Origin: Legionella steelei
GTDB lineage: Bacteria; Pseudomonadota; Gammaproteobacteria; Legionellales; Legionellaceae
Direction of reading: 5' to 3'
NCBI RefSeq assembly: GCF_001468005.1
Contig: NZ_LNYY01000019.1
Location: 775,110 to 839,109 of the forward strand
Length of the DNA stretch: 64,000 bases
Numbering within the stretch: position 1 is the first letter of the stretch; each line of letters opens with the position of its first letter. The notes beneath the pieces were generated by a model, which saw only the letters and a list, made by a program, of their open reading frames with translations, ran no database searches and was not told the origin of the DNA. The translations under genes were made by a program, and so were the position numbers. Of this stretch, positions 1 through 64,000 are shown one piece after another.

Positions 1-1
1 A

Positions 2-577
2 GAAGCATTATTTGCTCATATTCCTGGATTACAAGTAGTAATCCCCTCTTCACCCAAACGAGCCTATGGCTTGCTTTTAGCCGCTATGCGTAATCCTGAT
101 CCCGTGATTTTTCTTGAACCCAAACGAATTTATCGTTTGGTCAAGCAACCCGTAGAGGATAATGGTGAAGCACTTCCTATCGGTAAATGCTTTACTTTAC
201 AGCAAGGTGATGACGTCACTTTAATAAGCTGGGGCGCTAGCATGCATGAGACCCAACAGGCAGCAAAACAATTAAGCAGCGAAGGAATTTCTTGTGAAAT
301 CATTGATGTTGCAACCATCAAACCACTGGATATAGAAACAATTCTAGCTTCGGTAGAAAAAACTGGACGTTGTGTTATCGTTCATGAGGGAGCAAAAACT
401 TGTGGGGTTGGCGCTGAAATTTCAGCACAGATTATGGAACATTCTATGGCTGATTTAATGGCTCCGGTCCAACGAGTAACTGGATATGACACTGTAATGC
501 CCTATTTCCAACTGGAAAAGCAATACATCCCCAGTGTTACACGTATTAAAAACAGCGTTATGAGCATAATGGAGTAA
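2..577 (+). CDS. pdhB: 2-oxoacid dehydrogenase E1 component, beta subunit (C-terminal part)
   Basis: The reading frame is open from base 2, so the gene begins upstream of the window; about 191 residues remain. The part seen covers the end of the pyrimidine-binding domain and the transketolase C-terminal domain, with the characteristic stretches VIPSSPKRAYGLL, VTLISWGASMHE and VIVHEGAKTCGVGAEI. With the alpha subunit it would decarboxylate a 2-oxoacid (pyruvate or a branched-chain oxoacid) using thiamine diphosphate and pass the acyl group to E2. The stop is 2 bases before the E2 start, so the two are one operon and translationally coupled. A separate beta subunit shows the alpha/beta-type E1 rather than the single-chain AceE type. 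The substrate cannot be decided from this part; pdhB is the likelier name, a branched-chain role the alternative. Confidence 0.85.
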   Translation, partial: EALFAHIPGLQVVIPSSPKRAYGLLLAAMRNPDPVIFLEPKRIYRLVKQPVEDNGEALPIGKCFTLQQGDDVTLISWGASMHETQQAAKQLSSEGISCEIIDVATIKPLDIETILASVEKTGRCVIVHEGAKTCGVGAEISAQIMEHSMADLMAPVQRVTGYDTVMPYFQLEKQYIPSVTRIKNSVMSIME

Positions 578-579
578 TA

Positions 580-1692
580 ATGAATATTTTCAATCTACCT
601 GATTTGGGTGAAGGCCTACCAGATGCTGAGATACATGAATGGTTCGTCAAAGAAGGCGATACTGTGGTGGCAGATCAACCGTTAGCTTCTATGGAAACTG
701 CAAAAGCTGTAGTGGATGTACCTTGTCCTCAGTCTGGAACGATTAGCAAATTATATGGGAAACCTGGTGATGTAATTAAAACAGGAGAACCTTTGGTAGC
801 TTTTGAATCAACCAGTGCTAAACCAGCAGATAAAGGAACAGTAGTTGGTAACTTAGAAGAAAGTAACGAAATCTTTGAAGATAATTTTACTGTTGGTGTC
901 CAACACTCTAAAAATCGAATTAAAGCAACTCCCGCAGTGAAAATGCTTGCTAAAAAGTTAGGCATTGATTTATCTACAGTTAAAGGAACTGGAGAGTTTG
1001 GTGTTATTACGCGGGATGATGTTCAGACACAAGCAGATAAAAACGCTGAAGTTCCTGCTGGTTTTGAGCCGCTACGCGGAGTTAGACGAGCAATGCTCAA
1101 TAGTATGATTCAATCTCATACAGAAGTAGTTCCTGTAAGTATTTTTGATGAAGCAGATATTAGTGCGTGGAAACCAGGTACTGATATTACAGTTCGCTTA
1201 ATTAGAGCAATCACCTATGCTGCTAAAAAAGAACCAGCACTCAATGCATGGTTCGATACCAAACATAGTGCACGTCAATGTTTTGAGCAGGTACATCTTG
1301 GATTGGCTATGGATAATGAAGAAGGATTGTTTGTGCCTGTAATTCATAATGCAGGAACACTTTCCGATGCTGATCTGCGGAAAATGATTAATGACTTTAA
1401 AAAATCGGTGAGCAATCGAGAGATTACTGCAGATAAATTGAAAGGTGCAACGATAACTCTTTCCAATTTTGGAAAATTCGCTGGCCGTTTTGCAAGCCCA
1501 ATTATTGTTCCACCGATGGTTGCCATTCTAGCTGTAGGCCGACTCTATCAAGGTGCTGTTGTGAATAACTCAGGAGCCATAGAAGCGCATAATATGCTGC
1601 CTTTGTCATTGAGTTTTGATCATAGAGCAGTTACTGGAGGCGAGGCAACTCGTTTCTTAGGTGCAGTAATGGAGTCCCTGCAGAAGGAATAG
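580..1692 (+). CDS. pdhC: 2-oxoacid dehydrogenase E2, dihydrolipoyl acyltransferase
   Basis: This 370-residue E2 has one N-terminal lipoyl domain (about residues 1-78; lipoyl lysine in METAKAVVD, Lys42), a peripheral-subunit-binding domain (about 112-148, KATPAVKMLAKKLGID) and a C-terminal catalytic acyltransferase domain. It transfers the acyl group from lipoamide to CoA in the cytoplasmic multienzyme complex. The active-site histidine is His348 in DHRAVTGG. The usual DHRxxDG motif carries Asp where this protein has Thr352, a variant also seen in some bacterial E2s. It directly follows the E1 beta gene. No E3 gene follows, so dihydrolipoamide dehydrogenase must be encoded elsewhere. Confidence 0.88.
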   Translation: MNIFNLPDLGEGLPDAEIHEWFVKEGDTVVADQPLASMETAKAVVDVPCPQSGTISKLYGKPGDVIKTGEPLVAFESTSAKPADKGTVVGNLEESNEIFEDNFTVGVQHSKNRIKATPAVKMLAKKLGIDLSTVKGTGEFGVITRDDVQTQADKNAEVPAGFEPLRGVRRAMLNSMIQSHTEVVPVSIFDEADISAWKPGTDITVRLIRAITYAAKKEPALNAWFDTKHSARQCFEQVHLGLAMDNEEGLFVPVIHNAGTLSDADLRKMINDFKKSVSNREITADKLKGATITLSNFGKFAGRFASPIIVPPMVAILAVGRLYQGAVVNNSGAIEAHNMLPLSLSFDHRAVTGGEATRFLGAVMESLQKE

Positions 1693-1768
1693 TAAATTCT
1701 TTCTCTTGATGGATGCAACCTGGGTGACGTGTAGAGGACCAGGGATCCAAGCTTAAATCATAGTTCAA

Positions 1769-1799
1769 TCCCGGGTTACGGCTATGCCTCACCCGGGCT
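1769..1799. repeat. GC-rich imperfect palindrome between convergent genes
   Basis: CCCGGGT and ACCCGGG arms flank a short spacer, in the gap between the E2 gene (+) and the small secreted-protein gene (-). An upstream CCTGGGT/ACCAGGG pair near 1719-1744 adds a second weaker fold. The element resembles other intergenic elements of this window (8218, 22059, 25673, 45534). It may work as a two-way terminator; there is no clear T-run. Confidence 0.45.
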
Positions 1800-1832
1800 A
1801 CAATTAACAATGTCTATCAAAGAAAAAGCATA

Positions 1833-2120
1833 TTATTGTTGCATTTTTTGTTGTATTTTACCTTTTACTTTTTCAGCCATTTTCATTTTACACTGTTGCA
1901 ATTGCTCTGGACTAAAATTGGTATTAGGTAATTTTTTTTGTCCCATTGCTACAGGTAAAACACAGTCTTTGACTAATTCCTTACCCGCACCTTGTCCACC
2001 TTTAAAGTATCCGTTTTGCATACAGGAGATTGCAATAGCTTTACATGGTCCTGTCCAGCCAAATAACGAAACACTCATTAATAAGCTAAATATACCAATC
2101 TTTGCAAATAATTTGTTCAT
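1833..2120 (-). CDS. small secreted hypothetical protein
   Basis: The 95-residue product has a clear signal peptide (MNKLFAKIGIFSLLMSVSLFG, cleavage near residues 21-28). The mature part is short, with four cysteines (CKAIAISC, DCVLP, QQC) and a lysine/glutamine-rich tail (KMKMAEKVKGKIQQKMQQ). A periplasmic or secreted location is likely, and the cysteines could form two disulfides. I do not recognise the family. It stands alone, convergent with the E2 gene, and the long opposite-strand frame over it has no supporting features. Confidence 0.65.
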   Translation of the reverse strand: MNKLFAKIGIFSLLMSVSLFGWTGPCKAIAISCMQNGYFKGGQGAGKELVKDCVLPVAMGQKKLPNTNFSPEQLQQCKMKMAEKVKGKIQQKMQQ

Positions 2121-2301
2121 ATTAATAATTCCTTTTAGATTGAGGATAAAAAAATCCTATTTTTGAGAACTGCCTCTAAAATATAGCACAATATTTACAC
2201 ATTGCTTTTATTGTAAATAAAGAAGAAAAAACGAATACTTTCATATCTTTTCAAGAGCTCTTAGCGGGAACAAGCCACTTACTATTGAGTCAAATAGCCT
2301 A

Positions 2302-3765
2302 TCAGAAGCATCGTAAACCAGGTATGAGCTCCCTTTCTTGATTATGAAACAGAGCATTCAATTTTTCAGCGGAGTTAGCCCAAAATAGTGGCTGTTGGTT
2401 GATACTATAGCCACTATTATAACGTCCTCTTGCAGAGGTATGACAGTGCATAAAAAAAATCAGTCGTTCAAGACGCTGATTAATCCTTTTTAAATCCATT
2501 TTAGTGTAGATACCTTTTCTTTTTTCAACATTTTCTAATGCCGTAGTTAAGGGGGGCTTTTGTTCATAATTCTCTTTGAGTGTTTTTAACAACTCATTAT
2601 AGCGTTGCTGTTCGCAAGGAGCTGTCAATAATTCGGATTTATCAGCAAATAATTTTTTTACACTATGATACCGACGCCCTGAAGGCTGAACTGCGGCTAA
2701 AACACCTATCTCCGATGATTCACATATTAGTTTATTAAATAAACGCACACTTCCTTTAGAGTGAGCAATACACATAAGCATGTTATATCGCTTGCTATAT
2801 GGAAGACGCTCATAATTTGCAATCAGATCAGGAATTTTTTTATATAACTCAACACAGGAGCTTATAGGATGTTTTTCAACATCTTGATTCAATAAACCAC
2901 ATTCTTTCATTGTACATAGTAAAGAAGCCAACTGCTTGTTATTGATTATGTATTGCCCAATGGCTCGTTTACACAATAGCAAGAGTTCTGATAGAGTTTT
3001 TTTGTGGCGTGACATATCAAAAACTGCAAAGTGACATCTTCTTTGTCTAAGATCAGAGAGCAGATAAGTGCTTTGCTTTTGATTATTCCATGGATTGATT
3101 AGAGTAACTTCAAAATCGCCTTGTTGCAAAGGGATAATTTTTTCGACTCGCAATGCATGACGTCCATGCCTCTTACCAAACTCATCAATGCGCCCAAAAT
3201 CCATTCCTATAAATATAGGAACATTGGGGTTTATTGTTTTTAACTTTACAAGCTTATCTGGATCACGAAAACCCGTTACATAAATCCCTAAAAGCTTACC
3301 TAAAAATTCGGTGTCTCTGTGTGTAACAGCGGGATTATTATGAAATTTATTGTGAATGTTATGCGCACGAATGCTTTCTCCTTCCCAGTCTATCTGGTAA
3401 AAATAAGCGCTGATGCGTTCTAAAATTTTGACTGCGAGAGAATTGGAAGAGACACCGATTTTACTCTCATCGATTTCTTTTAATTTTTTATTATCAATAA
3501 AAATAACATCTTCGTCAGTGACTGGATCGTAAATGCAAGTATATTTCCCACTCATTTTTTCCGAATGCAACTTCATACTGTCATCAGTACGTTTAATGTG
3601 GAGAGTAATACCAGCCTCTGTTTGTTTGAATTTCGTACGAACAGCATCTACCCCGTCTGTTTCATTATTAAAAATGCAATCTAAGCTACTTAAGAGAAAG
3701 CAATCTCCAGTCTTGCCCTGCTTGATGGTAATGGGTTGACCTTTTTTCGGAAATAATGGTGTCAT
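2302..3765 (-). CDS. calpain-like (C2 family) cysteine protease, candidate effector
   Basis: This is a 487-residue protein. Its N-terminal half carries the calpain catalytic pattern: Gln16 and Cys22 in QGKTGDCFLLSSL (oxyanion Gln and nucleophile), His203 in GRHALRVEKI, and Asn224/Asn227 in LINPWNNQ, which matches the calpain NPW(G/N) region. Order and spacing fit family C2. There is no signal peptide or membrane segment. The C-terminal 230 residues have no domain I recognise and end in a basic, aromatic-rich tail. The gene is solitary. Calpain-like proteases are typical of eukaryotes and sporadic in bacteria, so a Dot/Icm-delivered protein acting in the host is plausible, but this is inference. 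No Ca-binding EF hands are visible. Confidence 0.72.
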   Translation of the reverse strand: MTPLFPKKGQPITIKQGKTGDCFLLSSLDCIFNNETDGVDAVRTKFKQTEAGITLHIKRTDDSMKLHSEKMSGKYTCIYDPVTDEDVIFIDNKKLKEIDESKIGVSSNSLAVKILERISAYFYQIDWEGESIRAHNIHNKFHNNPAVTHRDTEFLGKLLGIYVTGFRDPDKLVKLKTINPNVPIFIGMDFGRIDEFGKRHGRHALRVEKIIPLQQGDFEVTLINPWNNQKQSTYLLSDLRQRRCHFAVFDMSRHKKTLSELLLLCKRAIGQYIINNKQLASLLCTMKECGLLNQDVEKHPISSCVELYKKIPDLIANYERLPYSKRYNMLMCIAHSKGSVRLFNKLICESSEIGVLAAVQPSGRRYHSVKKLFADKSELLTAPCEQQRYNELLKTLKENYEQKPPLTTALENVEKRKGIYTKMDLKRINQRLERLIFFMHCHTSARGRYNSGYSINQQPLFWANSAEKLNALFHNQERELIPGLRCF

Positions 3766-3951
3766 TGATTACAAATAATCAGTTAGTGAGTACAAATTAT
3801 TAGACATAATATATTAAAGGATAAATATTAGTACATAATTTATATGATGACACACGATATCTGTGTAATTTAATAGCAAATTAACGCTTTATCAATCTGA
3901 TTGTTTGCAACGGCCATGTATCAAATACAGCTGTGGTGAATGCTTGTCAAT

Positions 3952-4770
3952 CTATGTCCGTGCAATTTTATTCAGTAAAACAGCGAGTCGACATCCTGCA
4001 TATGTAGCTTGTTTTTGCACTAATAGCTGGGCATTTTCTTGATATTTAGCACTGGGTGTTTCATTAGGGTTCATTTGATAAACATTTTTTAAAGCCAATT
4101 TATAGGACATATTTGCCCATTTAGCAGGCCTTGTTTGTTCTTCAATATGCGAACAAGGTAACTTTTGCTCCAATTGCTGGGCAGTATTCTTCACTCGTGC
4201 TACATCATATCGCCCAAGAAAGAAACCAGCCCCATTATCCCAATATTGGTGCAAATTTTTACCTACTGGATTTGTTCCTAAAAAGAATAAATTACCACCT
4301 AAATCTCCCTTAGGATGTTGAGCACTCACTCTAGTGATTGCATGTAATGGTTGATGGATATCACCTGTTATATGAATCAACATACGTAACGCAAGTTTTT
4401 TGTCCGATGCAGATGTCTTTTTAGAAGAAAGTACAGAAGTCGCCTGCTTAATTGTCCGTATCGCATTGGTACTTTCAACAGGAGGCACAGCGGTTCCGTC
4501 GCTGGAAAAAGGTTTATCAATATAATGCATTACATCATACCAATACACTTCCCTCCACCTGATTTCATCCATCCAAGTGGATGCACTAACAAAGCTTGAA
4601 TTAGGCGTATTATGTGTGCGTGAACGTAGATATTTAAAGCACATTTCCTTGGCTTTTGGTGATAAGTTATCATAGGCAATTTGTGCCACTACCCTGTGGC
4701 CTGCAGCATTCCATGCATAGCTGTTTAAGGCGCCTAAGCAAAAAATAAGTCCATATATAATTCGTGACAT
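3952..4770 (-). CDS. S1/P1 family zinc-dependent nuclease, exported
   Basis: I take the ATG at 4770, two bases after the tolB stop, over the earlier one at 4794. It gives a 19-residue signal peptide (MSRIIYGLIFCLGALNSYA) whose cleavage leaves Trp at the mature N-terminus, which this family needs as a zinc ligand. The other trinuclear zinc ligands are present in order: GHRVV, STWMDEIR, HYID, LIHITGDIHQPLHA, GDLGGN and NLHQYWD. The enzyme would cut single-stranded nucleic acid or act as a 3'-nucleotidase in the periplasm or outside the cell; some relatives act as phospholipase C. It is coupled to tolB, at the place where pal normally lies. Confidence 0.85.
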   Translation of the reverse strand: MSRIIYGLIFCLGALNSYAWNAAGHRVVAQIAYDNLSPKAKEMCFKYLRSRTHNTPNSSFVSASTWMDEIRWREVYWYDVMHYIDKPFSSDGTAVPPVESTNAIRTIKQATSVLSSKKTSASDKKLALRMLIHITGDIHQPLHAITRVSAQHPKGDLGGNLFFLGTNPVGKNLHQYWDNGAGFFLGRYDVARVKNTAQQLEQKLPCSHIEEQTRPAKWANMSYKLALKNVYQMNPNETPSAKYQENAQLLVQKQATYAGCRLAVLLNKIART

Positions 4771-4772
4771 AA

Positions 4773-6032
4773 TTAACCTAAATAGGGAGACCACGCAGGC
4801 TCTTGTACATCTCCATCACGTGCAGGCAGTCTCATTCTTATTCTACCGTCAAGGGAAACGATACCTAATACACCTTTATCTTGATTGTGAGTCGCATAAA
4901 GAATTAAACGACCATTTGGTGCAACAGATGGAGACTCATCACGACCTGAGGAGGTTAGGCTGACAACAGGACCACCGCTTGCACTTTGTAATCCTATGTT
5001 AAATTGCCTGTCATCTCGATGCAACATAATAATATTTTTCATGTCTGGAGTATAAGATGCACGCGCATTGTAGTTGCCTTCAAAAGTTAGACGCGATACT
5101 TGGCCATTGGCTAAAGACAAACGATATATTTGTGGCGATCCACCTCTACCCGAAGTAAATAATATACTTTTACCATCTGGAGCATAACGTGGCTCCGTAT
5201 CAATAGCATCACCAAAGGTTAATTGCTTCATAGTACCTGTATTGATGTCTATATTATAGATTTTAGGTGTTCCACTTTTAGATAATACTACAGCAAGTTC
5301 CCTTCCATCAGGCGACCATGCCGGAGCACCGTTGATTCCTGGGAAACTAGTAATTAAACGTCTTTGGCCCGTTTCAACTGAAACAGTAAATATTTGTGCT
5401 CTTTTTTTCTCAAATGAAACATAAGAAATGCTTTTACCATTTGGTGCCCAAGCTGGAGACATAATAGGCTCAGAAGAGACTAATAAACTTTGAGGATTAT
5501 GTCCATCAGCATCAGCAACTTCCAGTGAGTAATGAGTACTGCTTGTAGTTCTTTGCACAGAAATATAAGCGATGCGCGTAGAGAATATCCCCTTCTCTCC
5601 AGTTAATTTTTGATATACCTCATCACTAATATGATGCGCCAAGGGCCTTATTTGATTCGCGCTAATTTGAAACGTTTTGGTTAATAAAGTTGCCCCATTA
5701 GCAACCGCATCAGATAGGGTAAAACTTACTTCGTAATGATTTCCTACCTGACTTACGCGACCAGTGACAACACTGTCTGCACCCAATTGTTTCAGCGTAC
5801 TTACCGCCGATTGCGAATTAGCGCCTTGAGGACCTGAAACGATGCGAAACTGTCCTGATAAATTTAAATCGTTCTCAATAACTTGTCCGATTTCTTGTGC
5901 AGCACTATCTGAACCAAAAGAATTAATTGCAATCGGTAATGCTGAATTAATCCCTTGAGTTAATTCCAAATCTAGAGCAAAAACTTGCTGCGTCAAAAGT
6001 AATAAACATAGTGTAATAATTCGGTTAATCAC
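4773..6032 (-). CDS. tolB: Tol-Pal system beta-propeller protein TolB
   Basis: The 419-residue periplasmic protein has a signal peptide (ending TQQVFA before LDLELTQG), an N-terminal alpha/beta domain and a C-terminal six-bladed propeller with repeated PxWAPxGK and PxWSPDGR type blades. TolB links Pal and the outer membrane to the TolQRA inner-membrane motor, which constricts the envelope at division. It sits 5 bases after tolA in a tolQRAB operon. The nuclease gene follows; no pal gene is in the window. Confidence 0.96.
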
Positions 6033-6037
6033 GAGTT

Positions 6038-7024
6038 TTACCCCCTCACTTGTTCTGGTCGAACGGTTAAACTTATATCGCGAAACAGATTAAATGTTTC
6101 TGCATTCGCAGGTACAGGTAGCGGAGACGCCTTACGAATTGCTGTTTGTGCTGATCGGTCAAGTAATGGATCGCCACTACTACGGGTTAAAGTAACCTCC
6201 ATTACCGTCCCATCAGGCGCAAGACGTATTCTGAATTGGCTCGATAAGCTGCTGTCAACGTTTTCAGGCAATATCCAATTTCTACCTATGGCATTTACAA
6301 TAAGTGCTTTATATTTGTCGACTTCACCAGCTATACGTGCTTGTCTTTCAGCATTTTGCGCTGCTTGTGCTTGTTTGGCAGCTGCATCAGCCGCTGCTTG
6401 TTTTTTCTTTTCCATTTCTGCTTTTTTTGCCAGTTCGGCATTTTCCTTTTCAGCTTTTTCCTTCTCAGCTTGAGCTTTTTCTGCCATTTTTTTCTTATTC
6501 AAATCGGCAAGTTTTTGAGCTTCTAATTTCTGTTCTTTTACCAATTCTTCTTTTTGCTTTTTTAATTCCTCAACACGCTTCGCTTCTAATGCTTTTTGCT
6601 CAGCAAGTTTCTTGAGTCGCTTCTTTTCTTCCTCTGCTTGCTTTTTACGTGCAATCGCTATTTTATTGGCTTCTTCTTTAAGTCGTGCAATTTGTTGTTG
6701 TTCCTTTATTCTTTGTTGTTTAGCTGCTTCAGCTTGTCGCTTAAGTTCATTTTGTCGATTGATTTCGGCTCGTTTTTGTTGCTCACGTTCTTGCTTTAAG
6801 CGATTAACTGTTTCCATTACCTGCTTATTATCAACACTAACTGCCTTCACTACTTCAGGTTGTGGCGTTACAGCAATGGGCTGATCGACTCCTGGAGTAT
6901 TCTTAGTTTCTGCTGTTAAAACAGGTCGTTGGCTTGAGTTGTCAGTTAATAACATCACGATTAAAAAAAGGTGTAAACCGAGCGCGGCAAAAAAGGCCTT
7001 ACGATAACTAGGATTGCTTATCAT
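6038..7024 (-). CDS. tolA: TolA, inner-membrane spanning energy transducer
   Basis: The 328-residue protein has one N-terminal membrane segment (about residues 8-25, [16 protein letters not shown]), a long Lys/Glu/Ala-rich helical domain (about 70-230) and a C-terminal globular TolA domain (about 235-328, with [16 protein letters not shown] and [15 protein letters not shown]). It couples the proton-driven TolQR motor to TolB and Pal across the periplasm. Its start overlaps the tolR stop by 4 bases (ATGA). The many long opposite-strand frames here come from the skewed Lys/Glu codons and are not genes. Confidence 0.95.
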
Positions 7025-7482
7025 GCTTGCCCCTCTGTTTTTTCTGCCCCTGAATCATCAGTCAACAATCCGACTTGCTCTGCGCCCGCTTGTTTAAGTA
7101 AGGCCATAGCCTGAACGACTTTTCCGTATGCTACCCCCTGATCTCCCTTTACTAGTACATTAAGCTTTTGATTTGATTGCTTTGCTAATTCCAATTCTGC
7201 AGCAACACGAACCACTAAAGCTTGAGACTCTATAGGTTCAGCAGGTGTACTACTGATGTTAAGGAAATAAGTGCCTTGCTGATTTACTGAAACAATAATA
7301 GGCTCTCTATCTGTAGGTGCCAAAGTCTGGCTTGCAGCTTTGGGCAGATCCACCGTAACTCCCTGACTCAGCATAGGTGCCGTGATCATAAAAATAACAA
7401 GTAAAACCAACATCACATCGATATATGGCACAACATTAATTTCTGATATGGGACGTTCGCGCTTGGTTTTTGCTCTGATCAT
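7021..7482 (-). CDS. tolR: TolR, Tol motor stator subunit
   Basis: This 153-residue ExbD/TolR-family protein has a cytoplasmic N-terminus, one membrane helix containing the proton-path aspartate (INVVPYIDVMLVLLVIFMI) and a periplasmic domain. With TolQ it forms the proton channel that drives TolA. It begins 8 bases after tolQ and overlaps tolA. Confidence 0.95.
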   Translation of the reverse strand: MIRAKTKRERPISEINVVPYIDVMLVLLVIFMITAPMLSQGVTVDLPKAASQTLAPTDREPIIVSVNQQGTYFLNISSTPAEPIESQALVVRVAAELELAKQSNQKLNVLVKGDQGVAYGKVVQAMALLKQAGAEQVGLLTDDSGAEKTEGQA

Positions 7483-7490
7483 TTCAAATT

Positions 7491-8165
7491 CTACCCTCTT
7501 ACAGTATCACTGTTTTGTTGTTCTATAAGCGATATTAATTCTTCCTGAAATAAATCAAACCGATTTAATAAATCATTAGCACGTGTTGTATAGCGGTTGT
7601 ATGCAATAACCGCTGGTATTGCTGTAAATAAGCCTAAAGCTGTAGCTACTAGTGCTTCTGAAATACCCGGAGCCACCATCGCAATAGTCGCTTGTTGTGC
7701 ATGGCCTAATGCCTGAAAAGAGGTCATTATACCCCAAACCGTGCCAAATAATCCTACATAAGGTGCGATAGAACCTACTGAAGCGAAAAAGGGTAAATGC
7801 TTTTCTAGTTTTTCTGCTTCTTTTGCATGAGTAATTTGCATCACTCGCTGTATCGGCTCAATAATGACATTACCTTGTTTTCTGGTCCGTACAAATTCTT
7901 TAAAACCTGAATGGAAAATGGCTGCCATGCCATGACGCTCATTTAAATTACTATCAATATCAGCATAAAGTCTGCTTAAATCGCCACTATCCCAAAATCT
8001 TCGACTAAACGCTTCGGTAAGCTGTTTTTTTCGGTTAAAAAACCAGGCTCGTTGAAATATTAATGTCCAAGAAGTAATGGATGCAGCAGCTAGTAAAATC
8101 ATGACTGATTTAACAACCAAACCTGCTTGCATAAAGTACATTAATACATTTGCTTGATTACTCAT
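7491..8165 (-). CDS. tolQ: TolQ, Tol motor proton channel subunit
   Basis: This is a 224-residue MotA/TolQ/ExbB-family protein with three membrane helices, one near residues 15-35 and two in the C-terminal half (FFASVGSIAPYVGLFGTVWG, then ALVATALGLFTAIPAVIAYN). A GGAGATAA ribosome site precedes the ATG. It heads tolQRAB; ybgC and ruvB lie upstream on the same strand, separated by about 170 bases that hold a repeat element. Confidence 0.95.
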   Translation of the reverse strand: MSNQANVLMYFMQAGLVVKSVMILLAAASITSWTLIFQRAWFFNRKKQLTEAFSRRFWDSGDLSRLYADIDSNLNERHGMAAIFHSGFKEFVRTRKQGNVIIEPIQRVMQITHAKEAEKLEKHLPFFASVGSIAPYVGLFGTVWGIMTSFQALGHAQQATIAMVAPGISEALVATALGLFTAIPAVIAYNRYTTRANDLLNRFDLFQEELISLIEQQNSDTVRG

Positions 8166-8217
8166 CTATATTATCTCCAGTACCAAGATCTTATCTATTT
8201 TTTCGTAGCCAATATTT

Positions 8218-8325
8218 GTAGCCTAGGTAAAGGCGTAAGCCGTAACCCAGAATTCTGGACTTGAATAAGGCTCATTTCCCGAGTTCCGCATCGCTGCACC
8301 GAAGCGACTCACCTATGCCACGATA
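8218..8325. repeat. intergenic imperfect-palindrome element between ybgC and tolQ
   Basis: This GC-richer stretch has the same vocabulary as other gaps in the window: TAGCCTAGGT... near its left edge, GTAACCCAG, CCCGAGTTCCGC and a closing CACCTATGCC. Left and right edges can pair imperfectly. It separates ybgC from tolQ and so may attenuate or end transcription between them. Confidence 0.35.
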
Positions 8326-8335
8326 ATTTTTTTAT

Positions 8336-8716
8336 TTAGTGTGGAAATCGTTTTGGTTTTAAATCACTATCCACACATACCACTTGAATTTTAGCCTCAC
8401 AAATTATTTTGCCGTGTTGATTGCGCATGCTTTGTTCAAATAAAAAACTACAAGCCCCTAATTGCTGTAGTTGGGTGCTCACTGTCAATAAATCATCCAA
8501 TCGAGCAGGTGCTTTATAACGAATATGTACATCGTATATTGCAAAAAGGGTATCTTCTTTCGTCAAATCAGAGAGAATTAAATTATTTTCTCTTAATATT
8601 TCAGTCCTTGCTCGTTCGAAATAACAAAGATAATTCGCATGATACACAATTCCCATATAATCTACGTCTTCAGCATACACTCGAAAAGAATGTTGATATG
8701 TGGTTTTGGCATCCAT
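8336..8716 (-). CDS. ybgC: YbgC family acyl-CoA thioesterase
   Basis: The 126-residue single hotdog-fold protein has the family signature AEDVDYMGIVYHANYLCYFERAR, with the catalytic Asp in the first part and the N-x-x-Y-F helix after it. It hydrolyses acyl-CoA (or acyl-ACP) thioesters and is usually encoded at the head of tol-pal operons. The start follows the ruvB stop by 4 bases, so both are co-transcribed. Confidence 0.92.
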   Translation of the reverse strand: MDAKTTYQHSFRVYAEDVDYMGIVYHANYLCYFERARTEILRENNLILSDLTKEDTLFAIYDVHIRYKAPARLDDLLTVSTQLQQLGACSFLFEQSMRNQHGKIICEAKIQVVCVDSDLKPKRFPH

Positions 8717-8720
8717 TAAA

Positions 8721-9731
8721 TTAGTCCTGCTCTACTGTGTTTAAACCAAAATGCTGATAGGCCCTTTGAGTGGCTATTCTACCTCTTGGCGTGCGCATAA
8801 GGAATCCTTGTTGTATTAAAAATGGCTCTAAAACATCTTCAATTGTACCTTTTTCTTCTCCAATTGCTGCCGCGATGCTATCAATACCTACAGGACCACC
8901 ATTAAATTGTTCAATCACGGCTAACAATAACTTTCTATCCATGAGATCAAAACCATGCTTATCCACCTCCAACATTTCCAAGGCCTTTTGTGCAATATCA
9001 ACACTAATGATACCGTTTCCCTTAACCTCTGCATAATCTCTAACACGTCGTAGTAAACGATTCGCAATACGTGGGGTGCCTCTGGAGCGTAAGGCGATTT
9101 CTCTTGCTCCCTCAGGTTTTGTTGTTACATTAAGTAATTGTGCTGAACGCGTAACAATTTGTGTTAATGAGTCTACAGAATAATATTCAAGACGTTGTAC
9201 GATACCAAACCGATCTCTAAGAGGAGAGGTGAGTAACCCTGCTCGTGTTGTTGCTCCGATTAGGGTAAAAGGAGGTAATTCGAGTTTAATAGATCGTGCT
9301 GCCGGGCCCTCACCGATCATGATATCCAGTTTATAGTCTTCCATTGCTGGATAGAGTATTTCCTCGATTACAGGACTGAGTCTATGAATTTCGTCAATAA
9401 ATAAAACATCATTTGTCTGTAAATTGGTGAGTATTGCAGCAATATCACCTGCACGCTCAATTACCGGTCCGGAGGTTTGACGCAAATTAACACCCATTTC
9501 ATGAGCAATAATATTTGCTAAAGTCGTTTTACCAAGGCCAGGAGGACCAAATATTAAGACATGATCCAACGCGTCTTTTCGCTTTTTCGCCGCATCAATA
9601 AAAATCTGCATCTGCGAACTTACAGCATCCTGCCCTATATATTCACTAAGACTCAAAGGTCTTATAGCACGATCAATAGCCTCTTCTGAGGCAATACTTT
9701 GAGTACTGATTAAGCGGTCACTTTCCAGCAT
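8721..9731 (-). CDS. ruvB: RuvB, Holliday junction branch-migration ATPase
   Basis: This is a full-length 336-residue AAA+ protein with Walker A ([12 protein letters not shown]), Walker B ([10 protein letters not shown]), sensor 1 (LIGATTRAG), an arginine-finger region (SPLRDRFG) and the C-terminal winged helix (TPRGRIAT). It drives branch migration on RuvA-bound junctions. It heads the ruvB-ybgC-tolQRAB run. ruvA and ruvC are not in the window. Confidence 0.97.
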
Positions 9732-9865
9732 AAAGTTCTTATTAGGAGTTCGGGCGAATGAGGTATTTTATCATATGTTTTTTGAATCGCAGCTTATTTG
9801 TTGAATTAATGAAGCGAAAAACAAAAAAATTAATCGTTTTCTTAGGCTCACTCTAATAACCTGAA

Positions 9866-9921
9866 AACCTGGTTGCCCCGGATAAGGTCTTTGCCTGCTT
9901 TCGAGACTACTTTAACCAGGT
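9866..9921. terminator. inverted repeat downstream of the gene at 9931-10569
   Basis: ACCTGGTT (9867-9874) and AACCAGGT (9914-9921) form an 8-bp stem around a 39-base GC-rich spacer. It lies between the 3' end of the minus-strand membrane-protein gene and ruvB. The loop is long and there is no clean T-run, so a terminator role is only possible. Confidence 0.3.
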
Positions 9922-9930
9922 ATTTTCGAA

Positions 9931-10569
9931 TTAGTTTGTCATGCCTACTATTTGAGGATAAAGCCCGCCTTGTTGCTGGGTGTCCTCCTCAAATACTTTA
10001 GATGGTTTCTCAGAAGAAGCGGCAACCGGTTTAAAAAACATGATTAAACTTTTTTCTCGGTTAAATTCTTCCTCGACGGGAGCACTCGATTTAAATTCAT
10101 CAACACACTCAAAAAAGTTACTCACTGAGAATATAGCGGCTAAACCAGCGATTGATAATATACCAAGCGCAAAAAATGGATTAACAGCTGCTAGTGGTGC
10201 GGCCATTAGAACACAATAGGAGAAAAAAGCACATGCAAGCCCGGCCCAGAATAATAGCTCTAATGAAGTGAAAATATTCTCAAGAACGATTCCTGTTTTT
10301 TTTAGAGATTTGATGTCCGCCATTTCTTTTAATACGTCACCAGGTATTACCGTTCCACTCTTTATCTCTTCGAGCCCATGAACCAAAAGTTCGTAAGTTT
10401 GTATGCATGCTTCTTCATTTTCTTTATAGTTTGCTTCAATATATAAGTTGTAGTAATACGCTTTAACTGCTTCTAACTCTCTTTTAATTTGTGCATTTAA
10501 TTCCACTCCATGAAATAATGCATCAATTTTTTCATTGCATTTTTGTAAACGCTTTGTTCGATTAGACAT
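9931..10569 (-). CDS. hypothetical membrane protein with two central helices
   Basis: The 212-residue protein has a helical, probably coiled-coil N-terminal half (KRLQKCNEKIDALFHG, then a long Glu/Lys-rich segment to about residue 90) and two closely spaced hydrophobic helices (about 105-125 and 132-150, LLFWAGLACAFFSYCVLMAA and PFFALGILSIAGLAAIFSV). The polar C-terminal tail carries acidic patches (EKPSKVFEEDTQQQGG). This layout, soluble helix plus helical hairpin plus Glu-rich tail, is common among Legionella secreted membrane-targeted proteins. I know no specific family and claim no function. Confidence 0.6.
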   Translation of the reverse strand: MSNRTKRLQKCNEKIDALFHGVELNAQIKRELEAVKAYYYNLYIEANYKENEEACIQTYELLVHGLEEIKSGTVIPGDVLKEMADIKSLKKTGIVLENIFTSLELLFWAGLACAFFSYCVLMAAPLAAVNPFFALGILSIAGLAAIFSVSNFFECVDEFKSSAPVEEEFNREKSLIMFFKPVAASSEKPSKVFEEDTQQQGGLYPQIVGMTN

Positions 10570-10696
10570 AATTCATCCCTTAATTGCGCATAAGAAAAAT
10601 AACATTTAGATTGATCAGTAACTAAACACGTGTTTTATATCATAATTGCTTAAACTATAAAAGATAAGGTATTTTTATCTTCTAAAGTTCTCAATA

Positions 10697-10888
10697 CTAG
10701 AGAAATGATGCGCTCATAGTGCTATCTGAAATTTCTATTTTTGAAGCAGGTATGGTTATATCAGGCTGAAAAAAAGCTATTAAATATCGCTTTCTCATCC
10801 TCCCTATGCAAGAGTGAGTTGATGCCATAAAGTCGTAAAAACTTGTTACGATATTATTAACTAACCGTTCTTTCAAAGCATTAGGCAT
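10697..10888 (-). CDS. short hypothetical ORF
   Basis: A 63-residue frame (MPNALKERLVNNIVTSFYDF...) with AT-rich codons like its neighbours and an AAAGAG stretch upstream at long spacing. No domain is recognisable. It fills an otherwise empty 400-base gap between two minus-strand genes. It could be real or a decayed remnant. Confidence 0.28.
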   Translation of the reverse strand: MPNALKERLVNNIVTSFYDFMASTHSCIGRMRKRYLIAFFQPDITIPASKIEISDSTMSASFL

Positions 10889-10979
10889 GAATGAGCTCTT
10901 TTACTCTATTTAAATAGATAAGTGACTATAAAATAATCAAAAAATATTTTATACCATAATTGTTAGAAGAAAAAAATGA

Positions 10980-11537
10980 TCACAATTGATCTATGGATGC
11001 CATGACTAATTTTCGAGCCCTAAAAATACGAGATCGTACCGTTCCAATAGGGCAATCCATTTTTTTTGCAATGTCTTCATATGATTGCCCATCCAGAATA
11101 TGCATTCCATAACATAAACGTAGCTCATCAGACAAAGTAGAAAGGATTGATTCCAATTGTTCACCAAACTCGATATTAATTAATAAATATTCAGGCGATA
11201 ATTCAACCGAGGGATAATAGTTATCGGCATACTCAGCCTCCATATCCATACGTAAATTGGCTGTACGATAATGATTTTTGATTGTATTTTGGGTAATACG
11301 ATACAACCAGGTAGAAAATTGACTTTTCTCTTTAAAATAATGTAGATAGCGATAGACTTTAATTAATACTTCTTGTGCCAAATCACTAACATTTGCACGA
11401 TCTTGAATATGTAAGTGAATAATTTGCTGTATCTTATTATTATACCGTGACAGTAACAGATTATAAGCCTCCATGCTCCCCTGTCTCGCCAAATTAATTA
11501 AGTCTTCATCGCTATAAGAAGCTTCTTTATTCATCAC
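10980..11537 (-). CDS. rpoE: RpoE-type ECF sigma factor
   Basis: This 185-residue sigma-70-family protein has region 2 (about 20-90; DLAQEVLIKVYRYLHYF and FSTWLYRITQNTIKNHYR) and region 4 (about 130-180; YGMHILDGQSYEDIAKKM, then CPIGTVRSRIFRAR as recognition helix). It resembles group-2 RpoE envelope-stress sigma factors. No rseA- or mucA-like anti-sigma gene is adjacent; the next genes on this strand are ygfX-sdhE upstream and a short ORF downstream. Control must therefore come from elsewhere or differ from the Escherichia pattern. Confidence 0.85.
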   Translation of the reverse strand: MMNKEASYSDEDLINLARQGSMEAYNLLLSRYNNKIQQIIHLHIQDRANVSDLAQEVLIKVYRYLHYFKEKSQFSTWLYRITQNTIKNHYRTANLRMDMEAEYADNYYPSVELSPEYLLINIEFGEQLESILSTLSDELRLCYGMHILDGQSYEDIAKKMDCPIGTVRSRIFRARKLVMASIDQL

Positions 11538-11602
11538 TTCCTCATAATTCCATTATATGAATGACTGTATTTTATTTATATCATATGTATAATTATATAC
11601 CA

Positions 11603-12007
11603 TTAATTTGTTTTAAGATGTAGGAAGCGCAATTGATTGTTTGTAATCTGGTCAAGGAATAAAACAATTCGCTTTTTTTGTCGGTAGCTTTGAAATTCAA
11701 TGAGTAGAAAAAAAGAATTGTGAATAAGAATAGTAGCTTGGGTATACGTTTTTTTATTCCCGCGATAGAGCTCTAAAATCCATCCATTACCTGTAGATTC
11801 TATTTTTTTAATTGATGAGCACGGACTTTGCTTAGACCAATCCATTTTGAGTAACATGATAATACAGCCAAGCAAGAATACTTTAATCAAGAGATATACT
11901 GATGAATAGAGGATTAAAGCAACTGTAATGGAATAAACTACTAAAATTAAACGCAAATAAGTCTTTGACTTTTCGGGTTCAATTGTTATTTCGGATAATA
12001 GTGACAA
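11603..12007 (-). CDS. ygfX: YgfX (CptA)-like membrane protein
   Basis: The 134-residue protein has a polar N-terminus, two adjacent membrane helices (about 20-55) and a small beta-rich soluble domain (WILELYRGNKK...). This matches the YgfX family, which is encoded with sdhE in gammaproteobacteria. The gene overlaps the end of sdhE by 29 bases, a coupling typical of the pair. A toxin role against the cell-division proteins has been proposed for the Escherichia protein; the sequence does not show whether it holds here. Confidence 0.65.
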   Translation of the reverse strand: MSLLSEITIEPEKSKTYLRLILVVYSITVALILYSSVYLLIKVFLLGCIIMLLKMDWSKQSPCSSIKKIESTGNGWILELYRGNKKTYTQATILIHNSFFLLIEFQSYRQKKRIVLFLDQITNNQLRFLHLKTN

Positions 12008-12224
12008 TTTTTTTAAGCTCTTTATCTTGAGGGTCCTCGTGTCCCATCAACCAGGCAAATAGCTCTGGATCAGTACAACTTAATAACGAATTCAACGCAT
12101 CGAGCTCTTGTGGAGTCAATTGCTCAAGTTTGTGTTCGAGAAACTGGTGTAAAATAAGATCCAACTCCAGCATACCTCGGCGGCAGTGCCATTCAATTCT
12201 TGCTTTTTCTTTGGGATCCAACAT
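11979..12224 (-). CDS. sdhE: SdhE, flavinylation factor for succinate dehydrogenase
   Basis: This 81-residue all-helical protein has the conserved RRGMLELD motif (the RGxxE motif required for FAD attachment to SdhA) and a C-terminal LFAWLMGHEDPQD helix, typical of SdhE/CptB/YgfY. It overlaps ygfX by 29 bases, and ygfZ diverges on the other strand upstream. The ygfZ-sdhE-ygfX neighbourhood is conserved in gammaproteobacteria. Confidence 0.9.
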   Translation of the reverse strand: MLDPKEKARIEWHCRRGMLELDLILHQFLEHKLEQLTPQELDALNSLLSCTDPELFAWLMGHEDPQDKELKKIVTIIRNNN

Positions 12225-12410
12225 GGCATATCTCTTTTACGAATGAAGCTACGAGTAAATGATACACTACTGACTTTATAAACGGAAATCATTAACCTTG
12301 ATATTTACAACGCTACTATGGCGAGTTCAAAAAATCAGATACACTCTGCAAAATTTCAATTGGACAGTTATTCGCTTCTGGGCGTAACTTTTATTTTCAG
12401 GCTGACAATA

Positions 12411-13394
12411 ATGAGTAAAATTTTTACATACCCAATTAATAATAGAACATTAACAACCTTTCAAAACTTGGAAAACGAGTTAATATTACTGCCCCAAAAA
12501 AATTATTTATTTGATTTGTCTTATCTGGATGTTATTGATGTCGTGGGGGATAAAGCCATTGAGTTTCTTCAAGGCCAATTAACTTGCGACTTAAATACCA
12601 TATCCGACATCCAAATGATTCAAGGTGCCCAATGTAATCTTAAAGGACGAATTCTTGCATTAATGGATGTTATTAATTGGCAAGGCGTTAAGTTAATTCT
12701 CCCTAAAGATTTACAAGAGGCGACTATTAATTCATTAAATAAATACGCTTTACTTTCTCGCGTTTCGCTTAAAACGAACTCCCACTTCCATCTCTTTGGA
12801 TTTTATTTACAAAATCAAAAAGACATTATTCCTGACACCGAGTTTTTCCCAAATACACTTTATTCTCAAACCTATAATGCGCGTTCTTGTTGCTATCATT
12901 TAGGGAATGGATTCTATGTTTTTCTAGTTTTAGCCGAAGACGCACAAGAGATACAACAACGCTTTATGGACAAAGAACAGTTTCTTGGTTCTTTGACCTG
13001 GCACACCTTAAGACTATCTCACAAACAGATAGAAATTTATCCTGAATCTCGAGGTCTATTTTTACCACATAGACTTGATCTACAACAAACACCATACGTT
13101 AGTTTCAATAAAGGTTGCTATAAGGGACAAGAAATTATTGCACGAATGCATTATAAAGCGACTTTAAAACACCAAATGAACATTTATAAAATTAAAACAG
13201 AACAAAAAATTTATTCCGGACAAAAAATACTAAATCAATCTGAAGGAGCAGAACTCGGTGAGCTGATTGATTTTTCAATTCTTGGACCTGAACAGTATTT
13301 AATTGCGGTAAGTATACTAAAAGAAACCAATCGCACCGTTTTTCTTGAAGGGCATAATCAATCAGTAGAATTGACAGACATAAATGCTAAATAA
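12411..13394 (+). CDS. ygfZ: YgfZ, folate-binding Fe-S cluster protein
   Basis: The protein has about 327 residues from the ATG at 12411, which I prefer to the frame's first ATG at 12318 because homology of the family starts near YPINNRTLTTFQ; the 31-residue extension looks non-coding. The family signature KGCYKGQEIIARMHYK is intact, including its cysteine. YgfZ is a GcvT-like tetrahydrofolate-binding protein that helps assembly or repair of certain iron-sulfur enzymes. It diverges from sdhE-ygfX. Confidence 0.9.
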   Translation: MSKIFTYPINNRTLTTFQNLENELILLPQKNYLFDLSYLDVIDVVGDKAIEFLQGQLTCDLNTISDIQMIQGAQCNLKGRILALMDVINWQGVKLILPKDLQEATINSLNKYALLSRVSLKTNSHFHLFGFYLQNQKDIIPDTEFFPNTLYSQTYNARSCCYHLGNGFYVFLVLAEDAQEIQQRFMDKEQFLGSLTWHTLRLSHKQIEIYPESRGLFLPHRLDLQQTPYVSFNKGCYKGQEIIARMHYKATLKHQMNIYKIKTEQKIYSGQKILNQSEGAELGELIDFSILGPEQYLIAVSILKETNRTVFLEGHNQSVELTDINAK

Positions 13395-13395
13395 G

Positions 13396-13425
13396 ATGTA
13401 GGTTGAGTCTTGGCCCAACCTACAT
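13396..13425. terminator. bidirectional hairpin between ygfZ and the glutamate dehydrogenase gene
   Basis: ATGTAGGTTG and CAACCTACAT form a perfect 10-bp stem with a 10-base loop just after the ygfZ stop. A second hairpin (CCTGGCTG/CAGCCAGG, 13454-13470) lies next to the glutamate dehydrogenase stop. Both sit between convergent genes. Neither has a long T-run. Confidence 0.5.
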
Positions 13426-13481
13426 AAACTCAGGAGTGATAACAAATAGTGTTCCTGGCTGGCAGCCAGGCTACAGATATA

Positions 13482-16400
13482 TTAGGCTTCTTGCTCCGCT
13501 AATGCATAGGATTGCAAAGTAGTTTGCGTGAGATCCAGTAACTCTCTGATTGCGACAAAGAACATGGTGTAGTTCAGCACCGTACTCGCTTTCAGATCAG
13601 CCAAAATATAGCGCCAGCGCTGAATTAACGCACGATGAGCCTCTCCCCAAGAAACAAGACGTGCTTGGAAATCGGGGTTATCTCCATCATAGTTAATCAG
13701 TCCAGCAGTGAGTTGACGTTGTTGCCAATCCAAATCATCTCGTAAAGCTTCTCTAGATAAAGACTCCCAATGATTCTCGCTTGGATGTATAATAATTTGT
13801 TTTCTTATCCAGGCCAGATCTAAGAACTCGCCAATTCCGAAATAAATTTCAGCAACCTGAGCTACTTTCATATTTTTCTTGTGAGCGATTTCTATAATAT
13901 CCGTTGCAGCAAACAAACCACGAGTTACGGTTAACTCATGAGCTAAAGCTGGAGGAATATCCTCGTCAATAAGCTCTTGATAATGCTCTGCATATTTTGC
14001 TCGTCGTTCTTCATTTAAAATAGCTGGGACTGACATCTTCAGCTCAGTAACGCCTTGTGCATAAAGTTTTACAACTTCAGAAATATCCACAGATCGGCGT
14101 TGACTACGCAAGAACCAGCGTGTAATGCGTCGTGCTAATCTGGAATAAAGCATCATCATTTCTATTTGTTTTTTGGCGCTAACCTTAGTACCCAGTTCTT
14201 CGATTTGCCTCCAAACAGATTCCAAATTAAGCACTGAACGAGTGATTATGTATGCTCTTACAATGGCTGAAACTGGAGCTCCAGTTTCATCTTGCAATCT
14301 GAAGACATAAGTAAACCCCATTTCGTTTACTATGATATTGCTTAAGCGGGTTGCGATAATTTCTCTTCTTAGTGGATGAGATTGCATTTGCTTGCTAAAT
14401 CGCTCTTGTAAAGGCTTAGGAAACGAACTAATTAAAAATTGCGTCATGTAGCTTTCTTCAGGAACACCTGAAGCCAGAATTTGCTCCTTCAGAATTGTTT
14501 TGCTGTAACACATCAATACAGCAATACTCGGACGCATCAAACCTTTACCCATCAACTTACGTTCTAAAATGACTTTATCATCTGGCAAATACTCCAGATT
14601 ACGATCAATTTTTCCTGATCGCTCTAATTCACTGATATAACGACTTTGCAAATCCAAAGCTTGCAGCGGCTGTGATGCAGACAAGCTAATTGCTCGTGTT
14701 TGTAAGAAATTGTCACGAAGTACCAATTTACTTACTTCATCAGTCATTTCAATTAACAATTCATTGCGTTGTTTTGGAGTCAAATCACCAACTGCAACAA
14801 TACCATTAAGTAGAATCTTAATATTTACTTCTTTATCAGAGCAATTAACACCGCCAGAGTTATCAATGAAATCGGTAAATACCAGCCCACCATTTAGTGA
14901 GTATTCAACACGCGCCAACTGTGTTAGTCCTAAGTTACCGCCCTCACCCACAACCTTGCAACGTAATTGTTTTGCGTTAACTCTCGTTGCATCGTTGGTT
15001 CGATCACCAACATTCGCATTTGATTCCGTGCTGGCCTTAACATAAGTACCTATTCCTGCACTCCAAAGTAAGTCAACCTTAGCTTTCAAAATTGCTTTAA
15101 TTAACTCATTTGGCTCAATTTCAGTCTGTTTAATTCCGAAAGCTGCTTGCATTTCTTTACTGACTGGAATTGATTTGGCATTACGGTTAAAGACCCCGCC
15201 GCCCTTGGAAATAAGTTTTTTATCATAATCGGTCCAATTGGAACGAGGTAAATGAAATAAACGCTCACGTTCTGTATAGCTGGCTTCTGCATCTGGAGTT
15301 GGGTCAATAAAAATATGGACATGGTTAAAGGCACCAATTAACTTGATGTGTTTTGACAACAACATGCCATTACCGAAAACATCACCGGCCATATCTCCAA
15401 TACCAACCACAGTGAAATCATTATTGGCTATATCCATATCCATTTCATAGAAATGACGCTTCACTGATTCCCATGCACCTTTAGCAGTAATTCCCATTTT
15501 CTTATGGTCATAACCGATTGAACCACCTGATGCAAACGCATCACCTAACCAAAAACCATATTCTAATGAAATGGCATTGGCAAGATCAGAAAACGTTGCG
15601 GTACCTTTATCGGCAGCAACCACAAGATAAGGATCATCTTCATCAAAACAGATAACATTCTCAGGTTTGACAACCTTACCTTCAACATAGTTATCAGTAA
15701 TATCCAGAAGCCCACGAATAAATAATTGATAACAGCCTATTCCTTCAGCCATTATTTCTTCACGTGTGCCATTTACTGGCAGCAACTTAGGAACAAATCC
15801 ACCTTTAGCACCACTAGGTACAATTACTGAATTTTTTACTTGTTGTGCTTTCATCAAACCAAGTATTTCTGTACGAAAATCTTCTCTGCGGTCAGACCAA
15901 CGCAAACCACCGCGAGCTACCTTGCCACAACGTAAATGAACTCCTTCGAAGCGTGGAGAGTAAACAAAGATTTCAAACATCGGATGTGGCTTTGGCACAC
16001 CAGGAATAATCTTACTGTTTAGCTTAAGAGAAATATAGGGCTTATGATGTCCATCAGCGTTTAATTGGTAAAAATTGGTACGCAATGTGGCGCTGATAGC
16101 ATGAATGTACTGTCTAATTATCTTATCTTCGTCAAGATTTGATACGGTATCAAGATCGGCCAATATTTCGATGGATAAATCGGTAAAACGATCTTCTCGA
16201 TTGGGATCATCAACAGGATTGCAACGAATTTCAAACAATCGCACTAACTTTTTAGCAATGGCAACATTATTATTGAGCGCCATTTCCATATAATCTTGGC
16301 TAAAGGTAATTCCAATTTGTTTAAAATACTTAGCATAAGTACGTAAAACAGCTACCTCACGCCAATTAAGACCCGCTGCCAAAACAAGTTGATTAAATCC

Positions 16401-18359
16401 ATCATTTTCAGCTTGTCCAAACCAAACTTTGGCAAATGCATTCTGGAATAATTCTTTAATTTCATCCAAATCAAATTCAATTGGCTTATTATATTGCATG
16501 GCAAATTCATTAATCCAAGCAACTTTACCATCCTCAAATTTTAATGGGTATGGACGTTCACTAATCGCACGTAAACCTAATTTTTCCAATATTGGCAAAA
16601 CATCAGATAGAGGTATGGTTGTATCATGTTGATACACTTTTAATCTAAAACTATTTTCTGATTCATCTAAAGGCTTATAAAAATTAATGCCTAATGTATG
16701 TTCTGGGGTAAGTAATTCTATATGTTTAATGTCATAGACCGCTGTTCTTGCAGAAAAAACATCACTATAAGCAATAGGAAATGCATTTTTATAACGAGCG
16801 TAGAGGCTATTTGCTTGTTCCTCTCCATACGCCTCATTTAGATGGGTTTGTAAATCATCTGTCCAAGAGCGCCCTGCATCAATCAATTTTTTTTCAATTT
16901 CTTTTAAATCATACTCAAATGGCAAATTCGGATTAATTTTAATAATAAAATGAACACGTGCTAGTACCGATTCGGTAAATTGAGTTGAATAAGTGGTCTC
17001 AATTGAATTAAAACTCTCATCGAGAATTTTCTTCATCGCCATTCTTAATTCAGTATTAATTCGGTCTTTAGGAACATATACCAAGCATGAGACAAAGCGT
17101 CGATAAACATCAACGCGTGCGAATAAACGAATACGCTTTCTGTCTTGCATGTAAAAAATACCCATTGCAATTTCCAGAACTTCGTCTTCTGTTCCTTGAA
17201 TCAAATCATCTCGTGGTAATGTTTCAAGAATATTTAACAACACTTTACCCGCATGACTGCGTGGATTTAATTTAGAATTTTCCATAATGAGCGCTACCTT
17301 ACGTCTCAAGAATGGAATTTGTTTGGGGTTAGTATGATAAGCCGCAGAAGTATAAAGACCAATGATTCTTCGTTCACCAATCACTTTCCCTTGAGCATTA
17401 AATCGCTTAATTCCGATATAATCTGTGTAAGCATCACGATGAACGCTTGCTAATGTATTAGTTTTTGAAGTAACTAAGATGCGGGGAGACATGGTAAATT
17501 CACGTGCTTCAGGTGACATTGCAGAAATGCTACGCGTCATTGATTTAGTCACACTCTCACGTAGAAGCCCTAAACCAGTATTAGGAACAGCTTGTAGCAC
17601 TGTTTCTTTACCCTTTTCTACTAATTCATAATCCCTCATTCCTAAAAAAGTGAAATGATGGTCTTCAATCCAATGTAAAAATGCCTTGGTCTCTTCTACC
17701 TCATCCAAATCAAGCACAGAAGATACTTTATCAATTTCTGTAATTGCTTCTCGAACTTCAGCACGCATTTTCTCCCAATCTTCAAAAACAACGCGATTAT
17801 CTTCAAGAGCACGTTCACATCCTTTGTGTAATTCTTCAAGCACCTTAGGATCTGTTTGTCGATCAATTTCAAGGAATATAGGCGCTTCATGAATCACGCC
17901 TTTTTCATCTAACATTTGAGTCCGAGGCAAAATTTCACAAATTCGATTTTCTTTATCTCTTTTAACGCGAATTCCACCCATATGGATAGTAAGATGAGAG
18001 GATAATCCCATTCTATGGATTACCAAACGAATTGAATCGACCAAAAATGGCATATCATCACAAATCACTTCGATTACTGTATGTGTTGTTTGCCATCCAT
18101 GACGTTCATAATCTGGATTATAGATTCTAATTTTTGTTTCATGAGGTGCGCGCTCATGAATCAATGACCAAAAATTTACTACAGCACCGTATAGATCATC
18201 TGTAGTCCATGCACTCAGATCTTCCATAGCTACAGTGCCATACAACTGTTTGGCAAATTCGGCGCAAAACTCGGTTTGCTCACCTACCATAGAACTTCTA
18301 ATTCTATCCACAATGGCTTCAATTAATACGTCTTTACCCTCTTCAAATTTATAAGACAT
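13482..18359 (-). CDS. gdhB: NAD-specific glutamate dehydrogenase, large 180-kDa type
   Basis: The 1625-residue length is typical of the large class of NAD-dependent glutamate dehydrogenase. The N-terminal half is the ACT/PAS-like regulatory region. The catalytic part includes VARGGLRWSDRREDFRTE and PSGAKGGFVPK (catalytic lysine, near residue 850), and a dinucleotide-binding region follows (GIGDMAGDVFGNGM, later VGEGGNLGLTQLAR). It deaminates glutamate to 2-oxoglutarate, feeding the TCA cycle of an amino-acid-using organism. A GAGGT site lies 8 bases before the ATG. It is monocistronic. Opposite-strand frames within it are shadows. Confidence 0.95.
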   Translation of the reverse strand: MSYKFEEGKDVLIEAIVDRIRSSMVGEQTEFCAEFAKQLYGTVAMEDLSAWTTDDLYGAVVNFWSLIHERAPHETKIRIYNPDYERHGWQTTHTVIEVICDDMPFLVDSIRLVIHRMGLSSHLTIHMGGIRVKRDKENRICEILPRTQMLDEKGVIHEAPIFLEIDRQTDPKVLEELHKGCERALEDNRVVFEDWEKMRAEVREAITEIDKVSSVLDLDEVEETKAFLHWIEDHHFTFLGMRDYELVEKGKETVLQAVPNTGLGLLRESVTKSMTRSISAMSPEAREFTMSPRILVTSKTNTLASVHRDAYTDYIGIKRFNAQGKVIGERRIIGLYTSAAYHTNPKQIPFLRRKVALIMENSKLNPRSHAGKVLLNILETLPRDDLIQGTEDEVLEIAMGIFYMQDRKRIRLFARVDVYRRFVSCLVYVPKDRINTELRMAMKKILDESFNSIETTYSTQFTESVLARVHFIIKINPNLPFEYDLKEIEKKLIDAGRSWTDDLQTHLNEAYGEEQANSLYARYKNAFPIAYSDVFSARTAVYDIKHIELLTPEHTLGINFYKPLDESENSFRLKVYQHDTTIPLSDVLPILEKLGLRAISERPYPLKFEDGKVAWINEFAMQYNKPIEFDLDEIKELFQNAFAKVWFGQAENDGFNQLVLAAGLNWREVAVLRTYAKYFKQIGITFSQDYMEMALNNNVAIAKKLVRLFEIRCNPVDDPNREDRFTDLSIEILADLDTVSNLDEDKIIRQYIHAISATLRTNFYQLNADGHHKPYISLKLNSKIIPGVPKPHPMFEIFVYSPRFEGVHLRCGKVARGGLRWSDRREDFRTEILGLMKAQQVKNSVIVPSGAKGGFVPKLLPVNGTREEIMAEGIGCYQLFIRGLLDITDNYVEGKVVKPENVICFDEDDPYLVVAADKGTATFSDLANAISLEYGFWLGDAFASGGSIGYDHKKMGITAKGAWESVKRHFYEMDMDIANNDFTVVGIGDMAGDVFGNGMLLSKHIKLIGAFNHVHIFIDPTPDAEASYTERERLFHLPRSNWTDYDKKLISKGGGVFNRNAKSIPVSKEMQAAFGIKQTEIEPNELIKAILKAKVDLLWSAGIGTYVKASTESNANVGDRTNDATRVNAKQLRCKVVGEGGNLGLTQLARVEYSLNGGLVFTDFIDNSGGVNCSDKEVNIKILLNGIVAVGDLTPKQRNELLIEMTDEVSKLVLRDNFLQTRAISLSASQPLQALDLQSRYISELERSGKIDRNLEYLPDDKVILERKLMGKGLMRPSIAVLMCYSKTILKEQILASGVPEESYMTQFLISSFPKPLQERFSKQMQSHPLRREIIATRLSNIIVNEMGFTYVFRLQDETGAPVSAIVRAYIITRSVLNLESVWRQIEELGTKVSAKKQIEMMMLYSRLARRITRWFLRSQRRSVDISEVVKLYAQGVTELKMSVPAILNEERRAKYAEHYQELIDEDIPPALAHELTVTRGLFAATDIIEIAHKKNMKVAQVAEIYFGIGEFLDLAWIRKQIIIHPSENHWESLSREALRDDLDWQQRQLTAGLINYDGDNPDFQARLVSWGEAHRALIQRWRYILADLKASTVLNYTMFFVAIRELLDLTQTTLQSYALAEQEA

Positions 18360-18429
18360 TGTTGCTTTACCTCGTCGATTTTGCCTCAGCCCTACAGCGA
18401 GAATTATTGTTTAAAAAATAAATAACCAA

Positions 18430-18484
18430 GCCACTCTCACCAAAACAGTAAATATACTATTAGGTGGGAGTGGCTCAAAAAATT
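18430..18484 (-). terminator. long-stem terminator downstream of the aldehyde dehydrogenase gene
   Basis: GCCACTCTCACC (18430-18441) and GGTGGGAGTGGC (18473-18484) pair over 12 positions with one wobble. Read on the minus strand the stem is followed by TTGGTTATTTATTTTTT, a T-rich tail. It lies after the aldehyde dehydrogenase stop (18545) and before the glutamate dehydrogenase start. The loop of about 31 bases is longer than usual. Confidence 0.55.
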
Positions 18485-18544
18485 ATGCTGTATTAAGTAC
18501 ATGATGCCTCCTACTTCAAAAGTAGGAAACAACAAACCTTAATA

Positions 18545-19918
18545 TCATGAATCACTAATCGCTATGGTTTTAGTATTTACAAATTCCAATATACCTTCCC
18601 TTGATAATTCACGACCATAGCCTGATTCTTTTATTCCGCCAAATGGTAATCTGGGATCAGAAGCCACAAAAGCATTAACGAAACACGCCCCTGCCTCTAT
18701 TTCATGAGTAGCTATATGCTCCCCCCTGTCCAAATCACGAGTAAACACAGCGGCTCCTAAGCCATATTGGCTTTGATTTGCATAAGCAATACCTTCTTTC
18801 TCATCATTGGCTGTGATAATCGCAATAACAGGGCCAAATAACTCTTCATCAAAAGCAGGCATACCTGGTGTCACTTGAGTTAGCAGTGTTGGCGGATAAT
18901 AAAAACCTTTTCCTTCCGGAATTATACCACCTAGCAATAATTTAGCACCTTGTTTCAGTGATTTTTCTACTTGAATTTGTAAGTTTTCACGCAAATCTAA
19001 ACGGGCTAATGGACCAAGCTTAGTTTCCGAATCAAGTGGATCACCCATTTTAAACGCGGATACATGTTCCGTTATTTTTTGTACCAATTCTTTTTCAGCT
19101 GATTTTAAAACGATGATGCGCTTAGCTGCAATACAGACTTGTCCAGAATTATTAAGTCTTGAATTGACAATACACTCTGCTGCCAAATCAAGATCGGCGT
19201 CCTCAAGAACAAGATATGGATCGCTTCCGCCAAGCTCTAGCACCGATTTTTTTAAAAATTTTCCTGCATGACTCGCAACAGCACTGCCTGCACGTCCACT
19301 ACCCGTCAAGGTAACTGCAATAACATGAGGATGTTCTATAATTTTAGCCGCCCCATCATTATCAACAACTAAATGTTGAAAGAGGTGCTTCGGAAAACCT
19401 GCTTCTAAAAATAATTCCTCTATTTTGTTTCCTGTTCCAGTTGAAATAGGTGCGTGTTTTAAAACTGCTGCATTTCCAGCCATAATAGTAGGGACGGCAA
19501 AACGGAAAACCTGCCAAAATGGAAAATTCCATGGCATGATTGCAAAAACGATTCCGAGTGGTAGATGGCATACTTTTGCCTTCTTCATCTCAGTTTGAAC
19601 TATTTTGGGCGCAAGGTATTCTTCTGCGTGTTCTGCATAATACTCACATAACCAAGCGCATTTATTAATTTCTGCTCTACTCGCAGTAATAGGTTTACCC
19701 ATTTCGGTCGACATTAAACGCGCCAACTCATCTACTTTTGATTTTAAAAGTTGTGCAAGTTGCAACATTAAAGTTTTTCTTTTACTAAAAGGAGTTTTTC
19801 TCCACGTCAAATACACCTCATGCCCTTTGTTAATTAACTCATGGGCTTCCTGCTCATTGAGACAATCATAGCTTTGTAGAATTTGTTCCGTTGCAGGATT
19901 TACAGTTTGAATTTTCAT
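18545..19918 (-). CDS. succinate-semialdehyde dehydrogenase-like aldehyde dehydrogenase (Sad/YneI type)
   Basis: The 457-residue aldehyde dehydrogenase has the NAD(P)-binding core with IMPWNFPFWQV, the catalytic glutamate in LELGGSDPYLV and the catalytic cysteine in NSGQVCIAAKR. The short N-terminus and the LELGGSDP and LGPLARLDLR stretches resemble the Sad (YneI) subgroup rather than GabD. It would oxidise succinate semialdehyde to succinate, feeding the TCA cycle. It is a single gene with its own terminator. Exact substrate is inferred. Confidence 0.8.
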   Translation of the reverse strand: MKIQTVNPATEQILQSYDCLNEQEAHELINKGHEVYLTWRKTPFSKRKTLMLQLAQLLKSKVDELARLMSTEMGKPITASRAEINKCAWLCEYYAEHAEEYLAPKIVQTEMKKAKVCHLPLGIVFAIMPWNFPFWQVFRFAVPTIMAGNAAVLKHAPISTGTGNKIEELFLEAGFPKHLFQHLVVDNDGAAKIIEHPHVIAVTLTGSGRAGSAVASHAGKFLKKSVLELGGSDPYLVLEDADLDLAAECIVNSRLNNSGQVCIAAKRIIVLKSAEKELVQKITEHVSAFKMGDPLDSETKLGPLARLDLRENLQIQVEKSLKQGAKLLLGGIIPEGKGFYYPPTLLTQVTPGMPAFDEELFGPVIAIITANDEKEGIAYANQSQYGLGAAVFTRDLDRGEHIATHEIEAGACFVNAFVASDPRLPFGGIKESGYGRELSREGILEFVNTKTIAISDS

Positions 19919-20141
19919 TATTTCTCCATACAGAATAAAGTATATTTAACTAAAGTTATCAACTCTCCTTGCACACTACTTTTGATTATTGATACTATTT
20001 TTATGTTTTTTAACTTTTTTATAAAAAAACAACAATAGTTTAGCTCAATATATTAATACAATTATTAAATATTTTTAGAAAACTGTATTTTAAATGAGAA
20101 TGCGTTTAAACAATGTTTTTTTATTAACACTAGGATAATTA

Positions 20142-20906
20142 ATGAATTCAAGCAAACTGCAATTCCATCCATTACAATACGTAGCGGCTTGGTCAGTGCA
20201 TGTCTTTACTGCAAGCGCAGCCTGTATTGGTATTTTTTCTTTGGTAAAAATGTATCAGCACGAATACATTTTTGCATTATGGCTCATGCTGATTACGGTT
20301 GTTATTGATGCTGTTGATGGAAGTCTTGCTCGTTTGTTCAATATTAAGAAAATTTTACCAAAAATAGACGGCGCGTTGCTTGATAACATTGTTGATTATT
20401 TAAATTATGTAATAACGCCTTGTTTTTTCTTACTCGTCAGACCCGGCATGCTTCCGCCTACGTACTCTGTCTTTCTAATTGCTGCGGTTTCAATTACTTC
20501 TGCTTATCAATTTTGTCAATCTGATGCAAAAACACCAGATCACTTTTTTAAAGGATTTCCATGTTACTGGAATATTACCATTTTATACATGTTTATATTT
20601 AATACATCAGCGACAACTAATGCTATTATATTAACCATTCTCTCTATTCTGATTTTTGTACCTGTAAAATACGTATACCCTTCGCGACTCGATTATTTAA
20701 CAGAATCAAGAATATTGAAGGTCCTGATGCATGTTTGCTCCATAATTTATGCAATTAGCTCAGTATTTTTACTTATAAGCTACCCTAATACAAATGTTAT
20801 TTGTCTTAGCCTCTCTTTGGCATATGTTGGAATGTATTTATTTTTAAGTTTTTATAGAACCTACTATCCTATGATTAAGGCAAAAATTTCCGCTCATAAG
20901 GAGTAG
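20142..20906 (+). CDS. pcs: phosphatidylcholine synthase
   Basis: The 254-residue integral membrane protein has about eight hydrophobic helices and the CDP-alcohol phosphotransferase motif D-x2-DG-x2-AR-x8-x-x3-D-x3-D, spread over DAVDGSLARLFN and KIDGALLDNIVDY. Bacterial Pcs condenses CDP-diacylglycerol with choline to make phosphatidylcholine in one step; Legionella uses this host-choline route. An AGGA site precedes the ATG. Two plus-strand genes follow at short spacing. Confidence 0.85.
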   Translation: MNSSKLQFHPLQYVAAWSVHVFTASAACIGIFSLVKMYQHEYIFALWLMLITVVIDAVDGSLARLFNIKKILPKIDGALLDNIVDYLNYVITPCFFLLVRPGMLPPTYSVFLIAAVSITSAYQFCQSDAKTPDHFFKGFPCYWNITILYMFIFNTSATTNAIILTILSILIFVPVKYVYPSRLDYLTESRILKVLMHVCSIIYAISSVFLLISYPNTNVICLSLSLAYVGMYLFLSFYRTYYPMIKAKISAHKE

Positions 20907-20988
20907 TGCTTCTATTTTTTTATTGTGGGATAGACTTTGCATTTTTTATGATTAAAATAACCCCCAAAGTTTACTTATTGAGGTATTT

Positions 20989-21477
20989 ATGTCTGTATTT
21001 CGCCAAATTAATAAATCGATTATTTTTTCCGCTATTCTTATTAGCTCAGCGCAAGCTGCGGGTACATTTCCAAGAGGATGTGAAGTCACAGGATTTGCTT
21101 ATGCTCAAAACCATCTAATTTTAAATGAGACAGGAAATCAATCTTATTATTTAATACAAAATCATTCAGATGCTCGAGTTGAATTAGAGCGTGTAAATAC
21201 TGAAGAATCATTTATGACTCCTCCACTACATGCTACATTAGATCCAATGACTTGGGGCGCATTTGCTTCTGATGTCAAAAATTTAAACTTTAAATGTTAT
21301 AAACGTATCGATGAAAAAACCACCCTTATTGACTGTCGTAATGTATTAGAAGTATGCCAATACCCACGAGTTAAGTTTGCACTAAGCAACATGGGCAATT
21401 ATTGGATTTCATTTAATAAACCTCAAGGTACAATTATACAAGAATCTGTAGCAAAAGGGATTTACTTAAAATGGTGA
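20989..21477 (+). CDS. secreted EnhB-like protein
   Basis: This 162-residue protein has a signal peptide (MSVFRQINKSIIFSAILISS, cleavage after AQA) and a mature domain with five cysteines that suggest disulfides (RGCEVTGF, FKCYKR, DCRNVLEVCQYP). The segment CQYPRVKFALSNMGNYW and the C-terminal GIYLKW match my recollection of EnhB from the Legionella enhanced-entry locus, so I call it EnhB-like; the match is from memory. GAGG lies 5 bases before the ATG. An overlapping frame starting at 20906 is out of frame and lacks these features. Confidence 0.6.
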   Translation: MSVFRQINKSIIFSAILISSAQAAGTFPRGCEVTGFAYAQNHLILNETGNQSYYLIQNHSDARVELERVNTEESFMTPPLHATLDPMTWGAFASDVKNLNFKCYKRIDEKTTLIDCRNVLEVCQYPRVKFALSNMGNYWISFNKPQGTIIQESVAKGIYLKW

Positions 21478-21480
21478 TTT

Positions 21481-21996
21481 GTGGCTAAAAAAATATTTAT
21501 ACTCATAGGATGTTTTGGCTCACTTATTATAGTGTGTGGTCTTTTAAAGCATTTTGGCACGACTCCACCCAAACTTCACTCGCAGCTTTACTATTTTATT
21601 GGCGGTATTGCATTACTTATAACCGCCATTTACTTTAGAATGCTTTACTTCATAGCCCTCCAATTAATACTTCTTGCAGGGCATGCAGCAATTTTGCTAG
21701 GTAGTGGACCCTATACTCAGTTGTTCTTGCCACTATTACTATGCTGCCAACTACTCACATTCTATTTAATGCTTGGCAAAGAAAATAGAGCTTTTTTAAT
21801 TTTGGGAATTTTTGGCATTGCCTTGCTTTCCATGGGCTTCGCCTACAATGATAAATGGATATTTTTTTCGGGAAGCACTTTTGTTGCTATATATGCTTAC
21901 TACAGTGGGTATAAAGGATTACCCGCCGCTTATATTTGGGGTATTTTAAACACCGCAATTGCATTACTTGCGCTTTATAGAATACTTTTAATGTAG
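21481..21996 (+). CDS. hypothetical six-helix membrane protein
   Basis: The 171-residue, almost wholly hydrophobic protein has about six membrane helices and starts at a GTG three bases after the stop of the EnhB-like gene, so it is probably translationally coupled. There are no charged or catalytic motifs I can name. It closes the pcs-enhB-like run and is convergent with rplI. Confidence 0.6.
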   Translation: MAKKIFILIGCFGSLIIVCGLLKHFGTTPPKLHSQLYYFIGGIALLITAIYFRMLYFIALQLILLAGHAAILLGSGPYTQLFLPLLLCCQLLTFYLMLGKENRAFLILGIFGIALLSMGFAYNDKWIFFSGSTFVAIYAYYSGYKGLPAAYIWGILNTAIALLALYRILLM

Positions 21997-22058
21997 CATT
22001 GTCTTGGCAAAGGGATAATTGTTAGTTATATGCTTGAAGAGATTATTTGTTTAAAGAA

Positions 22059-22086
22059 CCTGGGCTACGCTACCACTTCGCCCAGG
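22059..22086. terminator. hairpin between convergent genes, downstream of rplI
   Basis: CCTGGGC (22059-22065) and GCCCAGG (22080-22086) form a 7-bp GC-rich stem with a 14-base loop. Read on the minus strand it is followed by TTCTTTAAAC. It probably ends the rpsF-rplI transcript and belongs to the same family of intergenic palindromes as those near 1769 and 25673. Confidence 0.5.
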
Positions 22087-22100
22087 TAACAACATGAGAC

Positions 22101-22550
22101 TTACTTAGCTGGAACAATTTCAACATGTAAGTTAGCAATAACATCGCTGTGAACATGTATCTCAACTACGAAACTACCAATCGAATGAAGAGGACCTTCA
22201 GGCATTACGATTTCGCGCTTAACAATTTCAACACCTTTATCTGTTAAAGCATCTTTAATTTCATTAACGCCAACAGAACCGTATAATTTGCCTTCGTCGC
22301 TCGCCATAGCGCTAATAACTAGACTTATATCATTCAATTTAGCAGCACGTTGCTCGGCAGTAGACAATGACTGTTGTGCTTTTTTCTCCAGCTCTGACCG
22401 ACGCTGTTCAAACAACTCAATATTTTTGGGTGTTGCAAAAACCGCTTTATTTTGTGGTATCAAGAAATTACGGCCATAACCTGATTTTACATTTACCTTA
22501 TCACCCAGGTTACCTAAATTTCTCACTTTTTCTAATAAGATAACTTCCAT
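22101..22550 (-). CDS. rplI: 50S ribosomal protein L9
   Basis: The 149-residue protein begins [17 protein letters not shown] and has the conserved [16 protein letters not shown] loop, the long connecting helix and the C-terminal RNA-binding domain. It is the last gene of rpsF-rpsR-DUF2232-rplI. Confidence 0.97.
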
Positions 22551-22562
22551 CTTAATAACCCC

Positions 22563-23465
22563 TTAAATTGATTCGCCAACCCTTGAAGGGAAATACGATC
22601 TAAAATTAACTAAACTATCTAATGAACCAAGGACAATGTAGGCGCATAATACAAAAGTCGGTTTCACTAACATTAATAACATTAATAAAATGAACACCTT
22701 AACTTGTCTCTTACGAGAGAAAATAAAATAAACCAGACCAAATCCAGAAGCTAAAAAATAACACAGCACTATTGGAAGAACATTCATAGCCAGAGGAATT
22801 TCATAGAAAGTAGCTAACAAAACCCCAAAAAAAACTAAAAATGAAACTCTGCCACTTCGAAATGCCATTAGTTCATTCCTGAAACCACCAGGTAAAAATA
22901 ATTTGGCCTGCATCGAACGAGCAAACATTAAGGAGATTGTCGAAGAAACAATAATACTCAATATCTGAATGCCGAAGAATAATTGCGCCAAAATTACTGA
23001 ATTTATGCCATTTAGAGTAGAATCAACCAGTTCCTGGTATTGTGTCAAAATCATTTTAAACTGATTAAATTGTTCCACAATAAAACCGGGAGCTAAGAGT
23101 TGAAGAAACAGACATCCCAAAAATGCCAATATAAAAAATACCCCAGCTACTGCTTGCCATCGTTCAGCCTTCCGCAAACTTAATGCTGCGAAATAACATG
23201 GAAGATAAGCAATAAGAGTATTAATTATTGCTCCGGATAATGGTATTAACATTATCAGTGGAACAGAATGAATCACAAGTGCAGGCAACAAAACATCAAA
23301 ACCGGACTTTGCACCCTTTCTTAATGTCACCAAACAAACTAAAGCAACTGAAATCCAAGATGCAAAGGGTAGCACTGAAAAAATAACAGCATATAGAATC
23401 GCTTGCTGCTTGCTTTCAAGTATTACCTTACATTGTCTTGTTATAAAATTGCCTGCTCGCATCAT
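22563..23465 (-). CDS. DUF2232/YybS-like membrane protein in the ribosomal operon
   Basis: The 300-residue protein has about eight hydrophobic helices and few charged residues (LPFASWISVALVCLVTL, VFFGVLLATFYEIPLAMN and others). It sits between rpsR (6 bases) and rplI (12 bases), a place where gammaproteobacteria of this group often carry a DUF2232 protein. Function is unknown; position suggests co-expression with ribosomal proteins. Confidence 0.75.
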   Translation of the reverse strand: MMRAGNFITRQCKVILESKQQAILYAVIFSVLPFASWISVALVCLVTLRKGAKSGFDVLLPALVIHSVPLIMLIPLSGAIINTLIAYLPCYFAALSLRKAERWQAVAGVFFILAFLGCLFLQLLAPGFIVEQFNQFKMILTQYQELVDSTLNGINSVILAQLFFGIQILSIIVSSTISLMFARSMQAKLFLPGGFRNELMAFRSGRVSFLVFFGVLLATFYEIPLAMNVLPIVLCYFLASGFGLVYFIFSRKRQVKVFILLMLLMLVKPTFVLCAYIVLGSLDSLVNFRSYFPSRVGESI

Positions 23466-23471
23466 TATTAT

Positions 23472-23699
23472 TTATTTATGGCTATCACAATAAGGCAACA
23501 GACCAAGAAATCTGGCTTGCATAATTGCTCTTGCTAATTGTCTTTGAAAACGAGTTTGTGTACCAGTAATACGACTTGGTACAATTTTACCGGTTTCTGA
23601 AATGTAGTTTTTCAGCAAATTGATATCTTTATAATCAATTTCATTGCCGCCTTCCGCACTAAAACGGCACATTTTTTTTCTTCGAAAATAAGCTGACAT
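23472..23699 (-). CDS. rpsR: 30S ribosomal protein S18
   Basis: The 75-residue protein has the S18 core ([22 protein letters not shown], then [15 protein letters not shown] and [13 protein letters not shown]). It binds S6 on the small subunit. It lies 14 bases after rpsF. Confidence 0.97.
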
Positions 23700-23713
23700 G
23701 AATAAGGCTCCTC

Positions 23714-24052
23714 TTAAGCAGATCTGGTTTCTTTCTCTTTCTTCATCAAAACAGACTCAGTAGTAATCGCTTGTTTTTGACGAGTAATCAAGTTTCTGAT
23801 AATTGCATCATTGAATTTGAATGCATTTTTAATTTCATCCAGAGCTTCAAGACTACATTCAATATTCATAAGAATGTAATGCGCTTTATGAACATCACTT
23901 ATTGGATAAGCTAATTGACGACGACCTAAGTCTTCTTTGCGGTGGATTGCACCACTGTGTTTGCTTATGATCCCTTCATAGCGCTCTACCATTGCTGGCA
24001 CTTGTTCGCTTTGATCCGGGTGCACAAGAAACATAATTTCATAATGTCTCAT
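23714..24052 (-). CDS. rpsF: 30S ribosomal protein S6
   Basis: The 112-residue protein begins [18 protein letters not shown] and has the S6 ferredoxin-like fold with the [13 protein letters not shown] motif. It leads the operon. The 280 bases upstream, to the csrA paralogue, are AT-rich; I could not identify an S6:S18 leader structure by eye. Confidence 0.97.
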
Positions 24053-24336
24053 GATTTCTCCTTATGGATGAAGCCTCCTGTTATCAAAACAACAACAGTA
24101 AGGCAAGGTTTATAAAAAAGCTGCCAATTATAACCATTTTAGATACATCATACAATTATTAATCAATTAAAAATCAAGAAATATCTAAGTTAAACTGAAG
24201 AAAGTAGGTATAAATTTATTTTTTATCAATTTGCACTAATTTTTTAGTGACAAGTATCTATGAATTAGGTTACCGTGCATTAAGTAAATGTTATTGATTT
24301 TACAACCAACTTATTTAAAAGTTACAGAGGTTTTTA

Positions 24337-24537
24337 ATGGATATAATTTCTCTTCAGTTTGAAGAACCTTTAATAATTCATATTGGTGATGCGGCTGTTA
24401 AAATATTAGCTTTTAAAACGCAAGAGCATGGAAATATTAAGTTTGGTGTTGACGCTCCCAGATCAGTTAATGTGCATCGAGAAGAGATTTTTCATGCAAT
24501 CAGGCAAAAGCAACAGCTTTTAGAAACGGCCGAGTAA
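24337..24537 (+). CDS. CsrA paralogue with divergent N-terminus
   Basis: The 66-residue protein aligns with CsrA over its core: KFGVDAPRSVNVHREEIFHAI matches the conserved GVxAPxxVxVHREEI region, and Arg48 corresponds to RNA-binding Arg44. The start is MDIISLQFEEP instead of MLILTRRVGE, so the residues equal to Leu4 and Arg6, part of the RNA contact face, are changed. It has its own AGAGG site and diverges from rpsF. It may bind a different RNA set, act on another CsrA, or bind RNA weakly. Confidence 0.82.
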   Translation: MDIISLQFEEPLIIHIGDAAVKILAFKTQEHGNIKFGVDAPRSVNVHREEIFHAIRQKQQLLETAE

Positions 24538-24714
24538 ATCTTTAAGTGAGTCAGCGATAATCATGCTCGATATCATTTTGCCGGATCAATTCTGGCATTA
24601 TCTTCTATGGCTCATTCATAAACGATTTTCATTGATATAAGTACTTACCTGAGCAAATAAATGCTGCACGAGTTCGGACAAATTCTTATTATCTGATGAT
24701 AAATGAGAAAAAAT

Positions 24715-25611
24715 CTAAATTTTTCGTATCAAACCCGTAGGATATGCCAGCTCATTTTGAATCACTTTACTATTGCTGAAGTTGGAAAGATTGTTAATTC
24801 TTAATTGATTTTGCAACATTGCTTGCAGTGTTGCACTACGTTGTTCACTCAAAAGTGGATGCACTTGTATTACCCACGCACCATCCTGTTTGCCAATTTT
24901 TACTGGTTCATTGATTACACGGACTGGGGTTCCTGTGGGAACTATGCGAAACAAATATTCAATATCATCCGGAAACATACGGATACATCCGGCGCTTACA
25001 CGCATACCAATTCCGTCAAGCTTGTTGGTACCATGAATGAGGAACGTTGGCCATCCCAACCGCAAAGCATGTTGACCTAAAGGATTATAAGGCCCCGAAG
25101 GAAACTCATCTGGAAGAAAATCACCATTTTTCTCTGCCTCCGCGCGCAGATTTTCTGTCGGACGCCATTTAGGATTCGCTTCTTTGGCGATGATCTTAGT
25201 TACTCCCAAAGGAGTACTCCATCCTTTTCGACCAATACCCACAGGAAAAGTAATCACCACATTTTCATTTTCAGGAAAATAATACAGTCGATATTCAGCT
25301 AAATTAATGACAATTCCTTTTCTAGGAACATTAGGTAAAATGTACTGTGCAGGAATAACAAGTCGTGAATTAACGATTAAACGCGTTGGATCGATTTGAG
25401 GATTGGCCCTGGTAATTTCATAATAACCAACATCAAAATGTTTCCCTATCTCATCAATTGTTACATTTGCTTCAGAGAGTGCGTATTGAATTTCGCCAAC
25501 AACATCACCTGTTGCTGGTAAAACCAAAGTGGTTGCATTAGCGATAAATACATAAGAGAATTGTAAAATAAACAAAAAAAATAAGTTTTGTTTGGTTAAG
25601 AGCACTGGCAA
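24715..25611 (-). CDS. L,D-transpeptidase with LysM-like domain, exported
   Basis: The 298-residue protein has a signal peptide (LFFLFILQFSYVFIANA), a LysM-like peptidoglycan-binding domain (about 40-92; DEIGKHFDVGYYEITRANP) and the YkuD catalytic domain (about 97-230) with HGTNKLDGIGMRVSAGCIRM, which holds the catalytic His and Cys. It would make 3-3 peptidoglycan cross-links or attach proteins to the wall in the periplasm, in the manner of ErfK/YbiS. It is a single gene. Confidence 0.9.
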   Translation of the reverse strand: MPVLLTKQNLFFLFILQFSYVFIANATTLVLPATGDVVGEIQYALSEANVTIDEIGKHFDVGYYEITRANPQIDPTRLIVNSRLVIPAQYILPNVPRKGIVINLAEYRLYYFPENENVVITFPVGIGRKGWSTPLGVTKIIAKEANPKWRPTENLRAEAEKNGDFLPDEFPSGPYNPLGQHALRLGWPTFLIHGTNKLDGIGMRVSAGCIRMFPDDIEYLFRIVPTGTPVRVINEPVKIGKQDGAWVIQVHPLLSEQRSATLQAMLQNQLRINNLSNFSNSKVIQNELAYPTGLIRKI

Positions 25612-25672
25612 TGAATTACCCTTAATTTACGTTGGTATAAGGCCGCTAGCCTGACTTTTTTGCAATTTTGTA

Positions 25673-25741
25673 GCCTGGGTGAACCCAGCAGAGCCGGGAG
25701 TAGTAAAACTCGGGTTCCGCTGCGCCTCACACAGGTTACGA
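25673..25741. repeat. intergenic imperfect-palindrome element between fadB-like and L,D-transpeptidase genes
   Basis: GCCTGGGTGAACCCAG at the left, CCGGGAG...CTCGGGTTCCGC in the middle and CACACAGGTTACG at the right give nested pairings (CCTGGGT/ACCCAG, CCGGGAGT/ACTCGGG). It shares wording with the elements near 1769 and 45534. It lies after the fadB-like stop. Confidence 0.45.
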
Positions 25742-25771
25742 TATATGCTTCATAAAAACAACATAATCAAA

Positions 25772-27790
25772 TCACAAACTTTCATCTACTTTAAAACGCT
25801 CACCATACTTAGATTCAAGAGTTTTAAATAAATTTTCTAAATTATTTGTCCCAAAATCTTTAGCATAGTTCATAGGCCCACCACGAAATGGAGCAAATCC
25901 TGTACCGAAAATCATACCTGCATCCAGCAAATCCGCATCAGCAACAACACCTTCTCGTAAACAAGCAGCTGATTCATTAACCATCCTAAGGATTAGTCTG
26001 TCTGCAATATGAGGATCGATTGGTGTATTAGGCTGTTTTTTAATTGGCTTACCATTTTTATATTGATAAAGACCTTGGCCTGTTTTACGCCCTAGTTTGC
26101 CTTCCTTAACCATATCACGAAGTTTTTGTGGAACAGTTCCACCAAAATGGCCTGTTAAGTTTTCAGCAACAGCTAATCCGACATCCAGTCCTACAGTATC
26201 AGCCAATTCCACAGGCCCCATAAACATGCCAAATGACAAGGCAGCTTCGTCAATAGTCTCAGCGCTATAACCTTCATCCAATAATTGGACACATTCCATA
26301 AGATAAGGCATCAGTACTCGATTTACTAAAAATCCTGGGCTGGATTTAACCGGTAGTGGAAGCTTGCCAATTTGATTCACAAAAGCGCACGAATTAAGCT
26401 CAACTTTCTTAGATGTTTTTGAACTACTTACTACCTCAACCAAATCCATCTTAGCTACCGGATTAAAGAAGTGAATTCCAACCAAGCGATTGGCATTGCT
26501 CATGACACTACTCATTTCATCCAGAGGAATACTGGAGGTATTAGTCGCAATGATGGCATCTTTTTTAGCAAGTTTCTCAACTTTTTTCATAATTTCTTGT
26601 TTTACTGCAAGATTTTCAAAAACCGCCTCAATAATGACATCTGCTCTTGCAATACCATGTCCTTCTGGATCGGGTATTAAATTGTCCATTGCAGCTTGTA
26701 TCAAACGTGGCTTACGTAGTTTTTTCTTATATAAAGCATGAGCACGACCAACTGCAGGAGCAATTTGAGCATAAGATTGATCCTGTAACGTCACTCGTAT
26801 GCCTCGTAGTGCACACCAAGCAGCAATATCACCACCCATTACACCAGCACCTATAACATGAACATGGCTCGCTTTAAAATCACTACCTTTTGCAAAACCT
26901 TTCAAACGCTCTCGTAAATAAAAAGCTCGGATTAAATTTTTTGAAGTAATTCCACTTGAGACTAGATGCTCTACAGAGTCTATTTCCTTCAAATAAGCCC
27001 TATCTCCCTGCCCTCCCTCTTTTTCCCACAGATCAATAATGGCATAAGGAGCCGGGTAATGTTCTTTTCGTACCCGTTTAGCAACATTACGACGCATTAA
27101 AGCAGCGATTGGCTTTCTCATCCATGCGCTATTCGTCAATCCCTGTACAAATGAAGGTTTATGTTTCGCAGGCTTGTTTTTAATAAAATAAATCGCAGCT
27201 CGTTTTAACTGTCGTACAGGTACTACATCATCAACCATGCCTAAACTCTTAGCTTTGGCAGCAGGTACGGCACTTCCAGTTAAAATAAATTGTGATAAAG
27301 CATTAAAGCCGCCAATTAATTGAGGTAACCGTACGGAACCACCCCAGCCTGGGTGTATGCCCAACATCACTTCAGGTAAACCAATACGGGTATCTTTTTC
27401 ATCGCTTGCAACTCGATAGGTACAAGCTAAAGCCAACTCACATCCACCGCCCATACAAAAACCGTCTATCATAGCAACACTAGGAATTGTTAATGCCTGT
27501 AAGCGAGCAAATACTGCTTGTCCTTTTCGTAAAAAGTCTACCGCTTGTGCTGGGGTTTCAAACGTTGAAAAGACATTCACATCTGCACCCGCAATAAATC
27601 CTTTATCCTTAGCAGAATAAACAATCAGACCTATAGCGTTTTTATCCTGAGAAATTTCATGCAAAAGGCTATTTAATTCATCCAAAACTTCTTCATTAAT
27701 ACTGTTTACAGAAGTATCTTTTCTGTCTATACCTAACCACAGAATATTGTCACTGTCTCGTTGTAAGTCCCAATGTTTGTAATTATTCAT
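25772..27790 (-). CDS. fadB: FadB/FadJ-type multifunctional beta-oxidation protein (enoyl-CoA hydratase/3-hydroxyacyl-CoA dehydrogenase)
   Basis: In this 672-residue fusion the N-terminal crotonase domain (about 1-200) has the oxyanion region DGFCMGGGCELALAC and the catalytic glutamate region GLPEVMLGIHPGWGG. The NAD-binding 3-hydroxyacyl-CoA dehydrogenase domain (from about 305) starts HVIGAGVMGGDIAAWCA, and the catalytic histidine lies in LVGIHFFNPVAKM. It does the second and third steps of fatty-acid beta-oxidation. Its start overlaps the stop of the upstream thiolase gene by 8 bases. Confidence 0.92.
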   Translation of the reverse strand: MNNYKHWDLQRDSDNILWLGIDRKDTSVNSINEEVLDELNSLLHEISQDKNAIGLIVYSAKDKGFIAGADVNVFSTFETPAQAVDFLRKGQAVFARLQALTIPSVAMIDGFCMGGGCELALACTYRVASDEKDTRIGLPEVMLGIHPGWGGSVRLPQLIGGFNALSQFILTGSAVPAAKAKSLGMVDDVVPVRQLKRAAIYFIKNKPAKHKPSFVQGLTNSAWMRKPIAALMRRNVAKRVRKEHYPAPYAIIDLWEKEGGQGDRAYLKEIDSVEHLVSSGITSKNLIRAFYLRERLKGFAKGSDFKASHVHVIGAGVMGGDIAAWCALRGIRVTLQDQSYAQIAPAVGRAHALYKKKLRKPRLIQAAMDNLIPDPEGHGIARADVIIEAVFENLAVKQEIMKKVEKLAKKDAIIATNTSSIPLDEMSSVMSNANRLVGIHFFNPVAKMDLVEVVSSSKTSKKVELNSCAFVNQIGKLPLPVKSSPGFLVNRVLMPYLMECVQLLDEGYSAETIDEAALSFGMFMGPVELADTVGLDVGLAVAENLTGHFGGTVPQKLRDMVKEGKLGRKTGQGLYQYKNGKPIKKQPNTPIDPHIADRLILRMVNESAACLREGVVADADLLDAGMIFGTGFAPFRGGPMNYAKDFGTNNLENLFKTLESKYGERFKVDESL

Positions 27791-29102
27791 GTCCTTTCAC
27801 CTCAGTCACTCGTTCAAGATACATAGCCCCGCCCTGTCCTCCACCAATACAAATAGAAGCCATACCTCGCGACTCATTTCTTTGTTCCAATGATTTCAAA
27901 ACGTGCAATACAATACGCGCACCACTTGCACCTATTGGATGGCCAGCTGCAATTGCACCTCCATCACGATTAAGTTTTTCAAGTGAAGGTCCACCCATGG
28001 CCTTTTCTAAGCCTAATTGGGTGCGGCAGTACTCTTCATCATTCCAAGCTGCGACACAACCTAGAACTTGCGCAGCAAACGCTTCATTGATTTCCCAACA
28101 ATCCATGTCTTCGGGTTTTAATTTTTGTCTTTGCAGGATAGGTGTTGCTGCATGAACCGGACCAAGCCCCATTTGTGAGGGATCAAGTGCAGACCATTGT
28201 GAATCAACAATTCGACCAATTACTTTTAATCCATATTTTTTTACTGCATCAGCACTAGCCAATAATAATAAGCATGCGCCATCAGTTATTTGCGAGCTAT
28301 TACCAGCAGTGACCATTCCATATTTTTTATCAAAAAACGGTTTTAATTTAGCTAATTTTTCTACAGTTGAATCAGCTCTTATGCCATCATCTTGTGGATA
28401 AACTTTTCCTTTATAGTCAATAATCGGTGAAACTTCTGTCATTCTATTTTCAGCATAGGCTTTGGCCAGTCTTAAATGACTTTCAGTGGCAAATTGATCC
28501 ATTTGCTCACGAGTAAGATGAAAGCGATAAGCGACTTTTTCTGCCGTTTGCCCCATATTCATACCAACAATAGGGTCAGTCAGACCGCGCAATAAAGCAA
28601 TAACGGGCGCGAGATAAGCAGGCCTAAATTGTGTTATTAGGCCTAATTTTTGTCCCATGTTCTTAGCGCCATACCAATTGGCCAACCAGGATGTCATTTT
28701 TTGATTGAACAATAATGGAGCATGACTCATTGCATCAGTACCGCCTGCAAGAACCAAATCACTGCGACCACTCGCAATTTGCATGGCTGCATTATCTAGT
28801 GCCTGCATCCCAGAAGCGCAATTCCGCATCACAGTAAACGCGGGTACTTTATCACCGCATCCTAAACGCAAGGAAACCACTCGAGCGATATTGGCTTCAT
28901 CTGGGCTAGGCATAGCACAACCAATAATCACTTCATCCAACTCAGTTGGAGCAAAAGGCTGACGATTTAATAAAGTCGTCCCGGCAGCTACCGCTAAATC
29001 AGATCCAGAAAAAGGACCTATTCCCTTGGCTTTGAGAAATGGCGTACGATTTCCATCAACAACATACACCTCTCGACCATGTAAATTCGACTTCTGTTTC
29101 AT
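27783..29102 (-). CDS. fadA: acetyl-CoA acyltransferase (thiolase) of beta-oxidation
   Basis: The 439-residue thiolase has the acylated cysteine in NCASGMQALDNA and the C-terminal active-site motifs GHPIGASGARIVLHVL and CIGGGQGGAM. It cleaves 3-oxoacyl-CoA to acetyl-CoA and a shortened acyl-CoA, as the first gene of a two-gene operon with the fadB-like gene. The length is nearer FadI than FadA, so fadI is an alternative name. Confidence 0.9.
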   Translation of the reverse strand: MKQKSNLHGREVYVVDGNRTPFLKAKGIGPFSGSDLAVAAGTTLLNRQPFAPTELDEVIIGCAMPSPDEANIARVVSLRLGCGDKVPAFTVMRNCASGMQALDNAAMQIASGRSDLVLAGGTDAMSHAPLLFNQKMTSWLANWYGAKNMGQKLGLITQFRPAYLAPVIALLRGLTDPIVGMNMGQTAEKVAYRFHLTREQMDQFATESHLRLAKAYAENRMTEVSPIIDYKGKVYPQDDGIRADSTVEKLAKLKPFFDKKYGMVTAGNSSQITDGACLLLLASADAVKKYGLKVIGRIVDSQWSALDPSQMGLGPVHAATPILQRQKLKPEDMDCWEINEAFAAQVLGCVAAWNDEEYCRTQLGLEKAMGGPSLEKLNRDGGAIAAGHPIGASGARIVLHVLKSLEQRNESRGMASICIGGGQGGAMYLERVTEVKGHE

Positions 29103-29515
29103 CGATCCTCCTTATTTTAAATTGCGGTCACGTCACTGCAACGATGTTTCATTAAAAGATAACACTCTCAACTAGTCCCGTAGCAATCGAGAAGCGATTG
29201 TCTTAATAAAGGACCAAATCTTTTAACTAAAACGCCATTACTCTTCACTGACATTAGCTCCGATTTATGAATGATAAAGAGTAGCAGTAATCATGAAAAT
29301 TTGGAATTTTTTATAAGGTATTAAATATAAAATTAATTTAACTAACTTCTTGAAAAAATGAGTACAATAAGATTGGCATAAATAATTATCCTCACACTGA
29401 TTAATTATAGATCATTTTATGTGTCTAAATTTTTATATTGTCAGCTTCGCTTCAATTTCTAAATAATTCATATTGACGACAAGAAAATACCTGATATACT
29501 GCCGAACCATTGATT
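29103..29515. other. intergenic gap before the tRNA genes
   Basis: About 410 AT-rich bases between the thiolase start and tRNA-Ser must hold the promoter of the thiolase operon (minus) and of the tRNAs (plus). I see no open frame of note and no clear operator. Confidence 0.5.
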
Positions 29516-29605
29516 GGAGAGATGGCCGAGTGGTCGAAGGCGCTCCCCTGCTAAGGGAGTATGGGAGAAATCCCATCGAGGGTTCGAATCCCTCTCTCTC
29601 CGCCA
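29516..29605 (+). tRNA. tRNA-Ser(GCT)
   Basis: The acceptor GGAGAGA (29516-29522) pairs with TCTCTCC (29595-29601), followed by G and an encoded CCA (29603-29605). The anticodon stem CTCCC/GGGAG encloses the loop CTGCTAA with anticodon GCT at 29050+0-based equivalent 29550-29552. A long variable arm (ATGGGAGAAATCCCATC) marks a class II serine tRNA. The T loop TTCGAAT is present. Confidence 0.97.
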
Positions 29606-29611
29606 GTCAAC

Positions 29612-29688
29612 GCGCCCGTAGCTCAGTTGGATAGAGTATCTGGCTACGAACCAGGGGGTCGGAGGTTCGAATCCTTCCGGGCGCGCCA
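29612..29688 (+). tRNA. tRNA-Arg(ACG)
   Basis: The acceptor GCGCCCG (29612-29618) pairs with CGGGCGC (29678-29684), then G and encoded CCA (29686-29688). The anticodon loop CTACGAA between CTGG and CCAG gives anticodon ACG, which reads CGN codons after deamination to inosine. It lies 6 bases after tRNA-Ser. Its last 17 bases recur twice downstream, marking it as a likely integration site. Confidence 0.97.
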
Positions 29689-29950
29689 TTTTCAATAAAA
29701 AACACAAAAGTAAAATCACTCCGAAATAGCAGCCAAAACATCCAATGTCTTTGGCCCGGAAGTGTTCGAACCGAACGAGGTTCGACAAAATGTGAAGCGA
29801 AGAGCGCAAAGCGCGGCGAACATTTTGGACGCGCTTTAGCGCGCCGCAAAGCGGTGAGGAAGGAACAAAGTGACTGACGAATCTATCCTTCCCCTGAATC
29901 TTGGAAGCATTTAATTTTAATAGCATAATCTAAATATTAAATAATATTTA
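29672..29950 (+). repeat. 279-bp tRNA-Arg-tail repeat, unit 1
   Basis: The unit starts with the last 17 bases of tRNA-Arg (TCCTTCCGGGCGCGCCA) and runs to the next copy at 29951. It contains TCTTTGGCCCGGAAGTG, a direct-to-inverted TTCGAAC/GTTCGAC set, then a chain of hairpins: CAAAATGT/ACATTTTG (29786-29793 with 29820-29827) enclosing GCGC-AAA-GCGC (29804-29814), then CGCGCT-TT-AGCGCG (29830-29843) and CCGC-AAA-GCGG (29844-29854). It ends CCTTCCCCTGAATCTTGG plus an AT-rich tail. It is about 85 percent alike to unit 2 by eye over the core. Reading frames across it are artefacts. Confidence 0.85.
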
Positions 29951-30229
29951 TCCTTCCGGGCGCGCCATTTTTAATAAAAATCACAAAAAGCAAAAATCAC
30001 TCCGAAATAAAAGCCAAAACATCTAATGTCTTTGGCCCGGAAGTGTTCGAACCGACCGAGGTTCGACAAAGTGCGCAGCGAAAAGCACGACGTGCGGCGC
30101 AGCATTTTGGACGCGCTTCAGCGCGCCGCAAAGCGGTGAGAAGCGAACAAAGTAAGCGACGATTCTATCCTTCCCCTGAATCTTGGGATCAATTAAATTT
30201 AATGATGCAATTTCTTTTTACGCAATAAA
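29951..30229 (+). repeat. 279-bp tRNA-Arg-tail repeat, unit 2
   Basis: The same design as unit 1 at exactly 279 bases offset. The outer stem is CAAAGTGC/GCATTTTG (30067-30074 with 30102-30109) and the inner one GCAC-GAC-GTGC (30085-30095), so two base pairs have changed on both sides relative to unit 1. The CGCGCT...AGCGCG (30112-30125) and CCGC-AAA-GCGG hairpins are kept. The AT-rich tail differs from unit 1. Confidence 0.85.
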
Positions 30230-30254
30230 TCCTTCCGGGCGCGCCATTTTTAAT
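30230..30254 (+). repeat. third copy of the tRNA-Arg 3' end (att-like)
   Basis: TCCTTCCGGGCGCGCCA followed by TTTTTAAT, 279 bases after the second copy. Similarity to the units stops directly after this, so it marks the right edge of the tandem array. It looks like an attR-type duplicate of a tRNA end left by integration. Confidence 0.75.
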
Positions 30255-30300
30255 CTTGTAATATCCCGATATGCAACGAATTTCCGAGTATTTTTTGTAA

Positions 30301-30486
30301 CGATCAACACAGGTTTCAGCAAATGTAGCCCATATTAGTGCAGCGTATGGGATTAAAAAAACTACAGCAAGGGTATTCTGCTTAAGACCTAGTGTGTATG
30401 TAAAAGTTGTTTTCGGACACCTTTCTAAGGCATTAGAAAAACAATCTACTATGCTGCTTGATGAAGTGATGCATAAATGCCGCTAA
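30301..30486 (+). pseudogene. remnant of an unidentified gene, start lost
   Basis: The frame is open for 61 codons (ending KALEKQSTMLLDEVMHKCR, stop 30484-30486) with normal-looking composition but no usable start codon; a stop lies at 30298-30300. It is followed at once by a good terminator, as expected for the 3' end of a real gene. I do not recognise the family. It lies just inside the tRNA-linked repeats, where an integrated element would carry its own genes. Confidence 0.35.
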
Positions 30487-30506
30487 TTAGCGGCTATTTT
30501 TATTTT
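30479..30506 (+). terminator. Rho-independent terminator
   Basis: GCCGCTA/TAGCGGC form a perfect 7-bp stem (30479-30494) followed by TATTTTTATTTT. It overlaps the stop of the remnant frame at 30301-30486. Confidence 0.75.
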
Positions 30507-30560
30507 CAAAACTATCCTTAGCTGTGTGCACTTGTTATAAGACACTAAAGTACACTGTCT

Positions 30561-31529
30561 TCATGCTGTAAAAGTAGTTTTTTGCACAGGCTCGCTCACT
30601 ACCGGAGTTTGATGAGGATGGTAAAAAAAATGACTAGGGGATACTTTCGCTGTATTAGAAGGTTCTTTCAATAACTTTTCTAATGATTCATTTGCAATCA
30701 TTCGTTGTTCAAAATAGGCCGGTGTATCGACAAGGCATTTCTCTTTGATCTCATCCCCCCCTTCATCAGAAGGGTTATTCAGAAATTGTATGCTTTCTGT
30801 ATGGTTGTTTGGTATGAACGTAAATTCAGGGTAACGGTCTGACTTTTTATATCGTTGAAAATAGTCGTTGGCAAGCTCAACCTGAAATAAATTGGAGGAG
30901 GTACTGTAAATTTCAAGTTTTTTCTTAATGTTAACTGGAGCATCAGCAGCAACAGCGTGAAAATACTGCTTATTAAAACTGGTATTGATTTCTCCAGATG
31001 CAACATAGCCATCCAATTCAGTCAGAAACTGCATAAACTCCTCATGGGTAAAATGCTGTTTAATGGTTCCTTGCTCTGCATTTTTCAAAAAATCGGCAAG
31101 GGAATAGTTTTTAGCATAGGCTTGTAAAAATGTGTAACAAGGCTGGTTGTCTTTATCTTTATATTGAATAACAAGAAATTTATGCCCATCCAGCTCCTCA
31201 ACAGGATCTGTATCACGGTTTTCAACCTTTATTCCAAACTCATAAATAAAAAATGATTCTTTAGTGTATAACCTGTAATTATTTGTCAAATATTGATCTT
31301 TATTTTTTATTTTTGACCACTTCGCTGCTGAACCAGCAAGGGCGGCAGCAATTCCCATAGCCGTGATACCGCAGCTCTGCTCAACAAACTCCTTTATGGT
31401 AAGTACCCTTTTAATATCATACTCTGGATTTTGCTCCAAAAAGTCCCAGATATGACGTGGATAGATTTCATCTAAAGGGTTTTCTGCCATAAGACGAATA
31501 AAATTAAAGAGATCTTGCATGGTTTTCAT
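30561..31529 (-). CDS. hypothetical protein, possible cysteine-protease-like effector
   Basis: This is a 322-residue soluble protein without signal peptide or membrane helix, with AAGGA 8 bases before the ATG. Three spaced features recall papain/transglutaminase-like folds: Cys53 at a helix start (QSCGITAMG), His116 in DGHKFLVIQ, and a downstream FLQAYAKNYSLADF strand with Gln136. That order (Cys, His-strand, Q-S/A-Y) is seen in several Legionella secreted proteins, but the match is by eye. The last 40 residues are Pro/Thr/Ser-rich, ending VQKTTFTA. It is the first intact gene after the tRNA repeats. Confidence 0.6.
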   Translation of the reverse strand: MKTMQDLFNFIRLMAENPLDEIYPRHIWDFLEQNPEYDIKRVLTIKEFVEQSCGITAMGIAAALAGSAAKWSKIKNKDQYLTNNYRLYTKESFFIYEFGIKVENRDTDPVEELDGHKFLVIQYKDKDNQPCYTFLQAYAKNYSLADFLKNAEQGTIKQHFTHEEFMQFLTELDGYVASGEINTSFNKQYFHAVAADAPVNIKKKLEIYSTSSNLFQVELANDYFQRYKKSDRYPEFTFIPNNHTESIQFLNNPSDEGGDEIKEKCLVDTPAYFEQRMIANESLEKLLKEPSNTAKVSPSHFFYHPHQTPVVSEPVQKTTFTA

Positions 31530-31873
31530 GGATTGTTTCCTTATATTAAAGACTGCTGTTTTTCCTGAAACTCAAGTTTAAGTTAAGTAGCAGCTAAGCA
31601 GGGTTCAGCCCCAAAATAGCACATTATAAATACATAATTAATTGAATTAGATCTTTAAGAGCAAATTTTGTACTTTTTATTTTATTATTTAAAGATTAAA
31701 AAAAAATTTATTGGGCTACGCATTTTGTGAAATTAACCCCTGCTCACAAACAAGTGAATTCTCTGGAACATTGATGAATGGTAAGTAGAATTGCTTAAGC
31801 GTTGTCTTTTATATTGCATATATTGCATTGCAAAAGAACTGGTGAGAGATTTGCTGTGAAATTATATTACTAA
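31530..31873. other. AT-rich gap
   Basis: About 340 bases of AT-rich sequence between the gene at 30561-31529 and the broken gene downstream. It must contain the promoter of the former. No coding frame or repeat stands out. Confidence 0.4.
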
Positions 31874-32366
31874 CGAGGAACCTTGGGTAATGCAGATTTA
31901 TTAGCCCAACACCCAAAAGCCATTCGCCAATTGTTAGAAAGCGATTATCAGAGTGGTAATTAAGAAAACTTCGTGGCCATGGTATTTATAGCTTTCGCCT
32001 AAGTGATAGCCCCCGCTTATTGTTCACAGTGCAAGAATTTGGCAATTAACGCTGTTTACTTGTATTAGAGCATCTGCCTACCCATGATTATGAAAAGAGT
32101 CGCTTTTTAAAGTCGGGAGTATTAACGCGGTATATTAATAAGCATATCACTAGGGCTCCATCCCCCTACCCCAGCAATTAGCCTTTGAGCCAGTTCCTTC
32201 AAGTCTTAATCAAGACATTGTTTCTCACTTTGAGCAATATAATCCTAAACAGCCATATATGATTGAACAATCCTTCGCTGAACTATCACGACATCCCGAA
32301 ACAAGCTCCAATGCACTTTAAAGAACATGCTGCTAGCGCTTCATCCAAAGTATTCGATAAAATATG
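31874..32366 (+). pseudogene. decayed gene, compact alpha/beta segment of a larger protein
   Basis: Two coherent pieces are joined by frameshifts and stops. The first reads GNADLLAQHPKAIRQLLE and stops at 31960; the second, in another frame, reads KLRGHGIYSFRLSDSPRLLF, hits a stop after QEFGN, and continues LLVLEHLPTHDYEKSRFL up to RYINKHI. The HGIYSFRLSDSPRLLF segment resembles a RelE-like nuclease fold found at the front of some helicase-type proteins; that assignment is tentative. A further stop near 32178 and loss of frame show the gene is dead. Confidence 0.5.
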
Positions 32367-32372
32367 AACTAT

Positions 32373-35300
32373 TTATTTCTTAGATAGATTTAATCCTTCT
32401 TCAGGAACATCAATTTGCTTTGTGATGGCGCTAATTCTATCCCTATAATTTTGTGTGCCTTGACCTACACTGCGTTGATAATCAAACTCAAATTCCCATT
32501 CTTTACAGAACTCTGCTATGATTTCCATGACCCTATTATAAATTTTATCAATATCATCAAGGCCTGCTTCATTAAGCTGATTATAATGTTCTTCATCAAA
32601 ACATCTAGAGACAGTAGTAGGCAAACTCGTCAGAAAATCTGATGCCTCAGTGATTGCTGCGCATATTTCCTCACTACCTAGAGAACTGTTTTCGAGATCG
32701 TTAAATATTCTTTGTCCATTTCGCCATAGATTAACCATATTTCCATTTATAGCCCGCAATAAAGCTTTTTGCTCTTTAGTCATATCTTTGCTGTAAGTAT
32801 GGATAATTGTAGCATTTAATTCACCCAGTACTTCTATAGCTACTAGCAATTTTTTAGGTAATTCGCCGACTTCCTTTTTGCGAAGGTCTTTTAACGTTTT
32901 ATAGCTCTCACGCCCTGCATTCAAAATGAGTTTATTATCTTGTAACGTTGTTAAGAAATTTTTATAATCCACCCCGACCTCAAAACCATGCTCCTTAATT
33001 TTTTCCAATTGAGCACGATTAGATCGATATTGTATTAAGTTTTGTTTTACTGTTTCGCTGTTGAGAACCCCAATGATTTGACCCCATTCATCCGCTTGTT
33101 GTGTTCCATGGAAACGAGGATTATAAGTCCTTGATTCACTGGGGTAAGCTTTTAATACGCTATCAATCATCTGCATCCATTTTTTCTGAATTCCAGATAA
33201 TCGTTCAACTTGTGCTGAAAGCTCATTTAATCTGCCCACTAGTTTAAAACAGTGCTCTGCGTCTTGGGGCTCAGTTAAAATAATGCTTTTTATTTCTTCG
33301 TTTAAGTCCTTCAACCAAGAAGGTTGAGAGACCTCTTGAAGGAATTCTTTATCCTCATTTGAAAGAAATGGATCCTCCATTTTTCCCAACGATTCTTGCA
33401 AAAATTCAGTCCACTTTAAAAAATCCTTATTTTTTTCAATTAAAGAATAAAAATCTTGTGGAAATCCTAATTTTTTCAAAGAAACCGACGTTTGCCCTAA
33501 AGGATGTCTCTGGACGTTTGCTTTAATTTTTTCTTGTAGTCGACTAAGCTTTTCTGACGAATCTATTGTCGTGTCATCCTCTAAGTCTTGAGATAGAGAG
33601 TGTCCCAGTGCACCCATTTGTATTTCATAGAGTGTATTAAAACTATTATAAATTTGCTCGTTTTTTAGTTTTTGTAATCTGTTCTCTATAGATTCTTTAT
33701 CCTCAGAGCGTCGTCTATTCTCTATTACACCTGATAAGTTATTAGAAAGAAAAGCATGGATAGGATTAGATGCAACAGAATTCTTTAAGTTGAGTAAATC
33801 GTCCATTATTTTCGATTTGGGAGCGATGGCTTGTTCAATTTCAATTTGCTTTTGAATTGCAGTTAGGTAATGTGCTTTGAGAATGGTCGCAATGACATCC
33901 CTGCTGGTTCGTAAGGCCAATAAATCTAAGTGATTAGAATGCTCAACCTGCTCGCCACCAGGAAGCTCCATGCCTCGCTGTAAGTAATGATAAGTCTGCA
34001 GCTCTTGACGCAAAAATGCTTCAAGATCACCTTGATTATTGACATCAATCAATATCTGAGTAAGTCTTTCATCGCTAATTTGCTTAACAATTTCTTCTGA
34101 AAATTCCAGTTCCGTAAGAAAGGTTGGCATAGCCTCTATGTCGACACTGGGATATTGTTTTTTAAAATCCCTTTTTAAATCTGAGTAACTTGAATAGATT
34201 GATTTAATCAACCTGTCAAGCTCATCTGTATTATCAGCCGCAACCGAAATAAATGCAGACATTTGACGGAATAGAGTAAGTGGATTCACTTGGGAAGGTG
34301 AAGCGAATGCCATTGCATCTTCAAATGCTGCAATTACTTCTGGATTATATTGCCGCGAATAGGCCTCGATACCTCCTATGAGTGCGATCTCAGCAAATTC
34401 GACAAGCTGTTTGCAATAGGCGACTAATTCTTCTCGTGGCCAAAGAGTTAGATCATTAGTCCATTCTTCAAAGTCATAGTTTTCAGTTGCAATAATAAAA
34501 TCTTCTCTATGAAGCGCCCCTTTGAATCGTTTATCTTCGTTAAGATCGATTGTTACGCGGATATCTCGGCAATGTGGCGCATCTCGTAACTGTTCCATAG
34601 TGTTTAATAGAGGATCTCCGCTATAACGATATTTGTTACATAAAATTTTAAAGTGTTGCTGAGCCACTGTTGGAGTTACTTTTGCCCTGAGGAGAGATAC
34701 ACCTAATTGCTCGAGTGTTGAATTAATGGCCTCTAACTCCTCTTCAACTTGATTGATAGGTGCCTGTTTCACCTTTTTTTCAAAGCGGGGTATTTGGGTA
34801 TCCAGGAACTTGATTATCTCGAGTTGTACTTCTTGAACTTTAAATTCAGTATCAGGTAATCGCAAAGTTTCATTAATTTCCAGAAGAATATCTCTTTTCA
34901 TTGAGAATTCCTCTCTTATTTGATTTTCTCTTTTTTGTTCGGGAATTTTGTCTTCAATTTTTTTGAAAATATTTCTGGCTCGTTCATTAGCTTTTTCTAA
35001 TTTAAAAACGTGGTTTAATAGATTACTGTAATTCGCAAGATTGGGTTTATTGGATTCCTGGATATTTTCCTCTGCTTTGAGGGTCTGTTGCACTAGATCT
35101 TCCAATTCTTGTTTTAGTTCCTCAATTTCAGAACCATTTTTATTCTTTAATCTTAAAAACAGTTCATTTTTAAAATCAGCTACTTCGTTTAAAAATGGCT
35201 CGTAGCGCTCATAAAACGCTGCTTTTTTTGTAGAAAATAATTCTTCCTGTTGAGCAGATTCATCGAAGTCTATTAATATTTTATCGATTGCCAAGATGTT

Positions 35301-36506
35301 ATTGATTATAGGGTTTATCTTTTCTAATCTTTCTTTCAATAATTTATTTTGTTCTTCTAATAATTTATTCGCGGCTCGCAGATATTGCTCTCTATTCAAT
35401 TTCATCGCTTGGAGTTTCTCAGCTTCCTGAGAAAAGTTATCCATGTCTTTTTCGAGTTGCAGTAATTGAGCTTCTGCTTCTTTCTTTAACTGTTCTGCCT
35501 CTACACTTTCCTCACCAAACATTTCGTTTTTTAATTCGCAAATTTTAACAGTGAATTGAGAAAAACGTTCCAGAATAGTTATGGGAGAGCTACCTAAGGC
35601 CTTTTGGTAAAAATCTTCAAGCTTTCTAATCGCTTCATTTTGAGGGAAGGATTTAAGCTTAAGCTCCTTCCATTGTGTCGTTTCTAACATGTGAAGAACT
35701 TCTAAATTGCTGATAATTGTAGAAATTAATGAGGCGTTTAATTCTGAAAGCGACCGAGTCTGATCCTCAACACCATCTACAATTTTCCCAACTTTACTTT
35801 TTTTCTTTCTAGCTACTTTCTCAATTTTTTGTGCATTAGGCACCCGGTTCCGAGGTATTTTTTCAATATCTTCTAATTGGTGAAGTGCGTTTAAAAGATT
35901 CACATAATCGCTGGTTATGGGTAGCTCTTGCTGAAACTCCTTATTGATAATTTGTTCGACTTCCTTCCATTTTTGTTTTAAAGGGTCAACACTAAGTTCA
36001 CTTTCTAATTGTTTCTTAATGAATGCCATCTTTTTTTGTGCAAGGGATTGCATCTCAGCATATGAGATCTTCTCACTGTACTCAAAGGATTTTATATCGG
36101 TATCGATCTCAATTGCTCTTGCGAATTTGGGACCTATTTGTTTTAAGGCTTCTGTAAAAATTGCTTTTTGCTGGGGAAGACGCTCTTTTTCTGGAAGTGA
36201 GGCAATTGAGTTAATGTCTAGTTCTAGTTGAGAAAAAATCCCCCAAAGCTCTCTCCAAAGTTCATTTACCTCATCCACTTCTAAATCTGATTTTTGCTCA
36301 GGCCGTTCAGTCGGTATTAATGAAGTGAAAAGTTTATTGGCAGTTGCGAAGGGAGAAAACTTTTTAACAATTCCATTAAATACCATTTGCCCAAACTCAG
36401 GTTGCTTGAGTCTATGAAATTGAGTATTTTTTAAGCTACGTAATTCGTTGAGAAGAAGTTGAACCTCATCAACTATTTTGAGTTGCTCTTCCTTAGACTG
36501 TGACAT
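32373..36506 (-). CDS. large coiled-coil protein, candidate effector
   Basis: The protein has about 1377 residues from the ATG at 36506, preferred to a TTG 15 bases upstream because GAGG lies at better spacing. It is overwhelmingly helical, rich in Glu, Lys, Leu and Gln, with heptad patterns almost throughout (strongest about 100-600). A less regular segment near 620-900 (NKYRYSGDPLLN, WPREELVAYCKQL) may be globular. No signal peptide, membrane helix or catalytic motif is seen. Size, composition and setting fit long Legionella coiled-coil effectors, but I cannot tie it to a named one. The 3' end abuts the dead gene at 31874-32366. Confidence 0.65.
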   Translation of the reverse strand: MSQSKEEQLKIVDEVQLLLNELRSLKNTQFHRLKQPEFGQMVFNGIVKKFSPFATANKLFTSLIPTERPEQKSDLEVDEVNELWRELWGIFSQLELDINSIASLPEKERLPQQKAIFTEALKQIGPKFARAIEIDTDIKSFEYSEKISYAEMQSLAQKKMAFIKKQLESELSVDPLKQKWKEVEQIINKEFQQELPITSDYVNLLNALHQLEDIEKIPRNRVPNAQKIEKVARKKKSKVGKIVDGVEDQTRSLSELNASLISTIISNLEVLHMLETTQWKELKLKSFPQNEAIRKLEDFYQKALGSSPITILERFSQFTVKICELKNEMFGEESVEAEQLKKEAEAQLLQLEKDMDNFSQEAEKLQAMKLNREQYLRAANKLLEEQNKLLKERLEKINPIINNILAIDKILIDFDESAQQEELFSTKKAAFYERYEPFLNEVADFKNELFLRLKNKNGSEIEELKQELEDLVQQTLKAEENIQESNKPNLANYSNLLNHVFKLEKANERARNIFKKIEDKIPEQKRENQIREEFSMKRDILLEINETLRLPDTEFKVQEVQLEIIKFLDTQIPRFEKKVKQAPINQVEEELEAINSTLEQLGVSLLRAKVTPTVAQQHFKILCNKYRYSGDPLLNTMEQLRDAPHCRDIRVTIDLNEDKRFKGALHREDFIIATENYDFEEWTNDLTLWPREELVAYCKQLVEFAEIALIGGIEAYSRQYNPEVIAAFEDAMAFASPSQVNPLTLFRQMSAFISVAADNTDELDRLIKSIYSSYSDLKRDFKKQYPSVDIEAMPTFLTELEFSEEIVKQISDERLTQILIDVNNQGDLEAFLRQELQTYHYLQRGMELPGGEQVEHSNHLDLLALRTSRDVIATILKAHYLTAIQKQIEIEQAIAPKSKIMDDLLNLKNSVASNPIHAFLSNNLSGVIENRRRSEDKESIENRLQKLKNEQIYNSFNTLYEIQMGALGHSLSQDLEDDTTIDSSEKLSRLQEKIKANVQRHPLGQTSVSLKKLGFPQDFYSLIEKNKDFLKWTEFLQESLGKMEDPFLSNEDKEFLQEVSQPSWLKDLNEEIKSIILTEPQDAEHCFKLVGRLNELSAQVERLSGIQKKWMQMIDSVLKAYPSESRTYNPRFHGTQQADEWGQIIGVLNSETVKQNLIQYRSNRAQLEKIKEHGFEVGVDYKNFLTTLQDNKLILNAGRESYKTLKDLRKKEVGELPKKLLVAIEVLGELNATIIHTYSKDMTKEQKALLRAINGNMVNLWRNGQRIFNDLENSSLGSEEICAAITEASDFLTSLPTTVSRCFDEEHYNQLNEAGLDDIDKIYNRVMEIIAEFCKEWEFEFDYQRSVGQGTQNYRDRISAITKQIDVPEEGLNLSKK

Positions 36507-36694
36507 ACTTCTCGCCCTCAAATGGATTATCTATAATCATATAGTGCAAATATTAACTATTTATTAAGGGCTCTACGTTTTATTGTCTTTTTTTCAAGGC
36601 AAGGTCCTTATATTTAAAGCAAACCCATATTTTATTCAGTGCTTAAAGTATGTATAAAAATCAAAATTGAATTAGAATTTTTCTAAATTAATAG

Positions 36695-36835
36695 CTAAGC
36701 TTAGTCAAGCTCTATGACAAATTAGCATCACCAGAAAATCTTAATCTTTTAAGTGAGAAAGGTAAGATCGGTAGTAAAGAGGATTTTTCTCAAAAAGATT
36801 TTATTGAACATAAAAAAGGTAAACCGTTTGGCTAG
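36695..36835 (+). pseudogene. C-terminal remnant of an unidentified gene
   Basis: The frame is open for 46 codons with good coding character (KLYDKLASPENLNLLSEKGK..., stop 36833-36835) but with a stop immediately upstream and no start. The charged, helical tail resembles C-termini of Legionella cytosolic proteins. It lies in the gap between two minus-strand genes. Confidence 0.35.
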
Positions 36836-36843
36836 GAAGGTTT

Positions 36844-37392
36844 TTATTTTGTGTTTTGCACTCTATATACTAACTCTTCATTAGTATCAAGCGGACACAT
36901 GTCTCCAGAGTAAGTTAAATCAGTCACGTTAGCATCAGAATCAAATTTATACGGTGTTTGCTCTACAGCAAAGGTCACGGTCTTTTTTTTACCATCAACG
37001 GCGATGTATTGATATTGATTAACAGGAATAATATGAATATCTTGGCAGTTTGCATTATTACTAATGTCCATAGCAAACTTTTCCACTACATCTTCATTAT
37101 GTCTATCTTTTTTGAAAACCCAAATTGTATCAGCGTTATCTTTTATCTGGCTGATAAACTTATTATATGGTGGTGAACTCGTTGAAGAGCTTCTTGCATG
37201 ATACAAAACAAACTGACCATTTTTAAGCATGGCTAATAGGCCAATACATGATTGGAAATCGCCAGAAAACAATACCATCCCTGTTTTACTTTGACCAGGT
37301 TCCATATAGCTCGCTCTAGCTATTTGTCCTTCAACCGTACTACAAATCATGAACTTCACCGTATCAGTCTGCTTCTCTGGCTTGAAAAACAT
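36844..37392 (-). CDS. hypothetical protein
   Basis: This 182-residue soluble protein has AAAGGAT 6 bases before the ATG. It has alternating beta-strand and turn character (MVLFSGDFQSCIGLLAMLKNG, FVLYHARSSSTSS, IHIIPVNQYQYIAVDGKKK), which suggests a compact alpha/beta domain. I recognise no family. It lies between effector-like and chaperone genes of the accessory region. Confidence 0.55.
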   Translation of the reverse strand: MFFKPEKQTDTVKFMICSTVEGQIARASYMEPGQSKTGMVLFSGDFQSCIGLLAMLKNGQFVLYHARSSSTSSPPYNKFISQIKDNADTIWVFKKDRHNEDVVEKFAMDISNNANCQDIHIIPVNQYQYIAVDGKKKTVTFAVEQTPYKFDSDANVTDLTYSGDMCPLDTNEELVYRVQNTK

Positions 37393-37659
37393 AATCAGAT
37401 CCTTTGAGACTTTTTACTTTTATAATTTTATTATAGCCACCAATTATCTGTATTTAAAATTTGTTGGCAGTTTGTCTTAATAACTGTTTTTTGCATCGCA
37501 TAACCTCAATGTTATTTGCCCTAGCTTTGGTTTGGTGTTGGTCGAGCGGTTCACTCAAGGCGAAACCCAGCATATGCTGTCAAGCTCAAAATAGGGGCAA
37601 AACTTTTTTTAGGTGTGTTTTGTCTTACTACAATAGATTAAAAATAGTTCTCTTTATCT

Positions 37660-37687
37660 CTTGAAATTTAATCGGTTACCCCTATCT
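37660..37687 (+). promoter_or_regulatory. sigma-32 (heat-shock) type promoter of hsp20
   Basis: CTTGAAA (37660-37666) is a perfect sigma-32 -35 box, followed after 12 bases by CCCCTATCT (37679-37687), close to the CCCCATnT -10 box. The start codon of hsp20 is 32 bases further on. A second copy of this arrangement stands before the dead hsp20 at 43065. Confidence 0.65.
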
Positions 37688-37719
37688 ACAGAGTATTCCA
37701 AACAAAATTATAGGAGAAT

Positions 37720-38178
37720 GTGATGACTAAGTTAGTTCGAAGAAATTATTTTCCTGCAAATAACGTTGTAGGAAGTTTATTAGAACAATTTTTTAATACG
37801 GTACAAAGTCAGGATGAAAGCGATACCTCATTTATTGAGACCAGCTCATGGGCACCATCTGTTGATCTTAAAGAGGAAAGTGAGCGTTTTCTTGTGATTG
37901 CAGATCTTCCTGGAGTAAAAAAAGAAGATATGAATATTTCGTTAGAAAACCATGTACTCACCATAAAAGGTGAACGAAATATTGAAAAAACAGAAAATCA
38001 AAAGACTTATACCCGGAGAGAAAGAGTTTATGGTCAATTTTATCGGCGCTTTTACTTGCCTGAAACGGCTGACGATAACCAAATTAGTGCTCGTTATACT
38101 AATGGCGTTTTAGAAATAATTATTCCTAAGAAAGAAAAAGCGGCTCCGAAAAAAATTGATATTTCAGTAACTGAATAA
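37720..38178 (+). CDS. Hsp20 family small heat-shock protein
   Basis: The 152-residue protein has an alpha-crystallin domain (about 43-140): SWAPSVDLKEESERFLVIADLPGVKKEDM, SLENHVLTIKGER (written in pieces), YGQFYRRFYLPE, and the ARYTNGVLEIIIPKKE strand. It is an ATP-independent holdase that binds unfolding proteins in the cytoplasm. TAGGAGAATGTG gives a strong ribosome site. The promoter is of sigma-32 type. It is closely similar to the dead gene at 42814-43065. Confidence 0.93.
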   Translation: MMTKLVRRNYFPANNVVGSLLEQFFNTVQSQDESDTSFIETSSWAPSVDLKEESERFLVIADLPGVKKEDMNISLENHVLTIKGERNIEKTENQKTYTRRERVYGQFYRRFYLPETADDNQISARYTNGVLEIIIPKKEKAAPKKIDISVTE

Positions 38179-38278
38179 GCTGGGATCTCTTATTGGGGAT
38201 TTTCATTGAGTTTTACAGGAACATTAGTTAGAGCATTTATATAATCCTCGCTTACTTCATGTAAAAGCACTATCTTTC

Positions 38279-38303
38279 AGGGTGTATTATTTTGATACAC
38301 CCT
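38279..38303. terminator. hairpin downstream of hsp20
   Basis: AGGGTGTAT and ATACACCCT form a perfect 9-bp stem with a 7-base loop, about 100 bases after the hsp20 stop. There is no T-run after the stem. The rest of the 400-base gap (38181-38585) shows no gene. Confidence 0.4.
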
Positions 38304-38585
38304 AATGTAGGAATTGAGTTAGAACAAGCCCAAATTCCTTCACCTTAAACCAGTTCAAGCTCGTCATGTGATGGCATTAAAACAAACTTGATAACATGAT
38401 GCCAACGGCTCTGATGCAAGCACTCATGTTTTTCATAAGGTAAATAGCTAATTGGCTTTTACTTACTAAATAATCAATTAGCTTATATTTCACTCCCTAT
38501 GCACATATAAATTGGCAAAATAAACCTTTATAAAAAACAAATCCTAGCTAAGACACAAGAAGTATTGGCTTATTTCAGGTCGCCC

Positions 38586-39059
38586 CTAGGTCTTTGTATT
38601 GAGAATCCATATCATCCCATTAAGATAGCCAGCAAAAATAAGCCATACGAAATAAGGAGTTAATAGTAATGCAATCCCTTTATCCATATTTTTAATTTTT
38701 AGGATAATGAGTGCATTTAAACTAATCATGACTACTATCCATAAAAAACTAAATCCAATCCAATGTAGTTGAAAAAAAAGTGGTGTCCAGACCCAATTCA
38801 TAATGAGTTGTACTAGATACAGATTAAATACCATTTTAATTTGGGGTCTGCTGCGATTTTGCCATAACCTAAACCCAATAATCGCAAGAAATGCATATAA
38901 TATGGACCAAACCACAGAAAAAACCCAACCTGGAGGAGTTAGAGTTGATTTATGAAGCCCTTCATACCAAGAATAAATATTCGCTTGGGTTAATAAACCT
39001 AAGAAGAAACCTATTAGTTCAAAAGATAAAATCCAACCAATCAATTTAATTCCGTTCAT
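38586..39059 (-). CDS. tspO: TspO/MBR family membrane protein
   Basis: This is a five-helix tryptophan-rich sensory protein. Key segments are WYEGLHKSTLTPPGWVFSVVW (helix 1-2 loop), LYLVQLIMNWVWTPLFF and the final LTPYFVWLIFAGYLNG. I start it at the ATG at 39059 (about 157 residues, the family length); an ATG at 39074 is also possible, while the frame's first ATG at 39125 adds a non-family extension. It overlaps the end of the SDR gene upstream. TspO proteins bind porphyrins and cholesterol-like ligands. Confidence 0.88.
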   Translation of the reverse strand: MNGIKLIGWILSFELIGFFLGLLTQANIYSWYEGLHKSTLTPPGWVFSVVWSILYAFLAIIGFRLWQNRSRPQIKMVFNLYLVQLIMNWVWTPLFFQLHWIGFSFLWIVVMISLNALIILKIKNMDKGIALLLTPYFVWLIFAGYLNGMIWILNTKT

Positions 39060-39930
39060 TTTGTTCAAAATCATCGCTCCAAATTTTCGATAGCCCCTCA
39101 CGAAATGAAGGATAGCGAAAAACAATATTTAACTCCCTTTTTATTTTTTCATTAGACACACGACGATTGCTTAAATAAAACTCTTGTTCCTTTGGTGATA
39201 ATGATGCCTCTTCAAACAAAATTAAAGGCAATGGAACCTGCTTAAGTAACGAAGCCGCATATGCATCAACCACATGAGATGCAGCTGGTTCATCATCAGC
39301 TACATTATAAATGGACAAAGGATTGGTTTTTTTTATTGAGGCAAGGAGTATTGACACAATATCATCAACATGAACACGTGAAAACATCTGTCCTTCTTTA
39401 TAAATACTGTATTTTTTCCCAGATTGAATCCGTTCAAGAGGATTTCTTTCCGGTCCATAAATTCCCGCTAATCTGAAAATATGTAATGGAAGTTTGTTGT
39501 ATCTTGCATAAGAAAGCCATGCATTTTCTGCTTCCAAACGTAAAATTCCTGATGAGCTCTGTGGTCTGCAGATACTTGATTCATCAACCCAATTTCCTTG
39601 ATAGTTTCCATAAACCCCTGTAGAAGATAAATAGCCTATCCACTCAATATGTGCAGCATACTGCTTAATCAAGTCCGAATAATTAGATAATATGAGATCA
39701 CCAATACCTGGTATAGGTGGGACACTAATCAAAATGTGGGTAGATTGACTGAGGTAATATTTAATATCTGAAGCCTCAAAATCAATAAGTGTGATTACAG
39801 GAGAATGATTCGTTGTTTTCTTTCTTTCTTGACGTGTTGTACCAACAACCGCAAAACCTAACTGAATCAGTTTCTCAGCAAGCCGATTGGCAGTGTAGCC
39901 AAAGCCAAAAATAAAAAAAGCAGTGGTCAT
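39046..39930 (-). CDS. NAD(P)-binding SDR-type epimerase/dehydratase family protein
   Basis: The 294-residue extended short-chain dehydrogenase fold has the nucleotide-binding FGFGYTANRLAEKL, then SVPPIPG, YLSSTGVYGNYQGNWVDE and FRLAGIYGP. It resembles YeeZ-like proteins. The usual YxxxK dyad is not obvious, so catalysis is uncertain. It overlaps tspO by about 14 bases and is probably co-transcribed with it. Confidence 0.8.
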   Translation of the reverse strand: MTTAFFIFGFGYTANRLAEKLIQLGFAVVGTTRQERKKTTNHSPVITLIDFEASDIKYYLSQSTHILISVPPIPGIGDLILSNYSDLIKQYAAHIEWIGYLSSTGVYGNYQGNWVDESSICRPQSSSGILRLEAENAWLSYARYNKLPLHIFRLAGIYGPERNPLERIQSGKKYSIYKEGQMFSRVHVDDIVSILLASIKKTNPLSIYNVADDEPAASHVVDAYAASLLKQVPLPLILFEEASLSPKEQEFYLSNRRVSNEKIKRELNIVFRYPSFREGLSKIWSDDFEQNERN

Positions 39931-40088
39931 TTGAATTACTTCCTTTTTAACTGATTGTAATAATTTAAAACCCTCCTACTCGCCTCATGATGATTAATAA
40001 TCAGCTTTGGATAATTTGTCTTAGGGAGTCGAATAAAGAAGTAATCTATAATGTTCTAATTTATCATAATAAACTCATAGAATTGAAT

Positions 40089-40123
40089 AGAGTAACGCCA
40101 CAAACAAAAACTGGCGTTACTCT
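40089..40123 (-). terminator. strong hairpin downstream of the exported Hsp20-like gene
   Basis: AGAGTAACGCCA (40089-40100) and TGGCGTTACTCT (40112-40123) form a perfect 12-bp stem with an 11-base loop, 24 bases after the stop of the minus-strand gene. Only a weak T-run follows (CTATTC). Confidence 0.6.
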
Positions 40124-40146
40124 AAATAGTTTGCACTTATATTTTC

Positions 40147-40734
40147 TTAAAGTACTGGAGATGTCGCTATTGATTTTTTGAAAGTAACAATCAAATTTGA
40201 ATCTTTCGTTTTTGTGGTCATTGAATTCGGATCATAACCCTTTGGTAATTCAAATGCTTGACTGTAATTACTTTGAGAGTAGCTTACACTTTTGTTATTA
40301 TCTTGTTCACGCGTAATTTTTTGTGTTACGTTCGAGCTCACTATCAATTGCCCCCCTTTCACGGAGACATCGACTTTACTGTCAGCACCTTTTGGTAATT
40401 TTACTTTATATATGATCTCATTTTTACTTTCTTTAATTTCAATATTATTTGTACTACCAAAAGGCATTTGATTGGGTTGACTCACTAAGTTATGTTGCAT
40501 TTGTGAAAATTGACTTTTCATAAATTGATCCATAGCTCGTTGCATTTGATCCATTTGCTTCAAAATATCGTTAGGTGATTTAAAGAAAGGATCATTATCA
40601 AAGGGATCCACGTTTACTTGCTGATTACTCTTTTGCACTTGATTATTTTGTTTCGCCTCAAATGCTATGGCTCCTACTGATATCATAGTGATAAGCGGAA
40701 CAGCGATTAAAATAGAAAGTAGTTTCTTATTCAT
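40147..40734 (-). CDS. exported Hsp20-like protein
   Basis: The 195-residue protein has a signal peptide (MNKKLLSILIAVPLITMISV, cleavage near GAIA) and, after a Gln/Met-rich linker (about 35-90, FKSPNDILKQMDQMQRAM), an alpha-crystallin-like domain (about 95-190: IIYKVKLPKGADSK, VSVKGGQLIVSSN, AFELPKGYDPNSM, LIVTFKKS). Hsp20 proteins are normally cytoplasmic, so a periplasmic form is uncommon. AAAGGAG precedes the ATG. Role is probably periplasmic holdase; this is inference. Confidence 0.78.
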   Translation of the reverse strand: MNKKLLSILIAVPLITMISVGAIAFEAKQNNQVQKSNQQVNVDPFDNDPFFKSPNDILKQMDQMQRAMDQFMKSQFSQMQHNLVSQPNQMPFGSTNNIEIKESKNEIIYKVKLPKGADSKVDVSVKGGQLIVSSNVTQKITREQDNNKSVSYSQSNYSQAFELPKGYDPNSMTTKTKDSNLIVTFKKSIATSPVL

Positions 40735-40821
40735 CTAAATCTCCTTTCGGAATTGGAATATCAAAAATTCAAGTTATTTGGATAAGTAGTTATGAGCTAA
40801 TAGTCATAACCCGACTCTATT

Positions 40822-41448
40822 TTACTCATCAAAAAATAGGACTTCACCGGAGGAAACATCGTACAAACCACCAATAATTTTAATGGTTTCTTGATTCTTT
40901 AGTTCCTTTATAATACTGCTTTTATTTAAAATAATTTGAATGCTATTTTTGATATTAATTTTGGCAACTTCATTGACATAAGCGAGATTATTCCCGTTTC
41001 GATTGTCTTTAAATGATTTTTCCAGATTGATTGCTGGTTTTATTTTTTCTAAAAGCTGGGTCAAATACCCTAACTGAGCCTCATCACATGCTCCTTTTAT
41101 TGCGCCACAGTTGGTATGACCTAGCACTACAATTAATTTAGATCCGGCTGCTTTACATGCGAATTCCAAACTGCCAATAATATCATCATTCACAATATTA
41201 CCAGCAATTCTAATACTAAAAATATCGCCAAGACCTTGGTCAAATATTAATTCTGCAGGGGTTCGTGAATCAATACAACTTAGAATTGTAGCAAATGGGT
41301 ATTGCCCATCAGCTGTTTCATTGACTTGTTGCAGTAGATTTCGATTAAATCGCAAGTTTTGAATAAACCGTTGATTTCCGTTTCGCAGCAAATCAAGTGC
41401 TTGGTCTGGGGTGATATTATGTTGATCTTTTTTGCTAATCGTTTTCAT
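40822..41448 (-). CDS. beta-class carbonic anhydrase
   Basis: This 208-residue protein carries the zinc ligands Cys58, His111 and Cys114 and the catalytic dyad Asp60/Arg62 in SCIDSRTPAELIFDQG and LGHTNCGAIKGA. It interconverts CO2 and bicarbonate. It lies 20 bases after a bestrophin-family gene, suggesting that the two handle bicarbonate or chloride together. A GTTATGA/TCATAAC inverted repeat (40789-40810) follows the stop. Confidence 0.92.
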   Translation of the reverse strand: MKTISKKDQHNITPDQALDLLRNGNQRFIQNLRFNRNLLQQVNETADGQYPFATILSCIDSRTPAELIFDQGLGDIFSIRIAGNIVNDDIIGSLEFACKAAGSKLIVVLGHTNCGAIKGACDEAQLGYLTQLLEKIKPAINLEKSFKDNRNGNNLAYVNEVAKINIKNSIQIILNKSSIIKELKNQETIKIIGGLYDVSSGEVLFFDE

Positions 41449-41468
41449 AAATGCTCCAATCTAATAAT

Positions 41469-42371
41469 TTAACTATTTAACTTGTTTTTTTTAATTTCCA
41501 TGACGTTATTCTCTATGGTGCTGCAAATATCATTCAGAGGTAAATGGCTCAAATTATCAATTGAAAAAGGATTCTGTAGCTCTACTCCTATTTGGTCTAA
41601 TGAAAAAAGAGCATAGGCGACCAAAGTCACGATAATAGGATTAATATATAGAGAGTAATTAACTAGAGCTACAGGAAGTATAATTAAAAATAAAAGGATA
41701 AATCGACGTGATTTAATTGCCATAACAAAAGGCATGGGCGTTTTTAATATCCGTTCGCACGCACCTTGACAGTCCAGAATTGTTCCTCGAAGCTCTTCTG
41801 CTTTCAAAAAAGAAAACTGATTTAATTTGCCACTATCTTGCATCTGCGACAACATAAAGGCTAGCTTTGACGAAATTAAATTAGGTTTATGTTGCCACTG
41901 CTGTAATTCAGCATAGGTATCCTCACATAATAAGTGTTTTACTTCCTCTATAGAAGAAGCCCCTCTAAGGCTATTCTTCATAAGATAAGGCATTGCTGCA
42001 ATTAAACCGAGAATTTTACCTATCTCGCCTCTATTTGAAGTGTCAACATAACTTATTATAAAAATTGCCAAGTTTCTACTGCAATTAACCACATTGCCCC
42101 ATAGTTTTCTTGCTTCCCACCAGCGGTCGTATCCCGCATTGACACGAAAAACTAAAATTAATCCCATGATTACCCCAGCGTACTCAAAGGGGCTTATAGG
42201 AAGAGACAACCAGGGAACAAAAATACTTAGTAAAGAAACAAAACACGCGTAAATACATACCGCCAAAACTTTCTTCCATACTCGAGGAGTAACTGAACCA
42301 TGAATGGCAAGCGCACATTCCATGAAATTTGGATATTCATATTGATTTATAGTTTTTTTATTTTCTTTCAT
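41469..42371 (-). CDS. bestrophin family (UPF0187) anion channel
   Basis: This is a 300-residue protein with about four membrane helices. Family features are FRVNAGYDRWWEARKLWGNVVN, RNLAIFIISYVD and the closing IGVELQNPFSIDNLSHLPLNDIC. Bestrophins are pentameric chloride/bicarbonate channels. It is the first gene of a pair with the beta-carbonic anhydrase. Confidence 0.88.
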   Translation of the reverse strand: MKENKKTINQYEYPNFMECALAIHGSVTPRVWKKVLAVCIYACFVSLLSIFVPWLSLPISPFEYAGVIMGLILVFRVNAGYDRWWEARKLWGNVVNCSRNLAIFIISYVDTSNRGEIGKILGLIAAMPYLMKNSLRGASSIEEVKHLLCEDTYAELQQWQHKPNLISSKLAFMLSQMQDSGKLNQFSFLKAEELRGTILDCQGACERILKTPMPFVMAIKSRRFILLFLIILPVALVNYSLYINPIIVTLVAYALFSLDQIGVELQNPFSIDNLSHLPLNDICSTIENNVMEIKKNKLNS

Positions 42372-42813
42372 AGCATTTCGCCTAATTTATGTCTACAACT
42401 CCTAGTTGCTTCGCATAATAGTTAATACTGAGCATTGATTTGCATTCTAGAATTCTTTATTTTTCAATAAATGTATTTGCTATTTTTGAATAGCTTATCT
42501 AGGTTGCATTTAATTGCTGATGAGTATGAAGCAGAACGAAATGTTATTTGAGCTGATGACATGGCTTAAATCCTCTTAATTTTAAATTTTAAAAATAAAA
42601 CAAAAAAAAATTTCAATTTAATGGTAAGAGATGAAATGTATATTTACTTTTTAAATAGTTATTATTAATCCTCTTCATAAAATGCATAGAGATTCTTAAT
42701 AGGGATTATCGGTTCTAATTTCAAGATAATTATTAAAATAATTTTAGAAAAAATTTAGCATTCAATCGTACCGGAACAACGAAGCCTTTGCCAAACCTGC
42801 GCTGCATAAACAA

Positions 42814-43065
42814 TCACTCTTCTGACTTTTCAAAATAACGCTTTCCTTTTAAAGCCAACACATGTTGCTCCAAAGAAATATCGATGTCTTCTTTTTTTAC
42901 ACCGGGAATATCAGCAAGCACAACAAATCGGTTTTTTCTTCTTTAATATCCACAAGACCAGGTACTTGTTTCAATAAATGAGGCATCCTCTTGTTGTGGA
43001 TTAAAAAAGTTTTCCAGTAGATTCATTTCTTGATACATAGGTAATCTTCTTCGTAAAGTATTCAT
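42814..43065 (-). pseudogene. dead hsp20 copy (two frameshifts, truncated)
   Basis: Read on the minus strand from 43065 it gives MNTLRRRLPMYQEMNLLENF, then FNPQQEDASFIETS, a frameshift near the SWAP region with a TAA, VDIKEEK in another frame, and then NRFVVLADIPG, VKKEDIDISLEQHVLALKGK, ending in a stop after KSEE. Each piece matches the intact Hsp20 at 37720-38178. About half the alpha-crystallin domain is lost. The upstream sigma-32-like promoter is still present. Confidence 0.82.
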
Positions 43066-43100
43066 AGTATCTTCTTGTTTAGTGTTTTTGGATAATCTAA

Positions 43101-43129
43101 AAATAGGGTCGTGATGGGTTCATTTCAAG
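43101..43129 (-). promoter_or_regulatory. sigma-32 type promoter before the dead hsp20
   Basis: On the minus strand CTTGAAA (43123-43129) is followed after 13 bases by ACCCTATTT (43101-43109), a good match to the heat-shock consensus and very like the promoter of the intact hsp20. It is about 36 bases before the remnant's ATG. Confidence 0.6.
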
Positions 43130-43242
43130 GGTCCAAAAAATTTTTTCTTGCCCTCTTAGAAATAAATCGATTATCCTTGCGCGCCATATTTTAGACCCCA
43201 TATAGGGTGTACATTGTTATTGCTAAGAGGAATGAATACATC

Positions 43243-43737
43243 ATGAATCACTTGCTCGAAGTTGCAATTAAATTGTTATCAGAGCGCCACCATACAGAAC
43301 ATGAATTAAGGCAACAGTTAGAAAAAAGTTTTTCAAACCATCTAGAGATTGACAAAGTGATAGAGTCAACAATAAATCGACTTAAGGAGCTTCATTTACT
43401 CAATGACGACCATACAGCTGAAACTTTAGCCGCTAGTTATGTACATAAAGGTAACCGATTTATTACACAAGTACTGCGCCAAAAAGGAATCAGTAATGAA
43501 GCCATTCATCAAGCACTTCAAAGGGTTGGCGATGAATACTCTAGAGCACTGGATGAAGCGCGTCGAAAAATGAGAGGCATGAGTAGCGAATCATCTGAGC
43601 AAAAGAAAACACGACTGTATCGCTTTTTAAGTGGCCGGAGCTTTTCTTTTGATACGATAAAGCAAGTATGTAATACATTAATAGAACAAGGTCTCCTTGA
43701 TTCATCTGGTGAATCAAAGGAAACGCTTGAATTTTAA
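43243..43737 (+). CDS. recX: RecX, regulator of RecA
   Basis: The protein has about 164 residues from the ATG at 43243 (MNHLLEVAIKLL), chosen because AAGAGGA lies 11 bases upstream; the earlier ATG at 43207 adds a short unsupported extension. The three-helix RecX repeats are visible: RHHTEHELRQQLEKSF, TAETLAASYVHKGNRF with VLRQKGISNEAIHQAL, and RFLSGRSFSFDTIKQVC. RecX limits RecA filament growth. No recA is adjacent. Confidence 0.88.
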   Translation: MNHLLEVAIKLLSERHHTEHELRQQLEKSFSNHLEIDKVIESTINRLKELHLLNDDHTAETLAASYVHKGNRFITQVLRQKGISNEAIHQALQRVGDEYSRALDEARRKMRGMSSESSEQKKTRLYRFLSGRSFSFDTIKQVCNTLIEQGLLDSSGESKETLEF

Positions 43738-43898
43738 GGATTTTACCACCTTAAGTTTTGACTTCGGACTAAGTTTAATTGTGTTCCAATTGAATCTGAG
43801 CATAGCCATTTTAAGGAGCAAGGGACCACGGAAAACCGACGCTTTCTCGCCAGTTTAGGAGCGGTGTTGAACAGCCTGTAAATAGAGGTGTTTACAGC

Positions 43899-44972
43899 CT
43901 AAACTCCAGCGATATCTATAGTATTCACTTGTATATCCATTTGCTTATTAGCACGCACAATCGAAACAGTGACTTGGTCCCCTACTTTTATTTCCGTAAG
44001 CATATTATATAACGCATCATAGTTACGAACTGCGTGACCATTTAGCGCAACGATAATATCACCTAATACGATTCGTCCCCAATCATCTCGATGAGTACCT
44101 CTTAAATGTGCTTGAGCAGCTGGAGTATTAGGTAAGACATCTGCAATCAAGATCCCTTTATGTATACCCAATTGACGTGCAATAGTAGATGGAACACTTT
44201 GAATACCTATCCCAGACAATATCACTCGCCCATTTTTGATAATTTGCGTTACGATACGTTCAATATCATCAGCAGGAACTGCAAAACCAATCCCAGCAGA
44301 TGAACCTGAATGAGAGTAAATCATGGTGTTCATTCCAATTAACTGTCCAGCACTGTTCAATAATGGTCCGCCAGAGTTACCGGGATTAATTGGAGTATCT
44401 GTTTGAATCATATTCCGAATCGTAACTCCACCGATCCCAGGAACTTTTCTACCCAAAGCCGAAATAACTCCTTTAGATAAGCTATGATCCAAACCATAAG
44501 GATTACCTATTGCAATCGCTTTTTGGCCCACTATGAGATCATTAAGATGTACTATTTGAAAAGGCGTAAATTGCTTTAATAAATCCAGAGCTTGTGGTGC
44601 TTCAATTTTTAAAACTGCAATGTCTTTACGAGGCTCTGCTCCAACTATTTTTGCAGGGACTGTCATTTTGCCCAGAGTAATTGCCAGCTTATCCGCTCCC
44701 TTAATAACATGATAATTTGTAACAATATGCCCGCTGTTATCCCAGATAATTCCAGAACCAGCTCCATTTTTAATTTCCATTCTTTCAAGTGAAGAGTTAG
44801 TAACTGTCGCCAATCTGTGAACATAAACTACTTTAGGTGATGCATCATGAAAAACTTGTACCGTATTTTGTTCATCAGGAAGAAGAGAATTTAGATTTAA
44901 ACTGTAACCAGGGAAAACCACAGTAAAGTGTAAAACAAATGAAATAAAATATATAACTCGTTGTTTTGCCAT
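43899..44972 (-). CDS. DegP/DegQ-like periplasmic serine protease with PDZ domain
   Basis: I start it at the ATG at 44972 (357 residues), preceded by GGAGATAT and giving a signal peptide (YFISFVLHFTVVFPGYSL); the upstream ATG at 45050 adds an unsupported 26 residues. The catalytic triad is His in IVTNYHVIKGADK, Asp in RKDIAVLKI and Ser in INPGNSGGPLL. One PDZ domain follows (about 265-355, GDIIVALNGHAVRNYDALY). It degrades or refolds damaged envelope proteins. The single PDZ fits the DegS/HtrA subtype better than two-PDZ DegP. Confidence 0.88.
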   Translation of the reverse strand: MAKQRVIYFISFVLHFTVVFPGYSLNLNSLLPDEQNTVQVFHDASPKVVYVHRLATVTNSSLERMEIKNGAGSGIIWDNSGHIVTNYHVIKGADKLAITLGKMTVPAKIVGAEPRKDIAVLKIEAPQALDLLKQFTPFQIVHLNDLIVGQKAIAIGNPYGLDHSLSKGVISALGRKVPGIGGVTIRNMIQTDTPINPGNSGGPLLNSAGQLIGMNTMIYSHSGSSAGIGFAVPADDIERIVTQIIKNGRVILSGIGIQSVPSTIARQLGIHKGILIADVLPNTPAAQAHLRGTHRDDWGRIVLGDIIVALNGHAVRNYDALYNMLTEIKVGDQVTVSIVRANKQMDIQVNTIDIAGV

Positions 44973-45050
44973 CGATATATCTCCACTAATTAGCTTGACC
45001 TGGGATCTTGCATAACCAGCATTGAAAAGACCATATTGAAGTAAAAACAC

Positions 45051-45906
45051 CTAAAAAGTAAACTGTCCCAGGACTTCGAAAATATTTTGCAACCTATTGG
45101 ATAAACTGTCAATTACTCAAAAATAATGACATTTTTTTACTAATTGGTGCAATTGATAATTTGCTTTAGGGCTCACTATCAAAGCATGACTGCTATTTTC
45201 GTGTCCATATTGCCTGCTTGAAATTGCTTTATCAATTGTAGAAAAATCCAATACAAGATCGTTTGAAATGAAATGTCAATTAACCGGTATAATATAGGTA
45301 AGTCAATTTGGTGATGTACTTGCTCCACTGTGGTTTGTTCAGGGCTTACAGAGAGCTCGGATTTAATACATCCATTCCCTCCTTATTCAATATTTCTACT
45401 TTTTTTGTTGCGCACAACACCAAGCTCTTTAAAGAGGGATATGAACAAAAACTCCCTAGTGAACTCAATGAACGAATCGCGAGGTTTGGGAGCTAATCCA
45501 GGAGGTACTTATTTTGTAACCTGTTTAGTTTTGTAGTCCGGGGGAAGCAAAGTGGAACTCTCGTCATCCCGAGTGCAACGAGGGTTCTCCCATCCTAACA
45601 CAGGCTACAATTTGGAGATCCCCCGCACTCGGGACGTGGGCTTTCTGCCCCCTCTTTTGCCTCACCAGCCCCAAGCCTAAACTATCTTTAACCCCGCCAA
45701 TGATTTTCTTAAGTTTTCCTTAAGGATTGAATCGTAAGATACACAGATTAATTGAACTATTCATACAAGCAATAGACCAAGAGCTCTTGTTGACTCTTAT
45801 CCCAAAATGTCTGTATGAGCGGAGGACTGATACAACTTAGGCAATCTGAATCAATACATGGAATTCATGTTGAGATAGATTTTTTAAGTGTATCAGTGTC
45901 TTTTAA
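45051..45906. other. long gap with one repeat element
   Basis: About 850 bases without a supportable gene. Two overlapping 60-residue frames near 45308-45536 lack ribosome sites and domain features. 45534-45612 holds an intergenic element of the window's family (TAGTCCGGGGG... CCCGAGTGCAACGAGGG ... ACAGGCTACA). The rest is AT-rich. Confidence 0.4.
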
Positions 45907-46086
45907 TTAATAAGCCCAGGGCATCTTATGGCGTTGAGAAAGGCTAAAGAACAACACATGTTCCCCTTTCCACTTATTATTGACTGCCACACTTCTTCTT
46001 ATCCAATCGTTCTCCTCATGTTTCCAGCTTTTATACGGATTTAACACCGCATCATTCAATGCATCTAAAAAACCTATAAACGTTTT
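45907..46086 (-). pseudogene. 3' remnant of an unidentified gene
   Basis: This open frame of 59 codons on the minus strand has protein-like composition (LDALNDAVLNPYKSWKHEEN, DWIRRSVAVNNKWKGEHVLF, ending SQRHKMPWAY) but an upstream TAA and no start codon. It stands next to the broken LRR gene and IS debris, so a cut-off gene end is likely. Confidence 0.35.
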
Positions 46087-46113
46087 TTAAATTTTTCATG
46101 AGGATAAAGAGGA

Positions 46114-46497
46114 ATGAGATATAAATTAAGACTTGATAATAACGATCAAGAAGAACAAATATTCACTAAAATTCAAGAGTTAAAAAAATCATTTGGCGAG
46201 GTATATCTTGATTTGAGCACCGATTATCTTGGAAAAGAGTCTGGCACCAAACTGGCTATTCTATTAAAGATTCTCAAAGATCCCGCGATGACACAGCTTG
46301 ATTTGCAAGGGAGTTTCTTGGGGCAAAAACAGACATAATGGGTACCGTATTAGGTGCTCTGAAAGACTTTAGAGTAACCCATCTTAATTTAGGTGCGGAT
46401 GAACTTTGGAAAAAATCAGCCACCGATCTAGCCACCATGTTAGCGGCTCTAAACAACTCTCGGGTAACCCATCTTAATTTGAGCGGGAATTGCAGTT
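46114..46497 (+). pseudogene. leucine-rich-repeat protein gene, frameshifted and truncated by IS66
   Basis: An intact-looking start (MRYKLRLDNNDQEEQIFTKI) leads into LRR-type repeats: KLAILLKILKDPAMTQLDLQG, then, after a one-base slip near an A5 run at 46325-46329, MGTVLGALKDFRVTHLNLG and LATMLAALNNSRVTHLNLSG. The repeat form xLAxxLxxLxxxxVTHLNLSGN is typical of Legionella LRR proteins. Similarity ends at about 46490, where IS66 transposase sequence begins. Confidence 0.7.
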
Positions 46498-46936
46498 CTA
46501 TTTAAGATAGATGAGGAATCAAAACAACTTGGGCATGATGAAGAGCAGCGTCTAGTCTACCACCAGAAGCACAGCCTGCCCGTTATGCTTGAGGCTAAAG
46601 CCTACTTGGAGAATCTTCTATCATCTAAACAAGTCGAACCCAATGAGTCCTTAGGCAAAGCTATAAAATACATGCTGAAGCATTGGGAGAGACTCACCCG
46701 TTTTTTACAAACTCCCGGTGCGCCTATCCACAATAACGACATGGAACGAGGGTTGAAAATCCCCATCAGAGGCCGTAATACTTGGTTGTTTTATAAATCT
46801 GAATACGGTGGCTATGGTAGGCGGCGTACTCACGAGTATTATTTATACCTGTGAGTTATCCGGTATTAACCCCTTTGAATACCTAATTGCACTTCAGGTT
46901 TACAAAGACCATATTGTTAAAGAGCCTAAAGCCTAG
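46492..46936 (+). pseudogene. IS66 family transposase (TnpC), C-terminal fragment with frameshift
   Basis: The frame reads IAVLFKIDEESKQLGHDEEQ, then YLENLLSSKQVEPNESLGKAI, HWERLTRFLQTPGAPIHNND, MERGLKIPIRGRNTWLFYKS, matching the C-terminal catalytic part of IS66 transposases (final E of DDE in NNDMERG). Near 46815 the frame slips; the end continues in another frame as SIIYTCELSGINPFEYLIAL with a stop at 46936. It is plus-strand, opposite to the tnpB/tnpA genes beside it. Confidence 0.82.
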
Positions 46937-46947
46937 CTTCCCTGGAA

Positions 46948-47340
46948 TTACGAAAACACATTAGCTTCATTAGAATCATCACTGGCCGCATAAGCCTTAG
47001 AACGCCAATCGTCTGGAAGACTTGCTTTTATAGGATGGCCTTGGGCAAGCAGTATCAATAACTCACTGGAACGTAATTGGACTGAAGGACTCAATCCACT
47101 AGGCCACCACGCTAATTTGCCTCGACTAAACCGTTTCTGACTAAGCCAAAATCCACTCGCATCATACACGAATAGTTTCACTGAGGTTCGCATGCGATTG
47201 GTAAAAACAAATACGGTACCGCTGTATGGGTCATCAAGCAATTTTTGTCGGCATAATGCTTTTAATCCATCGATACCTTTTCTAAAATCAACGAGCTCTA
47301 CTGCCAATAACAACCGATGTTGTGGGGTAATCTGCAGCAT
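46948..47340 (-). mobile_element. tnpB: IS66 family TnpB (Orf2) protein
   Basis: The 130-residue protein has the IS66 Orf2 signature: VDFRKGIDGLKALCRQKLL, DPYSGTVFVFTNRMRTSVK, LFVYDASGFWLSQKRFSRGK and WWPSG. It is intact, and follows tnpA by 2 bases. Function in transposition is accessory and poorly known. No complete tnpC lies downstream in this orientation. Confidence 0.9.
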
Positions 47341-47342
47341 CG

Positions 47343-47744
47343 TTACCCCAGAAAGTCCAGCATGAGCTTTGATACCCTACTCATCGGTACTGCATTGATT
47401 TTCAGTATACTGCCACAGGGACGATGAAGCTCAACACTACAAAGCTCATCATTACTCGATAGACACTCTAAATCAAGCCTCGTAGGTTTTCCTTTTACCT
47501 CAATAAACTGCAGACTCGTATTCTGGACAGGTAATAATTTTTTCCTGATTTGGATTGGACGAATCCCTAAATGACTGCCGATTTTCGAAGGCGTATAATT
47601 ACCCAATAGTCCCTTGACCTGCTCCCATAACTCATCTGGGATTTGACTGCGCTTTGTTCGTGTGGTTCGCCATTGTCTAAAGGCTTGTTTAACAGTTTCT
47701 AGTTTATTGGTGCCTTTTATCATTAAGTCGCCTCCTAAAATCAT
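47343..47744 (-). mobile_element. tnpA: IS66 family TnpA (Orf1) protein
   Basis: The 133-residue IS66 Orf1-type protein has an N-terminal helix-turn-helix region (AFRQWRTTRTKRSQIPDELW, LLGNYTPSKIGSHLGI) and ends with the AVPMSRVSKLMLDFLG tail. It is coupled to tnpB. The IS66 left end should lie between 47745 and about 47810, but I could not fix an inverted repeat. Confidence 0.8.
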
Positions 47745-47814
47745 TGAGGCTATAGACTAAACAACCGCTCTGTCTCTAGTCACGCACGCTTCCCGAAAAC
47801 TCAGATGAAATGTT

Positions 47815-48102
47815 CATTCGGATATTACTAAAAATTCTAAATAATTCACTCCAAACATCATGGAAACTCTCTTATCCACTAAGCTATAGATACATTGAAG
47901 AATTAATGGAAGAACGTAGAGCGGATGAATGAAACGTACATCAAAGTTAATGGCAAATAGGTTTTCTTGTATCGTGCTGTAGATAAAGAGGAAAAATCCA
48001 ACCATTGTTGGAATTGAGTTGCATCGAATGCTTAAAAGAGACAGATGGAAAATGCAGAAGACATGCTTGTTTGAAAACAATTTTATGAACTTGCGACATA
48101 AC
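47815..48102 (+). pseudogene. IS6 family transposase remnant
   Basis: Pieces of a DDE transposase can be read across several frames: YPLSYRYIEELMEER, then after an internal deletion a stretch equivalent to WRMDETYIKVNGKW (here MNETYIKVNGK with a stop), LVSCCR/YRAVDKEGK, and IELHRMLKR...MENAEDM...FEQFYELA. This is the IS26/IS240 type. It is followed 39 bases on by an IS6-like terminal repeat. Confidence 0.75.
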
Positions 48103-48140
48103 TACACACTAAATCAGACCTTCCACAACTTCGTATAAAC

Positions 48141-48154
48141 TTTTCGACAGAACC
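48141..48154 (+). repeat. IS6-family terminal repeat, left element's downstream end
   Basis: TTTTCGACAGAACC is the reverse complement of the 14-base sequence at 57180-57193. Read inward it continues AAAAGTTTATACG, like the transposase-downstream end of IS26 (GCAAAGTT). It closes the remnant at 47815-48102. Confidence 0.65.
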
Positions 48155-48215
48155 CGTAAAACCGACAATAGGAATAAACTTTCAATGCGAATTACCCCCT
48201 TAAATAGCCTATGAT

Positions 48216-49190
48216 TTAACCCACCTTCTGAATTAGATAATAAAAATAATATTTTTTACCCCACGCTGTTTCCTTACGAGAATACTTCGCCAAGTAACGC
48301 AGTGTGGGGTTTTTAAATCTAATTTTCCACCAAGGCAGAAAGGTTGCGCCCTTAGAGCCTGCTAGCGCAAGAAGTTCGGTAAGCGGCATCGGATTATTAT
48401 CATCGCCGAATATCCTTTGAGCCCTTTTACAAAGTCCAGCTTCATCTACAATGAGACGTTTGTAAATAGATGCTTGAACCATCCGGGTAATATTTTTCTT
48501 TTTGATGATTTTTAAATGCTTACTTGTCTTAATATATGCTTCTAATTTGTCTGATTGCTGTTTATTTTTAAAATAAATATCGGCATAACAAAAGAATCCG
48601 CCAGGAGCTAGGACGCGCTCCACTTCAGCAAAAAAAAGCTCAATTCTTGGATAAAGATGAGAGCTTTCAAGGTTTGTTATCACATCAAAACTTTCATCTT
48701 TTAACGCTAAGCTTTCCGCATCAGATTGTAGGTAATTTACTTTTTCATTTTTATAAAAATTACTCTTTGCACGTCTTATCAAAGGAGTTATTAAATCAAC
48801 ACCTAAAGCATATTGAGTTTTCAGTAGTTCAGAACCCAATCGTAAGCCGAGCCCATTGCCACAACCAACCTCTAACAATCTCTTATCGAAAAATTCCATT
48901 TTTACTAATGGCCTGATCAGGTTATAAAGGAGTAGTGGTGAGTAAATATCTTGATATGGAGATAAGGTAGAAATATCAACATTTAACGCCATGTATTCCT
49001 TATATATTTTCTTATTCCACAGCCCCCAGTTCATAAAAACATTTTCTTCAATAAAATGAGCAAAACATTCATAGCTCGATTCGACATCCTGTTTCATTAA
49101 TGTAGCTTCTGAGGAATGATAGCATTTTTGTTTTAGTATTTTATTTGTTTTTCTAAGAGCTTGACTGTACGTTTTGATTTCTTCTTTCAT
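48216..49190 (-). CDS. SAM-dependent methyltransferase of the polyketide locus
   Basis: The 324-residue class I methyltransferase has motif I LLEVGCGNGLGLRLG (about 105-119), an acidic motif at ALGVDLI and a post-motif block YLQSDAESLALKDESFDVITN, and VLAPGGFFCYADI as motif III. Such enzymes O- or C-methylate polyketide and lipid products. The start lies one base after the PKS stop (TAAAATG), so it is translationally coupled and very probably tailors the PKS product. No membrane helix is seen. Confidence 0.85.
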   Translation of the reverse strand: MKEEIKTYSQALRKTNKILKQKCYHSSEATLMKQDVESSYECFAHFIEENVFMNWGLWNKKIYKEYMALNVDISTLSPYQDIYSPLLLYNLIRPLVKMEFFDKRLLEVGCGNGLGLRLGSELLKTQYALGVDLITPLIRRAKSNFYKNEKVNYLQSDAESLALKDESFDVITNLESSHLYPRIELFFAEVERVLAPGGFFCYADIYFKNKQQSDKLEAYIKTSKHLKIIKKKNITRMVQASIYKRLIVDEAGLCKRAQRIFGDDNNPMPLTELLALAGSKGATFLPWWKIRFKNPTLRYLAKYSRKETAWGKKYYFYYLIQKVG

Positions 49191-49191
49191 T

Positions 49192-52100
49192 TTAATCCCT
49201 TATTAAATCAGCAATCTTAGCGTCATCATTTTTTACTAATTTTTTAATAACCTTAATTAATTCGCGGGCTATTTGATCGTTACACTGTTCCGTTAGAGGG
49301 CCATTAATAGACACTAGATATTCGCCATCCTGATTCTTGGTGAAGATAATCCATAAGTATTGATTGCCTATAGGACGGTCTAAACTGGCAAAATGACTGG
49401 CATAATTATAATCAAGATCTGCAAACTTCATATGCAGAGGCTCTTTGGTGAAAAAACCCGCAGTAATATTAATACATACTTTCACCGGACTTGGTTTTAG
49501 TAAAGGGATATTCAAGTGAAACATCTTATTGAGCTTTGATTTGATTAAGATATTTTTTCTTCTCGATATGAGCTGAGCTAAGTAGTTCAGATAGTAGTCT
49601 ATTACTATTGAGTTTAGTTTACTTTTTTTAAAATGTTTCGTTAGAGAAGCTTTATTAAATACATATATCAAATACTGAGACAAGGAAAAACCTTTTAGCC
49701 TCTGGTTTTTGATGAGTTGAGAACATTTTTGATAAGGGGCTGTTTTTAACAGTTGCTCTTCAATTGAATGAATAGAGTCAATATAGCTGCCCTCCACATT
49801 TAAGGTAATATTTATCAATTTAGGTTCCGAGAACAGACCCAGGGCTGATTTGTATTGACTTCCTTCTTTACCTTGATGAATTAGTGCAACAGGTATTTTA
49901 TTTTGCTGACTTATCTTGTAACAAACGATTTGGCATGCAGCAATTAATCCAGAGCTGATACTAATATTTTTTTCTTTATGCCAGTCGATAAATTGTTCAA
50001 TCACTTGTGATTCAATAGGATAATGAAACAAATGCTTGGAGCGCTCAAGCCCTGAATCAGGTAAATGGTTTCCTGGACCAAAATTTACGCCTTTAACTCC
50101 TTTATTATAACGCCACCAAAAATCAATTTTATCTTTCAGGTTTTTTACATAATCAATATTACTCTGTCTCACATAGTCAAAAAAAGATGCTTTTTCGGGT
50201 ATCGGGGTGAGTGTTTCTCCACGGGTAAGTGCAGTGTAATATTTCTTAAACTGTGCAAGTACAATATTACACGTATCATCATCAGATATAATGTGAGGAA
50301 TCACGATATGTAATTCATGCAAATCATTATTCAGCTTATACAGATATACTTTAATCAGTGGCTGTCTGTTTAATGGAATAATACTCATTACATTACTATA
50401 GAATTCATCCTCCAACACATCCATCTCATTATCTGAGGAAATGTCTTCGTAGTTTAGCTTAAATTTGCCAGCTTTCTTCACCATTTGGGTCGGCGTATCT
50501 TCGTTAAAGTTTGTCCAGAAAATACTGTTTTGCTTCACAACAAAATCAAATGCTTCGAACAAATATTCTTTGTTGAGTTTTCCATGAAGTTGTATGTGTA
50601 TACCGCAATTCTGAGCATAACCCATTTTATTTGAAACCCAATATACGTATTGATAATCAGATAAAGCCATTTCCTCTAAAACTGGATTTTTCGTGACATG
50701 AACACTGGTTTCTTTTTCAAAAATACTTTGTAATTCATCAGCAAGATTCCTGGCAATTTTATCAATGCTTGGGTGATTAAGAAAATATTCGATGGGGATA
50801 CTAAGCGATGGGCATTGCAATTTATCATGTATTCGGTTTCTAATTTCTAAATACATCAATGAATCCATGCCCATTGAGTACAAATCATCTTTTGCTGCAG
50901 TTTGATCGAGCTCCGGCATCCCCAGAACATCTGCAGTAATTTTACATAAAGCCAAACTCAACATAGCCACACGCTCTTCATGAGCATGCTCTCGAAGAGC
51001 GTTTAAAAATTGCTGATTGGGTTCAGAAACCTCTTTACTCTGGGCATAATTACTGGTTTCTTTTTCAAAAATATTTTGTAATTCTTCGGCAAGATTCCTG
51101 GCAATTTTATCAATGCTTGGGTGATTAAGAAAATATTCGATGGGGATACTAAGCGATGGGCATTGCAACTTATCATGTATTCGGTTTCTAATTTCTAAAT
51201 ACATCAATGAATCCATCCCCATTGAGTACAAATCATCTTTTGCTGCAGTTTGATCCAGCTCCGGCATCCCCATAACATCCGCAGTAATTTTACATAAAGC
51301 CGAACTCAACATAGCCACACGCTCTTCATGAGCATGCTCTCGAAGAGCGTTTAAAAAGTGTTGAGCTGGTGCAGGAGCCTCCCTGCTCTGAGCGAAAAAC
51401 TCCATTTGTTTCGGTGCGTTTTTGAAATAAATATCTCTATCAATAGGGCATACTGAAATTTGCGTCACCTGATGTGTCAATAAAACATCAAGAATATCCA
51501 CACTGTCTTTATCTAAAGGAATTAAACCTTGTTGTTTCATTGCTTGCGTAAGATTTGCTGCCATCCCCACCGTATGAAAAGGACCCCAGTTAATCGCAAT
51601 TGCGGGTAAACCCAACTGATGTCGTAAATGCGCTAGCCCATCTAAAAATCCATTAGCAGCAACATAGTTTGACTGCCCTTTTGATCCTAGCACCGACGAT
51701 ATAGAAGAAAATAAAACAAACACGTCCAACTGAATATTTTTAGTTAATTGATGCAGAATCTGGGCGCTTTCCATTTTCGCATGTAACACAGTTTGAATAT
51801 CTTCATCGCGTAAATTGACAATCAAGCCATCTTTAATGACGCCTGCGAGATGAAACACGCCTCTTAGAGGTTTGGAGTCTTGCTCAGCATGCTCAAATAT
51901 CTGCTTCATTTGCTGATAATTACTTGCATCAGCAGCATAATGCCTAATGTAGACTTGTTTTTTTCTTGCCCTTGAAATCAAGTCCTTTGTATCCATTGAA
52001 CATTCAGAGCGACTAGTAATAATAATATGTCTAGCACCTCTAAGAATAAGATATTCAATTAATGCCTTTCCTAAACCTCCAGTGCCTCCCGTAATGAGGT

Positions 52101-55100
52101 AACTTGCCTCTCTATCAAATAATGTCTTTTGTTGCTCAGGAGGAGGAGACAATTGTCTTTTTTCTAGCCTGGGGACATAAATTGAATCTCTTACTGCAAA
52201 TTGAGTTTCCAAATTTTTAGCAGAGAATAGATAGTTTAAAAGCTTGTTCAAATTGCCGTTTGAACCTAAGTCAATCGCATAATTTCTACTGAGTCCGAGC
52301 TCATTTCTAAAGCTTTTCCAAAAAGCACTCGCCATGGTATGCTCGGGATTTACTTTTTCATCATTAATGCTATAGGCATTTTCTGTAACTAATATAAAAC
52401 TGCTCGGGCATGATTTAAACATTTTTTGACAGCAATGAAACAACGCCGTAAATTGCCCTTCTTCATAAAAGAAGATTATATTTTTATTTTCTATATTCTC
52501 TAATGTATTCACATCATCTGTACGCTGGTAAACAAGATGGCCAAATACTTGTTTCGCTTTCATTTCATCTTTCGCTATAACCCAAAAATCAGGTATATCT
52601 GATGTGCTTAGCAAGTTTACATTAAGTTTATTCCAGCTTATTTCATAGAGATGATTCAAATTAGATTCATTGCCAGAGATTGGGCTCGCCTGTCCTAAAT
52701 CGATACTTAATAAAGAGTTCCTTTTTTCAAACCAAAATTCTCTCCGGTCAAACGCATAGTTAGGCAGCGTTACTTTTATAAATCGATAACCACAATTTTT
52801 ATAGTATAAATTCCAGTCTACATTGTTGCCTTGCAAATAATCGGCAAGCAGTGACATTAGTACCGCATCGTCGTGTAAATCAAACGGATTATTTTTTCCC
52901 TGCGATGAGGCAAATTGGCCCATATCTAACAATCGCCCCGCCTCAGCAGCGCTTTTAGCAACCACAGCCAACCGATAAGGATGATGTTCTCGGCAAGTGG
53001 CAGCGGTAAAACATACATCACTAAAACTATCTTTTGTTGTTTCTAAATACTGTTGATATCGTTTTGCCAAATGGTCTAATGAGGCTTGGGTTTTTGCCGA
53101 TATAACCAGTAAATTTAATCTGGCTGGTTGAGGTGGACTTTGATCTGCCGTTACAGCAAATTCTTGCAAAATAAGATGGGCATTCGTACCGCTGAAGCCA
53201 AAAGAATTGACCCCTGCGCAGTTGGGTTTTGAACCCATGTTCCAATCCATATTTTGCAGAGCGATATGTGTATCATCTAGTTTTATATTGGGATTTAATT
53301 TCTTAAAATTTAAATTCTTATAAATTTTCTTCTTTTGTAGGCTAATGATCGTTTTAATAACACCTGCTATACCAGAGGCACTTTCAAGATGACCTATATT
53401 TGTTTTAACCGCACCGAGATATAATGGGTTATCTTTACTACGCTGGTATCCATAGACGTTATTAATAGAATGAACCTCGGTAGGATCACCTATAGGAGTA
53501 CCTGTTCCATGCGTTTCAACATAGCTGATGTCACTGCTCGATAACTCGGTTTGTTTCAGCGCTTGCAACATCACTTCTTCTTGGCTTTTACCGTTAGGAG
53601 CAGTAAAGCCCATAGATTTTCCATCATTATTAACTGCTGAGGCTTTAATAACCGCTAAAACCCTATCCTTATCGCGAACCGCGTCCGCCAGTCTTTTAAG
53701 AAAAATGACCCCACAACCTTCGGAGCGCACATAACCATCTGCACCTGCGTCAAAGGTTTTACATTGACCATCGGGCGATAATGCCTTAGCGTTGCATAGA
53801 GCTATATTTATCTCTGGCATTAATATGACATTCACGCCACCAGCCAAGGCAAAATCGATTTCTTTATTTTTTAAGGCCTGACACGCATAGTGAATTGCAA
53901 CTAAAGATGAAGAACACGTAGTATTAAAACTTATTGATGGTCCTTTAAAATCAAAAACATATGCCACTCGACCCGGAATATAACTTACTCCATTGCCGGT
54001 AACATAATAAAAATTTAATGTTTCATTTTGGTGTGGGTAATATCCCGTACCAATGGGACCCACGCCAGCAAATACACCAGTTAAACTATCACGCAAAGAA
54101 CTGGGAGTGTAGTTTGCATTTTCCATAGCCAGATAACAACATTCTAAAAAAATTCGATGTTGAGGCTCCATCAATTTCGCTTCACGGGGACTAATACCAA
54201 AAAAATTTGCATCAAAATCTTTAATATTCTCCATTAATCCAAGTTTATTAACGTAGGATTTTCCTGGGACGTCCATATTTGGATTATAGTATTTTGCATT
54301 GTCCCATCGATCGATTGGAATATCCTTAATGCCACTCAGCCCTTCTTCAAGCAAGCGTTCAAATGCAGTAATATCAGGTGCATTAGGCAGTGAGCAGCTC
54401 ATTCCTATAATGGCGATTGCATCGTCTGCCACCTTCTGAGGCGCATTAATTGATGATTGCTCACTACTGTTTCTAGGTTCATGCCAATAGAGTTTTCTAT
54501 CAAAGTAATACGGTGGTAAATCAACTTTATTGTATTGATTATCACGCTCATCTAATCTTATGTTGGCCCCGGATAGATAAAGCTTGAAAATTTGATTGAC
54601 ATCATTTCCCGTTATTTTGATGTCTTCTTTTATAGTGACTCTTTTCAGCTCATAATCTTTAGACTCTATTGTCTTAATTAACTCCATTTTATCTTTTGCA
54701 ATGATGGCGCAGCGAAATTTATAATGGTCTCGGCAATTGAGCAAGGTATAGCACACATCACGCAAACTGCTGGAGGATTCCTTGAAATAGTGTAAGTAGC
54801 TTGCCATCATGTGTTGCAATGAGTATTCACTGTTTGCTGAAATGACAAAGCATAGCGGTTCACCGTTATCCGCAATAGGTTCCTTTGCTGTGAAACTTGG
54901 AGGCTCTTCAATAATGGCGCTCACATTGGTACCCGTAAAACCAAAATTGGATACTTGTGCATACCTCTTTTTATTTTGTTGTTGCGTAAAGGGTATCGCC
55001 TTAACAGGTATCAGTGCGGGTATGCTTTTTGGATCAATTGAGCTGTTTGGTGTTGCGTAATGTAGGTTTGCTGGTATGGTTTCATGCTTGAATGCCTCAA

Positions 55101-56235
55101 TTACTTTAATCAGTGAGGCAATACCCGATGATGAAATTGTATGACCCAAATTACTTTTTAATGCACCGATAATTAGCGGTTTGTCATTGTCATGCTGGCC
55201 TTGGTGTATGTGTTGAATCGCATTAAACTCAACCGAATCACCAACAACAGTACCTGTTCCGTGTGTTTCAATATAATCAATGTCGCTTGCTGCTAAATGA
55301 GCTTGCTTTAACACGGATTGATGCATCGCAATCTGCGCCTCTATATTCGGGGCAGCCATGCCCATTCCACCACCATCCTGATTCATGACAATGCTTTTGA
55401 TCACCGCATGGATCTGGTTATTGTCTTTAATCGCATCACGTAACCGTTTAACTACCACTACGCCACAGCCTTCGCTACGTGCATAGCCATCGGCTTTAGC
55501 ATCAAAACTACTGCATTGGCCAAGAGCTGATAGCATATTGGCCTTGGTTACGCCGATAAAAATTTCAGGACAAAGACTAAGATGGACTCCGCCAACAATT
55601 GCCATATCGCATTGCTGATTTCTTAATGCCGTGGTTGCCAGATAAAGTGCTGATAAAGAGGAAGAGCATGCTGTATCCACCGTGATGCATGGTCCCTTTA
55701 AATTTAAAAAATAAGAAAGCCTGCCTGCTGCAGCACTGTCAGCAGAACCAATATAGGTATATGCATTAAATTTAATATTGTCTTTATAATTCAGCTGGTT
55801 GTAGTCGTTAGTAGAGATGCCACAGTACACCGCAGTATTTGAATTCTTTAATGAATCAAGGGGGATATTGGCATGGTTTAATGCGCGAATGGATACTTCT
55901 AAAAACAGGCGGTGTTGTGGATCAATTTGTTTTGCTTCAATGGGAGCTATTTCAAAAAAAGCAGCATCGAATAACTGAGGATCATTTAAAAACCCTCCTT
56001 TACGACTCACTATTTTATCGTCTTTCTGCCTATCAGCATCATAATACTTGTCAATATCCCAGCGATTTGCAGGCACTTCTTTGATTGAAGTCTGTTCTTT
56101 AATTAACATCTCATAAAATGCATCAACATCTTCGATATCCGCATTAACTCCGGGAAACTGACAATTTATTCCCACAATAGCGATCGGCTCATGCATTATA
56201 TCGGAAAGATTATCTTCCGAGTTGTTCTTTATCAA
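49192..56235 (-). CDS. AT-less modular polyketide synthase, KS-KS-KR-ACP-ACP-condensation-like
   Basis: A 2347-residue megasynthase. KS1 (about 15-445) has Cys190 (DTACSSSL), His325 (ETHGTGT) and His365 (NLGHTISS). KS2 (about 605-1030) has Cys774 (NTTCSSSL), His909 and His949, so both can condense. Each KS is followed by a short docking-type linker, not an acyltransferase. KR (about 1185-1600) has ITGGTGGLGK and Tyr1524/Asn1528 (QSNYVAANGF). Two near-identical ACPs carry Ser1676 and Ser1792 (GMDSLMYL). The C-terminal 490 residues look like a condensation domain with a degenerate motif PHIISDD in place of HHxxxDG. There is no AT, DH, ER or thioesterase. I use the TTG start at 56235 (GGGGGAT 9 bases upstream); the ATG at 56196 lacks a site. 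Malonyl loading must come in trans. Confidence 0.9.
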   Translation of the reverse strand: MIKNNSEDNLSDIMHEPIAIVGINCQFPGVNADIEDVDAFYEMLIKEQTSIKEVPANRWDIDKYYDADRQKDDKIVSRKGGFLNDPQLFDAAFFEIAPIEAKQIDPQHRLFLEVSIRALNHANIPLDSLKNSNTAVYCGISTNDYNQLNYKDNIKFNAYTYIGSADSAAAGRLSYFLNLKGPCITVDTACSSSLSALYLATTALRNQQCDMAIVGGVHLSLCPEIFIGVTKANMLSALGQCSSFDAKADGYARSEGCGVVVVKRLRDAIKDNNQIHAVIKSIVMNQDGGGMGMAAPNIEAQIAMHQSVLKQAHLAASDIDYIETHGTGTVVGDSVEFNAIQHIHQGQHDNDKPLIIGALKSNLGHTISSSGIASLIKVIEAFKHETIPANLHYATPNSSIDPKSIPALIPVKAIPFTQQQNKKRYAQVSNFGFTGTNVSAIIEEPPSFTAKEPIADNGEPLCFVISANSEYSLQHMMASYLHYFKESSSSLRDVCYTLLNCRDHYKFRCAIIAKDKMELIKTIESKDYELKRVTIKEDIKITGNDVNQIFKLYLSGANIRLDERDNQYNKVDLPPYYFDRKLYWHEPRNSSEQSSINAPQKVADDAIAIIGMSCSLPNAPDITAFERLLEEGLSGIKDIPIDRWDNAKYYNPNMDVPGKSYVNKLGLMENIKDFDANFFGISPREAKLMEPQHRIFLECCYLAMENANYTPSSLRDSLTGVFAGVGPIGTGYYPHQNETLNFYYVTGNGVSYIPGRVAYVFDFKGPSISFNTTCSSSLVAIHYACQALKNKEIDFALAGGVNVILMPEINIALCNAKALSPDGQCKTFDAGADGYVRSEGCGVIFLKRLADAVRDKDRVLAVIKASAVNNDGKSMGFTAPNGKSQEEVMLQALKQTELSSSDISYVETHGTGTPIGDPTEVHSINNVYGYQRSKDNPLYLGAVKTNIGHLESASGIAGVIKTIISLQKKKIYKNLNFKKLNPNIKLDDTHIALQNMDWNMGSKPNCAGVNSFGFSGTNAHLILQEFAVTADQSPPQPARLNLLVISAKTQASLDHLAKRYQQYLETTKDSFSDVCFTAATCREHHPYRLAVVAKSAAEAGRLLDMGQFASSQGKNNPFDLHDDAVLMSLLADYLQGNNVDWNLYYKNCGYRFIKVTLPNYAFDRREFWFEKRNSLLSIDLGQASPISGNESNLNHLYEISWNKLNVNLLSTSDIPDFWVIAKDEMKAKQVFGHLVYQRTDDVNTLENIENKNIIFFYEEGQFTALFHCCQKMFKSCPSSFILVTENAYSINDEKVNPEHTMASAFWKSFRNELGLSRNYAIDLGSNGNLNKLLNYLFSAKNLETQFAVRDSIYVPRLEKRQLSPPPEQQKTLFDREASYLITGGTGGLGKALIEYLILRGARHIIITSRSECSMDTKDLISRARKKQVYIRHYAADASNYQQMKQIFEHAEQDSKPLRGVFHLAGVIKDGLIVNLRDEDIQTVLHAKMESAQILHQLTKNIQLDVFVLFSSISSVLGSKGQSNYVAANGFLDGLAHLRHQLGLPAIAINWGPFHTVGMAANLTQAMKQQGLIPLDKDSVDILDVLLTHQVTQISVCPIDRDIYFKNAPKQMEFFAQSREAPAPAQHFLNALREHAHEERVAMLSSALCKITADVMGMPELDQTAAKDDLYSMGMDSLMYLEIRNRIHDKLQCPSLSIPIEYFLNHPSIDKIARNLAEELQNIFEKETSNYAQSKEVSEPNQQFLNALREHAHEERVAMLSLALCKITADVLGMPELDQTAAKDDLYSMGMDSLMYLEIRNRIHDKLQCPSLSIPIEYFLNHPSIDKIARNLADELQSIFEKETSVHVTKNPVLEEMALSDYQYVYWVSNKMGYAQNCGIHIQLHGKLNKEYLFEAFDFVVKQNSIFWTNFNEDTPTQMVKKAGKFKLNYEDISSDNEMDVLEDEFYSNVMSIIPLNRQPLIKVYLYKLNNDLHELHIVIPHIISDDDTCNIVLAQFKKYYTALTRGETLTPIPEKASFFDYVRQSNIDYVKNLKDKIDFWWRYNKGVKGVNFGPGNHLPDSGLERSKHLFHYPIESQVIEQFIDWHKEKNISISSGLIAACQIVCYKISQQNKIPVALIHQGKEGSQYKSALGLFSEPKLINITLNVEGSYIDSIHSIEEQLLKTAPYQKCSQLIKNQRLKGFSLSQYLIYVFNKASLTKHFKKSKLNSIVIDYYLNYLAQLISRRKNILIKSKLNKMFHLNIPLLKPSPVKVCINITAGFFTKEPLHMKFADLDYNYASHFASLDRPIGNQYLWIIFTKNQDGEYLVSINGPLTEQCNDQIARELIKVIKKLVKNDDAKIADLIRD
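50704..51358 (-). repeat. tandem 348-bp duplication of the ACP-coding segment
   Basis: Bases 50704-51010 and 51052-51358 match at about 95 percent or better by eye with a period of exactly 348 bases (116 codons). Each encodes the linker plus ACP (HAHEERVAML through LEIRNRIHDKLQCP). High nucleotide identity, including third codon positions, shows that the duplication is recent or kept uniform by conversion. Confidence 0.9.
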
Positions 56236-56296
56236 TTTAGAAATCCCCCATAAACTACACTATTCAGTATAGCTTTTTTCTTCGTTTTCGTCGCGT

Positions 56297-56461
56297 TCAT
56301 CGTGTTCGGAGATGCATTTCCATATAATCTCGCACCTCACTGAATGTGCTTGAGTTGCCGACTCGGAATGAGTTACCCATCATCCCAACCTTTATCTTTA
56401 TAACATGTTCAGGCTTTTTAGGAATAAACTCTGGAATATCATCAGGAAACACAATGAACAC
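56297..56461 (-). CDS. short ORF upstream of the PKS gene, possibly a remnant
   Basis: Read on the minus strand, 54 codons from a GTG at 56461 (or 28 from an ATG after AAAGG) give FPDDIPEFIPKKPEHVIKIK and GNSFRVGNSSTFSEVRDYME, ending 61 bases before the PKS start. The composition looks coding. There is an in-frame TAA above the GTG. It may be a leader peptide, a small protein of the operon or a gene end; no family recognised. Confidence 0.3.
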   Translation of the reverse strand: MFIVFPDDIPEFIPKKPEHVIKIKVGMMGNSFRVGNSSTFSEVRDYMEMHLRTR

Positions 56462-56598
56462 GATACAATGCAGCCAAATGCTCGCTCTGATTTATTCCCC
56501 GAAAAGTTCACAGGGCGAACAAATAATTTCTATTGATTATTATTTTAAAATCAAGTACTTATTGCACGTCACAGACACTAACTTTTAAGGAGAGCAAC

Positions 56599-56985
56599 AT
56601 GTTTGGTTTTTTTCATCCAAAAACACAAGCAAAAATCTATATGACAACTTCAATAACGTTTTTTATATGTGCTGGTTTATTAGACGCTGTTCTCAGTTCT
56701 GGATTGCGTAATGATGATGGCGATATACCTTCCGGATTAAATAATGAGGCCGATAGATGCGAAGCACTTATTGATCAAGCTTATCTTCATGAGCATAAAA
56801 TTAAAGCTACCTGCATAAGTTTAGTAGGAAATTTGCTATCCAGTTGGGCCTGTATGGAGCCTCATTCAAGAAGTGAAATCGCAAGAGACATAAGCAGGCA
56901 CGGAACCTGTCGGGACTATATTGAGAATAAATATCCGCCGGAGCCTCCAGAATGGCAACCAACCCAAAGTTGGGGTCTCCGATAA
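56599..56985 (+). CDS. small membrane-anchored or exported hypothetical protein
   Basis: This 128-residue protein starts at the ATG at 56599, preceded by AAGGAGAG; the frame's earlier ATG at 56533 has no site. A hydrophobic segment (about 14-32, MTTSITFFICAGLLDAVL) may be a signal anchor. The rest has several cysteines (RCEALI, ATCISL, WACMEP, GTCRDY), suggesting disulfides outside the cytoplasm, and a Pro-rich end (YPPEPPEWQP). It is the only plus-strand gene inside the IS6-bounded segment. Family unknown. Confidence 0.6.
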   Translation: MFGFFHPKTQAKIYMTTSITFFICAGLLDAVLSSGLRNDDGDIPSGLNNEADRCEALIDQAYLHEHKIKATCISLVGNLLSSWACMEPHSRSEIARDISRHGTCRDYIENKYPPEPPEWQPTQSWGLR

Positions 56986-57179
56986 TTATGAACCACTACA
57001 TCTGAGTGAGAATCAATAATGAAGTTTGGTTGAATTACAGCAAGCCTAGGTCGGGCTCTGAGGGATCGACCTACATTTGCTAATGAGCATTTTATTTTTG
57101 CGGCACAATAAACTACTGGGCCAATTTAATGACCTCTTTTAACCCATAAGATTAAATGATAAAAGGTGGTGGTTTTTCT

Positions 57180-57193
57180 GGTTCTGTCGAAAA
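57180..57193 (+). repeat. IS6-family terminal repeat, right element's upstream end
   Basis: GGTTCTGTCGAAAA, inverse of 48141-48154. It continues TAGAAAATAC, like the transposase-upstream end of IS26 (GCAAATAGT). No transposase is left to its right before the next gene, so the element is decayed or cut. Confidence 0.55.
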
Positions 57194-57322
57194 TAGAAAA
57201 TACAGATTATGCCATCGACTAAGATACAAAAAGCATAACTGATGAGATTAGGAAATCCAGAGTTATATCATGTAATGGGAAGGAAGCTCTTATTTTCTAA
57301 CAGTCTAGTTAGCAAACGTATG

Positions 57323-58045
57323 CTATGGGGAACGATTACGCAAAGAAGCTAAAGCACTTGCGACTATATCATTATCGTCTTCTGCTTGAAGCGTATCTTT
57401 TTTAGCATGAATGTTTCTCGTTGTATACTCAATGGAAATTTCTTTATTCTCATTGAGCCGGACAATTACATCCGTATTTTCACCCTGACTATTTACCTCA
57501 AGCTTAGCTTGTTGAATAATTTTTCTTTTTACTAAGGAATCAATTTCATTCGTCATGTCAGAAAAATCTTTTTGGCCGCCGATAGCAAAACATTGCATCT
57601 CAGATGTTACGCCTCCTTGAGACTTTAGGGCTTTTTTCATACTTTTAATTGTATCTTCTGCAGATAGTTCATCGCCAACCCAGTGATTAAGTGATGCTAT
57701 AGGAGTCCCATTTGCAGTTTTACCGACAACAATTAGTGCATAGCAAGATGCAAGAGCTTCAGTGCAAACCATCTTATTTTTATTATTTAAGTAACCAGTA
57801 CTAGCCATTGGAACTTGATTTTTTTTATCCATTTCCATAAGGTCAATCGTTTCTTGCTGTATCATTTTTATTGGCGCCATTGCATCTTTTGTTTTTCCGC
57901 CACTTTTTCTTTTGGAACAAGCACAGGAAAATAATTTTTCCATAAGACTGGTTGAGGATTCAGCTAAGTCAGTAGAATCTTCATCAGCTTGTTCTTGTCT
58001 TATTTTGTTACTAATCTCATCTTTATTTCTAGAGTCCATGGTCAT
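57323..58045 (-). CDS. hypothetical protein with CheD-like Thr-Cys-His signature
   Basis: The 240-residue soluble protein has a disordered charged N-terminus (1-75) with a Cys-rich patch (FSCACSKRK). The central region reads VCTEALASCYALIVVGKT (Thr95, Cys101), IASLNHWVG (His121), a helix MKKALKSQGG and MQCFAIGGQKDF. Thr at -6 from Cys, a His about 20 later on a strand, and a following GG turn are the layout of CheD-type protein glutamine deamidases (Thr21/Cys27/His44 in the Thermotoga enzyme). Overall similarity is low, so this is a proposal. No chemotaxis gene is near; an effector that deamidates a host protein is conceivable. Confidence 0.6.
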   Translation of the reverse strand: MTMDSRNKDEISNKIRQEQADEDSTDLAESSTSLMEKLFSCACSKRKSGGKTKDAMAPIKMIQQETIDLMEMDKKNQVPMASTGYLNNKNKMVCTEALASCYALIVVGKTANGTPIASLNHWVGDELSAEDTIKSMKKALKSQGGVTSEMQCFAIGGQKDFSDMTNEIDSLVKRKIIQQAKLEVNSQGENTDVIVRLNENKEISIEYTTRNIHAKKDTLQAEDDNDIVASALASLRNRSP

Positions 58046-58162
58046 CTCGTTAGATATTGTTAGATAACAAGCCCCCCCTCTTTCTTTAATTAATTATAGC
58101 AATTAACTAGTCATCCTTAGCGACACACCATTTAAATCAATAAAAATTGCTAACAACATTGG

Positions 58163-59227
58163 TTAAATATAGGTTGCGGCATTTAAACTCTCAACTTCTG
58201 TATTTAATTCCTGAGCCTGATATTGCATATTTTTTATATAGCATATTCGGCGTGCTAGAGAACCAGTAGGGTTAAAATTTTCTTGCATTTCTATCCTGTT
58301 TAATCTTTTTAATAGATCATCTAGATTGTTACTTTTTTGAAGTATTTCATTAACCTTATCAGCATAATGCCGATTCCAGTGAAAAGTAGCAAAAAGAGCA
58401 AATCCCGGGCTCCAAGAGTCATTTTTTGTATAATCCTTTAAAAGATTTTTTGCCTTCTCAAATAAATCTTCTGAAGGCGAATGAGTCAGTTCATTATAGC
58501 TATCAGGGAAGTATTCTTTTTTCCTGTATTCAATCAAATCTATTGTTCTTTCTGATGTAAGAGAGAAAAGACTCATATCTTTTGGAACGGTAAGCGTTTT
58601 AACAGAAACAGGTAATCTAATAATCAAATCACGCAATACTTTATCATCGATAGCCTGTTTTTTTTGTGGGTTCCCTCCTAAAAGAGAAATTTCTTTTATA
58701 TTATTTGGAAAACTACTAAAAAAAGGAATCAGTTCTTCATAAGTACAATTTTCAATCACTTCCGCATTGATGGTGAAATGAGTTATGTGCTTTGGAATAG
58801 CCTTTATCACATCCTCTGGATTTTTCAATTTTTTTTGGAGATTAAAATTAACCTTATTTATAAAATTTGGTAGCTGTTTTAAATACTCAATACAATCCCT
58901 TTTAGATTGCTCAGAAGCGATTACCGAAGGAGGATAGTTAAACACCCGAAATCCATAAACAATAGAAGTCGTGAATTTATTGGGGAAAAGATCAATATTT
59001 TCGGCCGCTTCCCGGCTCTCGATAATAATATCATCGTTTTTGCGCGGCAGCCCCTCCATCATATTAAAAGCTTCTTCCAAAAGCTCTTTTGTGATTGGCA
59101 TTTCTTTTTTTCGATAACAATAAACCTCGTCTGAACAAAATTCATCCGGCTTTATCCTTATATCTCCTGATTTTTTGCTAGGCGTTTTTTTAGTACCATT
59201 AAATGTAAATAATATCAAACCACCCAT
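58163..59227 (-). CDS. hypothetical LRR-like protein, candidate effector
   Basis: The 354-residue soluble protein's middle (about 150-230) has LRR-type strands at regular spacing: AIPKHITHFTINA, FPNNIKEISLLGG, LPVSVKTLTVPK. These resemble the degenerate LRRs of Legionella proteins. The last 110 residues are helical and end MQYQAQELNTEVESLNAATY. No signal peptide. A frame-internal start further in is possible, since no clear ribosome site precedes 59227. The function is unknown. Confidence 0.6.
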   Translation of the reverse strand: MGGLILFTFNGTKKTPSKKSGDIRIKPDEFCSDEVYCYRKKEMPITKELLEEAFNMMEGLPRKNDDIIIESREAAENIDLFPNKFTTSIVYGFRVFNYPPSVIASEQSKRDCIEYLKQLPNFINKVNFNLQKKLKNPEDVIKAIPKHITHFTINAEVIENCTYEELIPFFSSFPNNIKEISLLGGNPQKKQAIDDKVLRDLIIRLPVSVKTLTVPKDMSLFSLTSERTIDLIEYRKKEYFPDSYNELTHSPSEDLFEKAKNLLKDYTKNDSWSPGFALFATFHWNRHYADKVNEILQKSNNLDDLLKRLNRIEMQENFNPTGSLARRICYIKNMQYQAQELNTEVESLNAATYI

Positions 59228-59319
59228 AAGCCATACCTCAAAACTATTTATATCCCTTTAGATTAAAGAAGTTATATTTTGGTATGCTTAACTCCTATAC
59301 GTAAAAATCGCAAATATAG

Positions 59320-59538
59320 CGGGGACGGTCCGGGACGGCCCCTGTAAAAAAGAAGCAAATTGCCATTAATTACTACAATAAGGAGATTGGGCAATCCTAT
59401 CGAGAGATTGACTATTTCTGGGCATGCCATCACTGTAATAAATTGAAAATCCCTCATCGCACTTTTTCTAACTGTAATAATTTAACTCTTTCACCCGATT
59501 TCTCTAAAAATCATTACAGGAAACTCCTTGAAGCTTGA
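59320..59538 (+). pseudogene. C-terminal gene fragment with CxxC motif
   Basis: The frame is open for 72 codons with stop at 59536-59538 and no start codon. From about 59350 it reads KKQIAINYYNKEIGQSYREI, YFWACHHCNKLKIPHRTF and SNCNNLTLSPDFSKNHYRKL. CHHC plus a further Cys suggests a zinc-binding end. The beginning (GGGACGGTCC/GGGACGGCC direct repeat, 59322-59340) looks non-coding, so this is probably the cut end of a gene. Family unknown. Confidence 0.3.
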
Positions 59539-59773
59539 TTGCAATGCACCTTAACACGACGTTATTTGAAAAGGTCAAAAATAAATCTTTTTGATCTCAA
59601 CCCACTTGGTATGATTTCATTATTATTTGACCATTTTTTAGGCTTCTAGATGGGTATTTATGCAGCATTTGCGATATTTCCTTAATCATCTGGTAAGAAA
59701 CTGAATGTTACTCTTTAACATGAATTGCAAATTTAATTCGCATTTTGTCCAATATTCGCGACCAGGAGCTGTC

Positions 59774-61234
59774 ATGCAATCAAAAGAGACTTATTTCGTG
59801 CCTATAGATGTGAAAACATTTACACCGTTTATTGAAGAACAAGTAGACACAGGCAGCCACTGGACGCGTCGAGGAACCTTACCTGACAGCCAACAAACCT
59901 GGTTTTGTAAGACAATGAGAGATCCTATGGCAGCAAAGATAGAACTTCTGGCCCAGGAATTTTTTAGGTTCCTCATCCCTCACCAACCAGAAACACGTCT
60001 GGCGGCAGATAAGAACCACACCCTTCACGTTCTGTCTCAAGAAGTACCCGGTTATAAAAGTTTGCCCTTAAACCAACAAAACAATTTTAGCAATGGCGTC
60101 TTCACCGGCTTGGGGCAAGCTTTGGTTTGCTCCGTATTCTTAGAGGAGGTTGATTTAAAAAACGGAAATATATGTCTTGATGAGGAGAACAGGGTCATCA
60201 AAATTGATGGCGATTGGTGTTTTGCAGAATTAAAAACTGATTATACTGAGGACCGCTCATTTAACCTGTCTCCAAAGACAATAGCATCTCTGCCATACCC
60301 AATGGATTTCCCAGCCTTTGAATGGTTGGACTATACGGTAAAATGGGTCAAAAATAGAGAGAGCAAGATAGTAAATCCGACTCTGTCTAACTCAAAACAG
60401 TTTCGGACTGAGGTGAATGAAGCAATACTGAAAATTTGTTTACTGCCAGACAGCTTTATTGAAGCCTTTACAGAGTTCTATCTTCCTTCCGAAGGAAAGC
60501 GCTTTAGTGACTTAATGAAAGCTCGCCGTGATATCTTAAAGCAAAGCGCCTTGCAAAATAATTCTTTTAAGGACTATTTAAAAACACAGGAAGCTAAAAA
60601 TGCTGTGAATGCTGTTCTGGAACAAATTAAAACTTTCAAATCAGCAGGTGTATTTGTATTCAACCCTGATCTTCAAGCCAAATTGACAAAAGAAATTTCT
60701 CAATTAGATTGGCTCTCTGTGATTTGGCCGGAATACAAAAAATGTTATCAATTAATTCTATCCCTCGAAGGTCAGTTGAATCCTAAAGATACACAATTAG
60801 CACAATTTATTTTAGATACAATTGAATCTATTGAAGAAAAAAAGAATAATCCTAAGAACCTTCAACAAAATATAATAAATTTAAACGATGCATTCGCCGC
60901 TATGGACTCCGCTGAATTTAAAGCAGTGATAAATGCTATTGCGTCATTTAATGCAAATATTGGTTTTTTTATGGAGTCAAAAGCAGAAAATATAACAAAA
61001 GCATTATACAATACGCCCCTTAGTGAACGCGATAAAGTTATTTCAAATCCCACTGCCAATGATGTTCAACGAGCTTTAGCTTCCCATAGGCATCCATTAA
61101 GGGATAACCCCATATTGTCTGGGGGAAAGATTGATTATGACAAAGCAGCTAATGCTTATAAAAACCTGAAGGACAGATTTACTCCCATCGAAGAATTATC
61201 TGATGAACAAGAAATAAAGCTAAATTTAAACTGA
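59774..61234 (+). CDS. hypothetical protein with kinase-like motifs, candidate effector
   Basis: The protein has about 486 residues from the ATG at 59774 (AGGAG 5 bases upstream); the frame's first ATG at 59705 lacks a site. The first 190 residues contain a possible ATP-binding lysine (WFCKTM, Lys46), a helix with Glu58, and the pair VDLKNGN (127-132) and KIDGDW (143-148). These resemble the catalytic loop (D-x3-N) and the metal-binding D of atypical PI3K/HipA-like kinases. The C-terminal 300 residues are helical. No signal peptide. The layout fits Legionella lipid- or protein-kinase-like effectors, but without alignment this is inference. A coiled-coil gene follows after 21 bases. Confidence 0.62.
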   Translation: MQSKETYFVPIDVKTFTPFIEEQVDTGSHWTRRGTLPDSQQTWFCKTMRDPMAAKIELLAQEFFRFLIPHQPETRLAADKNHTLHVLSQEVPGYKSLPLNQQNNFSNGVFTGLGQALVCSVFLEEVDLKNGNICLDEENRVIKIDGDWCFAELKTDYTEDRSFNLSPKTIASLPYPMDFPAFEWLDYTVKWVKNRESKIVNPTLSNSKQFRTEVNEAILKICLLPDSFIEAFTEFYLPSEGKRFSDLMKARRDILKQSALQNNSFKDYLKTQEAKNAVNAVLEQIKTFKSAGVFVFNPDLQAKLTKEISQLDWLSVIWPEYKKCYQLILSLEGQLNPKDTQLAQFILDTIESIEEKKNNPKNLQQNIINLNDAFAAMDSAEFKAVINAIASFNANIGFFMESKAENITKALYNTPLSERDKVISNPTANDVQRALASHRHPLRDNPILSGGKIDYDKAANAYKNLKDRFTPIEELSDEQEIKLNLN

Positions 61235-61255
61235 GCACTAAAAAAGGACAATATT

Positions 61256-61594
61256 ATGTCAGAAAATAAGTTTAATATATTCAATCACTTACAAAAAACC
61301 AAGGGTAATTCAATACCTAATCGGATTAAAGAACTTCGATTACTTGTAAAAGAATTAAACAAAGAAAATAACGAACTCGTGGAAAAAATATGGGATATCA
61401 ATCTCAAACTCGATGAGTTTAGGAATGAGGAAGAGACTAGAGAATTACTAAATAAAAAATCTAACCTAGAACAGCAACTTGATAATGAGGATTATGCCTC
61501 AAGGATTGCTGAACTGACTAAAACGATTCATGATCTCGAAATACAAGAATATGGCAGCTCTGATTATGGCAGTAGATCAGTCTTTAAACTCTAA
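61256..61594 (+). CDS. small coiled-coil protein
   Basis: The 112-residue protein is nearly all helical with heptad repeats (about 20-95: IKELRLLVKELNKENNELVE, DINLKLDEFRNEEETRELL, KSNLEQQLDN) and a polar Ser/Gly/Tyr tail (EYGSSDYGSRSVFKL). AAAAAAGGA precedes the ATG. It is in an operon with the kinase-motif gene and might be a partner or a chaperone for it. Confidence 0.6.
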   Translation: MSENKFNIFNHLQKTKGNSIPNRIKELRLLVKELNKENNELVEKIWDINLKLDEFRNEEETRELLNKKSNLEQQLDNEDYASRIAELTKTIHDLEIQEYGSSDYGSRSVFKL

Positions 61595-61657
61595 AGAATG
61601 CAGAAATTATAATGATCCTGACGCGTCATTTTTTAATAAGAAACACTAAAAAAATAG

Positions 61658-61768
61658 CAGCTCAAATATTCAAAGTTGAATGAAACGGATGCCCATGAAA
61701 TTTTGGGATTTGATGCTGCTACATTAATCGTCTTATTGATTATTATCCTATTACTTTATCTTAAATAA
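61658..61768 (+). pseudogene. short membrane-tail frame, uncertain
   Basis: This 36-codon open frame without ATG ends ATLIVLLIIILLLYLK, a single hydrophobic helix with a positive end, like the tail of a membrane protein. It overlaps the 3' end of the minus-strand outer-membrane gene by 13 bases. A TTG at about 61676 could start it. It is either a gene end or a small tail-anchored peptide; I cannot tell. Confidence 0.2.
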
Positions 61769-62553
61769 GCAATTTCAAACTGTACAACATTGAGATAAAG
61801 ATTGCCGCTATTCAACTGATCTCCATCTATATTCAGATGGGTTTGCCCAATATATTTAAATTGATAACCTACACTTAACAACCAATGGGTATTCAGCGCC
61901 TCATGCAACCCAGCACCAACCTGATACATAAACGAATTTGAACTCTGATTTTCGACAAAAGGATTGTAAACTTCATTATTATCAAGAGAAGAAATACCTA
62001 GTCCCAGAGCTTGGTTAAAGTTCATTCCAATACCGGCACTAACGTAAGGATTCATAGCGAATGTTGAATCATAAATCAACTTTCCTTTGACCCCAACATC
62101 TATATGACTTAGCCTGAATTTATAATTGAAATTATGAAAATTAGAATTAATCCCATTCCATATACTGCCATTTAAAGCAATGGTACTGGTTTCAGCAGCA
62201 ACCAAGCCTACCTGTCCCATTAGGTTTGATGTAACTGCTTTTTGAACTCCAAGAAATTGTTCACCATTAAATACAGGAGAATTGCTGCTTTTATTATGAA
62301 GAAACGTTATTTCTAAGTCTGTATGTCGCTTGAATGTCTGTGGATTTTGCTTTGATCCACTTATCCAAGCAGGTCCAAAGCTTAAATCAAGCAAGTAGTG
62401 AGAATCCAAAGGCATTGCGTGCTCTGTAGCAGCTAAGGCAAATGCAGAAAATACACATAAAGAGGCGTAAGAAGTAACTTTGACCCCTGAGATCCAGACT
62501 CTTAAAATAAGTTGGTATAGTTTTTTTAAGGTCAATGATACAATTTTATTCAT
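61756..62553 (-). CDS. outer-membrane beta-barrel protein
   Basis: I take the ATG at 62553 (AAAGGAT upstream), giving 265 residues; the frame's first ATG at 62601 adds a polar stretch. There is a long signal region (WISGVKVTSYASLCVFSAFALA). The rest alternates hydrophobic and polar residues in strands (YLLDLSFGPAWISGS, PYVSAGIGMNFNQAL, QVGAGLHEALNTHWLLSVG, LNVVQFEIAYLR), ending in an aromatic/basic last residue pair like porin-type barrels. It resembles opacity/OmpW-like small barrels of Legionella. Confidence 0.75.
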   Translation of the reverse strand: MNKIVSLTLKKLYQLILRVWISGVKVTSYASLCVFSAFALAATEHAMPLDSHYLLDLSFGPAWISGSKQNPQTFKRHTDLEITFLHNKSSNSPVFNGEQFLGVQKAVTSNLMGQVGLVAAETSTIALNGSIWNGINSNFHNFNYKFRLSHIDVGVKGKLIYDSTFAMNPYVSAGIGMNFNQALGLGISSLDNNEVYNPFVENQSSNSFMYQVGAGLHEALNTHWLLSVGYQFKYIGQTHLNIDGDQLNSGNLYLNVVQFEIAYLR

Positions 62554-62601
62554 CGTAAAAATATCCTTTTTGTATTTACGTTTCATGATTATTCCTGGCA
62601 A

Positions 62602-62934
62602 ATCATATAGAAAAAATTATAAATATCAAAGAGTCAACTCATTCTGCTAAGCAATATCCCTAAAATTTTTCTAGAGTATAAAGTTCGTCATTATTAAATG
62701 AGCTAATCCCCATTTTCAAGACGGCACAAATAGTCAAGAGCACAAAGCGCTAACTTTTAACCCGTAATTTCGATTTTCTAAATTGCCTATTATTTATCAC
62801 AGCGAATCAATTACAATATATATTAATGTTTAATTAACAAATAAATGGTAAAATAATGAACAATTACTTAATTTGTTCTTGTATTTGGCTATTAGTTAAA
62901 ACTAGTGCGCAAAGATTATTAGAGGTTATAGTCT
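62602..62934. other. AT-rich intergenic gap
   Basis: About 330 very AT-rich bases between divergent genes; it must hold promoters for both the barrel gene and the LuxR gene. I could not single out boxes with confidence. Confidence 0.4.
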
Positions 62935-63690
62935 ATGAAAATCGATATCAGTAGTGACTTACTCATACGTAAAAATCTTAACGGTGTTCAACTAATTAGA
63001 CCTGATATGGTAAGTAGAAATGAAAGAGAACGGTTGTATACTGTTTCTCATCTCTTGAATATGCCCTTTTGCGTTTACTTTATGGATACACAAAGTATCC
63101 TTAAAAACGTAAATGAGTATTCTGCTAGTAGCTGTGGTTTTACATCTTCTCATGATGCAGTTGGCAGATCAGCTCGTGATATTGCAACAAAAGAATCCGC
63201 CGAAATGATCATCAAACACGATCAAATAGTATTACAACAAAAAAAAATGATAGTTCAAGATGAACCTTTTGAACAATTAGAACATCATATTAAACGTCCC
63301 AGTGTGGCATTCAAATTTCCTTTACTAAATAAGGAAAATAATATCATTGGACTATTTGGCTGCTCTATTGTTCTTAATGACCAACAAAATTCTTTTGCCA
63401 ATGCTTTAAGCTTATTTATTCAGTCAGGGCTCTTAATACACCCTGATGAAATAACTTCGGCTGGGCAAGATAACACAAATTCAGCTCGCTTAAAGCAACA
63501 GTGTACTCCAAAAGAACTGGAAATATTAACCCATATTGTTTCCACAAAATCGGCTAAAGAAATTGGGAAAGCACTTAATATGTCTTACCGTACTGTTGAA
63601 GATTATACAGAGAAATTAAAGCTCAAAATGCATGCAAAAAATAAAATTGAATTAATTAAAATAGCTAGGGAATTTTTACCAAGATCTTAA
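62935..63690 (+). CDS. LuxR family transcriptional regulator with N-terminal PAS-like sensor domain
   Basis: The 251-residue protein has an N-terminal region (about 35-165) with a PAS-like pattern (NMPFCVYFMDTQSILKNVNE ... GRSARDIATKESAEMIIKHD ... FPLLNKENNIIGLFGCSI). The C-terminal (about 185-250) is a GerE/LuxR helix-turn-helix: CTPKELEILTHIVSTKSAKE, LNMSYRTVEDYTEKLKLKMH. This layout is shared by LuxR regulators abundant in Legionella. No receiver domain is present, so a small molecule or redox cue is likelier than phosphorylation. Target genes are not evident. Confidence 0.82.
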   Translation: MKIDISSDLLIRKNLNGVQLIRPDMVSRNERERLYTVSHLLNMPFCVYFMDTQSILKNVNEYSASSCGFTSSHDAVGRSARDIATKESAEMIIKHDQIVLQQKKMIVQDEPFEQLEHHIKRPSVAFKFPLLNKENNIIGLFGCSIVLNDQQNSFANALSLFIQSGLLIHPDEITSAGQDNTNSARLKQQCTPKELEILTHIVSTKSAKEIGKALNMSYRTVEDYTEKLKLKMHAKNKIELIKIAREFLPRS

Positions 63691-63727
63691 TAGCATCTCC
63701 TGATTGGGTTGGCTCTGGATACCCTCC

Positions 63728-64000
63728 CTACCTATGAGTCCTTTTCGCTATTGGCACTACTGTCATCCCCGCAAAATTAAGCACGCTTTGCTCCTGAGTC
63801 AGGTCCAAGCCATAAGGATTATCCTCTTCCTTGCCTACCACATCACGCATCGGTGTTGCAGCAGCCGCAAAAAAGCGCACGCCTTGGGTTACGGGCATAG
63901 GCGGATTAAGCAAGGTCTCCAAATGTAAATGGCCAAAGTTTAAGAGATGGGCATCTGGTGTCTTCTTAAAGGCAAACATCTGCTCCATCAGGCGCTGAAA
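63728..64000 (-). CDS. unidentified protein, C-terminal part, gene runs out of the window
   Basis: The frame is open to the window edge (FQRLMEQMF... before the first visible Met). At least 90 residues are seen, with regular hydrophobic spacing (LLNFGHLHLETLLNPP, GVRFFAAAATPMRDVV, SVLNFAGMTVVPIAKR). G+C is clearly higher than in the neighbours, and codon use differs, suggesting a separate origin, possibly a mobile element. I do not recognise it. Confidence 0.55.
   Translation of the reverse strand, partial: FQRLMEQMFAFKKTPDAHLLNFGHLHLETLLNPPMPVTQGVRFFAAAATPMRDVVGKEEDNPYGLDLTQEQSVLNFAGMTVVPIAKRTHR

What the first reader, a model, noticed from the sequence alone, without database searches (positions are those of the whole stretch)
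49192..56235. Unusual PKS architecture: two KS in a row, no AT, tandem ACP, and a terminal condensation-like domain
KS1 has no carrier protein of its own before KS2, both KS have intact catalytic residues, no acyltransferase is present, and the end is a condensation-like domain with PHIISDD instead of a thioesterase. This suggests trans-acting malonyl loading and release by ester or amide formation onto an unknown acceptor, followed by methylation. The product would be a short methylated polyketide conjugate.
Basis: partly seen in the sequence, partly recalled or inferred. Interest (0 to 1): 0.7.

Follow-up and report, generated by a model that had tools for sequence, protein, structure and literature searches.

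The report
Trimmed Legionella polyketide synthase, two ketosynthases
A Legionella gene encodes a small, intact enzyme for building a polyketide-type small molecule; it is a shortened member of a family found across most of the genus, and its first chain-building domain has no carrier of its own, which makes it a natural test of how such enzymes share parts.

Summary
In detail: the 2347-aa minus-strand frame 49192-56235 reads KS1-KS2-KR-ACP-ACP-C, without AT, with both KS triads intact and a methyltransferase gene 1 bp downstream. The host is a Legionella close to L. bozemanae and L. parisiensis. The gene is neither decayed nor an assembly accident: both species share it and its junction, and KS1 dN/dS is about 0.1. 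It is a trimmed member of an AT-less PKS family whose terminal C domain matches in 36 of 45 genomes of the genus. In 29 of 46 family proteins KS1 is followed by an ACP-like domain, serine-less in 26; in 9, from five groups on the KS1 tree, another KS follows directly. Window KS1 nests among relatives with KS1-KR-ACP-KS; that KR-ACP was lost, and the last ACP was duplicated with a 348-bp period. I think both KSs share one KR and the twin ACPs, FabD or another discrete AT supplies malonyl, and the C domain releases the chain onto an acceptor. Anatomy and history are shown; the chemistry is inferred. New variant of a known kind.

The parts
49192..56235 (-). AT-less type I PKS gene, KS1-KS2-KR-ACP-ACP-C, 2347 aa
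54436..56196 (-). KS1 with its KS-AT-type linker (aa 14-600); triad C190, H325, H365
   Evidence: in the KS1 clade
54484..54519 (-). LPPYYFDRKLYW (LPxYxFx5W) motif closing KS1
54424..54483 (-). 20-residue linker joining KS1 directly to KS2; place where KR1-ACP1 sits in the nearest relatives
52918..54423 (-). KS2 (aa 605-1106), equivalent to the last KS of the longer relatives; NTTC in place of DTAC at the active cysteine; triad C774, H909, H949
52108..52788 (-). linker and region taken as the KR structural half (aa 1150-1376); no DH found
51574..52107 (-). KR catalytic half (aa 1377-1554)
   Evidence: sequence printed
50704..51394 (.). tandem duplication of 348-bp period carrying the two ACPs
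51046..51288 (-). ACP1 (aa 1650-1730; Ser1676 in GMDSL)
50716..50940 (-). ACP2 (aa 1766-1840; Ser1792 in GMDSL)
49195..50676 (-). terminal condensation-fold domain (aa 1854-2347); H1981 and D1985 of PHIISDD
48216..49190 (-). SAM methyltransferase, start codon 1 bp after the PKS stop codon

Best explanation
This is a working two-gene cassette (PKS plus methyltransferase) that makes a small reduced polyketide or modified fatty acyl. Read from sequence and trees: it belongs to a Legionellaceae family of AT-less PKSs and descends from a KS1-KR-ACP-KS-(DH)-KR-ACP-C form by loss of the first KR-ACP (and of a DH, if the ancestor had one); the last ACP was duplicated; KS1 has no carrier of its own and is under strong purifying selection. 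Inferred: malonyl is placed on the twin ACPs by FabD or another discrete malonyl-AT after pantetheinylation by the genus's single Sfp-type enzyme. KS1 takes the starter acyl chain and condenses it with malonyl on one of the twin ACPs, and the single KR reduces it. KS2 then takes the chain for a second condensation on the other ACP, again reduced by the same KR. So two KSs, one KR and two interchangeable ACPs act as a collapsed two-module line. The C domain then transfers the acyl chain from the ACP to an unknown alcohol or amine, and the methyltransferase caps the product or its precursor. I put identity and history at about 0.9, discrete-AT loading at about 0.85, C-domain release at about 0.65, and sharing of the ACPs by KS1 at about 0.45.
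For: Architecture and intact residues. Same gene and junction in L. parisiensis and L. bozemanae, 91-92% identity in the best segment, with the block 48180-56234 shared and the flanks not. KS1 dN/dS 0.095-0.119 against 0.138-0.269 for KS2 and 0.276-0.423 for C, in the three pairs that have KS1. KS1, middle KS and last KS form three clades; window KS1 lies in the KS1 clade, window KS2 in the last-KS clade. Window KS1 nests in an 11-row clade (100/100) made of 3 window-type and 8 KS1-KR1-ACP1-KS3 proteins: in those 8, KS1 stands directly before the KR1-ACP1 that the middle KS has in the long forms, which argues that KS1 can elongate on a neighbour's ACP. Of the proteins whose domain strings are printed, only window-clade members show twin terminal ACPs, and only that clade has no ACP1. 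In all 4 clade members KS2 has [NST]TTC, against 0 of 32 other last KSs, which have DTAC, as expected if it now takes a different chain. Four genomes with this PKS family have only one short AT frame, of FabD size. C fold with HxxxD in 30 of 32. A laboratory chimera with a tandem KS made product (PMC11260071, one passage).
Against: No chemistry has been seen. In mupirocin biosynthesis the ACP-less KS MmpF works with free ACPs and showed no discernible interaction with the one ACP of the downstream module that was tested (PMC10098928, passages), which favours a trans ACP. One relative cut off by its contig end (L003/L069) shows a single ACP, so the twin is not shown for the whole clade. The link between ACP loss and ACP duplication is one event. 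KS1's constraint does not say which reaction it performs. The AlphaFold model of KS1-KS2 was poor (pLDDT 66.7, pTM 0.51). None of the neighbouring frames scanned (10 frames between 43899 and 61594, the PKS included) is a FAAL, another starter enzyme or an AT.
Confidence: 0.5

Rival explanations
1. KS1 works like MmpF of mupirocin: it elongates the starter on a free-standing ACP (for example the fatty-acid AcpP) and hands the finished chain to KS2.
For: MmpF is a KS without its own ACP that does two rounds on free ACPs before the modular MmpB KS (PMC10098928, passages). KS1 lacks a working ACP directly after it in most relatives, by serine loss or by deletion, as expected if it never needed a cis ACP.
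Against: No carrier-protein match among the neighbouring frames scanned. In 8 relatives KS1 directly precedes a KR-ACP.
Confidence: 0.2
2. KS1 is a non-elongating gatekeeper or priming domain: it holds or proofreads the starter, and only KS2 condenses, once or repeatedly.
For: A tandem KS chimera with an ACP-less KS1 still made product (one passage). KS1 is the first domain and lacks a carrier in 38 of 46 family proteins if all 29 ACP-like stretches are counted as dead.
Against: KSs taken as inactive in PMC5764310 (KS0) lack the catalytic histidine (passages), whereas KS1 keeps the triad in 45 of 46. Acyl transfer from KS to KS without a carrier arm is not known to me (recalled).
Confidence: 0.2
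3. KS1 is kept for structure only, as a dimerising scaffold.
For: It lacks a carrier directly after it.
Against: Catalytic residues kept in 45 of 46 and dN/dS near 0.1.
Confidence: 0.08
4. The gene is a decaying deletion product or an assembly artefact.
For: It is shorter than the relatives with full frames, and fragments of related genes lie elsewhere in three relatives (L089-L092 from G017, G040 and G004).
Against: Intact frame and same junction in three genomes, with the junction linker also at the cut edge of a fourth; purifying selection in every stretch tested; co-conserved downstream methyltransferase.
Confidence: 0.02

Closest known systems
C-terminated PKSs of other Legionella, including perhaps the L. 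pneumophila PKS 'cluster I' of PMC5126622 (Fig. 3 legend)
   Same: No AT in the two relatives scanned, KS1 at the N-terminus, terminal ACP-C.
   Different: The long forms have three KSs and an ACP-like domain, mostly serine-less, between KS1 and the next KS; the window form has neither that domain nor the middle KS, the first KR-ACP or the DH, and has twin ACPs. That the drawn L. pneumophila PKS is this family is my inference from the legend; I did not match the sequences.
trans-AT PKS (class as recalled; gladiolin and mupirocin lines)
   Same: No AT domain, LPxYxFx5W motif after each KS, discrete ATs elsewhere in the genome.
   Different: Single stand-alone gene with no AT beside it; KS clade not established; the KSs lie apart from those of the same genome's other AT-less clusters.
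MmpF/MmpB of mupirocin (PMC10098928, passages)
   Same: An ACP-less KS working before a modular KS with several ACPs.
   Different: MmpF is a separate protein with a truncated AT-like region and uses free ACPs; here both KSs are in one chain.
Tandem-KS chimera of PMC11260071 (one passage)
   Same: ACP-less KS1 placed so that two KSs follow each other.
   Different: Engineered; here natural, in five groups of the KS1 tree.
NRPS condensation domains and PapA5-type acyltransferases
   Same: Fold and the HxxxD core; weak profile match to a phthiocerol/phthiodiolone dimycocerosyl transferase (E 1.7e-05).
   Different: PHIIxDD/G instead of HHxxxDG; 12-16% identity to the 20 best structure matches.

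Membership tests
trans-AT PKS | no AT inside the modules | tested here: met
   Pfam scans of the window protein and two relatives; genome-wide AT search
trans-AT PKS | a discrete malonyl-AT exists to load the ACPs | tested here: met
   four AT places in the genome, including a FabD-like one near a KS gene and a 278-aa discrete one in another PKS region; none adjacent to this gene, and activity untested
trans-AT PKS | KSs fall in trans-AT substrate clades | tested here: inconclusive
   no reference KS set at hand; own quick tree puts KS1 with cis-AT and cyanobacterial KSs; best solved matches of KS1 are a 1690-aa putative PKS (7zma) and CurL
trans-AT PKS | KS flanking linker ending in LPxYPFx5W | tested here: met
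   LPPYYFDRKLYW and LPNYAFDRREFW, without the P before F; the RhiE-like linker model also matches the cis-AT PKS on C5, so that match does not discriminate
Legionellaceae C-terminated PKS family | KS1 in one clade and a terminal C domain with PHIIxD/E | tested here: met
NRPS-type condensation domain, chain-releasing | C fold | tested here: met
   AlphaFold model pLDDT 86.5; the best Foldseek matches are NRPS C and related domains
NRPS-type condensation domain, chain-releasing | HHxxxDG motif | tested here: not met
   PHIISDD; the second His and the Asp are kept
NRPS-type condensation domain, chain-releasing | forms the ester or amide with an acceptor | not testable with these tools
   needs biochemistry
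KS0 non-elongating KS | loss of the catalytic His | tested here: not met
   triad intact in window KS1 and in 45 of 46 family KS1s, window included

The most novel reading that the evidence does not exclude
Legionellaceae PKSs contain a naturally orphaned but working ketosynthase: KS1 has lost its carrier by serine loss or by deletion, and it condenses on the ACP of the next module. One module is thus served by two different KSs; in the window clade this has been compressed to two KSs, one KR and duplicated ACPs. This would break the rule of one KS per carrier inside a single polypeptide.
Probability: 0.35. Interest if true: 0.75.

Novelty: new variant of a known kind. Interest (0 to 1): 0.5.

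Why it matters
Whether a KS can work with a carrier that is not its own decides how assembly lines can be cut and rejoined. Here evolution has made the tandem-KS arrangement that engineers met unexpectedly, in five groups of one family, and kept it. The C domain of this family is found in 36 of 45 Legionella genomes searched. A paper title seen in reference lists reports that a L. pneumophila polyketide synthase reduces vacuole-lysosome fusion (Shevchuk 2014, title only); whether it is this family was not tested. The product is unknown.

Tried and rejected
Rejected: decayed gene (dN/dS) and assembly artefact (same junction in three genomes, linker present at the cut edge of a fourth). Rejected: KS0 reading of KS1 (triad intact). 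Rejected as evidence: the RhiE-like linker match (also hits a cis-AT PKS) and presence of a second short AT frame of about 285 aa (such frames also occur in genomes without this PKS). Led nowhere: AlphaFold of the KS1-KS2 tandem (pLDDT 66.7, pTM 0.51), which says nothing on whether KS1 and KS2 pair.

Literature: searched for Legionella polyketides, for terminal condensation domains, for tandem KS and inactive ACPs. I saw the listings and, beyond the papers cited, passages of PMC11828895, PMC10921412 and PMC7930024. None of what I saw describes a natural KS-KS tandem or KS1-dead ACP-KS of this kind; the library holds open-licence papers only.

Rows dropped before counts: fragment copies and contig-end pieces L089-L094 and loci L001-L008 (the same family seen again in later loci) were not counted. 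KS1 pieces listed but not fetched as genes: G017:C13:2765076, G042:C4:2916, G138:C184:3. L069 lacks KS1 because its contig ends there. L071, L120 and L122 are interrupted genes, used only for the pieces that read open. A first automatic label of architectures lumped KR-type with ACP-like rows; one search used hand lists instead. The 70 working ACPs were picked by a motif that contains the Ser, so their 70 of 70 is by construction.

Full report
What is there. The minus-strand frame 49192-56235 encodes 2347 aa. Pfam gives two ketosynthases, one ketoreductase, two carrier domains and a condensation domain, and no acyltransferase, dehydratase or thioesterase. KS1 (C190, H325, H365) and KS2 (C774, H909, H949) keep their triads. 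KS1 ends in LPPYYFDRKLYW and only 20 residues separate that motif from KS2. The KR keeps a glycine-rich cofactor motif and the S, Y and N that I recall as catalytic (sequence). Both ACPs keep GMDSL; they lie in a tandem duplication of 348-bp period and are 276 of 285 identical at the DNA level. The methyltransferase at 48216-49190 starts 1 bp after the PKS stop; its best NCBIfam names are phthiotriol dimycocerosate and fatty-acid O-methyltransferases, far below their cut-offs.

Where it is. The best named relatives are L. parisiensis and L. bozemanae, at 91-92% identity in the best segment. The window lies on a 2.4-Mb contig of a 4.23-Mb genome. The DNA block shared with these two species is 48180-56234 (to 56272 in L. 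bozemanae); in the flanks held, only one further 127-bp stretch matched, in L. bozemanae (blastn, E up to 1e-10). So the PKS and methyltransferase behave as a two-gene cassette.

Is it functional? Between the window gene and the two named orthologues, KS1 dN/dS is 0.119 and 0.104, and 0.095 between those two; KS2 is 0.269, 0.203 and 0.138; KR 0.124, 0.144 and 0.136; C 0.423, 0.358 and 0.276 (Nei-Gojobori). KS1 is thus at least as constrained as the KR; among whole domains only ACP2 is lower (0.081-0.092). Every stretch tested is below 1.

The family. A search of 45 genomes of the genus with the C domain found a match in 36, in one of them (G042) only in contig-end pieces. I took PKS stretches from these 36 and, through a KS1 search of 140 genomes of the order, from 10 more genomes of other genera of the same family. 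That gave 47 proteins, 46 with KS1 (one, L069, is cut off). Three of the 46 come from interrupted genes (L071, L120, L122), of which only open pieces were used. Their arrangement after KS1 is of three kinds: 29 have an ACP-like stretch of roughly 105-135 residues and then a KS; 9 have a KS directly (window, L067, L068, L076, L083, L118-L121); 8 have KR-ACP and then a KS. The ACP-like stretch matches a profile of the family's working ACPs in all 24 first tested (E 2.5e-10 to 0.0023 against those 24 sequences, filters off). At the serine column the 70 working ACPs have Ser, by the way they were picked. Of the 29 stretches, 26 do not; one (L126) has Ser without the preceding Asp, and in two (L073, L097) the alignment is ambiguous because a DS pair sits two residues away. 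KS1 keeps Cys-His-His in 45 of 46; L126 has Asn for the first His. So across the family KS1 usually has no working carrier directly after it, yet stays catalytically equipped.

How the window form arose. In a 79-row quick KS tree (SH-aLRT support only, with long-branch warnings) the KS1s, middle KSs and last KSs of the family are three clades; window KS1 is a KS1 and window KS2 is a last KS. In a careful KS1 tree the window clade sits inside an 11-row group (100/100) whose other 8 members are the 8 KR-ACP types. The 9 tandem proteins fall in five groups on that tree (window clade; L076; L083; L120; L118/L119/L121). That means five losses if a deleted domain does not come back; parsimony that allows reversals needs at least 4 changes. 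I read the history as: long form; loss of the ACP-like domain and middle KS; then, in the window clade, loss of KR1-ACP1 and duplication of the last ACP. Of the 8 nearest relatives only L074 and L075 have a DH, so when the DH went is open. L076, L083, L118, L119 and L121 keep the middle KS and have lost the ACP-like domain; in L120 the middle KS is interrupted. All 4 window-clade proteins have [NST]TTC at the KS2 cysteine; the other 32 last KSs have DTAC. The same genome also keeps a 2800-aa KS1-KR-ACP-KS-KR-ACP-C paralogue on C21.

Malonyl supply. AT matches exist in 45 of 45 genomes. The window genome has four: in a cis-AT PKS on C5, in a FabD-like 318-aa frame near a KS gene, in a 278-aa frame at C19:1507959 in another PKS region, and in a frame of about 280 aa whose match runs over two stop codons. 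Four genomes with this PKS family (G034, G016, G043, G037) have two AT matches each: one short frame of FabD size (322-333 aa) and one inside a longer frame (931-2942 aa). G037 is 82% complete and the G016 PKS gene is interrupted. There FabD is the likely loader. PMC5126622 (abstract, section 11 part 1 of 2, and section 20; [quoted passage not shown]

Release. The AlphaFold model of the C domain (32 sequences, pLDDT 86.5) matches NRPS C domains (Foldseek E down to 4.4e-24; 12-16% identity in the 20 best rows). The profile also finds NRPS C domains first, and a mycobacterial dimycocerosyl transferase weakly. Of the 32 aligned, 32 have P-H at the motif, 30 have the Asp and 2 Glu. The catalytic His of this superfamily is the second of HHxxxDG (recalled), and it is kept. 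Transfer to an alcohol or amine is therefore likely; the acceptor is unknown.

What KS1 does. The reading I favour is sharing: KS1 and KS2 use one KR and the twin ACPs. It rests on relatives where KS1 stands directly before the KR-ACP that serves another KS elsewhere in the family, on the ACP duplication in the one clade that lost ACP1, and on the changed KS2 active site. Against it stands mupirocin MmpF, an ACP-less KS that works with free ACPs (PMC10098928, passages). A laboratory chimera with a tandem KS gave product (PMC11260071, one passage), so the layout is workable. PMC5764310 (passages) reports a serine-less ACP in another trans-AT line, where a second ACP serves the module.

KS origin. 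Neither KS groups with the other AT-less lines of this genome. KS1 falls with the KS of the cis-AT PKS on C5 (42% identity, as for KS2) and with cyanobacterial and other KSs. The best solved relatives of KS1 are a 1690-aa putative PKS (7zma) and CurL; with KS1-KS2 as query 7zma is again first, followed by a PKS-NRPS hybrid (psoA) and CurL. I could not run a reference-clade test, so cis-AT ancestry with an old AT loss stays open.

Verdict. What looks new is the family-wide lack of a working carrier after KS1, and its history; my searches showed no report of a natural case of this kind in the library held. A terminal C domain in a Legionella PKS was already noted in 2016.

Noticed in passing
L036:4778-12607 (own genome C5): A second C-terminated PKS of another make: AMP-ligase-ACP-KS-AT-KR-ACP-C with a cis AT; its C domain has SHLLTDG.
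   Followed up: partly
L032:5636-20000 and L033:16-3894 (own genome C19, about 32 kb beyond the window): A large AT-less line starting with an AMP-ligase-type domain, 4 KS plus a 1292-aa partner with a thioesterase.
   Followed up: no
57323-58045: Protein weakly matching the XopAK family of secreted effectors (below cut-off); next to it 58163-59227 has DUF5617.
   Followed up: no
46948-47744: IS66 accessory gene (TnpB) and an unmatched small frame beside the cassette, consistent with a mobile neighbourhood.
   Followed up: no
L089, L090, L091, L092: Fragments of the same PKS family (C alone, or KR-ACP-C pieces) in three relatives that also carry longer copies.
   Followed up: no
L126 (G062): Long-form relative in which KS1 has EANG where the others have E-x-HG and the ACP-like stretch has a Ser at the usual place: a possible reversal of roles.
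   Followed up: no
L084, L085, L088: Relatives without a KR match in the last module; L084 and L085 also have PHIIAEG in the C domain.
   Followed up: no
L006:7657-9581 and like loci: Several long-form genes have a divergent pair, a methyltransferase related to the window one (57%) and a Cupin_8 protein.
   Followed up: partly
32373-36521: 1382-aa frame with no Pfam match.
   Followed up: no
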